From an uncultured Acidimicrobiales bacterium (GTDB lineage Bacteria; Actinomycetota; Acidimicrobiia; Acidimicrobiales; SZUA-35): a stretch of 64,000 nucleotides of DNA. The notes below the pieces were generated by a model. The model was not told the DNA's origin. It saw only the letters and a list, made by a program, of their open reading frames with translations, and did not search any database. The stretch covers positions 1 through 64,000 of the forward strand of contig CALAJQ010000005.1 of assembly GCA_937922785.1 (NCBI GenBank). The letters run 5' to 3'. Within the stretch, counting starts at the first letter, position 1, and every line of letters starts with the position of its first letter. Made by a program: the position numbers and the translations under genes. Shown piece by piece: positions 1-64,000 of this stretch.

Positions 1-1
1 C

Positions 2-145
2 ATCGAAGTGCCGGCCCAGTTGAGTCGCCTGGTAGCGCTTGGCTGCACCCTCGGCCAGGGTTACTACTTCGCCCGACCTGCTCCAGCGGACGAAATTGAG
101 ACAGCGCTAGTGCGAGAGTTCCAAGGCGAGACCTTCGCCACTTAG
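2..145 (+). CDS. C-terminal end of an EAL-domain protein (partial)
   Basis: This open frame enters from the left edge and stops at TAG 143-145, giving 47 residues. The segment LGCTLGQGYYFARP matches the conserved C-terminal end of EAL cyclic-di-GMP phosphodiesterase domains, where LGC..GQGY.F..P follows the last beta strand. Only this tail is present, so catalytic status and any partner domains (GGDEF, PAS) cannot be judged. It converges on tRNA-Leu, with a repeat element between them. A second, complete EAL protein lies at 35161-37470, so c-di-GMP signalling seems genuine in this organism. Confidence 0.75.
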   Translation: MEVPAQLSRLVALGCTLGQGYYFARPAPADEIETALVREFQGETFAT

Positions 146-157
146 GCCCAAGCTCTA

Positions 158-238
158 GTTCTGGCGGTGTAGCCAGCCAAACGCTCCCGTTCTGGCGGTG
201 TAGCCAGCCAAACCCGGCGGTTTCCCAGGTCAGTTCGG
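158..238. repeat. Dispersed intergenic repeat, copy A
   Basis: Two tandem units begin with GTTCTGGCGGTGTAGCCAG (158 and 189), and a tail ending CAGGTCAGTTCGG follows. Each unit can fold, because CTGGC pairs with GCCAG around GGTGTA. Copies recur at 40219-40296 and 55264-55401. This copy sits between the 3' ends of the convergent EAL gene and tRNA-Leu. Confidence 0.85.
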
Positions 239-250
239 TGATTTTTTGAG

Positions 251-334
<84 letters not shown>

Positions 335-415
335 GAGTGGTGGCCCGAAGGGTATCCGGCAACGACTGGGCTTGCAGGCAATAAGAGGTGCCGTCACAGC
401 TAAACCGTGTCGGAC

Positions 416-421
416 TAGCCT
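416..421 (+). promoter_or_regulatory. Putative -10 box (TAGCCT) of fhaA
   Basis: TAGCCT ends 6 nt before the GTG start of fhaA, so transcription would begin at or next to the start codon. No Shine-Dalgarno sequence is present. It belongs to a TANNNT pattern repeated through the window. Inference from spacing only. Confidence 0.4.
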
Positions 422-427
422 CATACA

Positions 428-1090
428 GTGACTTTGCGCAGTTTCGAGAATCGTTTGGAAAGGCTGGTAGAAGGTTTCTTCGCACGAACCTTTAAGGCTG
501 GTCTCCAGCCGGTTGAACTTGGACGCCGCGCCATCAGGGAGATGAGAGCGGGCCGAACCCTGGATGTGCGGGGGCAATCGGTAGTTCCCAATCACTACCT
601 GGTCAGGCTGGCCGCCGAGGACTATCAGCGCTTTGAGCCTGTGCAAGAAGGCCTGCGCCGAGAACTTCAGTCAGCAATTAGAGAAAGCGCCCAGGAAGAC
701 CGCTTCGGCTTCTTAGGAAGGGTTGTCGTGGACTTTGAAACCCACGAACACATTGGCCTAGGAACCAGCGAAATAGTGGCAGCCTTCGACGAAACAGTTG
801 GCGCCGAAATTGCGCTTGCGGTACTCGAATTGCCTGATGGCAGCGAGTTTCCACTGACATCCTCAGTGGCGAAACTTGGCCGACACCCTGACTCCAGCAT
901 TGTTTTGTCAGACCCCAACGCCAGCCGCCACCATGCGGAAATCCAGCCCGACGGTGACGGATTCACCCTGGTCGACCTCGGATCCACAAACGGATCACGA
1001 GTTAACGGTGAAGCCGTATCCCGCTATCAATTGGCCGACAGAGATGAAATCAGCGTTGGTGCTATCAACCTCATCTTTCGAGTGGCTTAA
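428..1090 (+). CDS. fhaA: FHA-domain protein FhaA (DUF3662 + FHA)
   Basis: This 220-residue protein has an N-terminal DUF3662 region (about 1-125, starting RSFENRLERLVEGFFARTF) and a C-terminal forkhead-associated domain (about 140-220). The FHA phosphothreonine-binding motifs GRHPDS, SRHHAEI and DLGSTNGS are all visible. Known FhaA proteins bind phosphorylated partners of PknB at the division site and regulate peptidoglycan synthesis. It is shorter than mycobacterial FhaA because it lacks the long Gly/Pro/Gln-rich linker. The GTG start at 428 has a -10-like box directly upstream. It opens the operon fhaA-fhaB-pstP-rodA-pbpA-pknB, with a 20-nt gap to fhaB. Confidence 0.93.
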   Translation: MTLRSFENRLERLVEGFFARTFKAGLQPVELGRRAIREMRAGRTLDVRGQSVVPNHYLVRLAAEDYQRFEPVQEGLRRELQSAIRESAQEDRFGFLGRVVVDFETHEHIGLGTSEIVAAFDETVGAEIALAVLELPDGSEFPLTSSVAKLGRHPDSSIVLSDPNASRHHAEIQPDGDGFTLVDLGSTNGSRVNGEAVSRYQLADRDEISVGAINLIFRVA

Positions 1091-1110
1091 GCGAACTACG
1101 CTCCATCACA

Positions 1111-1563
1111 ATGTCCGAGGCCCTGCTTACCGTTCTCAAATGGTGTCTGCTTGCATTGCTGTACCTCTTCTTCTTTCGGGTGCTTCAAGCCACGTGGTTT
1201 GGCTCGGGGGCGTTGGCCAAACAAAAGGTCGGAGCCCAAGGCCGATCACAAGCGCTCACCTCAAGAGTGCGCAAAACGAAAAGACGGCTAGTGGTGCTTG
1301 AGCCACCAGTGTTGGCTGGGCAGAGCTATCAGCTCAACACCGAGTTGACGATGGGCCGCGCCGCCGGTTGTCAGATAACACTGGATGACACCTACATCTC
1401 CCAGCTCCACGCCCGGGTTCGCAACGGTGAGACCGGCGTAATCGTGGAAGATCTGGGCTCAACAAATGGCACCTACTTGAACCGAAAACGAGTGATGGCA
1501 CCCTCGGTTGTTAGCCCTGGCGACAAAATCCAGCTCGGGTCTACTGTTTTGGAACTGCGATGA
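1111..1563 (+). CDS. fhaB: Membrane-anchored FHA protein FhaB/FipA
   Basis: The 150-residue product has one N-terminal membrane segment (about residues 8-24, WCLLALLYLFFFRVL), a short basic linker and a C-terminal FHA domain (about 60-150) with GRAAGC, SQLHARV and DLGSTNGT. In actinobacteria this protein is a PknB substrate that links kinase signalling to FtsZ and the septal machinery. It lies between fhaA and pstP in the conserved order. Its stop codon is inside a 17-bp triplicated repeat that also carries the pstP start. Confidence 0.92.
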   Translation: MSEALLTVLKWCLLALLYLFFFRVLQATWFGSGALAKQKVGAQGRSQALTSRVRKTKRRLVVLEPPVLAGQSYQLNTELTMGRAAGCQITLDDTYISQLHARVRNGETGVIVEDLGSTNGTYLNRKRVMAPSVVSPGDKIQLGSTVLELR

Positions 1564-1599
1564 GGTTGGAACTGCGATGAGGTTGGAGCTGCCATGAGA
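1549..1599 (+). repeat. Three 17-bp tandem units across the fhaB-pstP junction
   Basis: The unit TTGGAACTGCGATGAGG occurs exactly at 1549-1565 and 1566-1582. A third copy with three changes, TTGGAGCTGCCATGAGA, is at 1583-1599. Each unit carries an ATG (1560, 1577, 1594) in a different frame; only the last is the pstP start. The fhaB TGA is in the first unit. Confidence 0.9.
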
Positions 1600-2799
1600 C
1601 TCACCGTTCGATGTGCCGCCGCCAGCCACGTAGGCATGATTCGCGACACCAACCAGGACCGTTCCATCATCGTTGGCGACCTTGTTGCTGTTGCTGACGG
1701 CATGGGCGGCCACGTCGGTGGTGAAATGGCCGCAGAGCTCGCGGTGGCACAAATCGCTAAGGCGGCTGAAATGGCCGAGCCTGATGGAAAAGTCACCGCT
1801 GACACCCTGTTTGAGTTGATCAAGGCGGCCAACATGTCGGTGGTTGAGAAGGCCGAAGCCCCGGAACTGAACGGGATGGGCACAACCCTGGTGGCGGCAA
1901 CTTTGGACTCCGAAGCCGGCAACGTGTTGCTCGCAAACGTTGGAGACTCTCGGGCGTACCTGTATTCGGTCGGGGCATTCCGGCAACTGACTCATGACCA
2001 CTCTTTGGTGAACGAGTTGGTCCGCGAGGGCCGCATCACCGAAGAGGAGTCCAGGACCCACCCCCAGCGCAACATTCTTACCCGAGCTCTGGGCATGAGC
2101 CCGGACCTCGCAATAGACCAATTCGAAATTCGAGTCTATGGCGGTGACAAGTTGCTGCTTTGCAGCGACGGCCTAACCAACGAAGTCGACGACCCAGCCA
2201 TCGCTGCCATTCTTGCCCGGTTTAGCGACCCGGCCGATGCCGCGGAAACCCTGGTCGAGAAGGCATTGGAAGGCGGCGGTCGAGACAACATCACCGTTGC
2301 CTTGATGTTTGTGGACGGTGGCGAGGGCGAACAGCTGCCGCTGCTGAATCTTGACGACATCGAGGGCTCGGATCCAGGGGAACCCACCGAGGCCCACGCT
2401 CCTGTATTTGTATCTGGTGACGATACGTCCGAAGGCCCGCCAATTGCTGAACCTGCCGAAATGGTCATCGAAAAGCCACCAGTACGGTCTCGAATCCGGT
2501 CAGCTCTTACCGCGCTTGCAGTTGTCGCCGTGTTGGCGTTTGCCTACTTCGTCACCGAGAGCTACGCCAAAGACGCTTGGTTCGCCGATGACGTCAACGG
2601 TGAGGTTGTGATTCTGCAAGGTCGTCCCGACGGGTTCCTTTGGGTTAATCCTGAAGAATCCGAAGCCACCGACATAGAGGTTGCTGAGTTGGACGGAGCC
2701 TCGCTTGAGCGGCTCAAGTCCCAGCCCGAATGGAACTCACTGGATGACGCACGGCAGTTCGTTTCGAATCTGACAACGGCAGACGAAACCGGCAGCTGA
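1594..2799 (+). CDS. pstP: PP2C-family Ser/Thr phosphatase PstP
   Basis: This 401-residue PPM/PP2C phosphatase would dephosphorylate PknB and its substrates. Catalytic-domain motifs (1-235) include DTNQDR, ADGMGGH, GDSRAYL, CSDGLTNEVDD and GGRDNITVAL, with the metal-binding Asp residues intact. A charged linker leads to one membrane segment near residues 300-318 (ALTALAVVAVLAFAYFV), so the catalytic domain is cytoplasmic and about 80 residues are outside. The ATG at 1594 is preceded by GGTTGGAG. RodA follows after one base. Confidence 0.95.
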   Translation: MRLTVRCAAASHVGMIRDTNQDRSIIVGDLVAVADGMGGHVGGEMAAELAVAQIAKAAEMAEPDGKVTADTLFELIKAANMSVVEKAEAPELNGMGTTLVAATLDSEAGNVLLANVGDSRAYLYSVGAFRQLTHDHSLVNELVREGRITEEESRTHPQRNILTRALGMSPDLAIDQFEIRVYGGDKLLLCSDGLTNEVDDPAIAAILARFSDPADAAETLVEKALEGGGRDNITVALMFVDGGEGEQLPLLNLDDIEGSDPGEPTEAHAPVFVSGDDTSEGPPIAEPAEMVIEKPPVRSRIRSALTALAVVAVLAFAYFVTESYAKDAWFADDVNGEVVILQGRPDGFLWVNPEESEATDIEVAELDGASLERLKSQPEWNSLDDARQFVSNLTTADETGS

Positions 2800-2800
2800 C

Positions 2801-4120
2801 ATGCGGGCTCGCACAGTAGAACTGGGCCTGCTGGTTCTGGCCTCGCTGATAACGGTTTCGGCCTACGGGCTGCTCAGTTTGGGCCGGGCTGATGTTCCTC
2901 AAGAGCGGGTAGTGCCTTTCCTGTTTGGTGTTCTCGGGCTAATTCTGCTGGGCCACCTGGTTGTACGAAAGCTGATCCCTGGCGCGGACCCGTTGCTATT
3001 GCCTTTGGCCGCTCTATTAAACGGCTTGGGTTATGTGATGATCAGCCGCCTTGACCCGCAACTGGCAAACAACCAAGCTGCGTGGAGCTTCATAGGCCTA
3101 GTCGCATTTGGCGGTGTGATCGTGGTGATCACCGACGTGCGGAAGCTCGAGCCCTATCGCTACACGTTGGCCTTAGTGGGTGTGATTATGCTGCTGCTGC
3201 CCCTTCTACCCGGGGTGGGCCGCAACATCAACGGCGCCAGAATCTGGCTGCGAATTGGGCGGTTCAGCATCCAACCCGGGGAGTTCGCAAAGGTCGTGTT
3301 GGCCATGTTCTTGGCGGGCTACTTGGTTGAAAAGCGCGAGTTGCTGGCCATTAGCACGCGCAGGATCGGGCGAATGAACGTGCCCGACATCAAGCATTTC
3401 GGACCACTGTTGGCAGCTTGGGGCATAGCCCTGCTGGTAATGGTGGCCCAACGAGATCTCGGCTCTTCGCTGTTGTTCTTCACACTATTTGTGGTGATGA
3501 TTTACGTGGCTACTTCTCGAACCGCCTACGTGCTGATCGGCAGCAGTCTCTTCACCGCTGGAGCCTTCTTGGCCCACTGGCGTTTTGCTCACGTGCAACG
3601 CCGCGTCGACGCGTGGCTGGGTGCCTTCGATGACCCGAAAGACACAGGCTTCCAAGTTGTGGAGGCCTCGTTTGCCTTGGCCGACGGCGGCATTACCGGC
3701 ACCGGTCTTGGTCTTGGAACGCCCTACAAAATTCCGTTCCCCGAGACTGACATGATCTTTGCCGCCATCGGCGAGGAACTGGGTCTACTGGGTGCAACCG
3801 CACTGTTGGCAACCTATTTGCTGTTTTGTGCTGCCGGATTCCGGGTCGCAACTAAGGCGGCCTCAGTCTTTGAGAAGTTGCTGGCCACAGGGCTGACGGC
3901 ACTCATTGGTTTCCAGGCGTTTGTGATCGTCGGCGGAGTGCTAAGAGTCCTGCCGCTTACCGGGGTGACGCTGCCCTTTGTTTCCTACGGCGGGTCGTCA
4001 CTGCTTAGCAACTACATCATCCTTGCGATTCTCATGCGCATCTCCCACCGATCAACCCAAACCACGACCAGAGCAACTGCGACCGCTCAACGACAGTCAG
4101 TATCGGCAGGTGGTCAGTGA
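2801..4120 (+). CDS. rodA: SEDS-family peptidoglycan polymerase RodA/FtsW
   Basis: The 439-residue protein has about ten hydrophobic membrane segments. The SEDS signatures GARIWLRIGRFSIQPGEFAK and FPETDMIFAAIGEELGLLG are present. The family polymerises glycan strands from lipid II together with a class B penicillin-binding protein. That partner, pbpA, overlaps its 3' end by 4 nt, which argues for translational coupling. RodA rather than FtsW is chosen from locus context, since FtsW normally sits in the mur/dcw cluster. Confidence 0.93.
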   Translation: MRARTVELGLLVLASLITVSAYGLLSLGRADVPQERVVPFLFGVLGLILLGHLVVRKLIPGADPLLLPLAALLNGLGYVMISRLDPQLANNQAAWSFIGLVAFGGVIVVITDVRKLEPYRYTLALVGVIMLLLPLLPGVGRNINGARIWLRIGRFSIQPGEFAKVVLAMFLAGYLVEKRELLAISTRRIGRMNVPDIKHFGPLLAAWGIALLVMVAQRDLGSSLLFFTLFVVMIYVATSRTAYVLIGSSLFTAGAFLAHWRFAHVQRRVDAWLGAFDDPKDTGFQVVEASFALADGGITGTGLGLGTPYKIPFPETDMIFAAIGEELGLLGATALLATYLLFCAAGFRVATKAASVFEKLLATGLTALIGFQAFVIVGGVLRVLPLTGVTLPFVSYGGSSLLSNYIILAILMRISHRSTQTTTRATATAQRQSVSAGGQ

Positions 4121-5625
4121 TGAACTCGTCGATCCAAAACGTCGTAAAGGTCCTGCTGGCATGTTTTGTGCTGCTGTTTGTGCAACTCAACCGAATTCAA
4201 GTGATCGACGCCGAGGACTTGAAGCAGCACCCGGCCAACACCCGTACGGTTCAACGAGACTTCAACCGTGCCCGGGGCCCGATTGTTACCAGCGACGGCG
4301 TCGTGGTGGCCCGCTCGGTCGATACTGAGGGTCGCTTCGAACGATTGCGGGAGTATCCCGAGGGAGATCTTTACGCCCACTCTGCTGGGTACCTGACGTT
4401 TAACCTTGGGGCTCAGGGAGTGGAACGGACCTTCGGTGAGGATTTGGTAGCTCGCACCTCAACGTTGCAACTTGGCGGTCTAACTGGGTTGTTCGGCGAA
4501 GCTGACCCAACCGGTGAAGTTGTGTTGACGCTGCGCGATGACATGCAGCGGCTTTCGAAAGAGCTGCTAGGCGACAAACGCGGATCAGTTGTGGCTCTGG
4601 ACCCTCGTAGCGGCGAAATATTGTCGCTTTGGTCCTATCCGAGCTTTGACCCCAACTTGCTTTCGTCCCACGACACCGTTGCGGTGAACGATGCATGGAT
4701 TGCGCTGGGCGACGAGCCCGGAAAACCGCTGCTGGCCAAGACCCATCGAGAGATCTACTTCCCCGGTTCAACCTTCAAAGTGATAACGGCTGCGGCCGCG
4801 CTGGAGGACGGGATTGCAACCAACGCTCAGCCCGTCTTTGAACCAACCGACACCTACACCCCGCCTCTGACAACCAAGGCAATCACAAACTTTGGCGACA
4901 AGTCATGTGGCGGCAACTTGATGGACTGGATTGTGCAGTCCTGCAACTCCAGCTTTGCCAAACTGGGCGCCGAGCGGGTCGGACCGACGCGTCTGGTCAG
5001 TACTGCTCAGGCCTTCGGGTTTAACTCGGTGCCTCCGGTCAATCTGCCCGGTGTTGAACCCAGTCGTTTCCCGTCCGACTTTGGCGACCAATTGCAGCAG
5101 CCCTCCGATGACATCCCGGTAGGGGTGTTCGAAGACTCCGCCAAGCTGGCCCAAGCTGCGATCGGGCAGAACGACGTTTCGGCAACTCCGCTGCAGATGG
5201 CTTTGGTGGCAGCAGCCGTTGCCAACGACGGTGTGATCATGTCACCCCGGATTGTTTCTGAGATAAGAAACGTAAAAGGTGAGACTGTCACAACTTTTGA
5301 ACCCGAGCCGTGGCGAGCTGCGGTCCGGCCGTCATCAGCGGTCATATTGCGAGAGGCAATGGTGGCAGTGGTGGAAGACGAGCGAGGCACCGGCCGCACA
5401 ATGGCGGTTGAAGGCGTGTCTGTTGGGGCCAAAACCGGCACTGCCGAGGTGGGTCGTGAAGACCTCACTCACGCCTGGGTAATCGTGTTTGCGGGTCTTC
5501 CGAACGAGGTGCCCGAGTTGGCAATTGCGGTGCTGGTAGAAGCCGATCCGGCCATTCCAAACCAAACTGGCGGCCGGGTGGCGGGTCCTATTGCTCAGGC
5601 CTTATTGGCCGAGTATTTCTCCTGA
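4117..5625 (+). CDS. pbpA: Class B penicillin-binding protein PbpA
   Basis: This 502-residue transpeptidase has an N-terminal membrane anchor (about 8-25), a dimerisation region and a transpeptidase domain. The active-site motifs are STFK (nucleophilic Ser with Lys), SCN within QSCNSSFAKLG, and KTGTAEV near the C terminus. It crosslinks peptidoglycan and works with the SEDS polymerase encoded upstream. Either GTG 4117 or ATG 4120 could start it; both overlap the rodA stop. The pknB gene follows after 51 nt. Confidence 0.94.
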   Translation: MMNSSIQNVVKVLLACFVLLFVQLNRIQVIDAEDLKQHPANTRTVQRDFNRARGPIVTSDGVVVARSVDTEGRFERLREYPEGDLYAHSAGYLTFNLGAQGVERTFGEDLVARTSTLQLGGLTGLFGEADPTGEVVLTLRDDMQRLSKELLGDKRGSVVALDPRSGEILSLWSYPSFDPNLLSSHDTVAVNDAWIALGDEPGKPLLAKTHREIYFPGSTFKVITAAAALEDGIATNAQPVFEPTDTYTPPLTTKAITNFGDKSCGGNLMDWIVQSCNSSFAKLGAERVGPTRLVSTAQAFGFNSVPPVNLPGVEPSRFPSDFGDQLQQPSDDIPVGVFEDSAKLAQAAIGQNDVSATPLQMALVAAAVANDGVIMSPRIVSEIRNVKGETVTTFEPEPWRAAVRPSSAVILREAMVAVVEDERGTGRTMAVEGVSVGAKTGTAEVGREDLTHAWVIVFAGLPNEVPELAIAVLVEADPAIPNQTGGRVAGPIAQALLAEYFS

Positions 5626-5661
5626 GGGCCCGTCGCGACCAAAAACGGCGTCAAAAATCAC

Positions 5662-5667
5662 TAGTCT
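5662..5667 (+). promoter_or_regulatory. Putative -10 box (TAGTCT) of pknB
   Basis: TAGTCT ends 9 nt before the pknB GTG, in the 51-nt gap after pbpA. It suggests pknB has its own promoter besides readthrough from the operon. Inference from position and consensus only. Confidence 0.3.
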
Positions 5668-5676
5668 GTTCGGGTT

Positions 5677-7758
5677 GTGACTTCCACTGCTCCAGAAAGA
5701 CCGGTTCTCAACGGTCGCTATGAATTACACAGCCGGATCGCCCGCGGTGGCATGGCTGATGTTTTCTTGGCGCACGATCAGCTGCTGGACCGCCCGGTCG
5801 CAGTGAAGGTCCTCTTCCCCCAGTTCGCAGCAGAGCCGCAGTTTGTCGAGCGCTTTCGCCGCGAGGCTCAAGCGGCCGCAAACCTCAACCACCCGTCGAT
5901 TGTGGCCGTGTTCGATTGGGGCGAACACGACAACACTTACTTCATCGTCATGGAGTACGTGGAGGGTCGTAGCCTCGCCGAGGTGTTGCGAGCAGAAGGA
6001 ACCCTTCACCCTGATCGCGCTTCAGAAATCGCAACTGACGTAGCAGCAGCTCTTGGTTTTGCTCATCGCAACGGCACCGTCCACCGAGACGTGAAACCCG
6101 GCAACATCTTGATTACTCCATCGGGTCAGGTGAAGGTCACCGACTTTGGCATCGCCCGGGCGTTTGGCGGAGGGGACGAACTAACTCAAAGCGGCTCAGT
6201 TATGGGCACTGCGTCTTACTTCAGCCCTGAACAAGCTCAGGGCAAGCCCGTTGACCCTCGCAGCGATTTGTACAGCCTTGGCGTTGTGCTGTTCGAGATG
6301 GTCTGCGGTCAACCACCCTTTGTTGGCGATTCCCCGGTTCAAATTGCGTTCATGCACGTTCAGAACGAGCCACCAACCCCAACCAGTGTTAACCCCGCGG
6401 TCCCGGCTGACCTTGAGGGTGTCATCGCTCGTCTGCTGGCCAAGAACCCAGCCTCTCGCTACGCGTCGGCGGAAGATGTCCGAGGGGACTTACGTCGCTT
6501 CCGTGAGGGGCAGCCGCTACTTGGCATCTCAAGCGCACCGGTTATTACCCCCGGCACGACCAACCCAGCTGGCCCAGACACAGGCGGCACTCGAGCGGTC
6601 ATTGACTCAACCCGGGCAATCCCGGTCACCCAAGCCGTCGAAGACAGCCCAGCGGCGGTAGGCGAGTACTACGAGCCGCCTCGCCGCAATGGCCTGTTCT
6701 TGATCTCTCTGGGCGTCTTGCTTTTGGCCCTGGTCGGTCTAACCGTGTTCATTGCGCAGTTCCTCGACAACAGCGTGGACACGGGCGATCCCGCAACGGT
6801 GACCGTTCCTAACGTAATAAACATGACTCAGGCCGATGCTGAGGAAGCGCTAGAAGAGTTAGACCTTGAGTTCGACCTCAGCTTTGAAGAGAACGGTTCG
6901 GTAACCCCAGGGCTGGTCTTCGATCAGGTGCCCAAGGAAGGCGAAGTCATCGGTAAGGGCAACATCGTCCGCTTGACCGTTGCCACCGACGCCAAAACGG
7001 TTCTTCTTATTGACGTCACCAACTTCCCCGAAGATGAGGCCACACGGCGTCTCAACGCCATCAACCTCAGTGTCGACTACAAACGCGAAAGCTCAGACAC
7101 TGTTCCCGAGGGCACGGTCATCTCGATGCTGCCTACTCCTGGCCAGCAGGTTACCGAGGACACTTTGGTGATTCTGGTTATTTCGTTGGGTCCAGCCGAG
7201 GTTGACGTGCCTGATGTGAAAGGCAAGACCGTTCCCGAGGCAACCAACATTTTGGGCCAAGCGAAGCTTCCTAACCCACAAATCGTTCTTGAGGCTTCAA
7301 ACGAGGTCGAAAAGGGGCTGGTCATCCGGACTGATCCCGAAGCGGGGGTCGCCGTACCGGTTAGCCGCACGATTCTGTTGATTGTTTCCGACGGCCCGAT
7401 TACCGCCTTAGTTCCTCAAACTGTGGGCCTTGACGAACAATCAGCTCGAAACCTCATCATCAGTGAAGGCTTCGAGCCGCTTGTGCAGTTTGTCGACGTC
7501 GCCTTTGGTGACCCCAACGACGGTCGGGTCATTTCCCAGTCACCTGGTCCGAACGAAAAGCTGGAAACCGGCTCATCGGTGACCATTCAAGTTGGACGAG
7601 CACTTGCTCCACCTCCCACAGAACCTCCTCCGCCCGATGATGGTGGCGGAGATGGCGGCGGCGGAGATGGTGGTGGCGAAGGCGGAGACGCCGCGGGCGA
7701 TGGACTAATCGCCGGCTATCGAAGTGCTACTTCGAACAGCGGTCTAAGAAGTTTCTGA
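5677..7758 (+). CDS. pknB: Ser/Thr protein kinase PknB with four PASTA domains
   Basis: The 693-residue protein has a cytoplasmic kinase domain (about 10-270) with [32 protein letters not shown] and [11 protein letters not shown] membrane segment follows near 338-360. Four extracellular PASTA repeats start near residue 373, and a Pro- then Gly/Asp-rich tail closes the protein. PASTA domains bind muropeptides or lipid II; the kinase phosphorylates division and wall-synthesis proteins, including FHA proteins like those upstream. The pknA kinase usually found between pbpA and pknB is absent. The last 32 nt overlap trpG/pabA tail to tail. Confidence 0.96.
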
Positions 7759-8311
7759 GGATCTGTTTGCCACCGGTAGTCAAAACCGACTCTGGATGGA
7801 ATTGAACACCCTCAACGTCTAGTTCGCGATGACGCAGCCCCATAACTAGGCCGGTGTCGGTTTCAGCTGTGATCTCAAAGACCTCGGTGTCTACTGAGTC
7901 ACGATCAACTAGTAGCGAGTGATAGCGGGTTGCCTCTAACGGGTTCGGTAGCCCGCTGAATACACCGGTGTCGCTGTGATTCATCAACGAGGTCTTTCCG
8001 TGCATCAACTCCGGCGCACGAACAACGTCGGCTCCGTACAGCTCGGCCAGGCATTGGTGGCCTAGGCAAACGCCAAATACCGGCACTTCCCCGGCGAAGG
8101 CGTCAATCGCGTCGCTAGAGATCCCGGCTTCGGATGGGTGTCCGGGCCCGGGGGAGATCAGAACGCCTGCTGGTTCCAGCGCCTTCAACTCCTCGATTGT
8201 TAGCTGGTCGTTGCGGATGACAACCGGATCAGCTCCCAGTTCGCCCAGATACTGCACCAAGATGTACACAAACGAGTCATAGTTGTCGATTACCAGGATC
8301 TTCGGGCTCAC
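7727..8311 (-). CDS. pabA: Glutamine amidotransferase of anthranilate/aminodeoxychorismate synthase
   Basis: The 194-residue class I glutamine amidotransferase has the catalytic Cys in VFGVCLGHQ and the His-Glu pair in VQFHPES. The N-terminal [16 protein letters not shown] is typical of TrpG/PabA. It releases ammonia from glutamine for a chorismate-using partner, making anthranilate (tryptophan) or aminodeoxychorismate (folate). The partner is not in the window, so trpG and pabA cannot be separated. A trpG-type gene opposed to pknB is also the mycobacterial arrangement. Confidence 0.92.
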
Positions 8312-8359
8312 CAGCGAGATCGTAGCGCTGTCACCCGCCTTGGGCGCCGTGTTATGACC

Positions 8360-8365
8360 TACAGT
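8360..8365 (+). promoter_or_regulatory. Putative -10 box (TACAGT) of crgA
   Basis: TACAGT ends 7 nt before the crgA ATG, with no Shine-Dalgarno sequence between. This is consistent with a leaderless crgA transcript. Confidence 0.4.
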
Positions 8366-8372
8366 TATCTAC

Positions 8373-8666
8373 ATGGCTCGTCAGGACAAGAACAAAAGTC
8401 GCGTGACTCCCAAAGGGACCAAGTCAACGCTTTCGGCAGAGGTAGAGGCCGCAGGCGGTGCTGCGTCACGTATGAACCGAGAGCCAGAGAAGATTGCCGG
8501 ACCTTCCCCGGCGTGGGTTCCGGTCTTAATGGGCGTTGGTTTGGTTGGCGGAACACTGATGATTTTCCTCAACTACCTGCTTCCATTTATGGAGAACAAC
8601 TGGTACCTGATTGGTGGTCTAGGCATGGTGCTTGTGGGTATCATGGCCGCAACGCAGTATCGCTAA
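8373..8666 (+). CDS. crgA: Cell division protein CrgA
   Basis: This 97-residue protein has a basic, disordered N terminus (MARQDKNKSRVTPKG) and two closely spaced membrane segments (about 49-67 and 76-92), the layout of CrgA. In actinobacteria CrgA interacts with FtsZ and septal penicillin-binding proteins and helps localise the peptidoglycan machinery. It completes the pknB/rodA/pbpA neighbourhood. The downstream 8667-8884 stretch has no gene; one DnaA-box-like site is at 8800-8808. Confidence 0.92.
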   Translation: MARQDKNKSRVTPKGTKSTLSAEVEAAGGAASRMNREPEKIAGPSPAWVPVLMGVGLVGGTLMIFLNYLLPFMENNWYLIGGLGMVLVGIMAATQYR

Positions 8667-8799
8667 ATTGGCAACATCATTGGGGCTATATGTTCCGGAA
8701 AACCCTCTGTTGGAGCGGTAAAGGTCCCAATTTGGCCCTGATTGTGTGAAGTTTGCGAATATGACGAACGTGTTACACAGCACAGCCTTCTCCACAAAC

Positions 8800-8808
8800 T
8801 GTGGATAA
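8800..8808 (-). promoter_or_regulatory. Isolated DnaA-box-like site
   Basis: TGTGGATAA is the reverse complement of the consensus DnaA box TTATCCACA. It lies in the non-coding gap between crgA and the membrane protein. A single box is weak evidence for an origin. Others are at 10810, 24101, 39950 and 39968. Confidence 0.4.
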
Positions 8809-8884
8809 CTCCTGTGGGTATGTGCGTTTTAGTTGACAGTGACGCAAAACCGCTCCGTTTTTGGAACCGACGATTGAGTTCGGT

Positions 8885-9313
8885 CTACAGAACGTCTTCG
8901 AGGTTTGTGGTGAGTTCCATATCGTCGGTGCAGTGACGAGGTGCCTCAGGCACTTGATCATTGGCCAAAGTCATACGGATCTCAGAACCACAGTGTGAGC
9001 ATCGGTAGGTCAACTTCACCTTGCGCAGCTCGCCTGCCGGAGGTGCCTCAGGAATAGGTCGGGCAAAAGCTCCAAGCAGGTTGATTCCAACAGACAACAT
9101 CCCATACATCGCTGCGACCGCAATCAGTACCCGCCACCACGTGTATCCAAAGCCCAAAAGGACGACCACACCAACAACGGCTGCGATTCGAAGCCGCTTT
9201 TTGCGGACGGTCTGAATCTTCTCATCCCGAGCTGCAGCTCCAGACGCGACAACAGCGTCGTCTTCATCAATGAATTCGGGAAAGTCGGTTGTGGGCTCAA
9301 AGTCGTTGCTCAC
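8885..9313 (-). CDS. Membrane protein with C-terminal zinc-ribbon-like motif
   Basis: I do not recognise a named family. The 142-residue product (from GTG 9313) has an acidic N terminus, a basic stretch (TVRKKRLR), two adjacent hydrophobic segments (about 41-57 and 61-80) and a soluble tail with CSHCG followed some 25 residues later by RHCTDDME. The Cys/His spacing suggests a small metal-binding ribbon. The GTG start is chosen because TACTCT ends 6 nt upstream; a TTG 10 codons earlier lacks support. It is divergent from tpx. Confidence 0.7.
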   Translation of the reverse strand: MSNDFEPTTDFPEFIDEDDAVVASGAAARDEKIQTVRKKRLRIAAVVGVVVLLGFGYTWWRVLIAVAAMYGMLSVGINLLGAFARPIPEAPPAGELRKVKLTYRCSHCGSEIRMTLANDQVPEAPRHCTDDMELTTNLEDVL

Positions 9314-9319
9314 GCCTCC

Positions 9320-9325
9320 AGAGTA
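9320..9325 (-). promoter_or_regulatory. Putative -10 box (TACTCT) of the zinc-ribbon membrane protein
   Basis: On the minus strand TACTCT ends 6 nt before GTG 9313. The spacer GGAGGC resembles a Shine-Dalgarno sequence but is too close to the start to act as one. A leaderless transcript fits better. Confidence 0.35.
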
Positions 9326-9372
9326 GCGCTGCGGTTGGAGCAAGACCGTGCGATAGCTGCTAGAGAATAGTC

Positions 9373-9873
9373 ATGGCAGAAATTACCCTTGGGGGCAACC
9401 CCGTAAACACGTCCGGCGATCTACCAGAAGTAGGTGCCGCGGCTCCATCGTTTGAGCTAACCGCTCCTGATCTAAGTTCTTTGACTTCAGCAGATCTTGC
9501 TGGACAGAACGTCGTTCTGAACATATTCCCCAGCATGGACACCGGCGTATGCGCCACAAGTGTCCGCACTTTCAACGAAAAGGCTGCTGGCCTCGAAAAC
9601 ACCACGATCGTGAACGTTTCAGCTGACCTTCCGTTCGCCCAGAAGCGATTCTGCGGTGCTGAAGGTATTGAGAACGCGTCGTCGGGGTCGACGTTCCGAA
9701 ACCCTGAATTTGGTCAGGCGTTTGGCACCGTTTTGGTCGACAGCGGAATGGCCGGGCTGCACGCCCGAGCTGTTGTTGTAATCAACCCGGAAGGAAACGT
9801 TGCCCACGCCGAACTGGTAGGCGAAATCGCCAACGAGCCAAACTACGACGCAGCCCTGTCAGCAATTAGCTGA
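9373..9873 (+). CDS. tpx: Thiol peroxidase Tpx (atypical 2-Cys peroxiredoxin)
   Basis: The 166-residue protein reduces peroxides using thioredoxin-derived electrons. The peroxidatic Cys is in SMDTGVCATSVRTFN and the resolving Cys in RFCGAEGIEN, the standard Tpx pair. Length is normal. Both cysteines use ordinary Cys codons, unlike the two TGA-containing redox genes elsewhere in the window. The rnz gene follows after 4 nt, so the two are probably cotranscribed. Confidence 0.96.
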   Translation: MAEITLGGNPVNTSGDLPEVGAAAPSFELTAPDLSSLTSADLAGQNVVLNIFPSMDTGVCATSVRTFNEKAAGLENTTIVNVSADLPFAQKRFCGAEGIENASSGSTFRNPEFGQAFGTVLVDSGMAGLHARAVVVINPEGNVAHAELVGEIANEPNYDAALSAIS

Positions 9874-9877
9874 ACGG

Positions 9878-10774
9878 ATGAACCGTGAGTTCATCGTTCT
9901 TGGAACTGGCTCGAACGCCCCAACCCGCAAACGGAATCACAACGGTTACGTCTTGCGTTGGGGCAACCGGCTAGTCCTGTTCGATCCGGGTGAAGGCACG
10001 CAACGCCAGTTCACGTTTGCTGGTGTTGCGGCCGCCCGGCTCACAGATATCTGCGTCACTCACTTCCACGGCGACCACTGCTTAGGGTTGCCCGGAATTA
10101 TCCAGCGGCTATCGGGCGAACAAGTCACGAGGGACATCAACGTTTACTATCCGGCCGACGGACAAGAGTTCTTCGACCGGCTCCGCTACGCAAGTAGTTA
10201 TGTGGCCACCACTCCAATAACCCCGAAGCCGATTTCGGTTGATGGAGAGGTCGGAGCTATTGGCGATTCGAGGCTTATCGCCAAGAAGCTAGATCATCGC
10301 ATCACGGCCTACGGATACCGCCTCGAAGAACCCGACACCAGAGGGTTTGTGGGCTCGGCACTGGAAGCTGCGGGGATCTCTGGTCCGAATGTTTCGGTAC
10401 TACGGCAACAAGGTTCGTTCGACAACGGCGAGCGGATCGTCACACTTGAAGAGGTGTCTGAACATCGGCCCGGTCAGTCCTTTGCTTTGGTGATGGACAC
10501 CAGGTTTTGTGATGCAGCGATTGAGCTTGCGCAGGGAGTGGACACTCTTGTCTGCGAAAGCACCTTCCTGGAGTCCGAAGCTGACCTTGCAACCAAGTAC
10601 GGGCATATGACAGCCGCCCAAGCAGCCAAAGTAGCGGTAGAGGCAGGCGCAAAGAAGCTGGTTCTTACCCACTTCTCAGCTCGCTACCCCAATTCTGAAG
10701 TCTTTGTAGACGAGGCCAAGCCAATCTTCGAAAACGTAGTGGCAGTCAACGACTTCGACCGCATCTCCCTTTGA
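9878..10774 (+). CDS. rnz: Ribonuclease Z (tRNA 3' endonuclease)
   Basis: This 298-residue metallo-beta-lactamase-fold enzyme removes tRNA 3' trailers. The zinc motif THFHGDHCLGLPG is intact, as are the later ligands VMDTR and LTHFSARY. The N terminus REFIVLGTGSNAPTRKRNHN is typical of RNase Z. A maturase of this kind matters here because none of the three tRNA genes in the window encodes CCA. It follows tpx by 4 nt. Confidence 0.93.
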   Translation: MNREFIVLGTGSNAPTRKRNHNGYVLRWGNRLVLFDPGEGTQRQFTFAGVAAARLTDICVTHFHGDHCLGLPGIIQRLSGEQVTRDINVYYPADGQEFFDRLRYASSYVATTPITPKPISVDGEVGAIGDSRLIAKKLDHRITAYGYRLEEPDTRGFVGSALEAAGISGPNVSVLRQQGSFDNGERIVTLEEVSEHRPGQSFALVMDTRFCDAAIELAQGVDTLVCESTFLESEADLATKYGHMTAAQAAKVAVEAGAKKLVLTHFSARYPNSEVFVDEAKPIFENVVAVNDFDRISL

Positions 10775-10809
10775 GGGTCAAGTCTCAAAAGTACTTAGGT
10801 ACCTCGTTC

Positions 10810-10818
10810 TGTGGATAA
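10810..10818 (-). promoter_or_regulatory. DnaA-box-like site overlapping an LLM-gene promoter
   Basis: TGTGGATAA lies just upstream of the LLM oxidoreductase and partly overlaps its proposed -10 box. It could be chance or a DnaA-controlled promoter; sequence alone cannot decide. Confidence 0.3.
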
Positions 10819-10821
10819 GTT
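10816..10821 (+). promoter_or_regulatory. Putative -10 box (TAAGTT) of the LLM oxidoreductase
   Basis: TAAGTT ends 6 nt before ATG 10828. The spacer GCGAGG is purine-rich but sits too close to be an effective ribosome-binding site. Confidence 0.35.
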
Positions 10822-10827
10822 GCGAGG

Positions 10828-11691
10828 ATGGATATTTCCCTCTTCGACTCACCCACCAACGTCTCTGAAGCCGTAGCTAACGCCGAGCGCGCAAGAGCCG
10901 CTGGCATGAAGGGCTACTGGGCTCCTCAGGTAATGAACGCCGACACGATGGTGACTTTGGGTGTGGTGGCATCTCAGGTGCCCGACATTCGCTTTGGCAC
11001 TTCAGTAATGGCGATGCAAACAATGATGCCCCAGACCATGGCCCAGCAAGCCCGGACGGTGAACCAGATCAGCGATGGCCGGCTAACGCTGGGCATCGGT
11101 GTAAACCACAAGCCAGTGGTTGAGGGCATGTGGGGGTTGCCGTTCAACAAGCCTTACTCACGCTTTGTCGAATACCTAGATGCACTGGTTCCGTTGATGA
11201 CCGATCAGAAGGTTTCGGTTTCGGGCGAGTTCGTGACGCAGCATTCTCAAATCAACGTTCCCGGTGAGGCGCCGTCTCTGATGTTCGCAGCCCTTGGCCC
11301 GAAGATGCTCAAACTCGCGGGCGAGCGCTCAGAAGGAACCATCACTTGGATGACAGGTCCGAACACAATTCGAGACCACATCCGTCCAAACCTCGACGAA
11401 GGTGGAGGAGGCCGTGTGGTTGCTGGAGTTGGCATCATGGTCACCGATGATCCCGAAAAGGGTAAGGCATGGGCCAACAAAGCACTTGCCATCTACCCGA
11501 CCTTGCCAAGCTACAGAGCAGTTATGGATCGCGAAGGCGCAACCGAAGCCTCTGACTTGGTTCTGATTGGTTCAAAGGCTGAAGTTCAGGCCGGGATCGA
11601 TGCCTACCAAGCGGCTGGTACCGACGAAGTTGCAATCAACATGATCGGCTCACCAGAGCAGAACGAAGAAGCCTGGGAGCTCTTCGCCTAA
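10828..11691 (+). CDS. LLM-class (F420-dependent type) oxidoreductase
   Basis: The 287-residue protein is a luciferase-like TIM-barrel oxidoreductase. Recognisable segments are DIRFGTSVMAMQTMMPQTMA, QARTVNQISDGRLTLGIG, and a C-terminal LVLIGSKAEVQAGIDAYQAAGTDEVAI that matches the flavin-binding end of F420-dependent family members. Actinobacterial homologues of this size usually use coenzyme F420 rather than FMN. The substrate cannot be predicted. It precedes the histidine phosphatase by only 3 nt, so they are likely one transcript. Confidence 0.86.
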   Translation: MDISLFDSPTNVSEAVANAERARAAGMKGYWAPQVMNADTMVTLGVVASQVPDIRFGTSVMAMQTMMPQTMAQQARTVNQISDGRLTLGIGVNHKPVVEGMWGLPFNKPYSRFVEYLDALVPLMTDQKVSVSGEFVTQHSQINVPGEAPSLMFAALGPKMLKLAGERSEGTITWMTGPNTIRDHIRPNLDEGGGGRVVAGVGIMVTDDPEKGKAWANKALAIYPTLPSYRAVMDREGATEASDLVLIGSKAEVQAGIDAYQAAGTDEVAINMIGSPEQNEEAWELFA

Positions 11692-11694
11692 CCC

Positions 11695-12336
11695 ATGTCA
11701 GACACGTCGCAGACCCGGTTGATAATAATCCGCCATGGTGAGTCCAAAGCCAACGCCGAAGGCTTCATTGGCGGCCCCAAGTCATGCACGGGACTGTCAG
11801 AATTGGGCCTCCGTCAGGCTGAGGCGCTTGGTAACAGATGGGCCTCCGGCAGCGAGCCAGAGGTAGACGTGCTTTGGTCATCGACGATGCCAAGAGCGGT
11901 CGAAACTGCCTCTGCGGTAAATGAGTTCCTGAAGTTGGAACACAACCAGGAGCAAGACTTGGAAGAGTGGCGGCCCGGCGATTCTGACGGAATGACTTGG
12001 GCCGAAGCCACCAAGCTTTATACAACCGACCTTGAAAAGGGTGGGACTTTCGCCCGCTGGGCCCCTAACTCTGAAAGCATGCGAGAGCTTCACTTTCGAG
12101 CTGGCAAAGCGTTAGACGAACTGGTCCGCACTCACGAAGGCCAGTCCATCATGTGTGTCGTGCACTCGTTTATTGTTGACGTGGCTTTCCGTCTATTTCT
12201 GAACTTGCCTCAACATGGCAGCTTCTATTTGGGCACAAGGCACACCAGCATCACCGAACTCACCCGAGGCCCTGATGCTGACCTGTGGCGGCTATCTCGC
12301 TACAACGACGCTTCCCACATTGACGGATTGAACTAG
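11695..12336 (+). CDS. Histidine phosphatase superfamily protein (phosphoglycerate mutase-like)
   Basis: The 213-residue protein has the catalytic RHGES motif at the N terminus, the second-half WSSTMPRAVETA, and the C-terminal catalytic His in CVVHSFIVDVAFR. This branch includes phosphatases of small metabolites such as alpha-ribazole phosphate, and phosphoglycerate mutases. The convergent neighbour is cobS, so a role as alpha-ribazole phosphatase (CobC) is possible. However, it is on the opposite strand and the assignment is only a suggestion. Confidence 0.85.
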   Translation: MSDTSQTRLIIIRHGESKANAEGFIGGPKSCTGLSELGLRQAEALGNRWASGSEPEVDVLWSSTMPRAVETASAVNEFLKLEHNQEQDLEEWRPGDSDGMTWAEATKLYTTDLEKGGTFARWAPNSESMRELHFRAGKALDELVRTHEGQSIMCVVHSFIVDVAFRLFLNLPQHGSFYLGTRHTSITELTRGPDADLWRLSRYNDASHIDGLN

Positions 12337-12342
12337 CCCTAT

Positions 12343-13086
12343 TCAGCTGCCGTGTCCCACAATTGCGACTGCGATCAGTAGGGCGGTCACCTTGGTCAGC
12401 TGTTGAATCGCGCCCAATACGTCGCCTGAAATTCCACCGATTTTCGACTTTGCTAGCTCCACTACAAGTGCAGTAACGACAAACACGCCAACCACAATGG
12501 CCAGCGCCCAAATTCCGAAACCAACAACAGCCAGCACGACCGCGAACGCCGCTGAAACTATCACCGCGGTTGAGTTGAGGCCTCGAAGGTAGTCGACGCC
12601 CAGGCCGGAGTCCCGGGCGGGTGATGAGGTGATCATGGCAACTGTGGACATTGCCCGACTTAGCGTGTGACCCACCACGATGGCGGCGGCTGCATCTGTT
12701 CCAGAAAGTGACGACAAGGCACTCACTTCTGTAATCAGAATCAGCGCAAGTGCAGTGACTCCATATGTTCCAAGCGTTGAGTCTTTCAGAATCTCAAGCC
12801 GCTGTTCGACCGTCCATCCGCCCCCAAATGCATCAGCCATATCGGCGAGACCGTCGTGGTGGAAAGCACCAGTAACCAACCCAAGCGCCCCAACTGCAAC
12901 CGCGGCTGCGGGCAGAGGTGGCAATAGTTCCAACAGCCCCAAGTAGATGCCTGCTTGGATAACGCCAAGAACAAAGCCCACAACGGGGAACCACGGAACG
13001 GCTGCGCTCATGTTCGGTGCAGTCTCGGACTGACGATGAAGAGGAACGCGGGTCAGGAAGCTAGCGGCGTCACGTAGCGGGTTCAT
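12343..13086 (-). CDS. cobS: Adenosylcobinamide-GDP ribazoletransferase CobS
   Basis: This 247-residue membrane enzyme joins adenosylcobinamide-GDP to alpha-ribazole, the last assembly step of cobalamin. The motifs PWFPVVGFVLG and the acidic, metal-binding HHDGLADMADAFGGG are characteristic, and the rest is mostly hydrophobic segments. It is the last gene of the minus-strand run dipeptidase-sdaA-cobU-cobT-cobS, 17 nt after cobT. The window also holds methylmalonyl-CoA epimerase, whose pathway needs a B12-dependent mutase. Confidence 0.94.
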   Translation of the reverse strand: MNPLRDAASFLTRVPLHRQSETAPNMSAAVPWFPVVGFVLGVIQAGIYLGLLELLPPLPAAAVAVGALGLVTGAFHHDGLADMADAFGGGWTVEQRLEILKDSTLGTYGVTALALILITEVSALSSLSGTDAAAAIVVGHTLSRAMSTVAMITSSPARDSGLGVDYLRGLNSTAVIVSAAFAVVLAVVGFGIWALAIVVGVFVVTALVVELAKSKIGGISGDVLGAIQQLTKVTALLIAVAIVGHGS

Positions 13087-13103
13087 TTAAGTAGCCGGCT
13101 CAT

Positions 13104-14123
13104 CTAGTCAGCGTCATCCGCATCGCCTAACCACTCGGCAAATGTTGCCACTTTGGTGACTGCGTGGCAGGCCATACGAACGATGGGAATTGCGACAACA
13201 GCACCGCTGGCTTCACCAAGACGTAGGTCCAGCCGAACGATTGGGCTTAGGCCCATGTGAGCCAGAACTCGAATGTGCCCTGGCTCCTCAGAAAGGTGCC
13301 CGGCAACCATGTGCTCGCTGAGAGCAGGGTCAAAGGCGTACATGGCGAGAGCCGAAGCCGAGGCGATGTAGCCATCAAGAACCATTGGGATCGATCGCAT
13401 GCGAGCTTCAAAGATTGCACCCGCCATGGCAACCAGTTCGGTTCCACCGACTTCTTGCAACACTTGCATTGGGTCTGTCACCTGGGCGATTCGGGCAACG
13501 GCGTCTGCTACTACTGCAATCTTGTTGGCTAGGGCCTCGTCGGCCACGCCAGTGCCCTTTCCAACGAACTGTTCAGGCTTGCCGCCTGCGATGGATGCAG
13601 CGACTGCAGCCGCAGCTGTGGTGTTGCCAATGCCCATTTCGCCTACGACCAGCAGGTCTACTGATGAGAGGCTGGCGACGGCTTGGCGCCCAGCGTCGAA
13701 GGCCGCTTCGAAACGTTTGTTGTCCATCGCAGGTTCGACGCGAAGGTTTCCAGTTGGTTGCCCAACGCCAACATCCACCGCTTGAACTGTTGCACCAACC
13801 GCAGCGGCCAGAGCGTTCACGGTGGCCACACCTTTTTGGAACGCTGCCAGCATTGCTCCGGTGATCTCGGCCGGAAATGCGCTGACACCTTCGGCTTCAA
13901 CCACGCCGTGGTCGCCCGCAAAAATGAGTACTTGTGCAGCGTTCACGTCAGGTTGGTCGGTGCGCTGCCACCCCGCCATCCAAACTGCAATTTCATCCAG
14001 CCGGGCCAGCGCACCAGGGGGACGCAATATGTCATTGGCTCGGGCTTGAACGGCAGCCACCGAGTCAGTATCGGCGGCAGGGGCAGTGGCCAGTTCAAGG
14101 CGGAGCGTTTCGCTAAAAGTCAT
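13104..14123 (-). CDS. cobT: Nicotinate-nucleotide-dimethylbenzimidazole phosphoribosyltransferase CobT
   Basis: CobT makes alpha-ribazole phosphate from nicotinate mononucleotide and dimethylbenzimidazole, the lower ligand of B12. Visible signatures are FAGDHGVVEAEGVSAFP, GEMGIGNTTAAAAVAASI and the C-terminal RLGEASGAVVAIPI, whose Glu is the catalytic base. I chose ATG 14123 (339 residues, MTFSETLRLELA). A TTG at 14171 would add 16 residues with no homology-like character, though it sits only 8 nt after the cobU stop. Flanked by cobU and cobS. Confidence 0.93.
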   Translation of the reverse strand: MTFSETLRLELATAPAADTDSVAAVQARANDILRPPGALARLDEIAVWMAGWQRTDQPDVNAAQVLIFAGDHGVVEAEGVSAFPAEITGAMLAAFQKGVATVNALAAAVGATVQAVDVGVGQPTGNLRVEPAMDNKRFEAAFDAGRQAVASLSSVDLLVVGEMGIGNTTAAAAVAASIAGGKPEQFVGKGTGVADEALANKIAVVADAVARIAQVTDPMQVLQEVGGTELVAMAGAIFEARMRSIPMVLDGYIASASALAMYAFDPALSEHMVAGHLSEEPGHIRVLAHMGLSPIVRLDLRLGEASGAVVAIPIVRMACHAVTKVATFAEWLGDADDAD

Positions 14124-14179
14124 CGGTGGTCGTTTCGAGTATCGAATAACAAATTCAGATGTGAAATTCAAAGTGAAGG

Positions 14180-14713
14180 TCAGAAAGCTTGCAAGGGCAG
14201 TCCTGCACCGGCGACCACTAGGAAGGCGTCGGCAGAGAAGCTGACAAGCATACGGTTGACTCGACCCAGGATGTCTCTGTACTCACGCCCCATCTCCGTT
14301 GCCGGCACTATGCCCATGCCAACTTCGTTACTGATCACAATGGTGGGGGCCAGTCGTTCGCCGGCGGCCTCAGCCAAGGTCTGAGCGTGGCCCAGGATTG
14401 CAGCTTCGTCGTGGTCTGAAAGCATCAGGTTGGAAACCAACAATGTGATGCAGTCGACCAAGACCAACCGGTCGGCTGGCACGAGGTCCAGCTCGGGCCC
14501 ACCAAAGGTCGGAGCCTCTACTAGATCCCAGTTTGTCGGTCGCTCGTTCTTGTGGCGTGCGATGCGGCTTGCCATGTCTTGGTCAAAGGCTTGGGCGGTG
14601 GCTACAAACGTCACTGGCATGAACGCTTCGTCAGCCATTTTCACCGCAAGGTCTGACTTGCCACTTCGAGCTCCGCCAAGCAGCAGAGTCAGGCCGGTTG
14701 GCTCGAATTTCAC
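14180..14713 (-). CDS. cobU: Adenosylcobinamide kinase / guanylyltransferase CobU
   Basis: The 177-residue bifunctional enzyme phosphorylates adenosylcobinamide and then attaches GMP. The P-loop LLLGGARSGKS, the guanylylated His region IARHKNERP and the Walker B-like LVLVDCITLLVSNL are all present. The GTG start at 14713 is 2 nt from the sdaA stop, implying translational coupling. Length is normal for the family. Confidence 0.95.
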   Translation of the reverse strand: MKFEPTGLTLLLGGARSGKSDLAVKMADEAFMPVTFVATAQAFDQDMASRIARHKNERPTNWDLVEAPTFGGPELDLVPADRLVLVDCITLLVSNLMLSDHDEAAILGHAQTLAEAAGERLAPTIVISNEVGMGIVPATEMGREYRDILGRVNRMLVSFSADAFLVVAGAGLPLQAF

Positions 14714-14715
14714 AG

Positions 14716-16299
14716 TTAGCCGCCGCCGAAGGTGGTGCTGGACTTCTTCAAGGAGAGCTCGATCTTCTGAGCGGTTGGGGTCTGGGCCAATCCAGCAAGA
14801 CCGGTGCAGCGCAGTTCGCGGGCCATCAGCTCACTAACTTGGCGATGAGCGTCTAGCACTTCATCGAACGGGATCACATGGTCATATCCGGCAATGGCCA
14901 TGTTGGCGCAGCTCAAGGCGTTCGCCGCTCCGGTCACATTGCGTCCCAGGCATGGCGCCTCAACCCGATTACCTACAGGGTCACAGATGAGCCCTAGGAC
15001 GTTCTGAAGCGACTGGCTGGCCGCCGACAGTGACTGGGCGGCCGATCCACCCGCAAGCTCAACCAGAGCTGCAGCTGCCATAGCGGCCCCTGCTCCGGTC
15101 TCGGCCTGGCAACCACCGACCTCTGCGGCGAACGATGATCTGTTCGCTACAAACACACCAATCAAACCACCGGTAAGAAGGGCCCGTTCGGCCGCCTCTT
15201 CGGTTGGCTTCACTGAGTCGAGAGCCGCCAACAGTGCGCCTGGGAACGTCGCACACGATCCCGCCGTAGGCGCAGCAACGATCACTTCCATTGCGCTTTT
15301 GGCCTCCATGATGGCGGTGACGTAGGCGATCATGTCATTAAGCAATCCGCCGTCCAAAAGCTGCCCTGACTTCTGCAACTCTACGAAACGTCCGCTTTGC
15401 CAGCCCAGAATACGATCTTCATATTCGGTTCCGGACAGCCCGGTCTCGAGGCTGCGCCGCATAATGTTGAGGATCTTGCGAGCCTGGCCCAGCGTCTCTT
15501 GTTTGGTGATGTTGCCTCGAGCGCACTCATATTCAATGGCCCAGTCAGACAACGGCTGGGAGGCCAGCTTGTCTGCGTCATCCATCTCGCTAGCGTGGCT
15601 AAAGGGCAGCTTCATCTCTGCATATGACCCGACGGGGAGCACCTGGCGGAGATGGTGAACAGCGGTCACGCCGCGCCGGTCAGCAACGTTAACGCTTAGC
15701 GGCTTCTGCGAACCAACAACCACAAGCGCCCCAGCACCCTCAGGCGAACCCGATACTGAAACCGTCTCCACTTCGTCGTGTTCACTTAACCAATCGGCCA
15801 GCTCTGGGCCGTCGTCTTGGGTGAAGATCAAAGCGGTTGCGTAGTCACCAAACAAAGAGACACCGAAACCGTCGACGCTGATCACCTCGATCATGCCCCC
15901 ACCGGTGGAAAGAGCGACCACATCGTGGGTCTCACCGGTACCGCAGCCAACATGAATTCGGTAGGTGTTGGGGTGGGCGTCACCCAACACCGGCTTGCGT
16001 ACCTCAATCGAGGTTCCGCTTTCACGCAGGACCGAAGGTGAGGTTTCTAGCCGGGCATCGTCGGCTTCCCAGCCCAACAGGCCGCCATAAAGACCCATGT
16101 CGGTTCCCTGGGTCTGGTGTGTTGTGGCCAGGGATCCTTGGGAGTCATAATCCAGCTCGACTACGTCAGGCGTGCCACCGCACAAGTCATGAATTAGCAG
16201 CCCTATGCGAACAGAAGCTGCCGAGTGCGAACTGGACGGGCCTCGCATGACCGGGCCAATTACGTCGTTGAAGATGCTGGGCGGGAGTGTGGCGACCAT
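14716..16299 (-). CDS. sdaA: L-serine dehydratase, iron-sulfur type (fused beta-alpha)
   Basis: This 527-residue single-chain enzyme deaminates L-serine to pyruvate and ammonia using a 4Fe-4S cluster. The N-terminal half carries the beta-domain motif GPVMRGPSSSHSA, and the C-terminal half the alpha domain with VAAPTAGSCATFPGAL, GGCQAETGAGAAMAAAAL and GLICDPVG, which contain cluster cysteines. It lies 2 nt after the M20 dipeptidase and 2 nt before cobU, so it is translated in a tight operon. It may consume serine from peptides released by that dipeptidase. Confidence 0.94.
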   Translation of the reverse strand: MVATLPPSIFNDVIGPVMRGPSSSHSAASVRIGLLIHDLCGGTPDVVELDYDSQGSLATTHQTQGTDMGLYGGLLGWEADDARLETSPSVLRESGTSIEVRKPVLGDAHPNTYRIHVGCGTGETHDVVALSTGGGMIEVISVDGFGVSLFGDYATALIFTQDDGPELADWLSEHDEVETVSVSGSPEGAGALVVVGSQKPLSVNVADRRGVTAVHHLRQVLPVGSYAEMKLPFSHASEMDDADKLASQPLSDWAIEYECARGNITKQETLGQARKILNIMRRSLETGLSGTEYEDRILGWQSGRFVELQKSGQLLDGGLLNDMIAYVTAIMEAKSAMEVIVAAPTAGSCATFPGALLAALDSVKPTEEAAERALLTGGLIGVFVANRSSFAAEVGGCQAETGAGAAMAAAALVELAGGSAAQSLSAASQSLQNVLGLICDPVGNRVEAPCLGRNVTGAANALSCANMAIAGYDHVIPFDEVLDAHRQVSELMARELRCTGLAGLAQTPTAQKIELSLKKSSTTFGGG

Positions 16300-16301
16300 T
16301 G

Positions 16302-17750
16302 TTAAGCGGCCCCTGTGGAAGCGGGGGACTGGCTGCCGTGAGAGTCAAGTACTCCGGCGATGACCTGAGTCAGTTTCTCGGCGTAAGGAAGGTGTAGGTA
16401 TTCGTTTGGTCCGTGAGCGTTTGAACCAGGCCCAAGCACGCCGGTGATAACGAATTGAGCTTGAGGGAACTTGTCTCCGAGCATTCCCATGAACGGGATA
16501 GAACCGCCCTCACCTTGGAGCTGCATGCTCTGCCCGAACGCAGACTGAGATGCCTGCTCCAGCGCATCGCTAAGCCAAGGGTTTAGGTCAGGGGCGTGCC
16601 AGCCGCTTGAGGCTTCGGCCCGGTCGAATGTGACCTTCGCTCCATAAGGAGCGTTGTCGGTAAGCCGCTTGGTCATCTCGGCCAAGACCGCGTCAGCATC
16701 GGCCGTAGGAGGGATTCGAAGCGATAGTTCTAGCGAAGTGTTTGGCCGCAAGACATTGCCTGCAGCACCAGTTGCGGGTAGCCCGTCGGCCCCAATGACT
16801 GATAGCGAAGCGGCCCAGGTTCGTGCCATTAACTGGTGGGCCGGGTCATCGTGGACCAGGCGTGCACCCTCCACCAAAGGCACTCGTTCGAACGCGTCCG
16901 CGCCCATTGCGTCGGCCACCCCTTGGGCTTCAGCCACTCGGTAGGCGGGAACCTGAACCTTGGCCGAATCCAACAACACTTCACCTGTGCTGACGTCTTC
17001 GATGCGGTCCAATAGCTGGCGAGCAATCCGGAAGGTCGACGGAACCACTCCCCCCACCGAACCCGAATGCAGGCCCTCGCTGACAATGTCCACGCTTAGA
17101 ACCCCGGCAACGAGACCACGCAGAGATGTGGTCAGCCAGACTGTCTCATAGTTCGCACAGCCTGAATCGAGGCATAGCACTAGATCAGTGCCAGCCAGCC
17201 GTGAGGCCAACGCATCCACGTGCGCTGGTAAGTCGGGAGAGCCAGATTCTTCTGACGCCTCCACAATAAGAATGCATCGAGCGTGGGATCCGCCGCTCTT
17301 TTGAACGGCCTCAATGGCGGTCAATGAAGCGAAGGCGGCGTAGCCATCATCGGCACCGCCCCGTCCGTAAAGCTTGTCGCCCTCGATCACCGGTGTCCAA
17401 GGACTCAAACCTTCTCGCCAGCCGGTCATTTCTGGTTGCTTGTCAAGATGTCCGTACAACACAATCGTTGCATCGGTAGTCGGAGTACCAAACGGCTCAA
17501 TCTCAACCACAATAAGCGGTGTGCGTCCCGTTAACTCGGCTACTTCTACAGTCATTCCTTCGACGGGTCGGCTCTTGATCCAGGTTGAGATCTGATCGAC
17601 GGCGGCTCTGATATGGCCCGAAGCTTCCCAGTCAGGGTCGAAATGGGGAGACAGTGCTGGAATTGCTATGTACTCCTGAAGTTGGGGGACTAGCTCCTGG
17701 GCCCAGGTCGTTGCGATGAGTTCGGAAGTTTTGGCCAGGTCTAGTGACAT
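16302..17750 (-). CDS. M20-family dipeptidase
   Basis: This roughly 482-residue zinc peptidase resembles cytosolic nonspecific dipeptidases. Metal and catalytic residues are visible in VLYGHLDKQPEM (His, Asp), GRGGADDGYAAF (bridging Asp), EASEESGS (catalytic Glu pair) and the C-terminal GPGSNAHGPNEYL (His). The start is uncertain: ATG 17750 (MSLDLAKTSEL) is preferred, but ATG 17762 is closer to a GGAGGG sequence. It opens the operon with sdaA and cobUTS and is divergent from the acyl-CoA synthetase. Confidence 0.9.
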   Translation of the reverse strand: MSLDLAKTSELIATTWAQELVPQLQEYIAIPALSPHFDPDWEASGHIRAAVDQISTWIKSRPVEGMTVEVAELTGRTPLIVVEIEPFGTPTTDATIVLYGHLDKQPEMTGWREGLSPWTPVIEGDKLYGRGGADDGYAAFASLTAIEAVQKSGGSHARCILIVEASEESGSPDLPAHVDALASRLAGTDLVLCLDSGCANYETVWLTTSLRGLVAGVLSVDIVSEGLHSGSVGGVVPSTFRIARQLLDRIEDVSTGEVLLDSAKVQVPAYRVAEAQGVADAMGADAFERVPLVEGARLVHDDPAHQLMARTWAASLSVIGADGLPATGAAGNVLRPNTSLELSLRIPPTADADAVLAEMTKRLTDNAPYGAKVTFDRAEASSGWHAPDLNPWLSDALEQASQSAFGQSMQLQGEGGSIPFMGMLGDKFPQAQFVITGVLGPGSNAHGPNEYLHLPYAEKLTQVIAGVLDSHGSQSPASTGAA

Positions 17751-17848
17751 GGCATAAAGCATGCCACTTGAGTACCCTCCGGGGCACAACGCATGGCTTA
17801 ATCCCGGACAGGCATGGCTTTAACCCAAACAAAGAAGGCGAACTGAAT

Positions 17849-19654
17849 ATGAACACCAAGGCTGAAATCGACACACGAGTAGCCGGGCAAACCGTTCCGA
17901 TGCGCTTCCTCTCGACCGTTGCCGACCACGGAGACAAGGTTGCCCTTCGCTGGAAGAACGCAGATGACTCGTGGTCTGAAATGACCTACACCGAGATGGC
18001 GGCCACCACAGCTCGGGTTGCGGCTGGTCTGCGTTCAGTCGGGGTTGATAAGGGCGACATGGTCATGCTCATGTTCAAGAACAACCACGAGTTCCACATC
18101 GTGGACTTGGCATGTTTGTTCCTGGGCGCAACTCCGGTGAGTATCTACAACTCATCATCCACTGAACAGATCGTTTACTTGTGCAATGACGCTGGAGCGT
18201 CGATCGCTGTTGTTGAAGACAAGCCATTCTTTGACGTGTTCTCCAAAGCCCGCCCAGAACTTGCCAAGCTTGAAAAGCTTGGCGTCTGCCACACCGAGGG
18301 CGTGTCCGAGGCTGACTTCAACTATGGCCAGTTGTTGGAAAGCGAACCTTTGGATCTAGAGGCTGAGCTTGGCAATGCGTCTCCGGATGACTTGGCCACT
18401 TTGATTTACACCTCGGGCACTACTGGCCCGTCCAAGGGTGTGATGCTGACCCACTACAACGTTTGTTGGACCGTTGAGTCGATGCTCGACATGATGGTTT
18501 TCCCCGATGGTCCTGCCGGTCAGCGCATCATCTCCTACCTTCCGATGGCCCACATCGCCGAGCGAATGATGGGCTTCTATCAGGCCATATTTGTTGGCTA
18601 CGAAGTGACCTGTTGCCCAGACCCCCGAGACATTGCCACCTATGCCGGGGCAACCAAGCCCAACTTGATGTTTGGTGTGCCCCGAGTCTGGGAGAAGATC
18701 TACGCCGGAGTGAACGCAGCACTTTCGGCAGATCCGGAGAAGGCTAAGGCAGTCGGTGAAGCTCTTGAAGCGGCTGGCCCTATTGCCGAGAAGATGACCT
18801 TGGGCACTGCAAGCAAGGAAGAAATTGAGACCTATGAATTCCTAGATGCCGTGGCATTTTCGACTATTCGTGAGCTTGTTGGATTAGACCAGTTGATTTG
18901 TGCGGTGACTGGCGCAGCCCCAATTCCGGCTGAGATGATGTCTTGGTACCGGACCATCGGCGTGCCGCTTTCTGAGGTGTATGGCCTTTCCGAGACATCA
19001 GGTCCACTCACTTGGGAACCCACCCGCGTGAAGTCGGGATTTGTTGGCCGAGCGATTCCCGGGCTTGATTTGCGCCTAGGCGAAGACGGCGAAGTTCAGT
19101 GTCGTGGTGGCAACGTTTTCCAGGGTTACCTGAACCAGGCTGAGAAGACCGCCGAAGTTCTTGACGACGAAGGCTGGTTCTCGACCGGTGACATTGGTGT
19201 GATTGATGACGAGGGCTACCTCAAGATCGTTGACCGGAAGAAGGAACTGATCATTACCGCAGGCGGCAAGAACTTGTCACCTTCGAATCTCGAGTCGTCG
19301 CTGAAGATGATCCCACTTGTGGGTCAGGCAATCGCCATTGGTGACCAGCGTCCGTTTGTTTCGGCCCTGTGTGTGCTTGATCCTGAGTATGCGGCCACCT
19401 GGGCCGCCAGCAAAGGCATCGAGTACAGCTCGATGGAAGAGCTAGCTGATCATCCTGATGTTCAAGCCGAGATTGATGCGTGCCTTGAGGACGCCATGGC
19501 CAGCTTTAACAACGCTGAGCGAGTGAAGAAAGTGAAGGTGTTGGGCGACGAGTGGATGCCTGACACTGACCTGCTGACGCCAACATCGAAGCTGAAGCGT
19601 CGTGGAATTCACACACGATTCCAGGCTGAAATCGAAGCACTTTACGCTCGCTAA
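17849..19654 (+). CDS. Long-chain acyl-CoA synthetase (AMP-forming, FadD15-like)
   Basis: The 601-residue adenylate-forming enzyme activates fatty acids to acyl-CoA. Motifs are LIYTSGTTGPSKGVMLTH (P-loop), VYGLSETSGPLTW, GWFSTGDIG and the catalytic-Lys region DRKKELIITAGGKNLSPSNLE, typical of the long-chain/bubblegum subgroup. ATG 17849 is chosen because AAGAAGG lies at a usable distance upstream and residues before it are not family-like. The 1.8-kb gene stands alone on the plus strand. Confidence 0.93.
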   Translation: MNTKAEIDTRVAGQTVPMRFLSTVADHGDKVALRWKNADDSWSEMTYTEMAATTARVAAGLRSVGVDKGDMVMLMFKNNHEFHIVDLACLFLGATPVSIYNSSSTEQIVYLCNDAGASIAVVEDKPFFDVFSKARPELAKLEKLGVCHTEGVSEADFNYGQLLESEPLDLEAELGNASPDDLATLIYTSGTTGPSKGVMLTHYNVCWTVESMLDMMVFPDGPAGQRIISYLPMAHIAERMMGFYQAIFVGYEVTCCPDPRDIATYAGATKPNLMFGVPRVWEKIYAGVNAALSADPEKAKAVGEALEAAGPIAEKMTLGTASKEEIETYEFLDAVAFSTIRELVGLDQLICAVTGAAPIPAEMMSWYRTIGVPLSEVYGLSETSGPLTWEPTRVKSGFVGRAIPGLDLRLGEDGEVQCRGGNVFQGYLNQAEKTAEVLDDEGWFSTGDIGVIDDEGYLKIVDRKKELIITAGGKNLSPSNLESSLKMIPLVGQAIAIGDQRPFVSALCVLDPEYAATWAASKGIEYSSMEELADHPDVQAEIDACLEDAMASFNNAERVKKVKVLGDEWMPDTDLLTPTSKLKRRGIHTRFQAEIEALYAR

Positions 19655-19727
19655 AGGCCTCCAAACAAACACTGTGGCGCTGACGCGGGTGGCCCCTTGT
19701 CAAAACACGGCTGAACGGTGGCGCCGT

Positions 19728-19733
19728 TAAGAT
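19728..19733 (+). promoter_or_regulatory. Putative -10 box (TAAGAT) of the PAC2 gene
   Basis: TAAGAT ends 6 nt before ATG 19740, which fits a leaderless transcript. Confidence 0.4.
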
Positions 19734-19739
19734 CGAACT

Positions 19740-20612
19740 ATGACCGAGGTGGAGTTTTTTGACGCACCCAGGCTGCAGCGGCCGCTGCTTCTGATTGCTT
19801 TTGCAGGCTTGTTTGACGCGGCTGAGGCGGCAACTGATGCCCTTGCTTGGATCAAGGATCGGTCCGAGGCCGAGAAGTACGCAGTGATCTCTAGCGAGGG
19901 TTTCGTTAACTTCCAGCAGGCCCGACCTCGCGCTCGATTTGATAGCGACGGAAACCGAAAGATCGATTGGCCCGACACAACCGTTTGGTCATGTCGCCGG
20001 CCCGGCACACGCGATGTCCTGGTCATGCTCGGTGTGGAACCTCACCTCAGGTGGCAGTCCTACGCTGACGCAGTCCTGTCTGTAGCGCGCAGCAGTGGGG
20101 CAGAGATGGTTATAACCGTCGGTTCGATGATTTCGATGGTGCCCCACACCCGGCCTCTTGCTGTTACTGGCAGCGCCGCCGACCCGGAACTGTCTCGACG
20201 CCTGAACCTCGCCAACCCGACTTACCAAGGGCCTACCGGTCTGGTTGGGGTGCTCAACCAGCGCCTCGACGCCGCTCGTTTCCCCGTGGTTTCGCTGAGG
20301 GTTTCGATTCCTCACTACGTGCCTAGCCCGCCTAACCCCAAGGCCACTAGGGCCTTGCTGCGGCGACTTCAGCAGACGATGGGTCTAGAGACCGGTTATG
20401 AGGAACTCGATCCTGCGGTCAGTGAGTGGGCGATGCGGGTAGATCAAGCGGTAGCGGCCGATGGCGACAGTCGAGAGTATGTGACAGGGCTTGAGCACCA
20501 AGTTGACTCTGACGAGCAGCTGTTACCCAAAGGCGATGACCTCGCAGCTGAACTGGAGGCGTTCTTAAGAGAGCGAAGCGACGGCAACCCCGACGAAGGC
20601 GACCAGCCCTAA
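19740..20612 (+). CDS. PAC2-family protein
   Basis: The 290-residue protein matches the bacterial PAC2 (proteasome assembly chaperone-like) family, which is common in actinobacteria. Family-like stretches are LLIAFAGLFDAAEAATDALAW, the repeated DVLVMLGVEPHLRWQSY, and SVARSSGAEMVITVGSMISM followed by VPHTRPLAVTGSA. The C-terminal 60 residues are acidic and probably disordered. The molecular role in bacteria is not established; these proteins often accompany the mycobacterial-type proteasome, whose genes are not visible here. It converges on aroC with a 6-nt gap. Confidence 0.87.
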   Translation: MTEVEFFDAPRLQRPLLLIAFAGLFDAAEAATDALAWIKDRSEAEKYAVISSEGFVNFQQARPRARFDSDGNRKIDWPDTTVWSCRRPGTRDVLVMLGVEPHLRWQSYADAVLSVARSSGAEMVITVGSMISMVPHTRPLAVTGSAADPELSRRLNLANPTYQGPTGLVGVLNQRLDAARFPVVSLRVSIPHYVPSPPNPKATRALLRRLQQTMGLETGYEELDPAVSEWAMRVDQAVAADGDSREYVTGLEHQVDSDEQLLPKGDDLAAELEAFLRERSDGNPDEGDQP

Positions 20613-20618
20613 GAGCGT

Positions 20619-21704
20619 CTACAGGACGTCGAGGGCTTTTTGGCGAAGCCAGTGATCGGCGAGAACAAGCGCAATCATCGACTCAACCATGATGATGGCC
20701 CTGGGAAGAACACATGGATCGTGTCGACCTTTGGCGGCTAGCTTTACGGCTTTGCCGTCTGTGTTGACGGTGTCCTGCTCTGAAGAGATAGTGGCCGTTG
20801 GTTTAAAGGCGATCCGACCAGTAATTGCTGCGCCGTTCGACATGCCGCCTTGGATACCACCTGAGTTGTTTGTTGCAGTCTCGGGCTTTCCATCGGCTCC
20901 CGGAGTGAAGGCGTCGTTGTGGGAAAGCCCTGTCATCTGAGTGCCCGCAAATCCTGACCCGATCTCAAATCCTTTGGTTGCCGGCAAGCTCATGAGCGCC
21001 TTGGCCAGATCAGCATCGAGCTTGTCAAAGACTGGCTCGCCCAACCCAACAGGCACGTTTCGCACCACAAACTTCACAACTCCGCCCAGCGAGTCACCGT
21101 CACGTCGGGCTTGTTCGATTGCACTGGCCATCGCGTCGGCTGCTTCGGGATCTGGGCAACGGGTCGGATGGCCTTCGACCATTTCGCTGGTGACAACTTC
21201 GCTGTCTACCGATGCATTGATCGTGTGAACCTCGTCAACCCAGGCAACGATTTCAACTCCGGTGCCCACTGTCAGAAGTTTGCGAGCGATGGCTGCGGCT
21301 GCGACCCGGCCAATGGTCTCGCGAGCTGAAGACCGTCCGCCGCCGCGGTGGTCACGGATTCCGAACTTGGCCTCGTAGGTGTAATCGGCGTGGCTGGGTC
21401 TGTAGAGGTCCTTCAGGTGGTCATAAGCGCCGCTGTTGTGGTCTGCGTTGCGCACTACAAGGGCTATCGATGTTCCAGTTGTCTGGCCTTCAAACAGGCC
21501 AGACAAAACTTCAACCTGATCTGCCTCGTCACGCTGAGTTACAAGCCTTGATTGCCCTGGACGTCGTTTGTCCAGTTCAGCCTGAATCTCCTCTGCCGAT
21601 ATCTCAAGCCTCGGTGGACAGCCGTCAACTATGACACCGACGGCAGGGCCGTGGCTTTCGCCAAAGGTCGCTATGCGGAATAGGGTGCCAAAATTCGAGC
21701 TCAC
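20619..21704 (-). CDS. aroC: Chorismate synthase
   Basis: This FMN-dependent lyase converts EPSP to chorismate, the final shikimate-pathway step. The product supplies the TrpG/PabA enzyme encoded at 7727-8311. Signatures are [16 protein letters not shown] at the N terminus, [18 protein letters not shown], and GNKP-like [15 protein letters not shown] near the end. GTG 21704 gives 361 residues, the usual length; the longer open frame upstream adds 48 unrelated residues. TACCTT lies 7 nt upstream. The ferredoxin gene is divergent. Confidence 0.95.
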
Positions 21705-21711
21705 AGCCCCA

Positions 21712-21717
21712 AAGGTA
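21712..21717 (-). promoter_or_regulatory. Putative -10 box (TACCTT) of aroC
   Basis: On the minus strand TACCTT ends 7 nt before GTG 21704. It supports that start and a leaderless mRNA. Confidence 0.4.
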
Positions 21718-21748
21718 GCTTGGTTCGGGTTGTGACCGGGCCGAGTTG

Positions 21749-21754
21749 TACCCT
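21749..21754 (+). promoter_or_regulatory. Putative -10 box (TACCCT) of the ferredoxin gene
   Basis: TACCCT ends 7 nt before ATG 21762, favouring that codon over the GTG at 21720. It is arranged back-to-back with the aroC box. Confidence 0.4.
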
Positions 21755-21761
21755 CATCGGG

Positions 21762-22067
21762 ATGGATGTGCAGATGCCACCTCAATCTCGCCTCAAGGTC
21801 TGGATCGATCAAGACCTCTGTACTGGCGATGGTCTGTGTACCGACCACGCCCCCGAGGTGTTCAGACTTCTTGAAGATGGGATCGCTTACTGCGTGGAAG
21901 GCACCAAGGTCTTTAATGATCCGGGCGGAGCTTCAGAGCTTGCGACCGTTCCGGGTTTTCGCGAGCGGGACGTAATCGAGGCCGCCGCGGAGTGTCCAGG
22001 AGAGTGCATCTTTATTGAGTTTGAGGAAACGCCTCTACTTGAGCTTGATTCGCCTACGCTTTCCTGA
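21762..22067 (+). CDS. Single-cluster ferredoxin
   Basis: The roughly 101-residue protein has the actinobacterial short-ferredoxin pattern: [22 protein letters not shown] supplies Cys-x5-Cys and [13 protein letters not shown] supplies the CP. Such proteins carry a 3Fe-4S cluster, or 4Fe-4S with an extra ligand, and often donate electrons to cytochrome P450s or other oxygenases. No such partner is adjacent. An acidic C-terminal tail follows. The stop overlaps the next start in TGAATG, so it is coupled to the OmpA/BON gene. Confidence 0.87.
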
Positions 22068-23309
22068 ATGAGTGACATTGAGAATCTTGACGAAGACGGT
22101 GCAGTCGCAACTGTCTCTGATGACGAGGACCGCGAAGCAGCTATGGCAGCTGGCGTTGATCGCAACGCTACCTATGCCGGCTGGTCATATTTGGCGTTCC
22201 TTTTCGCAGTCTTTCTAGTTCTGGCTCTGCTCGCCTACTCATGCGACGGTGACAGTTCTGGTGGCAACGACGAAACGGGTGCCACTGTTCCAGTGGCTAC
22301 GACTGTTGAAGACGACGCCCCGGCCCCGGCCGCTGCAACTCCGGTTGACTTGGTCTTCCAGGTATCGGGTGACACTGTCACCCTGACCGGCTCGGTTCCC
22401 GACTCCGCCGCTAGGGACCAGCTGGTTCAGCAGGCTCGTGGCATCTACGGCGACGCCAACGTCATCGACGAGCTCACCATCGACGAAGCTACAACAATGG
22501 AAGGCGGCACGATCACAGTTACTGGCGACGCCGCTGACGGCGACGATCGGCCAAATCAATTGCTAGGCGCCAGCGCCGCAGTTGGCGGCATGACTCCGGC
22601 ACTTGACGTCAACTTCGCCGACGCCGAACTCACTCCGGCCGACATCGAATTTGCCGTCGCAACTGACACTGTGACGTTGTCTGGCGTTGTGCCCGACGAG
22701 GCCTCACGCACAAGGCTCATAGGTAACGCCGAAGAGCTTTACGGAGCGGCCAACGTAGATTCAGCGGGTCTAACGGTCGGAAACACAACTTGGGATGGCG
22801 GCCAGATTCGGGTTACTGGACTAGTTGACCCAGGCGATGAGCTGGCCACTGGATTGCAAGACTTGCTCGAGCTCGACAACGCCGGAGTTGCGGTTGCGAA
22901 CACCGTCGAGGTCGACTCCAGCGCTGAGGCGCTTGGTCGCCTTCAGGAGCGTCTGCGGGCCGAATTAGCCGCTGAGCCAATTCAATTTGCTAGCGGTAGC
23001 GCAAACATCTCGCCTGAAAGCGATGAGATTCTTCAGCGAGTTGCCGATGCAATGAACTCGGTGCCAGACATCCCAGTGGAGATTGTCGGGCACACCGACA
23101 ACCAGGGCTCAGGTGCGCTTAACCAAGCTCTGTCTGAAAACAGAGCCAGCGCCGTGCTCAACCGTTTGGTTGAACTGGGTGTGGAGTCTGCTCGCCTTAG
23201 CTCAAGAGGAGCAGGTGCTGCGGAACCAATTGCTTCCAACGACACCGATGAAGGCCGTCAGGAAAACCGGCGTATCGAGTTCATCTTCGAAGGTGCACTC
23301 GCAGAGTAA
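22068..23309 (+). CDS. Membrane-anchored BON-OmpA protein (ArfA/OmpATb-like)
   Basis: The 413-residue protein has an acidic cytoplasmic N terminus, one membrane segment (about 40-60, YLAFLFAVFLVLALLAY), two BON-like repeats (near 95-165 and 190-260) and a C-terminal OmpA peptidoglycan-binding domain (about 300-413). The latter carries QFASGSANISPESDEIL, EIVGHTDNQGS and SSRGAGAAEPIASNDTDEGR. The order TM-BON-OmpA is that of mycobacterial ArfA. It probably tethers the envelope to peptidoglycan. It is translationally coupled to the ferredoxin. Confidence 0.86.
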   Translation: MSDIENLDEDGAVATVSDDEDREAAMAAGVDRNATYAGWSYLAFLFAVFLVLALLAYSCDGDSSGGNDETGATVPVATTVEDDAPAPAAATPVDLVFQVSGDTVTLTGSVPDSAARDQLVQQARGIYGDANVIDELTIDEATTMEGGTITVTGDAADGDDRPNQLLGASAAVGGMTPALDVNFADAELTPADIEFAVATDTVTLSGVVPDEASRTRLIGNAEELYGAANVDSAGLTVGNTTWDGGQIRVTGLVDPGDELATGLQDLLELDNAGVAVANTVEVDSSAEALGRLQERLRAELAAEPIQFASGSANISPESDEILQRVADAMNSVPDIPVEIVGHTDNQGSGALNQALSENRASAVLNRLVELGVESARLSSRGAGAAEPIASNDTDEGRQENRRIEFIFEGALAE

Positions 23310-23373
23310 TCCTTGACTGCCTGAAACGCCTGGCGGGCCGAAACGCACGGCAGGTCGAAACTTTACAGTGGTG

Positions 23374-24030
23374 CTAAGCCCGGAGTCGTCTAAGCAGCGG
23401 CTTCCGGCGCTTGGACGCCCCTGTCGGTCGCCGAACGGTCTGGGGGGTTTGGGCTGCTATGTCAGCCAGGATCTGTTCCAGAATCTTGGGCTCGGCGTAT
23501 TCCTGGCTGGCCATGAATTCCGCTTCAGAGTTGAACACCGAGACCAGATCCTCTGGTTCCTGTTTGATTCTGGATTTGATAGCGAAAGTCGCCCGTTTGA
23601 GTTCGGCTTTAGCACCAGCCTCGGTTGAACCCAAAGCGACCGAGATATCAACAGGGTCAAGGCCCGCAAAGCTGTCAAGGACGTACGCGGCCGCTTCACC
23701 AAAAGGAAGCGACTGAATTAGAGCCAGCGGCGAGTGTCGCATGCTGTTGCTTGTGGGCGTGGGAATCCATTCGGCCTTTAACGTCTCTAGAGACTTTGCT
23801 CTTAGTCGAGCAAGATTTCGAGCCGGGTCATCGGTCAGTCTGTGAGTTGCCATTCCCACGAGGTTCTGCGCAACTATGGACTGGGCCCGTCGAGGCGACC
23901 CGCACAGAACCGCCACTACCTCTGTGACCAGGTCAAACGAATGGTGGAAGACCTTGGAGATAATGACTTCGGCAGACGTGATCTGTCGGCTGGCACTGCC
24001 GAGAGGCGCCTTCTGGGTGGAACTAGGCAT
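23374..24030 (-). CDS. Diverged ECF-sigma-like protein
   Basis: I am not certain of this 218-residue protein. Its middle part, LPFGEAAAYVLDSFAGLDP then VDISVALGSTEAGAKAELKRA, follows the layout of sigma-70 region 4: helix, turn, LG-S-x-G, then basic helix. The upstream HHSFDLVTEVVAVLCGSPRRAQSIV resembles the start of region 2. A poorly conserved linker and a basic C terminus (SKRRKPLLRRLRA) are unusual. It may be a degenerate ECF sigma factor or a DNA-binding relative. It is divergent from the SH3b gene. Confidence 0.5.
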   Translation of the reverse strand: MPSSTQKAPLGSASRQITSAEVIISKVFHHSFDLVTEVVAVLCGSPRRAQSIVAQNLVGMATHRLTDDPARNLARLRAKSLETLKAEWIPTPTSNSMRHSPLALIQSLPFGEAAAYVLDSFAGLDPVDISVALGSTEAGAKAELKRATFAIKSRIKQEPEDLVSVFNSEAEFMASQEYAEPKILEQILADIAAQTPQTVRRPTGASKRRKPLLRRLRA

Positions 24031-24100
24031 GCATCTCTATCGGCGGTAAAGCTTCTTCAACAAGCAGATGGAAGAAGATAATCTGGGGATTACTTTTGCG

Positions 24101-24109
24101 TTATCCACA
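24101..24109 (+). promoter_or_regulatory. DnaA-box-like site
   Basis: A perfect TTATCCACA sits in the 196-nt divergent gap between the sigma-like gene and the SH3b gene, followed by a second near-match (AATCCACAG) 2 nt later. Confidence 0.4.
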
Positions 24110-24226
24110 CAATCCACAGAGAAATACACAGGTGTAATTACGTGGGCGGACTTCCAGGGTATGTCTAGGTAGAAATGCCTGGCGAACTAAGTTGATTCAA
24201 CTGTCACGCCAACAGAGAGGGTCAGA

Positions 24227-25180
24227 GTGCAGAGGCATCAGTCCACAAGCCGATCTCGATCGGTCTTGACCCGTGCTTGTACGCAGTCTGTTCTAATAAC
24301 GTCGGCGTGTTTCCTGTGGCTTGTCACCCCAGTTGCTGCCCAGGTTGTGGATAATGGAACCTTCGTTGATTCCCTCGAATGTGCTGACGTTTTTGTTGAC
24401 GGCGTTGATGCCAACGATTCACTAAACGTCAGGGAGGGCCCAGGAGTTCAATTCACGATCGTGCTTACCCTCGAACCCGCAGCTCCGGCGGTGGCAACCG
24501 GACTGACTAGTCCCGTGGGTAGCGGAACTTGGTATCAAATTGGTATTGGGAGCTGTGAACCGGTTGGCTGGGTCAACTCCAGCTTTCTTGGCACAGAAGG
24601 CACAGAAAGCACAGAAGGTGCAGTTGGTGACCCAGTTCCGACTACCGCAACCGATGCGGTGGGTGGCGGCGAAAGCGACGGTGAGCAAGTTGGAGCTGAT
24701 CAGAGTCAGCCACTAGGCGACTCGCCCACAACTGAGGATTTGGGTGAAGTGTCTGAATCGTCCGGCTCAGACCTTGAACTGAGCCCACTGGCCACGGCAT
24801 TGTTGGTCCTTGGGCTACTCGGGCTGATCACTGGAGTGACGATGTTTGTGCGTGGGCGACACACCGCTATCGACGAAGGTCCGCCGCCGGGCATGGTTGG
24901 TCCACCTGGAGGTCCTTACTTCTTGGCTCGGGTTGACTCCAGAACCGCCGCTCCGAGAACAATCACTATCGGACGTGCCCCCGAGCCGACGCCCACTAGG
25001 CGATCAAATGATCCGGCTGTTCGTGCCGATGAAGGTCCTGAAAGTGCGTTCCCGCATATCCCAGACTTGTCTTCAGAAGTGCCCGAAAACGCCGATGAAA
25101 TTACAAGTCCGGCAGTAAGATTGTTCGGGCCCAGTTCTTTCGGCGCAATAAACGGCGCAGAAGATGAAATTGGCAGCTAG
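24227..25180 (+). CDS. Secreted/membrane SH3b-domain protein
   Basis: The 317-residue protein starts at GTG 24227 after GAGAGGGTCAGA. It has a signal peptide (about 17-40, ending PVAAQ), then an SH3b-like domain (about 50-125) with DSLNVREGPGVQFTIV and a closing GWVNSSFL. An acidic Ser/Thr/Gly-rich linker follows, then a membrane segment near 187-207 (LATALLVLGLLGLITGVTMFV) and a cytoplasmic, Pro-rich tail. SH3b domains commonly bind cell-wall peptides, so an envelope-sensing or anchoring role is plausible. No partner is evident. Confidence 0.75.
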   Translation: MQRHQSTSRSRSVLTRACTQSVLITSACFLWLVTPVAAQVVDNGTFVDSLECADVFVDGVDANDSLNVREGPGVQFTIVLTLEPAAPAVATGLTSPVGSGTWYQIGIGSCEPVGWVNSSFLGTEGTESTEGAVGDPVPTTATDAVGGGESDGEQVGADQSQPLGDSPTTEDLGEVSESSGSDLELSPLATALLVLGLLGLITGVTMFVRGRHTAIDEGPPPGMVGPPGGPYFLARVDSRTAAPRTITIGRAPEPTPTRRSNDPAVRADEGPESAFPHIPDLSSEVPENADEITSPAVRLFGPSSFGAINGAEDEIGS

Positions 25181-25195
25181 ATTGAATGACCCTTA

Positions 25196-25268
25196 GGGGC
25201 CTTAGCTCAGTTGGTAGAGCGCCTGCTTTGCAAGCAGGATGTCGGGAGTTCGATTCTCCCAGGCTCCA
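25196..25268 (+). tRNA. tRNA-Ala (anticodon TGC)
   Basis: The 73-nt cloverleaf has acceptor GGGGCCT pairing with AGGCTCC, D arm TAGCTCAGTTGGTAGAGC, anticodon loop TTTGCAA (anticodon TGC), T arm with GTTCGATTC and discriminator A. CCA is not encoded. Confidence 0.97.
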
Positions 25269-25271
25269 CGT

Positions 25272-25316
25272 TTTCTGCCCCTGGCGGGGCAGAAACTAGA
25301 GTTGCAGCGCAACTCT
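25272..25316 (+). terminator. Hairpins downstream of tRNA-Ala
   Basis: A perfect 10-bp stem (arms TTTCTGCCCC and GGGGCAGAAA, 4-nt loop) at 25272-25295 is followed by a 7-bp stem (AGAGTTG/CAACTCT) at 25298-25316. A partial copy of the first hairpin recurs at 25331-25348. There is no long T run, so terminator activity is an inference. Confidence 0.5.
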
Positions 25317-25396
25317 CCAGAACCACAAGTTTTCTGCCCCTGGCGGGCAACTCCGCGAAACCAGGCGCTTTCTGAACCCAGAGCGGGGCATCAAAC

Positions 25397-25402
25397 TAGA
25401 GT
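25397..25402 (+). promoter_or_regulatory. Putative -10 box (TAGAGT) of the alpha/beta hydrolase
   Basis: TAGAGT ends 6 nt before GTG 25409 and lacks a Shine-Dalgarno sequence downstream, consistent with leaderless initiation. Confidence 0.35.
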
Positions 25403-25408
25403 TGGCTT

Positions 25409-26020
25409 GTGGCTGAGCTTTTTGTTTCTACTGTTGATGGTGAGTCGCTTCAGGCTGAGCTGTACTTGCCGGAGTCGGTCAGTGCCGCTGTTGTCATTAC
25501 CCATCCTCATCCTCAAATGGGTGGCGACATGTTCACACCAGTTCCAGCGGGGTTCTTTGGCGCAATGCTCCACACCAACGTGGCGGCCCTGCGCTTTAAC
25601 TTTCGTGGCACCGGGCAGTCTTCGGGAACCCATGACAAAGGCGGAGCCGAGCGCCTCGACGTAGCCGCGGCAGTTGAACATCTCGCTCAAGCCGCGCCCG
25701 ATGTGCCGCTCTATGTTGCAGGTTGGTCATTTGGGGCCGATGTTGCCCTCACTCTTGATGACGAACGCATCGCCGGATGGTTTATGGCTGCTCCGCCGCT
25801 ATCGGTAGTTGATCCGGCTGATATGGCAGCGCAGAACTCCAAGGCCCCAAAAGTATTGGCCATTGGCGAGAACGATCAGTTCAATCCGCCGGGAAAGGCC
25901 TCAGCGACAGTGGCTGAGTGGCAGAACATTTCGGTGAAGACCATCGACGGTGCTGATCACTTTTTTGGCGCCCATCTTCCTGGTCTCGTTGACAAATTCA
26001 CCAGCTTTGTCACCGCCTAG
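25409..26020 (+). CDS. Alpha/beta hydrolase (small, YfhR/DUF-type)
   Basis: This 203-residue alpha/beta-hydrolase resembles the compact family with HPHPQMGGDM near the N terminus (oxyanion region), LRFNFRGTGQSSG, nucleophile elbow GWSFGAD (Ser at the centre) and a late DHFFGAHL that would supply the catalytic His. An Asp in ENDQF is the likely acid. The substrate is unknown. It precedes the CMD-type TGA-containing gene by 72 nt on the same strand, so the two may be cotranscribed. Confidence 0.85.
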   Translation: MAELFVSTVDGESLQAELYLPESVSAAVVITHPHPQMGGDMFTPVPAGFFGAMLHTNVAALRFNFRGTGQSSGTHDKGGAERLDVAAAVEHLAQAAPDVPLYVAGWSFGADVALTLDDERIAGWFMAAPPLSVVDPADMAAQNSKAPKVLAIGENDQFNPPGKASATVAEWQNISVKTIDGADHFFGAHLPGLVDKFTSFVTA

Positions 26021-26092
26021 CTTCTGCTGGACTGGGATTCATGCCGGGCAGTGGTCTGGAAAATCCCTGGGTCCTTCAGCCAAACTGTTCTC

Positions 26093-26596
26093 ATGGGCAT
26101 GCTCACCACACTAAAAGTCTTCCGCCGGGGTCCCGCCAGGCCGGGACCGGTCAGGCAAGCGGCGAAACACAAACCCACTGCGTTCGGGAAGATGGCGATG
26201 GAGCGCTGGGTGGCATTTAGCCGCTCAGTGGACGACCGACTCAAGACCATCGCCCAGCTCCGAGCGTCGGCCATCATCGGATGTATGTGGTGACACGATC
26301 TGGGAACTGCGCTCGGCCGTGAGCTGGGCCTCGATCAAGACACCATCGATGGAATCGCCGACTGGCGAGCAACCGACAAACTGAACGACCTAGAGAGACT
26401 TGTTGCCGAATACGCCGAAGCCTTAACGGTGACGCCGGCGTCGGTGGACGATGACCTTCGTAGTCGAATCGCTGCGAACTTCTCCGAAAAGCAAGTGGTC
26501 GAACTTACCCACTTCATTGCTTGGGAAAATGCTCGGGCTCGGTTCAACCGAGGGTTCGACATTCAACCCGACGGCTACACCCAAATTTCGAACTGA
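26093..26596 (+). CDS. CMD/AhpD-type protein, candidate selenoprotein (in-frame TGA at 26291)
   Basis: One frame runs from ATG 26093 (or GTG 26051) to TGA 26594, interrupted only by TGA 26291-26293. Read through, it gives 167 residues with the carboxymuconolactone-decarboxylase fold order: basic N terminus, helices, a redox motif IIGCMW-(TGA)-HDLG, then a C-terminal half with RLVAEYAEALT and VVELTHFIAWENARARFNRG, typical of AhpD/CMD relatives. Family members read CxWC at the motif, so the TGA replaces the second redox Cys (residue 67). A hairpin with a GG-starting apical loop begins 3 nt after it. Selenocysteine insertion is the best explanation; a point-mutated pseudogene is the alternative. 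It would act as a thiol-dependent peroxidase or decarboxylase-like enzyme; substrate unknown. Confidence 0.75.
26297..26336 (+). promoter_or_regulatory. Candidate bacterial SECIS hairpin of the CMD/AhpD gene
   Basis: The apical stem is GCTC/GAGC around loop GGCCGT (26315-26320). Below it, GATC and GGG on the 5' side can pair with CCT and GATC on the 3' side around internal loops. The loop starts 21 nt after the TGA and begins with GG. Bacterial SECIS elements are described as a short stem with a G early in the apical loop, roughly 16-37 nt from the UGA. Hand-folded only. Confidence 0.55.
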
Positions 26597-26616
26597 CCGC
26601 TCCAACAACCGCATTC

Positions 26617-26638
26617 GGTTCTGGGCGCAGCCAGAACC
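26617..26638. terminator. Hairpin between the CMD gene and the opposed PQQ-propeller gene
   Basis: Perfect 8-bp arms GGTTCTGG and CCAGAACC enclose GCGCAG. It sits between two convergent 3' ends, so it could terminate both transcripts. The arm sequence resembles the start of the dispersed GTTCTGG repeat. No T run follows. Confidence 0.45.
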
Positions 26639-26704
26639 GGGAGTGGTGGCCTTGGACACAGCCAGAACGGGGGTTTGTGGTTCTTGTTCAGGTCAAAATG
26701 CGAA

Positions 26705-28276
26705 CTAGCCGATGGCGTAGAACGTCCCATTACGGGAGCCGACAAAGATCTTGCCCTCCCAGACGGCTGGCGTTGACTCAATGCAGCCCTCATCCAAGTA
26801 AACGTCCCACAGCTCAACCGGGGCGTCGCCAGTGATGTCGAAAGCGTGGAGATGGCCAAGGCAGTCGCCTTGAATCAGTACGCCGTCAACAACCACGGGG
26901 CTTTGCCACAGCGGCCCAGGCAGATTCAGCAGCCAACGTTCTTCACCGGTCGCCCGGTCCAATCCCAACACTCGACCGTCATCGGTGGGCACAATCAGTA
27001 GGTCTTCCCACAGCGCAGGAGTGGCCCAGACTCCAGTGTCAAGGCCGCTGCGGGCCTCACGCCCCCAAACCAAGGGATCATCCGGCCTGGACGGATCAAG
27101 CTTGATGATCTGGCCAACTTCTTGACTCCGAGAGTTGCCTCGCTCGTACTCGATCCCGGCATAGATCATGCCTTCGTCATCAATCACCAACGTGGCGTCG
27201 ATGTCATCACCGGCCCAATAGCGGAACGTCCGTGTCGGCTCTATGCCGTCTTCGATACCAGAAATATCCCAACCCTGAATCAGGCCGCCACCGTTGCCGA
27301 AATAGACAGTGTTGCCGCTGATGGCCACTGAGTTTTCAATCGACACTGCGTTCGAACCGCCGAGAGCGTCAAGCAGTTCCTGATCCCATCCTGGGGCGGA
27401 GAACACGATTTGTGGGTCAACGGTGACTTTCCCGTCGGCGTCATAAGCACGGTTCAGTTTCACTACAAACCAGCGTGAGTTTTCCCCGCCTTCGATTAGG
27501 TAGTCACCAATGACCAAGGCCGAGCCGTCCCAATCATCGTTCCACTTAGTTGGTTTCACTGCGTCGGCGTTCAACTTCCAAAGCGACCGAGGTTCTTCCC
27601 CGTCTAGGGCGACTACGTGGAAGTCATTGTCACGAGAACCTGTGTAGAGCAACGGGAAGCCGTCCGGGTCGATTGTGATAGACCCCTTGATGATGTCGCC
27701 GGTCTCATAAGGCGGATACACCTGGGCGCCGGTGTCGGGATCTAAGAAGTTGACTTTGCGGTTGTAGCCGCCGAATGCAACCCACCAGTTGTCGGTGTCA
27801 CCGGGAGGGCGGAAGACCGACGGCTGACCGGTCCAGCCAGAGCCGCACCAAAGCTTGGCTTGGCCACCGACGGTGGAGTTTGAACATCCAATCTCAGCAG
27901 TCCACAGAACCGAAGGGTCTTGCGGGATGGGCCCGGTCCCATAGAACGACCGCGTCGGGTTACCTCTGAAGGTCAAGAGTCCTTCCACCGCTCCCAGAGC
28001 GCTCCAGGGTTGACCTGAAGAAGTTGGGTCGACCCAACCCTCATAAGGGGGCTTGGTAGTCGTGGTGGTCTCGGGTGGAGCAGTTGTGGTTGTGGTCGCC
28101 GGCGCCGTTGTGGGAGGCGTGGTTTGGGTGAGACCAGCCACGTCTACGTCGCCGCCAGTTGAGGTTGGGTCCCATGTGTTCCACACGAACACACCGATCA
28201 TCGCCAAGCTCATGATCACCAAGAACGCAGCTAGCCCGTCACCACTGTGGGTTCCGTCGGGCCGCTGCTCGGTCAT
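26705..28276 (-). CDS. Membrane-anchored PQQ-like beta-propeller protein
   Basis: The 523-residue protein has an N-terminal membrane segment (about 14-33), a Thr/Pro-rich linker (about 48-78) and an extracellular beta-propeller built of PQQ/PQQ-like blades. Examples are GRVLGLDRATGEERWLLNLP, LHAFDITGDAPVELWDVYL and WEGKIFVGSRNGTFYAI at the end. Such proteins may be scaffolds like BamB-type propellers or quinoprotein dehydrogenases, but no clear catalytic residues can be named. The start overlaps the prfC stop by 4 nt, so it lies downstream in the prfC transcript. Confidence 0.82.
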   Translation of the reverse strand: MTEQRPDGTHSGDGLAAFLVIMSLAMIGVFVWNTWDPTSTGGDVDVAGLTQTTPPTTAPATTTTTAPPETTTTTKPPYEGWVDPTSSGQPWSALGAVEGLLTFRGNPTRSFYGTGPIPQDPSVLWTAEIGCSNSTVGGQAKLWCGSGWTGQPSVFRPPGDTDNWWVAFGGYNRKVNFLDPDTGAQVYPPYETGDIIKGSITIDPDGFPLLYTGSRDNDFHVVALDGEEPRSLWKLNADAVKPTKWNDDWDGSALVIGDYLIEGGENSRWFVVKLNRAYDADGKVTVDPQIVFSAPGWDQELLDALGGSNAVSIENSVAISGNTVYFGNGGGLIQGWDISGIEDGIEPTRTFRYWAGDDIDATLVIDDEGMIYAGIEYERGNSRSQEVGQIIKLDPSRPDDPLVWGREARSGLDTGVWATPALWEDLLIVPTDDGRVLGLDRATGEERWLLNLPGPLWQSPVVVDGVLIQGDCLGHLHAFDITGDAPVELWDVYLDEGCIESTPAVWEGKIFVGSRNGTFYAIG

Positions 28277-29871
28277 CCCAGGCCGCCTTCAGCGACCATT
28301 CGTTCAAGCGTCAGCTCGGGATGGTCAGCGAGGACTCGCTCCATCCAGTACCGGCTCTCAAAGAGGGCAAGGTGGGTCCCGTTAGCCCTTGTCATGACTT
28401 CGACGCCTTGCATTGCGCGAAGCTGCTTTGTGCTTTCAGCGTTAGTCCTGCGGGCGATTGTGTAGGGCGTTGGGGTCAATTCGACTGGCGCCCCGAATTC
28501 GGTCTCAAGCCGGTGCGTCGCAACCTCAAACTGGAGTTGGCCAACTGCGGCCAGAATCGGCGCTTGGTCGCCCAGGTCGGCATCTCGCAGTACCTGGATG
28601 GCGCCCTCTTCGTCCAGCTGAGCCAGGCCTTTTCGGAACTGCTTGAACTTTGACGTGTCAAGCACCCGAGCCCTCATGAAGTACTCGGGAGCGAATGCGG
28701 GAAGCTCGGGCCAATCGGCCTCTTTGCCAACCCAGACTGCGTCGCCAACTTGAACGTCGTTTGCGTTGACCAAACCCAGAATGTCTCCTGGGAAGGCCTC
28801 ATCAACTGTTTCGCGGTCTTGGCCGAACAAAGTCTGCGCGTACTTGGTGGAGAATTGGCGGCCTGTACGTCCGGCTGTGGCCAACATGCCTCTCTCGAAC
28901 TTGCCACTACAGACTCGAACGAATGCAATGCGGTCTCGGTGGGCACGATCCATACCGGCCTGAACTTTGAACACGAGGCCAGCGAAGGGGTCATCAACTG
29001 GTCGTGTGTCGCCGTTGGCAAGAACGCGGGCGTCGGGTGAAGGAACCATGTCGATGACACCGTCCAACAGAAAGCGGATACCAAAGTTTGTAAGCGCAGA
29101 GCCAAAGAACACCGGCGTTGATTCACAAGCTCGGAAGGTCTCGATGTTTGGGTTCCGCCCTAGCTCTGACAACAGTTCAGATTCTTCCGAAGCAACTTCC
29201 CAATGTTCACCTTCGGTAGCCGCAGCTTCATCGGCGCTCATGTCTGTCTCAGGGGCAATGGTCGAACCGCGGGCGGTCCGTTCGAACTTGGTATAGCCGC
29301 CAGTCGTGCGGTTGATGATGCCGCGGAAGTCGCCTGCGTAGCCAACGGGCCAGGTGGCGGGGGTTGGTTCGACGATCAGGGTTTCTTCGATCTCGTCCAA
29401 CAGCTCAAGCGCACCCTTGCCGGGCCGATCCCACTTGTTGATGAGGGTCATGAACGGGATTTCTCGTTCACGACACACCTCGAACAGTTTTAGCGTCTGA
29501 GGCTCGATGCCTTTCGCGGCGTCCAAAACCATTACTGCTGCATCGGCAGCGGCAAGCACTCGGTAGGTGTCTTCGGAGAAGTCGCGGTGACCGGGGGTGT
29601 CTAGGAGGTTCACAACCTTGTCTCGGTAGGCGAACTGAAGGGCGGCTGAGGTAATGGAAATGCCGCGTTGCTGTTCCATTTCCATCCAGTCAGAGGTGGC
29701 GGCGCGGCCTCCTGAGCGAGCCTTAACAGCGCCTGCCTCTTTGCCAAGGGCGCCGCCGTAAAGCAGAAACTTCTCTGTCAGTGTGGTTTTGCCCGCGTCA
29801 GGGTGAGAGATGATTGCGAACGTACGACGTCGTTCTGCCTCTCCGGCTACCTCTGACTTAGGACTAGACAC
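28273..29871 (-). CDS. prfC: Peptide chain release factor 3
   Basis: This 532-residue translational GTPase recycles RF1/RF2 after peptide release. G-domain motifs are SHPDAGKTTLTEK (P-loop), DTPGHRDFSEDTYR (G3) and INKWDRPGK (G4). Insertion and C-terminal parts such as GMDRAHRDRIAFVRVCSG and AVGQLQFEVATHRLE are RF3-specific rather than EF-G-like. GTG 29871 is preferred to TTG 29880, because a TACTCT box (29880-29885) lies 8 nt before it and overlaps the TTG. Confidence 0.95.
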   Translation of the reverse strand: MSSPKSEVAGEAERRRTFAIISHPDAGKTTLTEKFLLYGGALGKEAGAVKARSGGRAATSDWMEMEQQRGISITSAALQFAYRDKVVNLLDTPGHRDFSEDTYRVLAAADAAVMVLDAAKGIEPQTLKLFEVCREREIPFMTLINKWDRPGKGALELLDEIEETLIVEPTPATWPVGYAGDFRGIINRTTGGYTKFERTARGSTIAPETDMSADEAAATEGEHWEVASEESELLSELGRNPNIETFRACESTPVFFGSALTNFGIRFLLDGVIDMVPSPDARVLANGDTRPVDDPFAGLVFKVQAGMDRAHRDRIAFVRVCSGKFERGMLATAGRTGRQFSTKYAQTLFGQDRETVDEAFPGDILGLVNANDVQVGDAVWVGKEADWPELPAFAPEYFMRARVLDTSKFKQFRKGLAQLDEEGAIQVLRDADLGDQAPILAAVGQLQFEVATHRLETEFGAPVELTPTPYTIARRTNAESTKQLRAMQGVEVMTRANGTHLALFESRYWMERVLADHPELTLERMVAEGGLG

Positions 29872-29879
29872 AAGGCGCA

Positions 29880-29885
29880 AGAGTA
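29880..29885 (-). promoter_or_regulatory. Putative -10 box (TACTCT) of prfC
   Basis: On the minus strand TACTCT ends 8 nt before GTG 29871, which suggests a leaderless transcript that would also cover the PQQ-propeller gene. Confidence 0.35.
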
Positions 29886-29951
29886 GCGCTGGAATCGGGG
29901 CTTAGCTTTCGGTTTACCGGCTGGCGCATGAGGCGTTAAGCCCCCGCCCTG

Positions 29952-30001
29952 CTTCTGTCAGAGGTTTATCGGGCTATAGCCCGATAAACCTCTGACAGAA
30001 G
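29952..30001. repeat. 50-bp perfect palindrome
   Basis: The arms CTTCTGTCAGAGGTTTATCG and onwards match without a mismatch over 25 bp, with the centre between 29976 and 29977 (GGGCTA|TAGCCC) and no loop. It lies 16 nt after the response-regulator stop and about 80 nt before prfC, both on the minus strand. It may be a terminator, although no T run follows on either strand, or a cruciform-forming protein-binding site. Confidence 0.95.
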
Positions 30002-30017
30002 GGTTGACGAGTGGGAG

Positions 30018-30671
30018 CTATTCGTCGTCTTCGTCGTCGGCGTTGTCGAGGTTGATGATTCCGAGGCGTACAGCGCTAAGCACGGCGTGTGTGAGGCTCT
30101 GGGCATCAAGCTTGCGGTAGATGGCGTTCAGGTGGTTGTGAACGGTCTTGGTGGTGATTCCAAGATGCCGTCCGGCCTGCTTAGTGCTCATGCCATCTGC
30201 GATGGCCTGGAGGATCTCGATCTGGCGATCGCTCAGTAGGTCCTGGTTAGCCCGATGCTCGTTTGCTGTTGTCAGCATTGCGCCGGCCAAAGCAGGTGAA
30301 AGAACAGTTTCGCCGTCCACCACACGAAGAACGGTCTCGCGAACGTCCTTAAACGAGGTGCCTTTTGACATGTACGCACTTGCGCCGGCCGCAATTGCGT
30401 CCCGGGTTTTGTCAATGTCGTCGTGCATTGTCAGAACTGCGATGCGCGCACCGGGGACCTCGTCGCGGATACGTCGAGTAGCCTCGATGCCGTCCATTAC
30501 TGGCATTGAGAGATCCATAAGGATTACGTCGGGCTGAAGCGCCTTGGCTAGAGCCAGCGCTTCCTCACCTGTTGAAGCTTCACCCAAGACCGTGTCCCCG
30601 GCCGACTCGAATGAGCGCCGCAAACCTTCCCTTAGTAGGGCGTGGTCATCAGCCAGCAAGATTTTGATCAT
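30018..30671 (-). CDS. Response regulator, NarL/LuxR type
   Basis: The 217-residue protein has a receiver domain (about 1-120) with DDHALLREGL, phospho-acceptor Asp in DVILMDLSMPVMDG, and the Lys in YMSKGTS. A LuxR-type helix-turn-helix (about 145-205) follows with LSDRQIEILQAIADGMSTKQ and TTKTVHNHLNAIYRKL. An acidic tail (NADDEDDE) closes it. Its start overlaps the 3' end of the upstream histidine kinase by 23 nt; the pair is clearly one system. Targets are unknown. Confidence 0.95.
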   Translation of the reverse strand: MIKILLADDHALLREGLRRSFESAGDTVLGEASTGEEALALAKALQPDVILMDLSMPVMDGIEATRRIRDEVPGARIAVLTMHDDIDKTRDAIAAGASAYMSKGTSFKDVRETVLRVVDGETVLSPALAGAMLTTANEHRANQDLLSDRQIEILQAIADGMSTKQAGRHLGITTKTVHNHLNAIYRKLDAQSLTHAVLSAVRLGIINLDNADDEDDE

Positions 30672-32415
30672 TGATTTCTCCAGGAGTTTGGCTGGTCAGG
30701 ACACTAATAACTGTGCCCTGATCTGGCTCACTTGTTACTTCTAAGAATGCCCCAACTGAGGCCGCACGTTCACGCATACCCACAAGTCCATAAGCGTTTC
30801 CGCGTATTCCCTTGCTCGGATCGAACCCACGGCCATCGTCTTGCACCGTCAGAACGCCCTTTCCACCGCTGATAGACCATCCCACATGTACCTGAGTTGC
30901 GTTGGCATGCTTCTCGATATTAGTCAGGGCCTCTTGGGCAATACGAAGCAGTTCGTTCTCCACAATTGCGGTTAACCGAGCGCTTGGATCCTCTGGCAAG
31001 GAAAGAGTGATGTCAGAGATCGCAGTTCTTCGCCGGACTCGATCGACCACTTCGGACAGCAAGACCGAGAGCGGGCGAGTTGTTGAGACCGCAGCCCGCA
31101 TGTCCATAAGGGTGTCTCGCAGTTCCGCGATTGCACCTTGAGTGTCCTCGTGAAGGTTCTTTAGGTCCGACGATGGTTCGGACTGCTCGGTGTTGATGCG
31201 TTCGATTTCCATCGAAATGTAAGTCAGATACTGGCCGAGGCGATCGTGGAGATCTCTAGCGATTCGGGTTCGTTCTTCAGCCGCCGCAAGCGATCGAAGC
31301 TGCCCGAAGGCTCGTGCGTTGGCGATAGTTAGCGCTAGCACCTCCGAAGTTCCGGCCAGGAGCTTGGCATCGTTGGCGCTGAAGTGGCCTGGGGAGTTGT
31401 TTTCCAGCGCAACCAGCCCCGTGTCTACACCCGACACGACAAGTCGGCTGTACATTCCGCTGCCGATGCGGTCACTGACTGTGCTCAAGTCCAAGACTCG
31501 CAGCACTTCTGATGATGTCGTGGCTTCCTGTAGTGGTGCCGGTAACGACGTGTTGCGGATGATGGGTGGCAGGTTGAAGCCGTCTTGAACCTGGGGGGCC
31601 CAAGTCGATTCTTCGAAAGTCAAGATGGCCAGCCGGTCAGCACCGAAGCTCTCAATCAGCTGTTGCCGGGTGTTCTGGAGAACCTCAGCCAGGTCAAGAG
31701 AAGACGGGAGCGACCGTGTCACGTTGTTCAACGCACCAAGCAGATGGTTGGTCTCGGCCAGTTTGTCGAGGCTGCCTTCTAGCTTTCGCCCTCGGCTCTC
31801 TAGCTCAAGCAGGCGTGACTGGGCTACGCCTGGGAAGACCGCAGCGCCGCCCAGAGAGGCCACCGCAAGCGCGCCGGGTATTGCGCCGCCCCCGGCTAGG
31901 GAGAATATTGAAACCAAGGATGAGGTGAAGAGGCCAACACCTGCGCCGATTAGTCCGAGGCGTAAACCCCAGCCAAAGCTGACGATGGCAACCGCTACCA
32001 GAACACAGCCAACAAAGGGGCTGTTCAGACCCTCCGAGACTCCTGTTGCGCCAGCCAGAATCGCAACGTCAGCTAGTGCGAAACTGGCTTGCAGTGCTCG
32101 AGAATCCCCAAGCCGCAGAGGTCGGATCGTGCGCCACGAGGCCAAGAACACAACAATTGCAAGAGTGATCGCCGAGCGCACGTTGCCTTCGTCGACCTCG
32201 GTCGCCGCCCACGCCAGCCCCACCAAAGCAGCGCCCCAGCGCAGACCCACCATCAGGGCCGATAGTGAGGTTGCTACCGCAGCCTGAACGTCGGTTGAAG
32301 TCAGGGTCGATTCGTCGATCTTGCCGTGGCGAAGCGATCGCAGAGCGCGCCATACATCACGAGCTGATGGCGGACCATCTTGCTGTGTTGCGCTTGCCTG
32401 TCGACTGACGCTCAC
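30649..32415 (-). CDS. NarX/LiaS-type sensor histidine kinase with GAF domain
   Basis: This 588-residue sensor has several hydrophobic segments in residues 45-190, a coiled linker, a GAF domain (about 215-380) and a HisKA_3 dimerisation helix with RTRIARDLHDRLGQYLTY (phospho-acceptor His). The HATPase region has ENELLRIAQEALTNIEKHA (N box), VQDDGRGFD (G1) and GLVGMRERA (G2). It phosphorylates the NarL-type regulator whose gene overlaps its end. GTG 32415 is supported by GAAAGG 7 nt upstream. The GAF ligand is unknown. Confidence 0.93.
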   Translation of the reverse strand: MSVSRQASATQQDGPPSARDVWRALRSLRHGKIDESTLTSTDVQAAVATSLSALMVGLRWGAALVGLAWAATEVDEGNVRSAITLAIVVFLASWRTIRPLRLGDSRALQASFALADVAILAGATGVSEGLNSPFVGCVLVAVAIVSFGWGLRLGLIGAGVGLFTSSLVSIFSLAGGGAIPGALAVASLGGAAVFPGVAQSRLLELESRGRKLEGSLDKLAETNHLLGALNNVTRSLPSSLDLAEVLQNTRQQLIESFGADRLAILTFEESTWAPQVQDGFNLPPIIRNTSLPAPLQEATTSSEVLRVLDLSTVSDRIGSGMYSRLVVSGVDTGLVALENNSPGHFSANDAKLLAGTSEVLALTIANARAFGQLRSLAAAEERTRIARDLHDRLGQYLTYISMEIERINTEQSEPSSDLKNLHEDTQGAIAELRDTLMDMRAAVSTTRPLSVLLSEVVDRVRRRTAISDITLSLPEDPSARLTAIVENELLRIAQEALTNIEKHANATQVHVGWSISGGKGVLTVQDDGRGFDPSKGIRGNAYGLVGMRERAASVGAFLEVTSEPDQGTVISVLTSQTPGEINDQNLAG

Positions 32416-32476
32416 TTACCAACCTTTCGACGAAGAAACCCCTTCCGCAAGCGCGGAAAGTAACTCACAGCTCCAC

Positions 32477-33538
32477 CTAATGGTTACGGCATGCAACGTA
32501 GTGGGCCAAAGCTCTAAGCGTCGAGCGAACTTCTTCGCCAAACGGGAGTTTGTCTGCCTCTGCCAGCGATTCGTCCACTAATAGAGCGATTTTCTCCTCA
32601 ATATGAACAAGTGCTCCAGTTTCATGAAGGATGTGAATAATTTCGCTGAGATCGCCCTCGTTAAGGTCATCAGCCCCAACTCTGGCTAAAAGGCCGGCTT
32701 GGACTGGATTTGCCCGTTCCAACGCAGTTGCCAAGATCTCAGTCGGTTTTCCCTCACGAAGGTCATCTCCGACTGGCTTTCCAAGCACCGAAGAGTCGCC
32801 GACGATGTCAAGGAGATCGTCCCTCAGTTGGAACGCTCGGCCCAGTGGTCGGCCAAAGCGGTCGAGCTGTTCCAGCACCCCTTCGCTCGGAGGACCCTCG
32901 AGGCTCACGCCGAACTGCAAGGGTCGAACAATTGTGTAAAGCGCACTTTTGAATGTGGCTACTGATTCCGCTGTCGCCGTGTCGCGGTCTCCTGAAGCGG
33001 CCGAGCGGAGATCGAGATACTGACCAAGGTTCAGTTCGATGCGTAGTTCGTCCCAAATGTTGCGAGCCTCAATCGAGGCGTCCTGCACGAGACGGTCGGC
33101 GTAGACGTGGCTAAGGTCGCCAGCCAGAATGGCCACGCCCTCGCCAAATCGACGAGGTTCTCCAAGCCAGCCCGCTTGCGTGAACTGCTTAGACGAGACG
33201 TGATGGATTGTTGGCTGACCCCGGCGGGTGTCGGCGTTGTCCATGATGTCGTCGTGGATGAGCGCGAACGCTTGCATCAACTCAAACGCTGCGCCTGCGT
33301 CAATAATTGCGGTTTCGTCGGAGCCAGCGGGGGCCACGCCTCGCCAAGCCCAGTAACAGAAGGCTGCTCGCATTCGCTTGCCGCCGCCGTTGACGATATT
33401 GGCGAGAAACTCAACCATCTCTGCCAGGCGCTCATCTTGGGCCGACCAGCGAGCGTGCTCGGTTTCAAGTACTTCACGCAAGCGGTCGTCCACCTTGGCC
33501 GCAACCTCGGTGAGTTCGAGCGGTGCTTTCTCAGGCAT
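32477..33538 (-). CDS. Polyprenyl diphosphate synthase (geranylgeranyl/farnesyl type)
   Basis: The 353-residue trans-prenyltransferase condenses isopentenyl diphosphate with allylic diphosphates. The first aspartate-rich motif is ALIHDDIMDNADTRRG and the second QLRDDLLDIVGDSSVLGKPV; the Lys-rich GDDLREGKPTEIL follows. Residues just before the first motif determine chain length, but I would not assign C15, C20 or longer from sequence alone. It overlaps the xseB stop by one base in a minus-strand run xseA-xseB-idsA. Confidence 0.92.
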   Translation of the reverse strand: MPEKAPLELTEVAAKVDDRLREVLETEHARWSAQDERLAEMVEFLANIVNGGGKRMRAAFCYWAWRGVAPAGSDETAIIDAGAAFELMQAFALIHDDIMDNADTRRGQPTIHHVSSKQFTQAGWLGEPRRFGEGVAILAGDLSHVYADRLVQDASIEARNIWDELRIELNLGQYLDLRSAASGDRDTATAESVATFKSALYTIVRPLQFGVSLEGPPSEGVLEQLDRFGRPLGRAFQLRDDLLDIVGDSSVLGKPVGDDLREGKPTEILATALERANPVQAGLLARVGADDLNEGDLSEIIHILHETGALVHIEEKIALLVDESLAEADKLPFGEEVRSTLRALAHYVACRNH

Positions 33539-33765
33539 CAGGAAGGCCCGGAACTGTTGGCCGCAGCCGGGTCACCCAGATCAGTTAACACCTCGGCAAC
33601 ATCGGCCTGCACCACAGCGAGCCGGTCTCGGCAGAACCTAACCAACTCGGTAGCTCTCGCAAGCCGGGTACTGAGGTGATCGACGTCGACGGCAGACGTT
33701 TCCAGCTCTGACAGGATTGTCTCAAGCTCTGTTATCGCCGCTTGATAGGTCAGTTCTTCGCTCAC
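33538..33765 (-). CDS. xseB: Exodeoxyribonuclease VII small subunit
   Basis: The 75-residue protein has the XseB pattern: TYQAAITELETILSELE, then a central DVDHLSTRLARATELVRFCR. It binds XseA to form the single-strand exonuclease VII. The start overlaps the xseA stop by 4 nt, and the stop overlaps the prenyl synthase start, indicating coupled translation. Confidence 0.93.
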   Translation of the reverse strand: MSEELTYQAAITELETILSELETSAVDVDHLSTRLARATELVRFCRDRLAVVQADVAEVLTDLGDPAAANSSGPS

Positions 33766-34994
33766 GTTGAACCCTCGCCAGATTGATCTGAGTCCAGGCT
33801 AGGAGGTGTGGGGTCTAACACCGAGATCGTGGAATGGATCTCCCCGTCAGCAATTGTGGTGACAAGCTTGTCCCCTTCGGACAGCTCCGCAACTGAGCGC
33901 ACAGGCGAACCGTCAACAGTTCTAGTAATCGACCACCCTCTAGCCAGCGCCAGTGCTGGGTCGAGCGCTCTTATCCTCACCTCAGCGTTGGCCAGCCGAT
34001 GAGTCTCGTTGGCTATGCGATTCTGAGGGATCGCAGAAATTCTGTTTGCCATTGTTTCCAACCGAGCACGCTCGGCTTGGATTCGTAGAGATCCAAGATG
34101 GGCCAATCGTTTGCTGGCGGCCTCAACGCGATTGGAGAAGTTGCGCACGATTCCAACGATGTGCGCGGCGCACGCTGTCGGGGTCTTGGTGGTGGTGTGG
34201 GCTAGGTCATCACAGACTGACCGGTCAATGTCATGGCCAACTCCCATAACAACCGGCAGTGCACAGCGAGCGATGGACCGGGCGACGTCGCCGTGGTCAA
34301 ACGCAACAAGGTCGGACCTAGCACCACCTCCGCGCACTATCGCAACAACGTCGAAGTGCTCCTCGCTGCTGTCGATGGCCTGCATAGACGCCGTGATTGA
34401 TCCAATTGCAGCTTCGCCCTGAACGCGGGTATCAAACACGTGAATCTCGAATGGGTAACCGCTGCTCATAACCTCGTTCACAAAATCGGCCTCGGCAGCT
34501 GAGTTGGAACTGGTAACCAAAGCGATCGATAGCGGTAAAGCAGCGATCGGAAGCCGTTTGTTGGCCTCCAGAATTCCCTCCGCCTTCAGCTCAGCAAAAA
34601 GAAGCGCCTTGGCAATTTCCAACTTTCCAACCGTGTAGGACGGATCTATCAAGCTCATCTTTAGCTGGATTCGGCCCGAGCGAGGGCTGTAGCGCACTGC
34701 GCCTCTGATCAGGATTTCCATGCCATCGGCCATGCGAACACCCGACGCAGCGACCTTCATTAAGATGTTGTTGACCCGGCGCTTGTCCTTATCGAACAAA
34801 GCAACACTCATCACAGCACTAGTGGCGGACCCCAAGTTGTCAGACTCGTCGACGAGATCGAAATAGACAGTTCCAGACGAGTGCCGCTTCAAGCCAGAGA
34901 TTGTGCCTCTAACCCAAACTTCGGTACTGAATGCCCCGTTCACGGCAGCCGAGACCACATCACACAGCTCTCTGACGCTCAGGCTCTCTGTCAC
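33762..34994 (-). CDS. xseA: Exodeoxyribonuclease VII large subunit
   Basis: This 410-residue catalytic subunit degrades single-stranded DNA from both ends. It begins with an OB-fold (about 10-105) containing VWVRGTISGLKRHSSGTVYF and continues with the catalytic part, including IALVTSSNSAAEADFVNEV, VRGGGARSDLVAFD and GHDIDRSVCDDLAHTTTKTP. A C-terminal coiled region ends with DPALALARGWSI. GTG 34994 is supported by TAGTTT 7 nt upstream. Confidence 0.95.
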   Translation of the reverse strand: MTESLSVRELCDVVSAAVNGAFSTEVWVRGTISGLKRHSSGTVYFDLVDESDNLGSATSAVMSVALFDKDKRRVNNILMKVAASGVRMADGMEILIRGAVRYSPRSGRIQLKMSLIDPSYTVGKLEIAKALLFAELKAEGILEANKRLPIAALPLSIALVTSSNSAAEADFVNEVMSSGYPFEIHVFDTRVQGEAAIGSITASMQAIDSSEEHFDVVAIVRGGGARSDLVAFDHGDVARSIARCALPVVMGVGHDIDRSVCDDLAHTTTKTPTACAAHIVGIVRNFSNRVEAASKRLAHLGSLRIQAERARLETMANRISAIPQNRIANETHRLANAEVRIRALDPALALARGWSITRTVDGSPVRSVAELSEGDKLVTTIADGEIHSTISVLDPTPPSLDSDQSGEGST

Positions 34995-35001
34995 CTGACT
35001 A

Positions 35002-35007
35002 AAACTA
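35002..35007 (-). promoter_or_regulatory. Putative -10 box (TAGTTT) of the xseA operon
   Basis: On the minus strand TAGTTT ends 7 nt before GTG 34994, which fits a leaderless xseA-xseB-prenyl synthase mRNA. Confidence 0.4.
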
Positions 35008-35048
35008 TCCGCCGAATGTCGAGCTCTGAGTACTAGTTTCTCTCAGTC

Positions 35049-35063
35049 GAGGCGAACCGCCTC
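35049..35063. other. Small hairpin in the xseA / GGDEF-EAL divergent gap
   Basis: GAGGCG and CGCCTC form a 6-bp stem around AAC. It lies midway between two divergent promoters, so it could be an operator; there is no further support. Confidence 0.3.
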
Positions 35064-35148
35064 GGTGAACTCAGCACACTCTGGGTGGTGTCGCCGGTGC
35101 TCTCAGAGGTGTTTGGTCATTCAGGTCGGCGCACATCTTCGGAAGGGA

Positions 35149-35154
35149 TAGTTT
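35149..35154 (+). promoter_or_regulatory. Putative -10 box (TAGTTT) of the GGDEF-EAL gene
   Basis: TAGTTT ends 6 nt before GTG 35161. Confidence 0.4.
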
Positions 35155-35160
35155 CAGACT

Positions 35161-37470
35161 GTGAGCGAGATCAGCATTGCTACCAGCGATCTAGCCGCTG
35201 GTGATGACCTCAGGGTCGAAGCCGACGACCTAACCGTCCACGCAGACCCCGAAGTTGCTGGTCTTTTCGCAGCCCGCCCACTGAGGAGTCTGCGTAACAG
35301 CGGAGTCACTTCTTCAATCGACGGGGTGGCGATGTCCTCTTATCAAGGAGGGCGCTCTCACCTGATGTATGTCAGTGAAAGCCTGGCAACGCTACTCGGG
35401 TACCGTCCAGACCAATTGCTTGGCAAAAGCCCTCAGGTCTTGTTGTCAGATGACACCCCGGTTGAACAACTCGAAGCCGTTGGCGATGTTGTAGACAAGG
35501 GCGAACAAGCCACAGTGATGATGGACCTGGCCCACTCCGACGGTTCCAAGATTCCTGTCAAGGCCAGCTTCTTGACGATCCCTTCGCTGGAAGGTACTAC
35601 GCCGATTTTCCTCGCTCTCTATCGAGACATGTCGCCCCGGCCGAGTGCAGAAAAGGTGCTGGCAGATCACGCCGACATGCTCGACTCACTGGCCCGTGGG
35701 TATGACCTTTCGGCCGTTCTGGCTGACGTCGCCCAGCGTGCCCAAGAGCAGCTCTCAGGCGGAACGTGTTGGATCGGCTTGGCCGATCGAGATCTCGAAC
35801 TCGAGGGAATCATCCACGGCGGACTACGGCCCGGGCTGATGGAAGCGGTGTTCCAGATGCTCGATGCAGACGGAGCTGCTGACACAACCGGTGTTGTCCG
35901 AGTAGAAGACCTACCTCTTGAACTGGCTCTAGAGCTGGGCGAAAGTGGCTTTATCTCTTTGTGGCTGTCACCAATGCTTGGCCCTGACCAGCGGCACCTG
36001 GGCTCGCTCGTCATGCTGAACAGCCAGCGGCTGACGCCCCACCCTTCTGAGACCCAAGTTCTTTCACACCTAGGTCGGGTGGCTGCGGTTGCTGTCGAGC
36101 GCAGCTCCGCAGAAGCAACCCTGACCCATCACGCCTTGCACGACCCGCTGACCCAGCTTCCCAACCGTGCACTTATCGTTGATCGTCTGGAACAGGCCGT
36201 CGCTCGGCTGGGCACAGATTCGTCCAAGATGGCAGTCCTTCTTGTTGACATAGACCGTTTCAAGGCCATAAATGACACCCGGGGCCCAGAGGTTGGCGAC
36301 GAGGTCTTGCGAGAAGCAAGCCGCCGGCTTAGGGGTTCAGTTCGGCAAGGCGACACAGTCGGCCGCATTGCCGGTGACCAGTTCGTCGTTTTGTACAGCG
36401 CTCAGCGAGAGACCGAAGTGGCCCGAGCCGCTTCACGAATCGTTTCGGCACTTTCCAAGCCAGTCGACGTGGCGCACCTAAACCTCGAACCTGACGGTCC
36501 TGAGGTTGTTTCTATGACGGCATCGGTTGGCATCGTGATGCTGGATCAGCCAGGTCAGTCTCCGGGCGCCATAATTTCTAGCGCTGAAACAGCCCTACAG
36601 CTGGCAGTGGAGGCTGGTCGTGGCCGGTACGCAATGTTCGAAGAAAGCCTTCAAAAGCGCATAGTTGCCAGGCACGACATAGAACGAGCGCTGCAGGTAG
36701 CGATCGATTCAAACGAATTGGTTGTCCACTATCAACCCCTCGTGAGTACAGCGACTGGCAAAATGATCGGTGCCGAAGCTCTGATTCGTTGGGAACGACC
36801 CGAACATGGCCTGTTGCCTCCGGGTGAGTTCATAGAGATCGCCGAAGAAACCGGCTTGATCGTGCCCATCGGTGCCTGGGTAATAGATGAGGTTTGTCGC
36901 CAAATCGCCATCTGGCCGTCTGACTCTTCAGGAAACGGTCCCGTAATTACAGTGAACCTTTCTGCCGCACAGCTAGCCGATGATTCCCTGATTCCCACAG
37001 TATTGGCGGCGATGGAGACCTATTCGGTTGCCCCGGCGAGGCTTGGGTTCGAGGTAACTGAGTCGATGCGGGTTGAAGACTTGGAACGTGCGGTCGCAGC
37101 TCTTAAGCGGCTCTCTGCGCTCGGTTGCAAGGTCGCAATCGATGATTTCGGTATCGGGTACGCCACTTTGGACTACTTACGTAGGTTCTCGATGGCCGAC
37201 ACCATAAAGATTGATCGATCCTTCGTCGATGGCCTTGGCCAGGCCCGCGAAGACACCGCAATTGTTAGTGCTTCCTTGGCTCTGGCTTCGAGCTTGGGCA
37301 TGCAAACAGTGGCAGAGGGCGTTGAAACCTGGGAACAGTTCACTCTTTTGCGTGATCTGAAGTGCGAGATTGCCCAGGGCTATCGGCTTAGTCGGCCAAT
37401 CCCGTTCGATCAGGTGCTTGAACTGTGGCAACGGGAGATCTTGGTTCCAGCGGAACTAGTTCAGCCCTAA
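35161..37470 (+). CDS. PAS-GAF-GGDEF-EAL protein, probable c-di-GMP phosphodiesterase
   Basis: The 769-residue protein has a PAS domain (about 55-160, SESLATLLGYRPDQLLGKSP), a GAF-like domain (about 170-315), a GGDEF domain (about 325-490) and an EAL domain (about 505-755). The GGDEF active-site loop reads AGDQF, so cyclase activity is probably lost. The EAL domain keeps its key groups: EALIRW, NLSAAQL, EVTES, DDFGIGYATLDYLRRF, KIDRSFV and EGVET. It should therefore hydrolyse c-di-GMP, with the GGDEF possibly a GTP sensor. No membrane segments are seen. Its 3' end overlaps the opposed epimerase by 4 nt. Confidence 0.92.
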   Translation: MSEISIATSDLAAGDDLRVEADDLTVHADPEVAGLFAARPLRSLRNSGVTSSIDGVAMSSYQGGRSHLMYVSESLATLLGYRPDQLLGKSPQVLLSDDTPVEQLEAVGDVVDKGEQATVMMDLAHSDGSKIPVKASFLTIPSLEGTTPIFLALYRDMSPRPSAEKVLADHADMLDSLARGYDLSAVLADVAQRAQEQLSGGTCWIGLADRDLELEGIIHGGLRPGLMEAVFQMLDADGAADTTGVVRVEDLPLELALELGESGFISLWLSPMLGPDQRHLGSLVMLNSQRLTPHPSETQVLSHLGRVAAVAVERSSAEATLTHHALHDPLTQLPNRALIVDRLEQAVARLGTDSSKMAVLLVDIDRFKAINDTRGPEVGDEVLREASRRLRGSVRQGDTVGRIAGDQFVVLYSAQRETEVARAASRIVSALSKPVDVAHLNLEPDGPEVVSMTASVGIVMLDQPGQSPGAIISSAETALQLAVEAGRGRYAMFEESLQKRIVARHDIERALQVAIDSNELVVHYQPLVSTATGKMIGAEALIRWERPEHGLLPPGEFIEIAEETGLIVPIGAWVIDEVCRQIAIWPSDSSGNGPVITVNLSAAQLADDSLIPTVLAAMETYSVAPARLGFEVTESMRVEDLERAVAALKRLSALGCKVAIDDFGIGYATLDYLRRFSMADTIKIDRSFVDGLGQAREDTAIVSASLALASSLGMQTVAEGVETWEQFTLLRDLKCEIAQGYRLSRPIPFDQVLELWQREILVPAELVQP

Positions 37471-37874
37471 AGGTTCTCTTGGACTAGTTCAATCAGAGTG
37501 CCGAGGCTGCCCTTTGGGTGGATAAAAGCGACGGTTGTGCCTCTAGAGCCAGGTCGAGGTTTCGGATCGATTGGCCTAGCGCCGGCGGCAACCATTGACG
37601 CAAGGGCTGCCTCACAATCATCAACTCGGTAGCCAATGTGATGTAATCCTTCGCCTCTTTTTTCAAGAAATTTGGCTATAGGTGAGTCGGGCCGTGTAGC
37701 TGCGGTCAATTGGATGTAGCTGTCGGCCACTTTGATGAGCGCCTCTTCGACACCGTCACTCTCCACGGTTTCGCGGTGAGCAACTTCGGCCCCAAAACTC
37801 TCTTTGTAGTAGGCAATGGCTTCGTCAAGGTCACGCACAGCGATGGCGACGTGGTCAATCTCGGTTAGTAGCAT
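37467..37874 (-). CDS. mce: Methylmalonyl-CoA epimerase
   Basis: This roughly 135-residue vicinal-oxygen-chelate enzyme interconverts methylmalonyl-CoA epimers for propionate metabolism. Metal ligands are visible as His in TEIDHVAIAV, His in GEGLHHIGYRV and Glu in GTLIELVQ; the substrate-binding region includes LEKRGEGLHH. ATG 37874 is chosen because GGGAGATTTCTGAAC lies just upstream; the longer frame to 37934 adds 20 unrelated residues. The B12-dependent mutase it would serve is not in the window. Confidence 0.92.
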   Translation of the reverse strand: MLLTEIDHVAIAVRDLDEAIAYYKESFGAEVAHRETVESDGVEEALIKVADSYIQLTAATRPDSPIAKFLEKRGEGLHHIGYRVDDCEAALASMVAAGARPIDPKPRPGSRGTTVAFIHPKGSLGTLIELVQENL

Positions 37875-38029
37875 GTTCAGAAATCTCCCGTGGTCACAGT
37901 CATAGATTGCGCTTGCGCTATCCAACAACACCATAAATGAGGTTGAATGAAGAAACTAAGTCTGACCATAAGTCCTCAACTGTGTGCTGCGGGTTCCGAT
38001 TGGTCTCCACCAGTGAGGAGGAAGTCACC

Positions 38030-39919
38030 GTGGCTCTCAACCCCGAAGAAATCGAAAGTAAACAGTTCACGATCGGCCTTCGAGGGTTCGATCGCGACGA
38101 GGTCGAGAATTACCTCGGCAAGGTTGCGCGTCAGATGCGCCGTCTTGATGACGAGCTCAGCGTCGCCGAAGCTGAAGCCGCCAGCGCGTCGGCAGAAGCA
38201 GCATCGGCCCGTGAGGCCCAGGCTCTTCTAGAGGCTGCCCCGCCTGCTGCTGAGCAGGTTGTTCCAGATGCACTGGCTGCGCCAGCTCGCCAAGCTCCAG
38301 CCACTCTTGAAGAAGACCTTGAGTACTTCACCGACGACCGGTTCACCGAGTTTGGCGACCGCATGGCCGCACTATTGCGACTTGCCCACGAGGACGCCGC
38401 TGCTGTCCGCGCTCAGGCTGAGTCTGACGCTGAGGCAGCACGAGAAGCTTCTGATGCGGCAACTTTGGCCGCTACTGAAGCCGCCGCTGAGATTCGCGCT
38501 GAAGCCGACGAGTACCGCACTGAGGTTCGCGCCGAAGCTGAGGCTTATCGTGAAGAAGTTAAGGCTGAGGCCGAGGCGTACCGCGAAGAGATCAAGGCTG
38601 AGGCTGAGGCTGAGCTAAACATCGCCACCCAAGAGCTGCAGTCAGCTCGAGATGAGTCTGCAGAACTCATTTCCCAGGCTCGAAGCCAGGCCGAGTTCAT
38701 CCAGCATGAAGCTGATGAAATGTCACGGGCTAAGATTCGCGACAATGTCGATGCCGCTGAGAAGCGACTGAACATCTTGAGAGTCACCGAGGTTTCCTCT
38801 CGTGAACGCATCCAGATTGCACAGAACGAGCTGCAGGCAGCACTTGCCAAGCTTGAAGAGTCTCCGCTTCAAGAACTGAGCGATCCTTCAGTTGCTGATG
38901 GAATTCTCGAAGAAGCAACCGCCAAGGCCGCAGACGCAGTGCCTCCGGTGGCCGCCCCAGCCGAAGACACTGGCGAAGGCTCAGCTGACGTAGAAGGCTC
39001 AGCTGACGTAGAAGGCTCAGCCGCTGATGTTGAAGTAATTGACACTGACGAGGTCATAGACACTGACGCAGCAGAGGTTGTTGACGAAGTAGTAGACACT
39101 GACGCAGCAGAGGTTGTTGACGAAGTCGTAGACATTGACGCAGCAGAGGTTGTTGACGAAGTCGCAGATGGCAGCGATGTCGATGAGCCCGTTGAAGTCG
39201 ATGAGGTAGTCGAAGCCGTAGAAGACGCTGATGAAGTCGATGAGGTAGTCGAAGCCGTACAAGACGCTGATGAGGTTGTCGAGACTGACGATCTAGAGAC
39301 CGACGAAACTGTTGAAGCCGCAGAAGAGATCGAGGTTGAGTCGGAGCGGGCAGACGTTCAGGATCGCCCAGCCGATGACCTGTTCGACAGCTCATATAGC
39401 GACGACCCTGCCGAGATCACTGCTACCGAAGACGGAGCAATTGACTCAGCGCTGCTGGCTGACGAGATTGATCTCCCAGACATCCCAGGCGTCGACTCAA
39501 TCATCGATTCAACTGAGGCCGACGCTGAGGCCGAGGCTGAAGAATTCTCAATCGAGCCAGAGGTTGAGGTAGTCGAAGAGCCAGTTGAAGTGATCACAGA
39601 TCCTGCTGATGAGAACGGCTCAAGCACCAACACCCCATGGTGGGCCAAGAAGCGTAAGAACGCCGATGGCGACTCTTCGACACCACCTCCACCTCCGCCT
39701 CCACCAACAGGTGCAGTATCGGTTGTTGACTCTGTTCCATCGGCCCCGGCCGCACCAGGAGACTCTCCACTAAGTGGGGTCGCCGAGGCTGCCCGAGCCG
39801 CCGCTCAGGAAATGAACGCCCCCGAAGTTCAGACCCCAGACAACGAAGATGCGTTGGCACGGTTGGTCCGAGAGGCCATGCAAAAGGCCGTTGAGGGTGC
39901 TCGAGGACCAGAATCCTAA
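38030..39919 (+). CDS. DivIVA-domain protein with long acidic repeat region
   Basis: From GTG 38030 (preceded by GAGGAGGAAGTCACC) this is 629 residues. An N-terminal DivIVA domain (about 1-45: NPEEIESKQFTIGLRGFDRD then EVENYLGKVARQM) is followed by Ala/Glu-rich coiled coil to about 290. Then comes a very acidic, repetitive stretch (about 310-530), a WWAKKRKN motif, a Pro run and an amphipathic C terminus. DivIVA/Wag31-type proteins recognise curved membrane and organise polar growth; this one lacks the usual short architecture and may be a polar scaffold specific to its lineage. No frameshift is seen. Confidence 0.82.
   Translation: MALNPEEIESKQFTIGLRGFDRDEVENYLGKVARQMRRLDDELSVAEAEAASASAEAASAREAQALLEAAPPAAEQVVPDALAAPARQAPATLEEDLEYFTDDRFTEFGDRMAALLRLAHEDAAAVRAQAESDAEAAREASDAATLAATEAAAEIRAEADEYRTEVRAEAEAYREEVKAEAEAYREEIKAEAEAELNIATQELQSARDESAELISQARSQAEFIQHEADEMSRAKIRDNVDAAEKRLNILRVTEVSSRERIQIAQNELQAALAKLEESPLQELSDPSVADGILEEATAKAADAVPPVAAPAEDTGEGSADVEGSADVEGSAADVEVIDTDEVIDTDAAEVVDEVVDTDAAEVVDEVVDIDAAEVVDEVADGSDVDEPVEVDEVVEAVEDADEVDEVVEAVQDADEVVETDDLETDETVEAAEEIEVESERADVQDRPADDLFDSSYSDDPAEITATEDGAIDSALLADEIDLPDIPGVDSIIDSTEADAEAEAEEFSIEPEVEVVEEPVEVITDPADENGSSTNTPWWAKKRKNADGDSSTPPPPPPPPTGAVSVVDSVPSAPAAPGDSPLSGVAEAARAAAQEMNAPEVQTPDNEDALARLVREAMQKAVEGARGPES
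38975..39169 (+). repeat. In-frame tandem repeats in the DivIVA-domain gene
   Basis: GAAGGCTCAGCTGACGTA (18 bp) is repeated at 38975 and 38993 with a partial third copy at 39011. A 36-bp unit encoding TDAAEVVDEVVD occurs at 39062, 39098 and 39134 with few changes. A further imperfect 39-bp duplication (VDEVVEAVEDADE type) follows near 39195-39272. The near-identity at DNA level suggests recent expansion. Confidence 0.9.
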
Positions 39920-39949
39920 AGCTCGCTGTTTACAGCGTTGTGGGCAAAC

Positions 39950-39976
39950 TGTGGATAACCATGCCGGTTATCCACA
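39950..39976. promoter_or_regulatory. Inverted pair of DnaA-box-like sites
   Basis: TGTGGATAACC and GGTTATCCACA form a perfect 11-bp inverted repeat with a 5-nt spacer ATGCC. Each arm contains a consensus DnaA 9-mer. It could equally fold as the terminator hairpin of the DivIVA gene, 31 nt upstream. Confidence 0.5.
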
Positions 39977-40157
39977 GAATTCGATGACAAATGCTTGACA
40001 ATCCCATAGTGCCCTGACCAGGTATTAGGCGTTCTTGCCTACCAACTTGCACAGGTACATGAAGATGTCGTAACTTAATTGTCAAACACATGAACGGAAC
40101 CTGGCAGACCTTCTCTAGCTAGAAGAGATCGGTTAAGGGCCCCAAAGTGCAGTGACC

Positions 40158-40193
40158 ACCGGGTCGGTGACTTCCTCTCCCCGCCGACCCGGT
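40158..40193. terminator. Strong hairpin between convergent genes
   Basis: ACCGGGTCGG and CCGACCCGGT form a perfect 10-bp stem with a 16-nt loop. On the plus strand CGTCGCGTTTTC follows, a weak T tract. It may terminate a plus-strand transcript or the recR operon. Confidence 0.5.
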
Positions 40194-40218
40194 CGTCGCG
40201 TTTTCGAACAAAAACCCG

Positions 40219-40296
40219 GTTCTGGCGGTGTAGCCAGTCAAACCCGGCGGTTTCCCAGGTCAGTTCGGATTTTTTGGCTGGTAGCCAGGTCAGAAC
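40219..40296. repeat. Dispersed intergenic repeat, copy B
   Basis: It starts GTTCTGGCGGTGTAGCCAG, continues with the same AAACCCGGCGGTTTCCCAG as copy A, and ends GGCTGGTAGCCAGGTCAGAAC. The ends GTTCTG and CAGAAC are inverted, and GGCT-GGT-AGCC can fold as an internal hairpin. It sits downstream of recR. Confidence 0.88.
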
Positions 40297-40303
40297 ACCG
40301 GGT

Positions 40304-40909
40304 CTATCCGACGGTTTGGCGACCTTCGAGGGCTCGGCCCAGTGTAAGTTCGTCGGCATATTCGAGGTCTCCGCCTACCGGCAGGCCTGAAGCGAGGCGG
40401 CTGACCTTCACGTCAAAATCCGCTAGCACCTTGGTGGCCAAATATGACGCTGTGATTTCACCTTCAATATTGGGGTTTGTACACAGGATGACCTCAGTGA
40501 TGTCTTCTGATGCCACCCGGAGCACGAGCTCTTTGATCTTCAATTGATCGGGGCCGATTCCTTCGAGATGGTTGATCGCGCCAAGCAGAACGTGGTAGCG
40601 CCCCTTGAACGAGCCGGTCTTTTCCAGCGCCGCGATGTCCTTTGGCTCCTCGACAACGCAAATTACGTGCTGATCACGCTGTGGGTTGTTGCAAATCGTG
40701 CACTCGGCGCCCTCAGAGATGTTGAAACAGCGTTCGCAGAACGAGACCTTCTCCTTCACGTCCGAAATGGCCTCTGACAGACGGCGCGCATCGATGGGAT
40801 CAACCTTCAACAGATGGAAGGCGATCCTCTGAGCGCTTTTGGGGCCAATTCCAGGGAGTCGACCCAACTCGTCTATGAGGATTTCAACGGGTTTGGCGTA
40901 CGAGCTCAC
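40304..40909 (-). CDS. recR: Recombination protein RecR
   Basis: The 201-residue protein has an N-terminal helix-hairpin-helix ([17 protein letters not shown]), a four-Cys zinc finger ([16 protein letters not shown]) and a Toprim domain starting [15 protein letters not shown]. It works with RecF/RecO to load RecA at gaps. The order dnaX-ybaB-recR is widely conserved. The start overlaps the ybaB stop by 4 nt. Confidence 0.96.
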
Positions 40910-41235
40910 TCGCCGGTGCCCAGCATTCCGCCAAGCGCTCCAAGATCCATCCCGCCCATTGCCTGTTCTTGCAACTCCGCAATTTGGGCTGCGGCATCAC
41001 GAAGCGCAGCAAGCACGAGCTCTTCCAACAACTCAACATCGTCAGGGTCGACGGCTTCGGGCGCAATCTTGACGCCCTTGTATTCGCCGGTGCCAGTCAG
41101 CTCGATGCTGACCTTGTTGCCGCCGGCGGTGCCGGTAACGATCTGGTTGGCTTGCTCGGCTTGAGCTTCCATCATTTGCTGTTGCATCGCTTGGGCCTGT
41201 TCGAGCAGGCCGCCAAGATCAAATCCGTCTGTCAT
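40906..41235 (-). CDS. YbaB/EbfC nucleoid-associated protein
   Basis: The 109-residue protein has the YbaB pattern: [20 protein letters not shown], then a beta-rich [20 protein letters not shown] and [17 protein letters not shown]. The family forms dimers that bind DNA. ATG 41235 is preceded by TTAGGAGTGTC, a good ribosome-binding site. It is located between dnaX (20-nt gap) and recR (overlap). Confidence 0.94.
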
Positions 41236-41255
41236 GACACTCCTAAGTGTGAGAT

Positions 41256-43190
41256 CTAGTTTCCGCCATCAATGACTTTGGCGCCCGGGAAGGCTTGAGT
41301 CAGGCGGTCAATACTGTTTGACGCTACATCGTTGGCGTCTTTGAGTTGAGTAACGTCCACAACCTCTTCGGGCTCGTCAGAAAGAACCTTGGGTTTAGGT
41401 GCAGACTCGGTCATTTCTCGAGGCGGTCCATTGCCGGCATCAACCACGATTTCGATAACAATGTCTCGGCCCAGGCGGCGACTGAGAGCCGCCTCGACCT
41501 CTGTCTTTACATCAGCGGTTCGCGTAGCAGCCATCTGGTTGGGGAGTGCGAAGGTGGCGGCGTCGCCGTTGAGGGCCGTAAAGGTGCCAGTTCGGAAGCG
41601 GGAACGAGCCCTCTGTGAAACTGACTGCAGCAGGTCATCAGCGATTGCAGCGTGAATGTCTTGCAGGCTGACAGGCACGTCGCTGCGGGGCGCGGCCGCC
41701 TCTGCGGGCGCAGCTGGCGGGGCTGTTTCCTGAGGGGGTGCTGGCTGGCGAGTTCGTTGGTTTGGTGACGCTTTGACTTCGGCGAGCCTGGCCCGAGCGA
41801 TATCCGCGCCAGTTGGTGCACCGGCTGGCTTTGCGGCAGCAGGGTCTGTTGCGCTGGATGCGGCGGGTGAGGCTTGGGGTGCCGAGCGCGGGACTGGGGG
41901 TCGCTTGCCAGGGGGTGGTGGAGCCGAAGCCTGTGGTGGAGGCGGGTTGGAGGCTTGGGGCGCCGGTGGTTGTAGATCTGCACGCGGAGGTGGTGGTTGG
42001 GTGTCAGCCTGGGGTGGCCCCGGTTGGGCCGTAGCGCCAGCGCTGGGTTGATTGGCTGGGGGAGCGGCTACGGCTCCTCCTGCAACTGCACCTCCTGCAA
42101 CTTGAGCTTCAAGCGCTTCGATCCGGGCTAGTAGCGCCGAAACGTCGGAGCCATCACGGCGGGCCAAGTTCAGCAATGCAACTTCTAGTGGCACGCGCGG
42201 ATCCGCGGCCTGGCGCATGTCGACCAGGGCCTTGCCTAGGACCTCAAGTGAACGCGTCAAGACGGCTGGTCCGACGTCGCTGGCTAAAGACTTGGCTGCG
42301 GCGGTGTCGGCCTCGGCCAGGTGATCCAGTTCGGCACCCATCGAGGCAAGAAATGCGTTCCGCAGCACCGCAAGCGTGTCTTCGCCAATGGTTCTTGGTT
42401 CTCGGCCCGCCTCAAGGCCTCGCTGGATAAGGCGAATGGTCGAAGCAGAGTCTTGAGCCCCTATGGCCTTAACGACCTCGACCCCAATGTTGGAATCTCT
42501 GGGCACGCCGCCGGCGGCGGCAACCAGGTCGAGCGCCGACAACGTGTCTCTGGCCGAGCCGCCACCTTTGCGTAGAGCAAAGGCAAAGCCTTCGTCGGTG
42601 ATGGGCAAACCCGCATCTTCAGCTACCCAGCGGATGTGCTTTTCGAGGTCTTCGGCGCCGATCAGATTGAACTCAAAATGTTGAGTCCGGCTTTTGATCG
42701 TGGAAACAACTTTGTGTGGTTCTGTGGTTGCCAACACAAACACGACGTGGGCAGGTGGCTCTTCGAGTGTTTTGAGAAGCGCGTTCTCTGCGCCCGAGGT
42801 GAGCATGTGGACCTCATCAAGGATGTAGACCTTGGTCCGGCCGGGAGAACCGAGAGCAACCTTTGCAATCAGGTCGCGAACGTCGTCGACCTTGTTGTTC
42901 GACGCAGCATCCAACTCGTGAAGGTCAAAGGAGGTTCCAGCTTCGATCTGAGTACAGCTGTCACAAGTTGTGCACGGCTCCCCGTCGGAGAGATTTTCAC
43001 AGTTCAGAGCCTTGGCCAGGATCCGAGCAGTAGAGGTTTTGCCTGTTCCCCGGGGTCCACTGAATAGATATGCGTGGCTGTGCCGACCCTCCGCAACTGC
43101 GGTTTTTAATGCGAACTTGGTGGTGTCTTGACCCACAAGCTGTTCGAAGTTCTGCGACCGGTAGCGCCGGTAAAGACTCTGATATCCCAC
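41256..43190 (-). CDS. dnaX: DNA polymerase III subunits gamma/tau
   Basis: From GTG 43190 the protein has 644 residues. The AAA+ clamp-loader core has YLFSGPRGTGKTSTARIL (Walker A), a zinc module with CENLSDGEPCTTCDSC, and DEVHML (Walker B). An Ala/Pro-rich linker (about 380-500) follows, then a tau-like C-terminal domain. GTG 43190 (VGYQSLYRRYRSQNF) is preferred to the upstream ATG 43223, because TAGGCT lies 8 nt upstream and family members start there. I saw no obvious slippery sequence for a short gamma form. Confidence 0.95.
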   Translation of the reverse strand: MGYQSLYRRYRSQNFEQLVGQDTTKFALKTAVAEGRHSHAYLFSGPRGTGKTSTARILAKALNCENLSDGEPCTTCDSCTQIEAGTSFDLHELDAASNNKVDDVRDLIAKVALGSPGRTKVYILDEVHMLTSGAENALLKTLEEPPAHVVFVLATTEPHKVVSTIKSRTQHFEFNLIGAEDLEKHIRWVAEDAGLPITDEGFAFALRKGGGSARDTLSALDLVAAAGGVPRDSNIGVEVVKAIGAQDSASTIRLIQRGLEAGREPRTIGEDTLAVLRNAFLASMGAELDHLAEADTAAAKSLASDVGPAVLTRSLEVLGKALVDMRQAADPRVPLEVALLNLARRDGSDVSALLARIEALEAQVAGGAVAGGAVAAPPANQPSAGATAQPGPPQADTQPPPPRADLQPPAPQASNPPPPQASAPPPPGKRPPVPRSAPQASPAASSATDPAAAKPAGAPTGADIARARLAEVKASPNQRTRQPAPPQETAPPAAPAEAAAPRSDVPVSLQDIHAAIADDLLQSVSQRARSRFRTGTFTALNGDAATFALPNQMAATRTADVKTEVEAALSRRLGRDIVIEIVVDAGNGPPREMTESAPKPKVLSDEPEEVVDVTQLKDANDVASNSIDRLTQAFPGAKVIDGGN

Positions 43191-43198
43191 AGTTTCTG

Positions 43199-43204
43199 AG
43201 CCTA
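43199..43204 (-). promoter_or_regulatory. Putative -10 box (TAGGCT) of dnaX-ybaB-recR
   Basis: On the minus strand TAGGCT ends 8 nt before GTG 43190. Confidence 0.4.
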
Positions 43205-43293
43205 TCGCCAGGGGTGGGATCACCGAGAGCGGAGCAGAAGCTCAGCTGCGGCCAGTTCCCGGTATTTGGAACAACCATCACACCTATGCTCGC

Positions 43294-43450
43294 TAGAAGC
43301 AGTATTATTGCTTCTAAGAGATTCTTGCAGAATGTATCCTATGAGTCTTCTGACCAGGGCTTAATAGTGTCGGCGAATGCTTTTGCCTTGAATCTGGGAT
43401 GAATCGGCTCAGCGGCGGATCTGGGCCGGTTCATCCGTCCAAGCCCAGAT
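43294..43450. other. Two hairpins upstream of the thioredoxin-like gene
   Basis: TAGAAGCA/TGCTTCTA (43294-43316, 7-nt loop) and ATCTGGGC/GCCCAGAT (43419-43450, 16-nt loop) occupy the 300-nt divergent gap between dnaX and the thioredoxin-like gene. Both lie upstream of the proposed transcription start, so an operator role is more likely than a leader structure. Confidence 0.35.
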
Positions 43451-43477
43451 TTAACAAGTCGGCAATATCGTGGCGGG

Positions 43478-43483
43478 TACGCT
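43478..43483 (+). promoter_or_regulatory. Putative -10 box (TACGCT) of the thioredoxin-like gene
   Basis: TACGCT ends 7 nt before ATG 43491. It supports that start and shows that the TGA-containing gene still has promoter-like architecture. Confidence 0.4.
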
Positions 43484-43490
43484 TGTGGTC

Positions 43491-44066
43491 ATGGTCCTTC
43501 GACTGAACACCAAGAATCGGAAAGTCCGGATGGGCGCAGCCGCGCTTGCACTTGCAACTTTCGCAGGCGCCTGTGCCGCTGACTCCGAAGCCGATGTCGC
43601 CGTCGAAAGCCCGACGACCAGCGCACAATCTTCGGCTGCGCCTGAAACCGGTACTCAACTTCCGGCTCTCGAGCCAAGCGGCACGATCGATGGCAGTCAG
43701 CTTGACTGGGCCAGCCTTGAAGGTAAAGACGTGATGCTTTGGTTCTGGGCTCCGTGGTGACCAACTTGTAAACGAGAAGCCCCTGCGGTCGCAGAGGCGA
43801 ACGAAATCTACGGTGATGATGTCCTGGTTATCGGCGTTGGTGGGCGTGGTACTGAAACCGACATGATGCGGTTCATTGATGACGGTGGTGTTGGTGGATT
43901 CCAGCACGCAGTTGATGGCGATGATGCAACGATCTGGCAGGCGTTCGGCGTCTCAAGTCAGCCGGCGTTTGTATTCATCAACGACGACGGCACTATCGAA
44001 ACCGTAAGAGGCGCCCTGGGTGAGTCGGGTATAGCCGAAAGGCTAGAGGCCCTAAAAGCCTCCTAA
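43491..44066 (+). CDS. Exported thioredoxin-like protein, candidate selenoprotein (in-frame TGA at 43758)
   Basis: A single frame from ATG 43491 to TAA 44064 is interrupted only by TGA 43758-43760. Read through, it gives 191 residues: signal peptide with possible lipobox (TFAGAC, Cys 28), a linker, then a TlpA/DsbE-like thioredoxin domain. The active site reads LWFWAPW-(TGA)-PTCKREAP where relatives have WCPTC, so the TGA is exactly the nucleophilic Cys (residue 90), and Cys 93 remains. Downstream features are normal: VLVIGVGGRG, cis-Pro loop SSQPAFVFINDDG and a final helix. A GGTC-loop hairpin follows. Selenocysteine (UPTC) is the best explanation; a point mutation is the alternative. It would act outside the membrane in thiol-disulfide exchange. 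Confidence 0.8.
43779..43798 (+). promoter_or_regulatory. Candidate bacterial SECIS hairpin of the thioredoxin-like gene
   Basis: CTGC/GCAG closes a GGTC apical loop (43787-43790). Below a C-A mismatch, GCC pairs with GGC. The loop starts 26 nt after the TGA and begins with GG, as described for bacterial SECIS elements; a GGUC apical loop is also known from E. coli formate dehydrogenase mRNA. Hand-folded. Confidence 0.6.
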
Positions 44067-44101
44067 TTCCGGCCGCACAAAGCGACACCGATAGGCGCTC
44101 C

Positions 44102-44139
44102 GGCCGCACAAAGCGACAAAGGCGACCAGTTGTGCGGCC
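44102..44139. terminator. Hairpin after the thioredoxin-like gene
   Basis: GGCCGCACAA (44102) pairs perfectly with TTGTGCGGCC (44130-44139). An extra copy of the 5' arm with its flank, GGCCGCACAAAGCGACA, lies at 44071, so two overlapping hairpins are possible. It is followed by AAAACC rather than a T run on the plus strand. Confidence 0.5.
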
Positions 44140-44187
44140 AAAACCGTTAAGTCCTTGACCGACAAGACCTGCACTGCAGGTCCGGCG

Positions 44188-44272
44188 CGGAGGAGGTGGG
44201 ATTCGAACCCACGGTGAGTTTCCCCACACACGCTTTCCAAGCGTGCCGATTCGGCCGCTCTCGCACTCCTCC
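44188..44272 (-). tRNA. tRNA-Ser (anticodon GGA)
   Basis: On the minus strand acceptor GGAGGAG pairs with CTCCTCC, with G as discriminator. The anticodon stem CACGC/GCGTG encloses TTGGAAA, giving anticodon GGA. A long variable arm marks it as class II, and the T arm contains GGTTCGAATCC. CCA is not encoded. It is not tRNA-Sec, which would carry TCA and a longer acceptor branch. Confidence 0.96.
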
Positions 44273-44342
44273 ATTGCCCAAGAATTGCTTCCTGCGCAGT
44301 GTGGCAGGATAGCGGCGCTACACTCGTTTGTCCGCCTGCGTT

Positions 44343-44457
44343 GGTAGGTGGTGGTCGGACCCTGTGCGATCAAAGCCCATGAACCGAGTCAGGACCGGAA
44401 GGTAGCAGCTCTCAGTGGACGCTTTGGTGCGCCGCAGATCGTCTGGCCGCCACCTCC
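44343..44457 (+). ncRNA. ffs: Small signal recognition particle RNA (4.5S-like)
   Basis: The diagnostic SRP core GTCAGGACCGGAAGG followed by TAGCAG is at about 44378-44399, with the GGAA tetraloop that binds Ffh. The flanks AGGTGGTGGTCGGAC (44346) and GTCTGGCCGCCACCT (44441) pair over 15 bp counting G-U pairs, closing the long hairpin. Length of about 115 nt fits bacterial small SRP RNAs. It lies close to dnaX and tRNA-Ser, a common neighbourhood. Ends are approximate. Confidence 0.88.
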
Positions 44458-44580
44458 GAGCGCATGGCTCTTCAAAAATCGGTTTTGGCGGCCTGCGGAA
44501 CCGAATGCGGGCTTGAGCACCGCCAGAATCGGGGAGGGTTTGTGTTGAACCTTGTCCACTTACTGCGCTCAGGAACCATA

Positions 44581-44601
44581 AATAGGTCTGAAGGACCTAT
44601 T
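44581..44601. other. Hairpin upstream of the giant surface-protein gene
   Basis: AATAGGTC and GACCTATT form a perfect 8-bp stem with loop TGAAG, 78 nt before the start codon. It could be an operator or a leader hairpin. The rest of 44458-44679 contains only a degenerate TTTTGGCGG / CCGCCAGAA pair reminiscent of the dispersed repeat. Confidence 0.35.
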
Positions 44602-44679
44602 CCCGTATAGCACCTCAGCATTTTCACCCACTCTGTCGACAAGTAACAGCAAGTACCCGGGCGAACAAAGTGGGAAAGC

Positions 44680-47600
44680 ATGTCGAATGTGCGGTTTAAG
44701 AGATCTGGTGGGGGAGCGCTGTTTGCGGCCCTGTTGTTTGCGGCGACGGTTTCGGTAGTTCCGACTCCACTGCCCGCAGCTGCTGGGCCCGGTGAGGACT
44801 TCTCACTGGCGAAGTCAGACAATGTCGGCGGCGAGGCGCTAATTGGCGAGAACGTTCGATACACGCTGACCGCAACTGGCAACCATTCGTCTGCCGCGCC
44901 CCTCTACAACCTTTCGTTCCGTGACGTTTTGCAGGTTGGCGTCGCGTTTGTGTCATCGGATCCCGCCCCCACCGAAGTCCTAGCGGACGTGCCCTCGCCC
45001 GGGCAGACCACCGTTATCTGGACAAACGTTTCTGATCTTCCAGCCGGATCCGAATCGTCAATTTCGCTCCTTGTCGATACCAACCCTGACTTTGCTGGCG
45101 GAACCTCTGGCAGCGGAACCGTTCCCGTTGGCTCCACGATTACGAACAGCGCCCAGTCCGTAGCCAGTCTCGATCCCTTTGCCGTACCCGACTATGACCC
45201 CGCAACAGGAACCTTTACCACCGACTTTGATGGCAACGCTACGGCCAGTCATGACGTGGCGGTAATTCCGTTCCGAGTAACAAAGACCGGCACGGCCGAG
45301 CTGCTTCGCGGAGTTCATCAAAACGGAATCGATGGGGGAGGGGGCACCATTGGTGATCTCTACACCATCGAGATCGAGAACAACCCCGACTACGCCACTA
45401 ACAACGTCAGCCTGGTTGACACCCTCCATCCTGGCCTTGAGTTCCTCGGTTGTGACGCTTACTACGGTGCCGACAATTCGAGCGCCGAAGAGTGGACGGG
45501 TTCTGGCCCAGTAGCTACAGGAACATGTCCCGCGCCGGTTCAGACGCCAACGTCAGTTGACACTGGCCCCGCCGGAGAAACCATCGTCGACTGGGTTATT
45601 GGAAACATGGCGGGTGGCCAGACCACCAATGTTGTTTACCAAGCAGGCATCCCGTTGTTGGCAAATGCTCCGTTCTCGGCACCGCCAGCCACCGCTGGTC
45701 TAACTCAGGGCCGAAACCTCGATAACAACACCGGTGCCTCAACTGGTGAGCCAGACTCGACGCCTGGTGTGGCGCCGGAGTTGTTGACAGCTCCTGAGCA
45801 ACTTCTTGACAACGTGGCAGCGGCTACAGGAACGTTCTCGCCAAACGGTGCGGTTTCGACTGTCAGCGACACGTTTAACACCGAAGCCGAAGACATCATC
45901 CTCGACAAGTCCATGGTCGGCGCCCTAAACCACGGGTCACTTGTAACGACCACTCTCACTATCAACACATCTGAGTACCGCGACTTCAACAACTTGGTGG
46001 TTCGTGACTTGCTGCCGTCGGCGTTGTGCTTTGTTGGCACCTTCAACTCTGATGTAACCCCTGGCGGATCAGACTGGGCAACAAATGACTGCCCCGGTGC
46101 AGGTTCAATTCAGTCGACGATCAATGGCGTGCCTACCGATGCCGCGCGAGTACAAGAGATCGCTGCCGGCGGCCCTTATGGAACCGGCCGCTTTGAGGTC
46201 GTGTGGGATTTTGCTGACGCTGACAACGCTGCGCTTTCGAGCCTCGCCAGCGATGGCACGATGACCATTGGTTACACGTCAGTGGTTCGAGAGTTTTACA
46301 GAGGCGGCTTGGCGCAGCTTCCCGGCGAACCAGTGCTTGCCGGTGACTTCGTAACGAACGAAGCGGAAGTCTCGGGACCAGACATCGTTGCGAACCCAGC
46401 CGTGTTGGCCCCCGACGCCGCAGACCCCGACGGCGGATCAGACGGAGACACTGCATCATCTTCACTAGAAAACTCGAACCCCACAATCAACAAGAGAGTT
46501 GCGGCCAAGGCTGGCCCGCTTGCCAACGGCAGCAACGCAACGGGAGCTACCTGCGGTGCGTCTCATGGCGCGATCACTTGGTCTGAAGCCGACCCAGCGG
46601 CTGAAGCAGGCTTCGGTCCTGGCGACGTTACCTGCTTCGAACTTGCGGCTTCGTTTCCTAGCGACGCTACTTACGAAGGCACGACGATTCAGGATCTCTT
46701 ACCCCCTGGCTATGAGTACATCCCGGGGTCAGCAACCCGTATTGATGCCACCGACACGTTGGTTGACACAACAGTTGTTGAGTCCCCTCAGGTCGTAACG
46801 TTCAACGTTGCTGGTTCGGGCGAAGTTGGCAACAACGGCAACGAGTTCCTTTGGGTGATCGCAGCAACCATCACCGATAACACCGAGGGCGAGGCGGCGG
46901 ACATCAACGCGAACCTCCAGAAGCTGGTGCACAACAACAATGGCGGGCTGGTCTTCCAGCTACGTGACGCCACACCAGTCGAATGGGCAGAACCTCAAGT
47001 GATGATCGCGAAGGGCGTTGCCGACGTGGATGACGGCCCAGCTAACGGAGCCGACTTCGATGGATCGCTAAGCGGCGGATCAACTGCAGTAGAAGTAGTT
47101 GGCGGAAGCGTCGTGACTTACCGCGTCGACGTATGGAACACCGGTAACGCAGATGCACTGGCAACTGAAATCCAAGATGTCATCCCGACCGGAATTGACT
47201 GCGCGCAAATCTCAAATATCAGCAACGGCGGCTCTTGCAACACGGGCCGAATCACGTGGCCGGTGCAGACGATTCCGGCATCAATCGGTGGGGCCGACAC
47301 CACCCCAGATGACCACACCACTGCCCCGCTCACCCTTACTTATGACCTCACAGTGCCCGGCGACGTTGGCCCAAGCGAAACGTTTACCAACACCGCGGGT
47401 GTGGCTACCTATCAGGCCGCAACCAACACCACCGACTATGTCTACTACCCGGCTGGCAATATCGACCCAGCAAACACAGCACTGGAAAACACCGACGCCG
47501 CTGATGACCAAGCGTTCATCGAAACCCGCGGCATTGACATAACAAAGCTCCAGTGGTCTGGCATCGACGAAGCAGGAAACATCAGCCGCGGTGCGCTTGA

Positions 47601-50600
47601 CTCAGCTCGCGACGACGCCACCATCGGTGAGATCGTGCAATACCAAGTAACCGCCGTGGTTCCCGAAGGCACAACCGTCAACGACGCAGTTATCGAAGAC
47701 GTCATCCCAACCGGCATGACCTACTTCACCGGTATGGGCTTGTTTAACGGGACGGTCTCTGACCTTCAGCCGACGCTTACCGGTACCCCGGCGCCAGCTG
47801 GCGTGCTGGCCGAAAGCGGCGGCACGGTCACTTACACGTTCCCAACCCCATACGTAAACCCAGACGCCTCTGGTGATGACACAGTCACCATTACTTTCTA
47901 CGCCATCGTCAACGATGTCTTGGGCAACGTCGCCGACACAGGCGGCAATCCGGCCGAGACCCGTCTGCGAAACGACGCAACCTTCGATTGGAATGACAGC
48001 GGAGGAAGTCCAGGTCCAACTCAGACATCAAACGTTGTTCGAACCGACGTTGTCGAACCGAACCCGCAGATCGAAAAGGTTCACGTTTCACCCGCTGGAG
48101 CTGAAGTGGATCCGGGCGGAACCATCGATTACCAAATCACAGTCACGAACCCGAACGACATCAACAACGTTTCAGTTTCCCATGACGTGACCGTTGTTGA
48201 CACCGTGCCTGTTGGGATCACACCACTTGGCGCTGGCGCAGTAGGAGTAAACGCAGACGGTCAAACCGTTGAGCCAAACGGTGTTTGGTCTGAAACCAAC
48301 CGCACGATCACATGGACCCCAGCCGAGGTTCCAGCGCTCAACTCTGTAGACCCCGACGCTTCAGTAGTCATTGCGTACCAAGCGACCGTCGACGACCCGG
48401 CCGTAAGCTCGGGAACCCTGACCAACACCGCGGCGCTCACGGCCTACACGTTGGACCAAGATCTTGCCCCCACTGAAGATCCGAACGAAGCGGGCGCTCG
48501 CAGTTACACAGCTGACGACAGCGACTCAGTCACTGTTCCCAATCTCTCCGTTGCCAAGGACATCGAGCCCTTCAATGCCGGTGACGCCGCCGATGACAAA
48601 GCAACGTTTGTTGTAGGCGAACCAGTTGAGTATGAGGTCACCGTTTCGATTCCCGACGGCACAGTCGCCTTCGATGCAACCATCTTTGATGAACTTCCGG
48701 CCTTCCTCGACTTCGACAGCTTCGGCTCAATCGTTGCCACACCAACGTGTGAAAAGTTCGACTCCGGCACGGGCGCAAGCAGCGGCGTTCCGTTAGTAGC
48801 TGGCGATGTTGAGACTTTCAATCCGGTCGGCGCAGACGGTCAGTTGGTTGCGTGGTTCCTGGGCGACACAGTTGCCGTAGGCGCTTGTGAAATCACTGTC
48901 CAATACATCACCCATGTAAATTCCACTGCAGTTGACACCGATGATGTTTCTAACGCAGCAACTGTTGCCTGGAATGGCAGCGACCAAATTTCAGGGGACA
49001 ACCCTGGTGCACTACCGGCGGGTTATGACTCACCGGGCGGCGCTAGCTGGACATCAACCGATGGCACCGCAAACGAAACGTTCACTGTGGTTGAACCACA
49101 GCTTGAGATAGATAAAGACGTCACCGACGCAACTGGCGCCGCGCTGGCGAATCCTGCCTGTGACACCACGGCCGGAAACAACAATGCGGGCAGCGATGAC
49201 GCCGATGGAACTTTGACCGATGGTTGTGACACCGCCTCAGGTGAGCAACTTCGCTACACAGTCACAGTTACGAACAGCGGTACGTCCGATGCTCATGATT
49301 CAGTCGTTGTTGACACCGTGCCAGCTGGTATCACTCCTTTGGATGCTCCCGGCGGTACGGCCGTGGCCACAAACGGAGCGACCGTCACCGGCAACTCTGG
49401 CTCGGTAGGCACATGGGATGACTCAGCCCGCACGATCACCTGGCAGATCGCTGGCCCGATTGCAGTTGCTGGAACGGCCTCTGTTGACTATGACGCCGTC
49501 GTTGACTCTTCTGAGAACCTCGATCGCGGCCAAGACCTCACCAACACGGTTGAGCCAACTGAGTACTACGCGTCCTCAGCCGCCGACCGCGCCCAGATAG
49601 TCGCCGACAATGCTGGCAACGACGACATCCCGACCTATGGCAATGGCGCCGGAGCAACTAGAGGCGCTGTCACGCCAGATTCGGCAACTGTGGAAGTTCA
49701 CTTCCCCGACCTATCGGTAGACAAATCAGCAGGGCCCGGCCAGGACGTCACTGATGTCCGGCTTGACGAGTCGTTCACTTGGGTCATCACGATTACTAGC
49801 ACGGATGCAACCGCAGCTGCCTACAACGTTGAGGCTCAGGACATTCTGCCTGAAGGCTGGACCTACGACGTTGGCTCTGCCATTGTCACAACTCCCTATT
49901 CTTCCAGTCAGGTTGATCCAACTTGTATTCCGTCAGCCGGAGTTTGCTCTGACCCAGCGGCCATGAACATTGAGCTCTTGACCTGGACCGACCTCATTGC
50001 CACCTCGGCACAACCGTTGAACCCGACAGAACAAATTGTCATCACCTTTACTGCAACTCCACAGTCGGCCGCGCTAACTGCTGACCAGGCCACGGGCGAA
50101 GCTCGCACCGGCTATGAGGGTGGCGCAGGCTTTGCTCATACCAACAACGTTTCAGTTATTGCCGAAGACTCAACCGGCTCGTCAGTTTGCTGTGATCCGG
50201 ACGGGCCGGGTCCAGACATCGCTCCTCGCTATCAGGACACCGATTCTGATGACGTGTTCATCGCCCGCGCCGATATCGAGGTTGCCAAGTCGATCGCACC
50301 GGTCGACGCCGATGGCGATCCAATCAACGGTCCGTACTGGTTCGGTTCATTCGTCAACTACACAGTGACCGTCACCAACGCTGGGCCTGATGAGGCAACT
50401 GGCGTCGAACTGTCTGACGTTCTTGACCCAGCGGCTCTTGAGTTCGACTCGGTCGTCTTCGTGGATCAAGGCACATTTGATGACAGCACGAACTTGTGGG
50501 ACGTGGGCACCGTTGCGAACGGCGAAACCTTCACTCTGACTTTGCGCACCCGTCTCGTGGGCCTTGGCTCGGTAACCAACATTGCGCAGAGCGCCGCTAC

Positions 50601-53600
50601 CGATCAGTACGACTCTGACTCGACCCCGGGCAACGACGCTGGGGCCGAAGACGATCAAAGCGAAGTGACAATTGAGGTAGTGCCAACAAGTCTTGGTGAC
50701 TTCATCTGGCTTGACCTGAACAGCGATGGCGTTCAAGACGGTGACGAGCCCGGCATTCCTGATGTGCAAGTTGAGATCACCTGGCTGGATCCAGCCACCG
50801 GCGCTCCACAGAGCTACACCACCACAACTGGAAGCGACGGGTCATACGGTGTGCCCCCTTCGGTTGGCCTACCTGCGGACACCGATATCACTGTCACCGT
50901 CAACACAGCTGCATCGCCTGAACTTGCTGGCCTCGTTCAGACTTTCGATCGCGACGCCACACTTGACGACACAACCACTGAACAGGTTTCAGCTGGCGAC
51001 ACAACACTTCCCGGAACAGGCGCACTGGCCGACCTCGACTTCGACTTTGGCTATGCGCCGAACGGAACCCAGAGCATTGGTAACAAGGTTTGGTGGGACC
51101 AAAACAACTCGGCTGACGCAACCGATGGCGCTGGCGAATACGGCCTTACCGGAATCGATGTAACAGCAACGTGGGCTGGTTGGGATGGCATCTTCGGCAA
51201 CGGCGATGACCTCATGTTCATCGAAACAACAGTTGACGGTGACTACCTATTCAGCGACATTCCGCCGGGTGATTACCGAATCACCGTGGACACGTCAGAC
51301 CTGCCTACGGGTCTGGACACCCAGACGTTTGATCAAGACGGCATCGCCACCGCAAACCTCGTAGAGGTCACCCTGGCTGCAGGTGAAGAGCGACTTGACG
51401 TCGACTTTAGCTACACCGGTCCTGGCAGCCTGGGCGACACCGTGTGGTTCGACCATGACGGCGACGGCACAATTGACGCCAACGAACCAGGCATCAGCGG
51501 TGTAACCGTCAATGCAACATGGGACGGCCCTGACGGAATCGCTGGCAACGCCGATGACGTTGTGCTCACAACCACGACCGACCTGAACGGCAACTACTCA
51601 TTCGACAACTTGCCTTACGGTCAGTACGACGTAACTGTCGACACAGCCACTCTGCCGGGGGGCATGGCCCAGACCTTTGATGATGATGGGCTTGGAACAG
51701 CCAATACCTCAACCGCTGTTATCGACGCTGCGAACCTCAGCAATGTTGATCAAGACTTTGGCTACAACGCATCCGGTTCAATCGGTGACATCGTCTTCTT
51801 TGATGTGGACGGAACTGAAGACGACGGCGTTCCAGACGCTGGCGATGCGGTTCTGCCGAACATCGACGTGACGATCGTTTGGGCCGGTGCCGATGGCATC
51901 TTCGGCAACGCTGATGACTTCAGCTCGACCCAAACAACTGATGCATCGGGCAACTACCTGCTAGATGGTTTGCCTCAAGGTGACTACACAGTCACCGTTG
52001 ACACAGCGACCTTGCCTACCGGCTTGAACGCAAGCACCTATGACGCTGACGGCACGGGAACGGCTGACACATCGGCGGTTACTCTTGATGCCGCTAACCC
52101 GGACAACTTGGATCAGGACTTCGCTTACACCGGCGCATCAAGTGGCCAGATTGGCGATCGGGTCTGGTTCGATCAGAACCTCGACGGCATACAAGACCCA
52201 GGTGAGGTGGGCTTCGACGGCGTCGAGGTGACCCTCGTGTGGTTCGGTCCCGACGGGATTGCTGGCAACGCCGACGACGTAACCCAAACCACGACCACCA
52301 CCGGTGACGGCGACTACCTGTTTGACAACTTGCCTGAAGGTGACTTCTCGGTGACTGTCGACCCGGCAAGCTTGCCTGCCGGCCTCAACCAGACTTTTGA
52401 TGCTGATGGCACTGCGACTGCGAACACTTCGCTAGTAACGCTGTCGCCAACCAGCCCTTCAAACCTCGATCAGGACTTCGGCTACGCAGGTGCCGGTTCA
52501 ATCGGTGACACCGTCTGGTTTGATATCGACAACTCTGGAACTGCAGCAGCAGACGCCGGCGAACCTGGGATTGCCGGTGTTGACGTGATCATCGTTTGGA
52601 CTAACCCGCAAGGACCAGACGCCACGTTCACTGCAACTACCGACGCTGATGGCATGTACCTCGTGCCGAATCTGCCGGAAGGTTCATACACCGTCACCGT
52701 TGACACCGCTACTTTGCCTGGCGGCATGACGCAGACCTTCGACGTGGACGGCTTGGGCTCGCCCGATAGTTCCGCTGTTGTGCTCGACACAGCCAATCCA
52801 GACAATCTGGATCAGGACTTCTCATACACCGGTGTTGGTTCGCTTGGTGACACAATCTGGTTTGACCAAAACAACGACGGGGCTCCCGACCCTGCCGGTT
52901 CAGGCACCTTCGATGGCCAAGATCAGGCACTATCTGGAGTCGATGTAACCGTCACTTGGGGTGGCTTCGATGGGATCGTCGGCGATGACCCTCTAACCAC
53001 TGGGGTTGATGAGGCGGCTGACGACGTTGTCTACCCCGCCACTACCGATGCCAATGGCGAATGGTTAGTTCCTAACTTGCCTCACGGCACCTATGAAGTA
53101 ACCGTCGACCTTGCAACCTTGGCACCTGGCATCACGGTGGAAACCTATGACGACGACGGCGTCGCAACCCCAAGCGAGAGCACAGTGGTTCTCGACGGCG
53201 TCACCCCGGATAACCTCGACCAGGACTTCTCCTACACCGGAGCTGGTTCAGTTGGCGGCCCAATCTGGGTTGATCTTGACGGCGACGGAGTCATCGGCCC
53301 CGACGAAGTTCCAATCGCTGGCGTGACAGTTCAGGTTTCTTATCCCGGTCCGAATGGAACAGTGATTACTACCACCGCTGTGACCGGTGCCGACGGCACG
53401 TACCTTGTGGAGCACTTGCCGTTCGACGTGCCAATCACGGTCACTGTTGACACTGCAACTCTTCCCGCTGGCTTGCAGGAGACCTTCGATGATGACGGCA
53501 TAGCGACCGCTCACACATCAGAAGTAACCCTCACCCCCGCTGATCCGGATCAGCTCGATCAAGCCTTTGGCTACAACGGCGCTGGCTCCATTGGTGACAC

Positions 53601-55254
53601 TGTCTGGATTGACCGTGACAACAGCGGAACTGCAACTGTCGACGGTGGCGAAGTTGGCATTCCCAACGTCACAGTCACCGTTGTGTGGACGAACCCATCA
53701 GGTGCAGGTGACTTAACCATCACCACCACTACTGACGCCAACGGCAACTACCTCATCGAAGGCTTGCCTCATGGCGACTACAGCGTCACGATCGATCCGG
53801 CCACTTTGCCGGCAGGTGTGACCCCAACCTTTGACGCTGACGGCGTTGCCACAGTTGGCACCACGACTACAACGCTTGACGCTGGCTCACCAGACGATCT
53901 TGATCAGGACTTCTCCTACACCGGTAGCGGATCCGTCGGCGACACCGTTTGGTATGACGAAAACGGTGACGGCGTAGTCGACGCTTCGGAAACTCTGCTT
54001 GAAAACGTAGAAGTCACTTTGAGCTACACCGACCCAGTCAGTGGAGCGACCTTTACCGAGACCGTGCTTACCGGACCGAACGGCGAGTACAGCTTTGATA
54101 ACTTGCCCGCCGGTGACTATGAAGTCTCAGTAGACCCAACAACCCTCCCCGAGGGCTATGGCCCAACAGCAGATGTAGATGGTATCGAAACACCTAACAC
54201 CGCTTCGGTCCCATTGGGCGACGGCGAAACCCGAGTCGATGTTGACTTTGGCTACCGGCCCTATGCCGATCTGGCTCTCGCCAAGACCCACACCGAAGAC
54301 TTCATTGTTGGCGGCGAGGGAACATGGCAGCTGACGCTGACCAACCAGGGTCCGGCTCCAGCAATGGCACCAGTGCAGGTTGTAGACACGCTTCCAGCAG
54401 GAGTCACCTACGTTTCGGCGACGGGCACCGACTGGGCGTGTGAGGCGCTTGGGCAGGTTGTCACCTGCACCTATGTTGACGGCACCGGAGACCCGGCCGA
54501 CATGGCCGCACTAGCAACAGCGTCCATTGATCTAACGGTTGAGGTGTCAAACTCCGCAGCTGCTGGCGTCACCAACAACGCAACCGCAAGCTCGCCAACT
54601 GTCGATCAGATCCCCGAGAACAACGATGCCAGTGATGCGGTTGCTCCGCCTCTGTCAGTTCTTGGAGTAGACAAATCTCTAGCTGGCGGGCTTACAAAGG
54701 GCCAAGACGCCACCTACACAATCGTGGCAACAAACTATGGCCCAAGCCCAACTCGGGGCGACGTCGTGGTAAGCGATGCTTTGCCTGCTGGTCTGTCATT
54801 TAGGTCTGCGACCACCAACATCGCTGGGGCGAGCTGCACCCACGCCTCGGGTACGGTGACCTGTATCAACCCGAACGCCATGGCCGCCGGTAGTTCGTGG
54901 ACTATCACGTTGGCAGTAAACGTTTCGAAGACTGCCCCGAACCAAATCGTGAACAATGCCACTGTGTCTGGCGGCAACATCGTAAACGGTGTGCCGTTGG
55001 ATCCGGCCACCCTCGCCGAGGTCTACAACGAGCTGACCGACCCTAACAGTCCAACCTCGACCACTTTGGGAATCGTGGTTGCACCTACGACGACTGACGC
55101 GGTTTCTTCAGCAGTTGCCACCCCACCAACACTGGCTCTGACTGGTGCAAACTCGATGCGAACCTGGATGTTGGGCGTGATGTTGCTACTAGCTGGCGCT
55201 GGGTTGGTGGCCTTGTCATCAAGACGCCGCAAGTTAGCGACGATCGAAAGCTAA
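44680..55254 (+). CDS. Giant DUF11/SdrD-like surface protein with LALTG sorting signal
   Basis: The 3,524-residue protein starts at ATG 44680 with a signal peptide (about 10-37, ending AAAGPG). Residues about 40-2000 are a chain of DUF11-type and related isopeptide-like modules, recognised by phrases such as YTLTATGN, DVLQVGVAFVSS, YTVTVTNSG and VVDTVPAGITPL. Ten SdrD-B-like modules follow (50689-54258), then two more DUF11 repeats. The end has LALTG, a membrane segment and RRRK, a sortase signal of the LAxTG type used by class E sortases. It is probably a wall-linked adhesin or stalk. No sortase gene is in the window. The frame is intact over 10.6 kb. Confidence 0.9.
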   Translation: MSNVRFKRSGGGALFAALLFAATVSVVPTPLPAAAGPGEDFSLAKSDNVGGEALIGENVRYTLTATGNHSSAAPLYNLSFRDVLQVGVAFVSSDPAPTEVLADVPSPGQTTVIWTNVSDLPAGSESSISLLVDTNPDFAGGTSGSGTVPVGSTITNSAQSVASLDPFAVPDYDPATGTFTTDFDGNATASHDVAVIPFRVTKTGTAELLRGVHQNGIDGGGGTIGDLYTIEIENNPDYATNNVSLVDTLHPGLEFLGCDAYYGADNSSAEEWTGSGPVATGTCPAPVQTPTSVDTGPAGETIVDWVIGNMAGGQTTNVVYQAGIPLLANAPFSAPPATAGLTQGRNLDNNTGASTGEPDSTPGVAPELLTAPEQLLDNVAAATGTFSPNGAVSTVSDTFNTEAEDIILDKSMVGALNHGSLVTTTLTINTSEYRDFNNLVVRDLLPSALCFVGTFNSDVTPGGSDWATNDCPGAGSIQSTINGVPTDAARVQEIAAGGPYGTGRFEVVWDFADADNAALSSLASDGTMTIGYTSVVREFYRGGLAQLPGEPVLAGDFVTNEAEVSGPDIVANPAVLAPDAADPDGGSDGDTASSSLENSNPTINKRVAAKAGPLANGSNATGATCGASHGAITWSEADPAAEAGFGPGDVTCFELAASFPSDATYEGTTIQDLLPPGYEYIPGSATRIDATDTLVDTTVVESPQVVTFNVAGSGEVGNNGNEFLWVIAATITDNTEGEAADINANLQKLVHNNNGGLVFQLRDATPVEWAEPQVMIAKGVADVDDGPANGADFDGSLSGGSTAVEVVGGSVVTYRVDVWNTGNADALATEIQDVIPTGIDCAQISNISNGGSCNTGRITWPVQTIPASIGGADTTPDDHTTAPLTLTYDLTVPGDVGPSETFTNTAGVATYQAATNTTDYVYYPAGNIDPANTALENTDAADDQAFIETRGIDITKLQWSGIDEAGNISRGALDSARDDATIGEIVQYQVTAVVPEGTTVNDAVIEDVIPTGMTYFTGMGLFNGTVSDLQPTLTGTPAPAGVLAESGGTVTYTFPTPYVNPDASGDDTVTITFYAIVNDVLGNVADTGGNPAETRLRNDATFDWNDSGGSPGPTQTSNVVRTDVVEPNPQIEKVHVSPAGAEVDPGGTIDYQITVTNPNDINNVSVSHDVTVVDTVPVGITPLGAGAVGVNADGQTVEPNGVWSETNRTITWTPAEVPALNSVDPDASVVIAYQATVDDPAVSSGTLTNTAALTAYTLDQDLAPTEDPNEAGARSYTADDSDSVTVPNLSVAKDIEPFNAGDAADDKATFVVGEPVEYEVTVSIPDGTVAFDATIFDELPAFLDFDSFGSIVATPTCEKFDSGTGASSGVPLVAGDVETFNPVGADGQLVAWFLGDTVAVGACEITVQYITHVNSTAVDTDDVSNAATVAWNGSDQISGDNPGALPAGYDSPGGASWTSTDGTANETFTVVEPQLEIDKDVTDATGAALANPACDTTAGNNNAGSDDADGTLTDGCDTASGEQLRYTVTVTNSGTSDAHDSVVVDTVPAGITPLDAPGGTAVATNGATVTGNSGSVGTWDDSARTITWQIAGPIAVAGTASVDYDAVVDSSENLDRGQDLTNTVEPTEYYASSAADRAQIVADNAGNDDIPTYGNGAGATRGAVTPDSATVEVHFPDLSVDKSAGPGQDVTDVRLDESFTWVITITSTDATAAAYNVEAQDILPEGWTYDVGSAIVTTPYSSSQVDPTCIPSAGVCSDPAAMNIELLTWTDLIATSAQPLNPTEQIVITFTATPQSAALTADQATGEARTGYEGGAGFAHTNNVSVIAEDSTGSSVCCDPDGPGPDIAPRYQDTDSDDVFIARADIEVAKSIAPVDADGDPINGPYWFGSFVNYTVTVTNAGPDEATGVELSDVLDPAALEFDSVVFVDQGTFDDSTNLWDVGTVANGETFTLTLRTRLVGLGSVTNIAQSAATDQYDSDSTPGNDAGAEDDQSEVTIEVVPTSLGDFIWLDLNSDGVQDGDEPGIPDVQVEITWLDPATGAPQSYTTTTGSDGSYGVPPSVGLPADTDITVTVNTAASPELAGLVQTFDRDATLDDTTTEQVSAGDTTLPGTGALADLDFDFGYAPNGTQSIGNKVWWDQNNSADATDGAGEYGLTGIDVTATWAGWDGIFGNGDDLMFIETTVDGDYLFSDIPPGDYRITVDTSDLPTGLDTQTFDQDGIATANLVEVTLAAGEERLDVDFSYTGPGSLGDTVWFDHDGDGTIDANEPGISGVTVNATWDGPDGIAGNADDVVLTTTTDLNGNYSFDNLPYGQYDVTVDTATLPGGMAQTFDDDGLGTANTSTAVIDAANLSNVDQDFGYNASGSIGDIVFFDVDGTEDDGVPDAGDAVLPNIDVTIVWAGADGIFGNADDFSSTQTTDASGNYLLDGLPQGDYTVTVDTATLPTGLNASTYDADGTGTADTSAVTLDAANPDNLDQDFAYTGASSGQIGDRVWFDQNLDGIQDPGEVGFDGVEVTLVWFGPDGIAGNADDVTQTTTTTGDGDYLFDNLPEGDFSVTVDPASLPAGLNQTFDADGTATANTSLVTLSPTSPSNLDQDFGYAGAGSIGDTVWFDIDNSGTAAADAGEPGIAGVDVIIVWTNPQGPDATFTATTDADGMYLVPNLPEGSYTVTVDTATLPGGMTQTFDVDGLGSPDSSAVVLDTANPDNLDQDFSYTGVGSLGDTIWFDQNNDGAPDPAGSGTFDGQDQALSGVDVTVTWGGFDGIVGDDPLTTGVDEAADDVVYPATTDANGEWLVPNLPHGTYEVTVDLATLAPGITVETYDDDGVATPSESTVVLDGVTPDNLDQDFSYTGAGSVGGPIWVDLDGDGVIGPDEVPIAGVTVQVSYPGPNGTVITTTAVTGADGTYLVEHLPFDVPITVTVDTATLPAGLQETFDDDGIATAHTSEVTLTPADPDQLDQAFGYNGAGSIGDTVWIDRDNSGTATVDGGEVGIPNVTVTVVWTNPSGAGDLTITTTTDANGNYLIEGLPHGDYSVTIDPATLPAGVTPTFDADGVATVGTTTTTLDAGSPDDLDQDFSYTGSGSVGDTVWYDENGDGVVDASETLLENVEVTLSYTDPVSGATFTETVLTGPNGEYSFDNLPAGDYEVSVDPTTLPEGYGPTADVDGIETPNTASVPLGDGETRVDVDFGYRPYADLALAKTHTEDFIVGGEGTWQLTLTNQGPAPAMAPVQVVDTLPAGVTYVSATGTDWACEALGQVVTCTYVDGTGDPADMAALATASIDLTVEVSNSAAAGVTNNATASSPTVDQIPENNDASDAVAPPLSVLGVDKSLAGGLTKGQDATYTIVATNYGPSPTRGDVVVSDALPAGLSFRSATTNIAGASCTHASGTVTCINPNAMAAGSSWTITLAVNVSKTAPNQIVNNATVSGGNIVNGVPLDPATLAEVYNELTDPNSPTSTTLGIVVAPTTTDAVSSAVATPPTLALTGANSMRTWMLGVMLLLAGAGLVALSSRRRKLATIES
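50689..54258 (+). repeat. Ten SdrD-B-like tandem modules
   Basis: Each module of about 110-130 residues begins G-S-(I/L/V)-G-D-T-(V/I)-W-(F/Y/I)-D, contains an acidic D-x-D/N-x-D-G loop suited to calcium binding, and ends DNLDQDF-(G/S)-Y-(T/N)-G. Ten starts are visible, from SLGDFIWLDLNSDG to SVGDTVWYDENGDG. The modules differ in sequence, so the expansion is not recent. Confidence 0.85.
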
Positions 55255-55263
55255 AGGCAAGCC

Positions 55264-55401
55264 GTTCTGGCGGTGTAGCCAGTCAACAATCCCGTTCTGG
55301 CGGTGTAGCCAGTCAAACCCGGCTGGTAGCCAGGTCGGTTCGGAATTGGTGGCTGGTTCCCAGGTCGGTACGTGAAATGTGGCTGGTAGCCAGGTCAGAA
55401 C
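55264..55401. repeat. Dispersed intergenic repeat, copy C
   Basis: Two GTTCTGGCGGTGTAGCCAG units (55264, 55294) are followed by three variants of GGCTGGTAGCCAGGTC-type hairpin, ending CAGAAC at 55401. The MFS promoter box begins at the next base. It occupies most of the gap between the giant gene and the transporter. Confidence 0.88.
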
Positions 55402-55407
55402 TAGGGT
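55402..55407 (+). promoter_or_regulatory. Putative -10 box (TAGGGT) of the MFS gene
   Basis: TAGGGT ends 6 nt before an in-frame ATC (55414), not before a standard start codon; the first GTG is 57 nt further on. Its TAG is also the in-frame stop that opens the reading frame. Confidence 0.35.
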
Positions 55408-55470
55408 CTGAAGATCGCAGCCTCCGAGCCCCTAACCGACGATCAGCTTGATTCCGGCCGAGGCTGGCTG

Positions 55471-56616
55471 GTGGTCGCGGCTGCGGTCATGTCGACCTTC
55501 GCCACCTTTTCGGTCGCCTACAGTTTCGGAGCCTTTTTCGAATCGATGGCCGAAGAGTTTGATGTTGGTTCAAGCGCTACTTCGTTATTTTTCTCACTTA
55601 CCGTCAGCCTGTCATTTGTGTTCGGGCTTTTCACTGGGCGCTGGGCTGACACAGTTGGTCCGAAGAAGGTGCTTCTGGCCGGTGCCGCCTCCCTAGTTGT
55701 CGGCCTACTACTTACTGCGGCAGCTCCGTCGATCTGGACCGGCTATCTCACGTACGGCCTTGGCGTGGGATTTGCCATGGCCTGCGGTTATGTGCCGATG
55801 GTGGCAACCGTTGGCGGCTGGTTTCTAAAGCGACGAGCCATGGCGATTGGAGTGGCAGTAGCAGGCATCGGTCTGGGAACCCTTGTCGGGTCACCGCTGG
55901 CTGCCTGGCTAATCGAACAATTCTCGTGGCGAACCACTTATGTGATATTCGCAGCCGGCGGCGGAGCGCTGATGTTGATTGCCGCATCTCTTGCATCGGT
56001 TGGGCCGGCCGCAGTGAACGCCGCGAAGCCTCGGTCACTGGTTGATCTTTACAAAGACAGCCGCTTTGCGTTGCTGCACATCTCAATTGTGTTTGGCACA
56101 TTCGCCCTGTTTGTGCCGTTTGTGTTTTTGGGAACCTATGCCACCGACCGTTCAGTTTCAGAAGTCAAGGCCGCGGCACTAGTTGGCCTAATCGGCGGTG
56201 TCAGTGTTGTTGGAAGACTCGGCCTCGGCGGGCTGGGTGACAAGTTCGACACTCTCACCGTCTATGAGTTCTCGTTCGGTCTAATGGCCGCAAGCCATGT
56301 GATCTGGCTAACAGCAGGAGACAGCTACCCAATGTTGGTTACCTACGCTGTTGTATTAGGCCTTGGCTACGGTGGGTTCATTGCCCTCTCACCGGCCGTT
56401 GTTGCCGATCTGTTTGGGATGGAAGGCCTTGGCGGCTTGATTGGAACTCTCTATACAGGAGCGGCAGTGGGGTCTTTGGCCGGCCCGCCCTTTGCTGGTT
56501 TCTTGATCGATCGCTGGAGCTATCAGACCGCAATCTCGTTCTCGATTGGCATGGGCATCATGGCCGTGCTTGCCCTGCGAATAGTCGGAGTCAGGAAAGC
56601 GAGGCTCGGGCACTAG
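55471..56616 (+). CDS. MFS transporter (monocarboxylate/oxalate-formate type)
   Basis: The listed 381-residue form has about 12 membrane segments. The MFS signatures are GRWADTVGPKKVLLAG after helix 2 and GRLGLGGLGDKFDTL in the second half, with a layout like the OFA/monocarboxylate porters (YSFGAFFESMAEEFDVGSSA). GTG 55471 lies at the very start of the first helix, so the true start may be upstream. In frame, ATC 55414 follows a -10-like box by 6 nt and adds a plausible soluble N terminus (AASEPLTDDQLDSGRGW). The substrate is unknown. Confidence 0.88.
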   Translation: MVAAAVMSTFATFSVAYSFGAFFESMAEEFDVGSSATSLFFSLTVSLSFVFGLFTGRWADTVGPKKVLLAGAASLVVGLLLTAAAPSIWTGYLTYGLGVGFAMACGYVPMVATVGGWFLKRRAMAIGVAVAGIGLGTLVGSPLAAWLIEQFSWRTTYVIFAAGGGALMLIAASLASVGPAAVNAAKPRSLVDLYKDSRFALLHISIVFGTFALFVPFVFLGTYATDRSVSEVKAAALVGLIGGVSVVGRLGLGGLGDKFDTLTVYEFSFGLMAASHVIWLTAGDSYPMLVTYAVVLGLGYGGFIALSPAVVADLFGMEGLGGLIGTLYTGAAVGSLAGPPFAGFLIDRWSYQTAISFSIGMGIMAVLALRIVGVRKARLGH

Positions 56617-56642
56617 CGCGATCTGCTGCTAGAAAAGCAACT

Positions 56643-57089
56643 ATGGCTTCTAGTAACGCTGCGACAGTCACCGAATACCTTGCCGAGCTCCCGGAAGATC
56701 GACGTAAAGCGCTGGCAAAGGTGAGGGCCGTCATTCGTAAGAACTTGCCCAAGGGCGTCGTCGAGACGATGAACTGGGGAATGATTACTTACGAGGTGCC
56801 GCTTAAGAGATTCCCCAAGACTTACAACGGCAAGCCACTGATGTATGCGGCTCTTGCTTCTCAGAAGAATCACATGGCCGTCTACCTGACAACGGTCTAT
56901 GCCGACGAAGGCGACAAAGAGTGGTTCGTCAGCGAATACAAGAAGACTGGCAAGAAACTCGACATGGGCAAAAGCTGTGTTCGCTTCAAGACGATTGACC
57001 AACTTCCGGTAGAACTGATCGGGCAAGTAATCGGTGGCACAACGTTGGATGAGTTCCTTAGCTACTACGAATCTGTTCAAAACAAATGA
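56643..57089 (+). CDS. DUF1801 (YdhG-like) protein
   Basis: This 148-residue protein matches DUF1801: TVTEYLAELPEDRRKALAKV, LPKGVVETMNWGMITYEVP, ALASQKNHMAVYLT, and KSCVRFKTIDQLPVELIGQVI. The function of this small single-domain family is not established. The stop overlaps the tadA start by 4 nt, so the two are probably cotranscribed. Confidence 0.88.
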   Translation: MASSNAATVTEYLAELPEDRRKALAKVRAVIRKNLPKGVVETMNWGMITYEVPLKRFPKTYNGKPLMYAALASQKNHMAVYLTTVYADEGDKEWFVSEYKKTGKKLDMGKSCVRFKTIDQLPVELIGQVIGGTTLDEFLSYYESVQNK

Positions 57090-57538
57090 CAGACCAAGAA
57101 CTGATGCAGCTGGCGCTAGCCGAAGCAGCCTCTGCACTTAGCCACGACGATGTGCCGGTTGGCGCAATAGTGATCAGCCCAACCGGCGACGTATTGGCTG
57201 CACGTCACAACGAGCGCGAACTCACCGGTGACCCAACAGCTCATGCCGAGGTCCTAGCGTTGCGAGATGCTGCTGCAACTCTTGGTGGGTGGCGGCTTAA
57301 TGACTGCACTCTTGTGGTCACACTGGAGCCGTGCTCGATGTGTGCTGGTGCGCTAGTGAATAGCCGGCTTGGTCGAGTCGTGTTTGGCGCTCACGACATG
57401 AATGGAGGAGCGGTCGGAAGTCTCTACAACTTGTGTAGCGACCCTCGATTGAACCACGAAATTGAAGTCACTTCAGGAGTAGAAGCAGACGCTTGCGCCG
57501 CGCTGCTTACTGACTTCTTTGCTACAAAACGTGCTTAA
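57086..57538 (+). CDS. tadA: tRNA-specific adenosine deaminase TadA
   Basis: The 150-residue zinc deaminase converts A34 to inosine in tRNA-Arg. Zinc and catalytic groups are HAEVLALRD (His and Glu) and EPCSMCAGAL (two Cys). The FGAHDMNGGAVGSLYNL region after the second motif is TadA-like rather than cytidine-deaminase-like. It overlaps the opposed alkD-like gene by 17 nt. Confidence 0.92.
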   Translation: MTDQELMQLALAEAASALSHDDVPVGAIVISPTGDVLAARHNERELTGDPTAHAEVLALRDAAATLGGWRLNDCTLVVTLEPCSMCAGALVNSRLGRVVFGAHDMNGGAVGSLYNLCSDPRLNHEIEVTSGVEADACAALLTDFFATKRA

Positions 57539-58175
57539 GCGCCTCACGCTTAGTTAGGCCCGAGAGATCGTCGGCGTGTTCGGCCACAAAGGCCCTAACT
57601 CCTTCAGGGTCGACCCGTGAGTACTGGCGCAGAGCCCAACCAAGAGCCTTTCGAATGAAGAACTCTTTGTCGTCGCCTCGGATCAGGCAATACTCAAACA
57701 GCCGGTCGGCATCAACCTGCTTTTTGTAAAACAGCTGGTGAATTATTGCCGACCGGGCGATCCAGATGTCGTCTGACTTGATCCACTGATCCATCAGCGC
57801 ACCTTGGTCAAACCGCAGGACGACCTCGCCGACAGCATGTGACGCAATGCCGTCGACAGTATCCCACCATGACTTGGTCTGGATCAGGCGCTTTAGCGTT
57901 GGAAGATCAGCGGGGGAGAGGCGTTGGGTGTTCTTTCGAAGCAAATCACAGCCGACATACTGAAACTCTCGCTCTGGTTGTTCCCAGCATTGGAAGATCA
58001 CTTCCCATACATCTTCCATCGGACCCTTGGTTGCGAGGTTCAAAAACTCTCGCTGAGCTTCACGTCGTGGGCCTGACATGACTCCCAAGTAATCGAAGTG
58101 ATCCTTCATGTACGCCGCCATCTTGTCGGCGCGTTCGGGATCACCTAGAGGCTCAAGCACTTCGCGAATCAGCAT
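57522..58175 (-). CDS. AlkD-like DNA alkylation repair protein
   Basis: The 217-residue HEAT-like repeat protein resembles AlkD DNA glycosylases, which remove positively charged alkylated bases. Typical segments are MKDHFDYLGVMSGPRREAQR, the KSWWDTVDGIASHAVG motif with the aromatic and Asp residues, and FFIRKALGWALRQYSRVDP. Its start overlaps the dsbB-like stop by one base, so they form an operon. Confidence 0.9.
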   Translation of the reverse strand: MLIREVLEPLGDPERADKMAAYMKDHFDYLGVMSGPRREAQREFLNLATKGPMEDVWEVIFQCWEQPEREFQYVGCDLLRKNTQRLSPADLPTLKRLIQTKSWWDTVDGIASHAVGEVVLRFDQGALMDQWIKSDDIWIARSAIIHQLFYKKQVDADRLFEYCLIRGDDKEFFIRKALGWALRQYSRVDPEGVRAFVAEHADDLSGLTKREALKHVL

Positions 58176-58681
58176 CAGTAGAACTCAACTCGCCGGGCGG
58201 CCAGGAGATTCAAAATTGCGATCGCGATGAATCCGCATCCCGCCATTGAGGGCAGTGTCATTAGGCCGGCCACTTCGATCCACTTTGCCGAACACGGGTT
58301 ATCAACCGCGCACGATGTTGAGGTTTCACCCAATATTTGCAGCCTGAAGTGATAGGCGGATATGCCTGCGCCGGCAACCGCTAGGGCAATTGGTTGGATC
58401 CGAGGCAGGCTTCGGCGGCTGATCAATTCGAGAACCAACATGAAGGCGAGCGGGTACATCGCTATCCGTTGGAACCAGCAATATCGACACGGTTCGAAGC
58501 CTACGACCTCTGAATAATAGAGCGAGCCAGCAGTGGAAACCGTCGCTACCAGCGCAGATAGTGGCTGCGCCCACCTGTTTGACCAGCCTCGAGCTAGGAC
58601 TCCGATTGTCAACCCAAGTGATCCAACTACGGCGATGACGGCAAGCCACGCAAAGATTATTGACATCGCCTCGACGCTCAC
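58175..58681 (-). CDS. DsbB/BdbC-like disulfide bond formation protein
   Basis: The 168-residue protein has four membrane segments. It carries the two Cys pairs of the family, CRYC in GFEPCRYCWFQRIAMYP, and SCAVDNPC followed by SAKWIEVAGL. It reoxidises extracytoplasmic thiol oxidases by passing electrons to quinone. It is therefore functionally related to the thioredoxin-like exported protein at 43491, though distant. GTG 58681 is supported by TAGCAT 7 nt upstream. Confidence 0.92.
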   Translation of the reverse strand: MSVEAMSIIFAWLAVIAVVGSLGLTIGVLARGWSNRWAQPLSALVATVSTAGSLYYSEVVGFEPCRYCWFQRIAMYPLAFMLVLELISRRSLPRIQPIALAVAGAGISAYHFRLQILGETSTSCAVDNPCSAKWIEVAGLMTLPSMAGCGFIAIAILNLLAARRVEFY

Positions 58682-58688
58682 CGCATCG

Positions 58689-58694
58689 ATGCTA
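58689..58694 (-). promoter_or_regulatory. Putative -10 box (TAGCAT) of the dsbB-like gene
   Basis: On the minus strand TAGCAT ends 7 nt before GTG 58681. Confidence 0.35.
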
Positions 58695-58845
58695 CTTAGA
58701 ACTTGTGGCCCGGACCGGTCATCCGCGTATTGACTCAGGAGCTAGTGACCGATACCCCTTTCTTTGCCGGTCTGAGTGCTTTACCCTCGCCGGTTGGAGC
58801 GGTACTGACGATGAAGTGGATTTTGTGAGCCTTACAGGGGATGAA

Positions 58846-61800
58846 ATGAACGCGGCGGAGATTGAGGATGGCGAGCTTGTTGCTCGGCTGTTTTCCTATA
58901 TAGCTGGAGTGCAGCGATTGAGGGCTCAGGCGTCACCGACGGCTGAAGAGCTTATTGGGGCCGGTCGTGGTTTCTGGCTGTCTGAGTTGCCTGATCACGA
59001 TGCTGTTCTGGATAGCCGCGATGAGGCTGAAGGTCCTGCGATAACACTGAAGTTTCGGGCGAAGGAGCCCGTGCCCGCTGTCACCGCCGAGCTTGAGCCT
59101 TGGCTTGAGGCTCCCTATGACCGTCCAGGTTGGGAACCAAAAGTTCGTTCGGAGTATCTCTACGGAGAAACCGTCAATGAAGATCGCGAAGAAGTTCGTC
59201 TAGCTCGATTGTCCGACAACCCTGACATCGCGGCCGAGATTGACCAATGGCTGGCCGAGTGGCGTAGCTGGGCACTTGAAGACATCCACGCCGCCCCTGT
59301 TCGCAAGCTATATCGCCGCATCGAAGAGATGATGCGTCAGTTAGATGCGAACCCTGAGCAGTACGAAGCCGTATTCCAGGTCGGTTACTTGCACACCCCT
59401 GGCTCCGACGCTTCAAACAAGGGCCGTCACCTGGTAAGGATCAAGGCATCGATAACCAAGAACGAAGCCGGTGACATCGAAATCACCACATCTGGCTCGC
59501 CGATGTTCCACGTCTCGCCGCTCGATGCAGCACTATTGCCCGACACAACCCAGGTTGCGGCTACCCGGTCTGCAATCGAAAACAGTGACGGGCGGGCAAC
59601 GAGCTCTTCATCACTCGGCCCGGCTCTTGAAGAATTCGCCAGCTACTTAAAGCTCGACACTACCTACGTTGCGGACGATCAGCTTCTTTCAACGGGCGAC
59701 GTCGAAGGCTCGTCAGGTCCGCTCATTGTGTGGGCCCCAGCAGTGGTTGTCCGTCCGATTGATCCGCCGGCGGCTCCTGACACAGCAGCCCGAATTGCCG
59801 AACAGATTGCCGTCAACGGCAATCCTCATCTGGCCCTTTCACCAACTTATGAACCCGGCGTCGACGCTCACGCCGAAGTGGCCGGTTTGCTCGTCGCCGC
59901 CCGCAATCAGACTTTGGCCCCGACGAATCTGACCGACTCTGAGCTTGAACTGTTAAGCAGGTCCGGATCCGCCGCCCCAACCGTTGTTCTACGTCCAACT
60001 CAGCCGGGCACCGATGCGGCAAAGTCCGAAGCCATGATCATCGAGCATCTTCTGGCATTGGGGCGAAGGATTCTCGTCACGGGATCCTCATTGGGTCGCC
60101 TTAACGAAATGACTGCAGGGCTGTCCGACGCTGCCCGCTCGATGGTTGCGGTAGTTCCTGAGACCGACCCAGACACAAACACCGACACAAACACCGACTC
60201 AGACACTGGGGCCCCAACAACATCTCTCGTTGACGAGGCAATCGCTAACTACGGCCAGCAGAAAACCGTCGAAGTCGCCACTCAAGACGAGGCCGATCTC
60301 GTTTCTGATCTAGAGCTATTGATTGACCAGCTAGCGGAGCAGGAACTTCAACTAGGCAGCGTCCATAAGGTTGAGGCTGAGGAGCATGAGATTCATGACG
60401 TGGTGGGCACTATCGGTCAAATCACTCATTGGCACACCCAGACTGCGAGCAAATACGATTGGCTTGAAATCTCAGCGGATGCGTCACAGAGACCTTGCCC
60501 GATTAGCAACGGTGACTTTGAACGCTGGCTGCGCCTCATGCGCAACGAAGTTTCGCAAGCCGACCTGGCTCAGATTGCAGTACCCGATCCACTTACAGGC
60601 CTCGAAGGGATTCCTTCGACCGGTGAGTTCGCTGATCTCATTGACATAACCGATGACCCGATCTCTCCCTCGGTTACAGCCACCCTCGATGACACCATCG
60701 TCGACATGGATTCGACTGAGCGTCGCGATCTGATAGCTGAACTCCGTAGCTACCTCGATGTTGGTGTTCACAACGATCTCGCCGCTCGGGTTACCGATCG
60801 CGTTCTGGATCAAAACGGTGACGAGTTCAACGGGTGGACCGTTCGTCAAGGACAGATTGCTGCAGCGATCGGCCGAGTCCACGCCACACACATCAAGTGG
60901 AGTCATCTGCCTGTTGTCCTCTCGATGGATCTCAGCGACGCAACCAAAAGCGCTGCGGAGGTGCTCGAATACTTGGGCAAGGGCCGACCACTAAGGCTAA
61001 ACGAGGACGGAACCCCCAAGTTGGGGATCGGTGCTCCGAAGGTTCTGAAAGAGAACTCTGACTTCTTTGCCAAGGTCCGAGTTGGCGGCAAGCCCGCAGT
61101 TGAAGCTGAGCAACTCAGTGCTTTCATTGAAGGGGCCGAGGCTTGGCGACTGCTCGATGAAGTGGATGCCGCTTGGCCTTCAAGTACACCAGTCCCAGCA
61201 GGGGCGACTGTTTCAGATCGTCTTAGCTGGCATGACTCAGAGCTGGCCAAGCTAAACGAAATTCTTGACTCATCAAAGCGTCTTAACCGCAGGCTCAACG
61301 AACTGTACGAAGCAGGATTGCCCACAGGTGAGGCTTGGACCAGCCTGGCTGACGTGCAGCCCTTCCTTGACGAGCTTGAACGAGTCGATCAGGTCTACAC
61401 CCAGGCTGAGGCTCACGTTGAAATCTCCATGTTGGCTAGTCGAGTTGAGCGTCTGACAGATCAGCCAAACACCCGAAACTGGGCAGCCCCGTTGCTCGAA
61501 GCGATCAGGGACCGCAACGTTGCTGGTTATGAGGGTGCTTTAGAGCGGCGCTTGTCAATGATTCGGTGGGATTCCCAGATGAACTGGCTAGGTGACGTCC
61601 GCTCTCGCCTGCGCCCCCACGCCCCGAAGCTTGTCTCTGCGATGGAAGCCGATCCTGGAAATCAGGCATGGGATGAGCGAGCCAAAAACTTCCATGAAGC
61701 GTGGCGCTGGGCCGCCGTTGGTACGTGGCTAACAAGCAAAACACTGCCTTCACGAGAGGCGATCAGCAAGAGAATTGGGTTTGTTGAAGGTCAGCTTCGT

Positions 61801-63900
61801 CATACCGTCTCTCAGCTCACCGAGGTGCGGACATGGCGCCACGCCCTAGCCAGACGAGAGGGCCTGTCACCTGAGCAACAGTCAACAGACGCTGTCGCTC
61901 CGCTTGTGGTGGCCTCGCTCGAAACTGTCGAGAATCAGTTCGATCTCGAGCCCGGCGGCTTTGATGTTGTGATTGTCGAGGGCTCGTCTCAAGTCGGTCT
62001 TGATTCGTTGTTCCTACAGTTCATCGCTCCGAAGCTGATTGTTATGGGCGATGGCAGAGTTCGAGGTAGCTCTGTAACCGATCCGAACCCCTACGAGCTA
62101 GCCGAGCTTGCGGCTGAGATGCTTCCGGCCGACTATCAAGACCGTTGGACTCGTCCAGAACTGAGTCTCTTCGACGAGTACGCAGTTCGCTTTGGCGACG
62201 TACTCGAGCTGGCCGGCTCTGTGGTTGATTCTGACGAGAACCCCTTCGATTTGAGTTCAGCCGATGTGAGTTCGGCCGGTGACGCAAACCAGCCTGCAAT
62301 CGGCCTTGACGAGGACTCAGACGTTGAGGGGCCGTTCGAATCGCTGTTCGAACAGCGCGTGTTCAACCGGTTGTCTGATGAAGGCTTTAACGTGGAGCCT
62401 CTCTTTGAATCGGATCAATACGACATCGACCTACTGGTTCACGGTGACGATCAGAGTCTTGCCGTCGAGATCGCCGATGATTCATGGCAAGGTCCTGAGG
62501 CGTATGCAGCTAAGGCTAAGGCAAGACAGAAGCTAGAGAGTTCTGGATGGGCGCTGCATGTGATAGCGCGTCACGAAGCTGTAGCGAATGCCGACGCCGC
62601 CTATTCAGACATTAAGAGACGATTGACCGCAACCAACATCGTTGCTGGAGACCAGACCGAAGCTGAACAAGATGAGGCTGACTACGCACTGGAGCCTGAG
62701 ATCCAAGCTTGGGCCAAGGAGATGGCTAGCGCGGGCGCACCTAGTGTTTCTGCAATCAACGGGTTTGGCTCTGGTGATGGTGGCGAGTCGTCGTTCGGTG
62801 AGTCTGACGATGCGATCGTTTCCGAGGTCATAGTTACCCGCCCTCTTGAGGTCCCAGACCAGCCCCACCTAATCGACCTAACTGGAGCGTCGGGAAGCGA
62901 GGTGGCCATTGAATTCACCGATGAAGCTGAAGTTGTCCAGCCAGGTGAAGGTGTTGAGCTTGAAGCTGTCGAAGTCGAAGCTTTCGAATCAGTCCAGGAA
63001 GCTGAAGTAGTCGAAGCTTTCGAATCAGCCCAGGAAGCTGAACAAGTTCCTGAAGCTGAAGATCTCACAGAGCTAGAAGAGACTGACATCGAGAATCTTG
63101 AATCTGATGTTGTAGTTACGGTTGAACCTGAGGCGAGCGAGACCGCAGCTCAGCGAATCTTCGCACCGAGCGAAGAGGCTGTCGATCTTGACTGCGTCGA
63201 ACCGGCGCCATCTCAGTCGGTATTCCCTGACTCTGTTCCGGTTGAGCCCAGGCGTGCTTCATCTCAGTCGGTGTTCCAACCCGCAGCGGTCACAGATGAT
63301 TTTGAATCTGAGCCCACAGAACTAGAAAGTGGCTCGATTTTCGCATCTGTGGCCGATGTAGTAGCGGTCGCGCCCGGTGGCGAATCGGTTGTGGGATTCA
63401 ACACTGGTGCCTTCGCCCGTTATGTCGAATGGCAGCCGACCTATCGGTACGCAGCTGATTCGATGAGCAGGGATCAACTGATGGAGGTCATTACTGAGGC
63501 AGTAGCAGCCGAAGGGCCGATAAGGATCGATCGCCTATTCCGCTCGATAATGAAGAACAGTTCCAGCGGACGCCTAAACCGCAAGACTGAGAGCAGACTA
63601 GAAGAGGCAGTGAGAGCCGCCGAAAAGGGTGGCCTGATCGCAATTCAGGCTCCAATCACTGGCTCAGACTTGCAGGATTTCTTTGCAGTCTGTCCAACGC
63701 ATACGGTTGTGGCTCGTCGCCGTGGCCGTCGAAAGGTGGCGGAAATCCCTCCTTCTGAGGTGATGGCGGCACTAGACGCCCTTGACGACGGAACAGAAGG
63801 TACCTATCGCAAGCTAGCCAACAAGTGGGATTTGGGCCGCCTCGGGTTCGAAGCGAAGAGGTATCTGAAAGCTTGTGACGAGCTGAGAAGAAAGCGCTAG
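58846..63900 (+). CDS. Large helicase-nuclease-like protein with degenerate ATPase motifs
   Basis: From ATG 58846 (after AGGGGATGAA) this has 1,684 residues; the open frame extends upstream to 58660. The N terminus (LVARLFSYIAGVQRLRAQ, then RGFWLSELPDHDAVL) resembles large actinobacterial SF1-helicase proteins (DUF4011/AAA type). Where these have a P-loop, it reads RPTQPGTDAAKS (near 383). Where they have DEASQ and GDPKQLPP, it reads VEGSSQ (near 1045) and GDGRVRGSS. The second helicase domain seems missing. A PD-(D/E)xK-like region follows (about 1165-1255: RLSDEGFNVEPLFESDQYDI, then AVEIADDSW), then a Glu/Val-rich linker and a DUF3320-like end. It may be a catalytically dead scaffold or a nuclease lacking ATPase. 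The frame is intact. Confidence 0.7.
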   Translation: MNAAEIEDGELVARLFSYIAGVQRLRAQASPTAEELIGAGRGFWLSELPDHDAVLDSRDEAEGPAITLKFRAKEPVPAVTAELEPWLEAPYDRPGWEPKVRSEYLYGETVNEDREEVRLARLSDNPDIAAEIDQWLAEWRSWALEDIHAAPVRKLYRRIEEMMRQLDANPEQYEAVFQVGYLHTPGSDASNKGRHLVRIKASITKNEAGDIEITTSGSPMFHVSPLDAALLPDTTQVAATRSAIENSDGRATSSSSLGPALEEFASYLKLDTTYVADDQLLSTGDVEGSSGPLIVWAPAVVVRPIDPPAAPDTAARIAEQIAVNGNPHLALSPTYEPGVDAHAEVAGLLVAARNQTLAPTNLTDSELELLSRSGSAAPTVVLRPTQPGTDAAKSEAMIIEHLLALGRRILVTGSSLGRLNEMTAGLSDAARSMVAVVPETDPDTNTDTNTDSDTGAPTTSLVDEAIANYGQQKTVEVATQDEADLVSDLELLIDQLAEQELQLGSVHKVEAEEHEIHDVVGTIGQITHWHTQTASKYDWLEISADASQRPCPISNGDFERWLRLMRNEVSQADLAQIAVPDPLTGLEGIPSTGEFADLIDITDDPISPSVTATLDDTIVDMDSTERRDLIAELRSYLDVGVHNDLAARVTDRVLDQNGDEFNGWTVRQGQIAAAIGRVHATHIKWSHLPVVLSMDLSDATKSAAEVLEYLGKGRPLRLNEDGTPKLGIGAPKVLKENSDFFAKVRVGGKPAVEAEQLSAFIEGAEAWRLLDEVDAAWPSSTPVPAGATVSDRLSWHDSELAKLNEILDSSKRLNRRLNELYEAGLPTGEAWTSLADVQPFLDELERVDQVYTQAEAHVEISMLASRVERLTDQPNTRNWAAPLLEAIRDRNVAGYEGALERRLSMIRWDSQMNWLGDVRSRLRPHAPKLVSAMEADPGNQAWDERAKNFHEAWRWAAVGTWLTSKTLPSREAISKRIGFVEGQLRHTVSQLTEVRTWRHALARREGLSPEQQSTDAVAPLVVASLETVENQFDLEPGGFDVVIVEGSSQVGLDSLFLQFIAPKLIVMGDGRVRGSSVTDPNPYELAELAAEMLPADYQDRWTRPELSLFDEYAVRFGDVLELAGSVVDSDENPFDLSSADVSSAGDANQPAIGLDEDSDVEGPFESLFEQRVFNRLSDEGFNVEPLFESDQYDIDLLVHGDDQSLAVEIADDSWQGPEAYAAKAKARQKLESSGWALHVIARHEAVANADAAYSDIKRRLTATNIVAGDQTEAEQDEADYALEPEIQAWAKEMASAGAPSVSAINGFGSGDGGESSFGESDDAIVSEVIVTRPLEVPDQPHLIDLTGASGSEVAIEFTDEAEVVQPGEGVELEAVEVEAFESVQEAEVVEAFESAQEAEQVPEAEDLTELEETDIENLESDVVVTVEPEASETAAQRIFAPSEEAVDLDCVEPAPSQSVFPDSVPVEPRRASSQSVFQPAAVTDDFESEPTELESGSIFASVADVVAVAPGGESVVGFNTGAFARYVEWQPTYRYAADSMSRDQLMEVITEAVAAEGPIRIDRLFRSIMKNSSSGRLNRKTESRLEEAVRAAEKGGLIAIQAPITGSDLQDFFAVCPTHTVVARRRGRRKVAEIPPSEVMAALDALDDGTEGTYRKLANKWDLGRLGFEAKRYLKACDELRRKR

Positions 63901-63946
63901 AGGTACAAACTCGCGACAAAGTGGCTGGTTGGCTCGTCTTAAAGAG

Positions 63947-63972
63947 GTAGATGGGGATTGGTCCCCATCTAC
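63947..63972 (+). terminator. Terminator-like hairpin after the helicase-like gene
   Basis: GTAGATGGGGA and TCCCCATCTAC form a perfect 11-bp stem with loop TTGG, 46 nt after the stop codon. No T run follows (CCATCGACAG). Confidence 0.55.
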
Positions 63973-64000
63973 CCATCGACAGATCACTTACATACTTGTC

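Follow-up and report, generated by a model that had tools for sequence, protein, structure and literature searches.

A predicted UPTC selenoprotein of the DsbF/MPT53 fold and its TGA-bearing relatives in an uncultured Acidimicrobiales bacterium

The window, i.e., the whole 64,000-nucleotide stretch of DNA analysed here, harbors on its plus strand a thioredoxin-like gene in which a TGA triplet occupies the codon of the first active-site residue. The features of this gene are listed below.

43491..44066, plus strand: predicted selenoprotein gene for a DsbF-like lipoprotein of the thioredoxin fold (read-through translation, Pfam and homologues)
43491..43574, plus strand: putative export signal ending in the lipobox-type FAGA-C28 (sequence reading; a lipobox-like pattern is matched by 110 of the 115 Sec members, i.e., TGA-bearing relatives)
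43758..43760, plus strand: TGA, read as selenocysteine (Sec) 90, with which the UPTC active site begins (read-through, conservation in relatives)
43767..43769, plus strand: TGT, resolving Cys93 of UPTC, replaced by TGA in the UxxU paralogues (sequence, relatives)
43779..43798, plus strand: hairpin of the bacterial SECIS type with eight stem positions, including one C-A mismatch, and a GGTC loop at 43787-43790 (fold, covariation, synonymous-codon control, absence from the Cys homologues read)
43962..43964, plus strand: codon of Pro158 at the cis-Pro position (sequence, alignment, model)

The read-through translation of 43491-44066 encounters exactly one in-frame stop, the TGA of codon 90, just as the initial annotation had stated, and the predicted product of 191 residues with Sec90 is terminated by TAA at 44064-44066. 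Four codons are candidates for the start, namely GTG 43470, GTG 43485, ATG 43491, and ATG 43530. When open reading frames of at least 80 aa are listed in the plain manner, the frame of the gene is represented by 43470-43760 alone. Upstream of the TGA, sequence reading reveals a basic and then an apolar stretch followed by the lipobox-type Cys28 (codon 43572-43574), which agrees with the export signal previously noticed there. Among the five Sec members that deviate from the lipobox pattern, two end at the edge of their stretch, L060 and L121 appear lipobox-like by eye, and L079 has no such motif. The gene is flanked on one side by dnaX-like, ybaB, and recR genes, all on the minus strand, and on the other by genes for tRNA-Ser and small SRP RNA, none of which looks like an operon partner. 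Two very long open frames also lie on the plus strand of the window, at 44680-55254 (3524 codons) and 58660-63900 (1746 codons).

The active site reads WFWAPW-TGA-PTC, and with the TGA taken as a residue the protein exceeds the Pfam cut-offs of Redoxin, AhpC-TSA, Thioredoxin, Thioredoxin_8, and Thioredoxin_2. The predicted structure has a mean pLDDT of 84.2, with ten-residue blocks of 90-98 from residue 61 onward. In the model, Sec90 is placed immediately before helix 91-107 and Pro158 immediately before strand 159-163, which corresponds to the usual thioredoxin active site with the cis-proline facing it, and the complete thioredoxin fold that the initial annotation had described downstream of the TGA is thereby borne out. 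Foldseek returned DsbF of Mycobacterium tuberculosis (3ios) as the best match (E 2.2e-15, TM 0.91 by target), followed by MPT53/DsbE (1lu4) and then ResA, and the resemblance to DsbF extends to the sequence (phmmer 4.6e-26). DsbF and MPT53 share the fold with the window protein over about 128-130 columns at 36% and 34% identity, respectively. Moreover, DsbF possesses the same WFWAPW-x-PTC active site and the same QPA loop at the cis-Pro position, but a Cys where the window protein has Sec. The earlier statement that relatives read WCPTC is thus correct for DsbF (WFWAPWCPTC), but not for the nearest relatives, which have TGA as well. DsbF is itself a lipoprotein. Judging from sequence and model, we regard the window protein as a homologue of DsbF and MPT53 that would share their mechanism, and we infer that it would be a lipid-anchored disulfide oxidoreductase of this actinobacterial fold with Sec as the attacking residue.

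The TGA is far from being a peculiarity of this one genome. Matches to the window protein were found in 38 of the 39 genomes of the family (own genome included), and among the matches listed at E <= 1e-18 in these 39 genomes, 56 of 57 contain TGA stops by hand count. Each of the 56 has one or two stops, all of them TGA; the 57th (L087) has no stop and displays TGT at the codon of the window TGA. In a sample of 396 genomes of the phylum, 29 of the 43 matches listed at E <= 1e-20 bear TGA and 14 do not (hand count), three of the 29 being derived from the own genome. In total, 130 distinct stretches were read, which comprise 101 UxxC, 14 UxxU, 14 CxxC, and one CxxS; the resulting 115 TGA against 15 Cys members should not be taken as a frequency and lean toward TGA, because the stretches were mainly chosen among TGA-bearing listed matches and most of the distant stop-free matches were left out. 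Identical proteins (e.g., L052-L054 and L058), a stretch with masked bases (the second copy at L046), and the two-TGA match G007:C281 (E 1.2e-19) are outside this set. Thirteen loci carry names, of which 12 belong to MAGs of Acidimicrobiales or Acidimicrobiaceae and one to an 'Actinomycetes bacterium'. Random stop positions in close relatives had been named in advance as an argument against recoding; the stops are in fact located at the same codon. Third codon positions vary most on both sides of the TGA in all seven relatives compared, which points to coding sequence before and after it. The family therefore has what is expected of a bacterial selenoprotein, a conserved in-frame UGA at a catalytic position accompanied by Cys homologues. 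Two arrangements of neighboring copies were also observed: at L110 (G194), a CSVC (Cys) and a USVC (Sec) copy are situated near each other on one strand, with the GGTC loop in the Sec copy alone, and at L041 (G014) and L046 (G013), the UPTC copy is immediately followed by another Sec copy, which has UTTC in a YAPT context.

The hairpin behind the TGA had been reported to start 26 nt after it; this distance is valid for the GGTC apical loop, and the stem begins at 18 nt (43779). The window contains 1280 and 1158 TGA triplets on its two strands, of which 9 and 11 are followed by at least seven of eight pairs in the hairpin geometry, and only 43758 among them also has GGTC, the geometry having been fixed after the hairpin was seen. 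The 30-nt hairpin folds with -11.3 kcal/mol (z -2.10), a stability reached by 6 of 200 shuffles, and the corresponding values for the 60-nt stretch are z -0.99 and 30 of 200. Folding by itself is modest evidence, and the case is carried by the comparative evidence.

For the comparison, 82 distinct stretches were kept, and the removal of six with a Cys codon gave 76, which were divided into A1 (66 rows) and A2 (10 rows of the WAPH type, defined by H or D before Sec and the lack of GGTC, plus L096). In A1, GGTC is present in 66 of 66 rows and CGGTC is invariant, the Val of the loop being always encoded by GTC and the preceding codon being always NCG. The stem around this loop varies by paired substitutions, such as CTGC/GCAG, CCAC/GTGG, CTAC/GTAG, GGTGC/GCATC, and others. 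Paired cells amount to 439 of 528 (83.1%) compared with 71.1 +/- 0.9% in shuffles (0/500) and 29-53% for a slid stem, and cells changed on both sides number 55 compared with 14.3 +/- 3.0; both the double-change cells and the covariation score lie above shuffles (0/500). The number of stem pairs with changes on both sides (six) is not above shuffles (80/500), and the fourth pair counted from the stem base is unpaired in 48 of 66 rows. When codons were dealt among sequences sharing the residue, so that every protein was kept, the 439 paired cells observed in A1 exceeded the shuffles (mean 407.7, max 420; 0/2000). The hairpin covaries beyond codon choice, i.e., it is kept at the RNA level.

The hairpin is also unequally distributed between Sec and Cys members. 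Of the 87 Sec members outside the WAPH type, 81 have GGTC at +26 and 69 have at least six of eight stem pairs, whereas neither feature occurs in any of the 15 Cys members read. When the criterion published in PMC13188914 (section 5) is applied at -7.5 kcal/mol, 102 of the 115 Sec members possess a hairpin, 60 of them through the GGUC hairpin at 26 nt, and 13 (11 UxxC and two UxxU) do not; four of the 15 Cys members also possess one by this criterion, formed by other hairpins. The hairpin behind the window TGA matches the expected form of a bacterial SECIS element.

The own genome (G000; 4.91 Mb in 45 contigs, 95.71% complete) encodes the machinery that selenocysteine insertion demands. A tRNA-Sec was detected with 66.7 bits (gathering score 47) and called tRNA-SeC(tca) by ARAGORN, accompanied by SelB (275.2 bits, cut-off 242.25), SelA (384.6 bits, cut-off 267.9), and SelD (368.1 bits, cut-off 125), where selA adjoins selB on C21 and selD itself has one TGA inside; all four genes that the initial annotation had proposed to look for are accordingly present, so that a lack of selB and tRNA-Sec, named there as an argument against selenocysteine, does not apply. 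Among 14 control genomes, the cut-offs were passed by tRNA-Sec in five, SelB in two, SelA in one, and SelD in two, so the tRNA-Sec cut-off alone is unspecific. Of the 39 family genomes, 31 have a tRNA-Sec over the gathering score and 29 have one over 60 bits, and all of the latter have a TGA-bearing member (hand count). Six of the other ten genomes likewise have such a member, and five of these six have selA. These six (G001, G014, G015, G019, G023, and G031, out of 35 TGA-bearing genomes) are assemblies of 80 to 920 contigs, with G015 and G023 given as 95% complete, and G019 is the one with no selA at E <= 1e-20. By hand count, 34 of the 39 genomes combine selA (E <= 1e-20) with a TGA-bearing member, three have neither, and two have only one of them. 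In genus g7, represented by three genomes, selA was not found at E <= 1e-20, nor was a TGA-bearing match among the matches listed. Owing to their shared history, the family genomes are not independent tests.

Taken together, the conserved TGA, the covarying hairpin, and the Sec machinery genes of the own genome support the proposal of the initial annotation, and we hold with high confidence that the TGA at 43758 encodes selenocysteine at predicted residue 90, giving UPTC instead of CPTC. Following established bacterial Sec insertion, SelB with Sec-tRNA(Sec) would bind the hairpin just 3' of the UGA and would then deliver Sec in place of termination. A pseudogene, a nonsense mutation, or an assembly error would account for the fact that the standard code breaks the frame and that the ORF list retains only the part 43470-43760. 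Such an origin is nevertheless hardly credible when 56 of the 57 listed matches have TGA stops and 115 of the 130 stretches read, even with a choice that leaned to TGA, have them at this very codon, when the frame has no other stop and third codon positions differ most on either side of it, and when the hairpin is kept at the RNA level. A base error at 43758 is very unlikely in particular, since the TGA recurs in many separately assembled genomes. UGA is known to be reassigned in some bacteria, so throughout the genome it might conceivably stand for an ordinary residue such as Trp or Cys, or it might be subject to leaky read-through, with the hairpin serving something else. This explanation, which we consider very improbable, conflicts with the family genes L033, L037, L055, L059-L062, and L064, which themselves end in TGA, and UGA consequently still terminates in such genomes. 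It is also opposed by the full Sec machinery of the own genome and by a hairpin that fits the bacterial SECIS model (PMC13188914) and is absent from the Cys homologues read.

Given selenocysteine at residue 90, the function is probably thiol/selenol-disulfide exchange, be it as reductase, isomerase, or oxidase. After export and lipidation, Sec90 would attack a disulfide, or be attacked, and would form a mixed selenenylsulfide with the substrate, which Cys93 would resolve. The usual recycling partners of DsbF are VKOR and DsbD/CcdA. In the own genome, at 95.71% completeness, no VKOR exceeded the cut-off and no match to the DsbD/CcdA transmembrane domain (DsbD_TM) was obtained at E <= 0.001; in this respect the window protein differs from DsbF. 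This result concerns the pathway and leaves the assignment to the sequence family untouched. A Sec-type VKOR candidate on contig C15 (21.7 bits against 27.5, with a TGA inside) was judged spurious from its translations because it offers no convincing VKOR frame and is apparently antisense to another gene. As for the chemistry, the protein might instead be a Sec protein devoted to surface peroxide or electrophile reduction or to redox sensing, a rival that concerns function only. The best Pfam models, Redoxin and AhpC-TSA, speak in its favor, as does the Arg that the double-Sec paralogues have at the cis-Pro position, a residue described there for peroxiredoxins in the accessible passages of PMC2757866. 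The window protein itself, on the contrary, retains Pro158 and the UxxC motif (WAPWUPTC, whereas peroxiredoxins combine TxxC/U with a cis-Pro position occupied by Arg), and the nearest proteins of solved structure are disulfide oxidoreductases, which renders this alternative rather unlikely.

The own genome contains at least six TGA-bearing genes of the family, the window gene included, as 6 of 11 matches to the window protein were read. The five further paralogues are UPHC (C20), UPHU (C8), UPTC of the WAPH type (C34 and C6), and UQTC (C10). A hairpin model, R1, recovers these six genes alone at E <= 1e-3 in the own genome; only C6 and C34 are independent matches, because the genes on C5, C8, C20, and C10 are part of the training alignment. 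The next match, L160 (18.5 bits, E 0.076), lies roughly 2 kb away from selD, is antisense to a frame of AraC-like appearance, and was taken as chance; reading ended with this seventh match, the eighth to eleventh having E 0.18-0.55.

Double-TGA paralogues with UPFU, UPHU, or UPVU were observed at 14 loci, among them G000:C8:93898-94332 (L066). In a tree of few columns whose bootstrap was unsettled at 0.985, these 14 UxxU rows group as a single clade (98/87) nested in UxxC, and the second Sec therefore probably arose once. All 14 UxxU rows have Arg at the cis-Pro position, where Pro is found in 65 of the 74 rows with the label UxxC and in 13 of the 14 CxxC rows; tree and count each cover 129 of the 130 rows, L089 being too short. 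The UxxU genes have a single hairpin, 26 nt past the first UGA and 17 nt past the second. Within the order, two-TGA matches to the UPHU protein occur in 9 of 198 genomes, with motifs read inside the family.

Loci of the WAPH type were observed at L067, L068, L092, L096, L098, L100-L104, and 18 more. In most members of this clade of 28 rows (support 100/100), the +26 hairpin is missing; the clade has instead one of the GAGCA-GTT-TGCTC type 9 nt further downstream, with the loop GTT at +35 and some compensatory changes. With 10 rows, its paired cells were not above synonymous shuffles (637/2000); the full 28 rows show covariation here too, with 127 paired cells out of 140 compared with a shuffle mean of 124.0 (11/2000). 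The branch was drawn slightly differently in the two analyses, comprising 26 rows in the cis-Pro count and 28 in the hairpin test. It is possible, though we put it forward only tentatively, that the window gene is part of a wider actinobacterial radiation of selenoproteins at the cell surface. The UPFU/UPHU/UPVU branch, in which Sec took the place of both active-site cysteines and Arg that of cis-Pro, and in which a single hairpin apparently serves both UGAs, would then be a new class of surface enzyme, either a diselenide peroxidase or a reductase that forms a diselenide, and its active site would have evolved from that of a thioredoxin-like disulfide enzyme to resemble that of peroxiredoxins; the WAPH branch would be a second one, with the SECIS hairpin shifted by nine bases in the 3' direction.

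Thioredoxin-fold selenoproteins with UxxC or UxxU and actinobacterial selenoproteins have long been known, according to the accessible parts of PMC13188914, PMC2398784, PMC1088965, PMC9312934, and PMC1794560. The UxxC proteins described as thioredoxin-like, Prx-like, or of the Redoxin family (PMC13188914 Table 1 and passages of PMC2398784 and PMC9312934) share the thioredoxin fold, UxxC, and Redoxin or AhpC-TSA Pfam matches with the window protein. The entry 'Redoxin family protein, UxxC' (HEU0032618.1 in PMC13188914 and MBA3499694.1 in PMC9312934), compared by tabulated motifs and accessions alone, may possibly already include the window gene. Actinobacteria terms are absent from the main text, as available, of PMC13188914, PMC2398784, and PMC9312934. 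Known UxxU proteins, namely Prx-like 2 (PMC2398784) and the Prx-like thiol:disulfide oxidoreductase (PMC13188914 Table 1), resemble the UPFU/UPHU paralogues, by their descriptions, in having two active-site Sec, and the passages concerned do not mention Arg at the cis-Pro position. NF041054 (ResA-like WAxxUGC) shares a ResA-like fold and Sec in a WAxxU motif, but its motif is UGC where the window protein has UxxC, and its cut-off of 300 bits is far above the 34.8 bits that the window protein scores. Nor did this protein, or any of four other family proteins tried, attain the cut-off of an NCBIfam model. A search that covered few subscription journals found no literature joining DsbF and selenocysteine. 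By title and abstract opening, none was found on Acidimicrobiales selenoproteins, and that on selenocysteine in Actinomycetota had nothing on such proteins.

A gene seemingly broken by a stop is thus predicted to make, very probably, a selenium-containing, membrane-anchored redox protein. Exported selenoproteins of one family appear to be present in the Acidimicrobiales, and the standard reading cuts their genes at UGA. UPTC, UPHC, and UPHU, along with the CPTC of DsbF, constitute a natural set for the roles of selenium and cis-Pro in thioredoxin-fold chemistry, and the double-Sec branch offers a case for studying in what way a single hairpin might recode a pair of UGAs with two codons between them.
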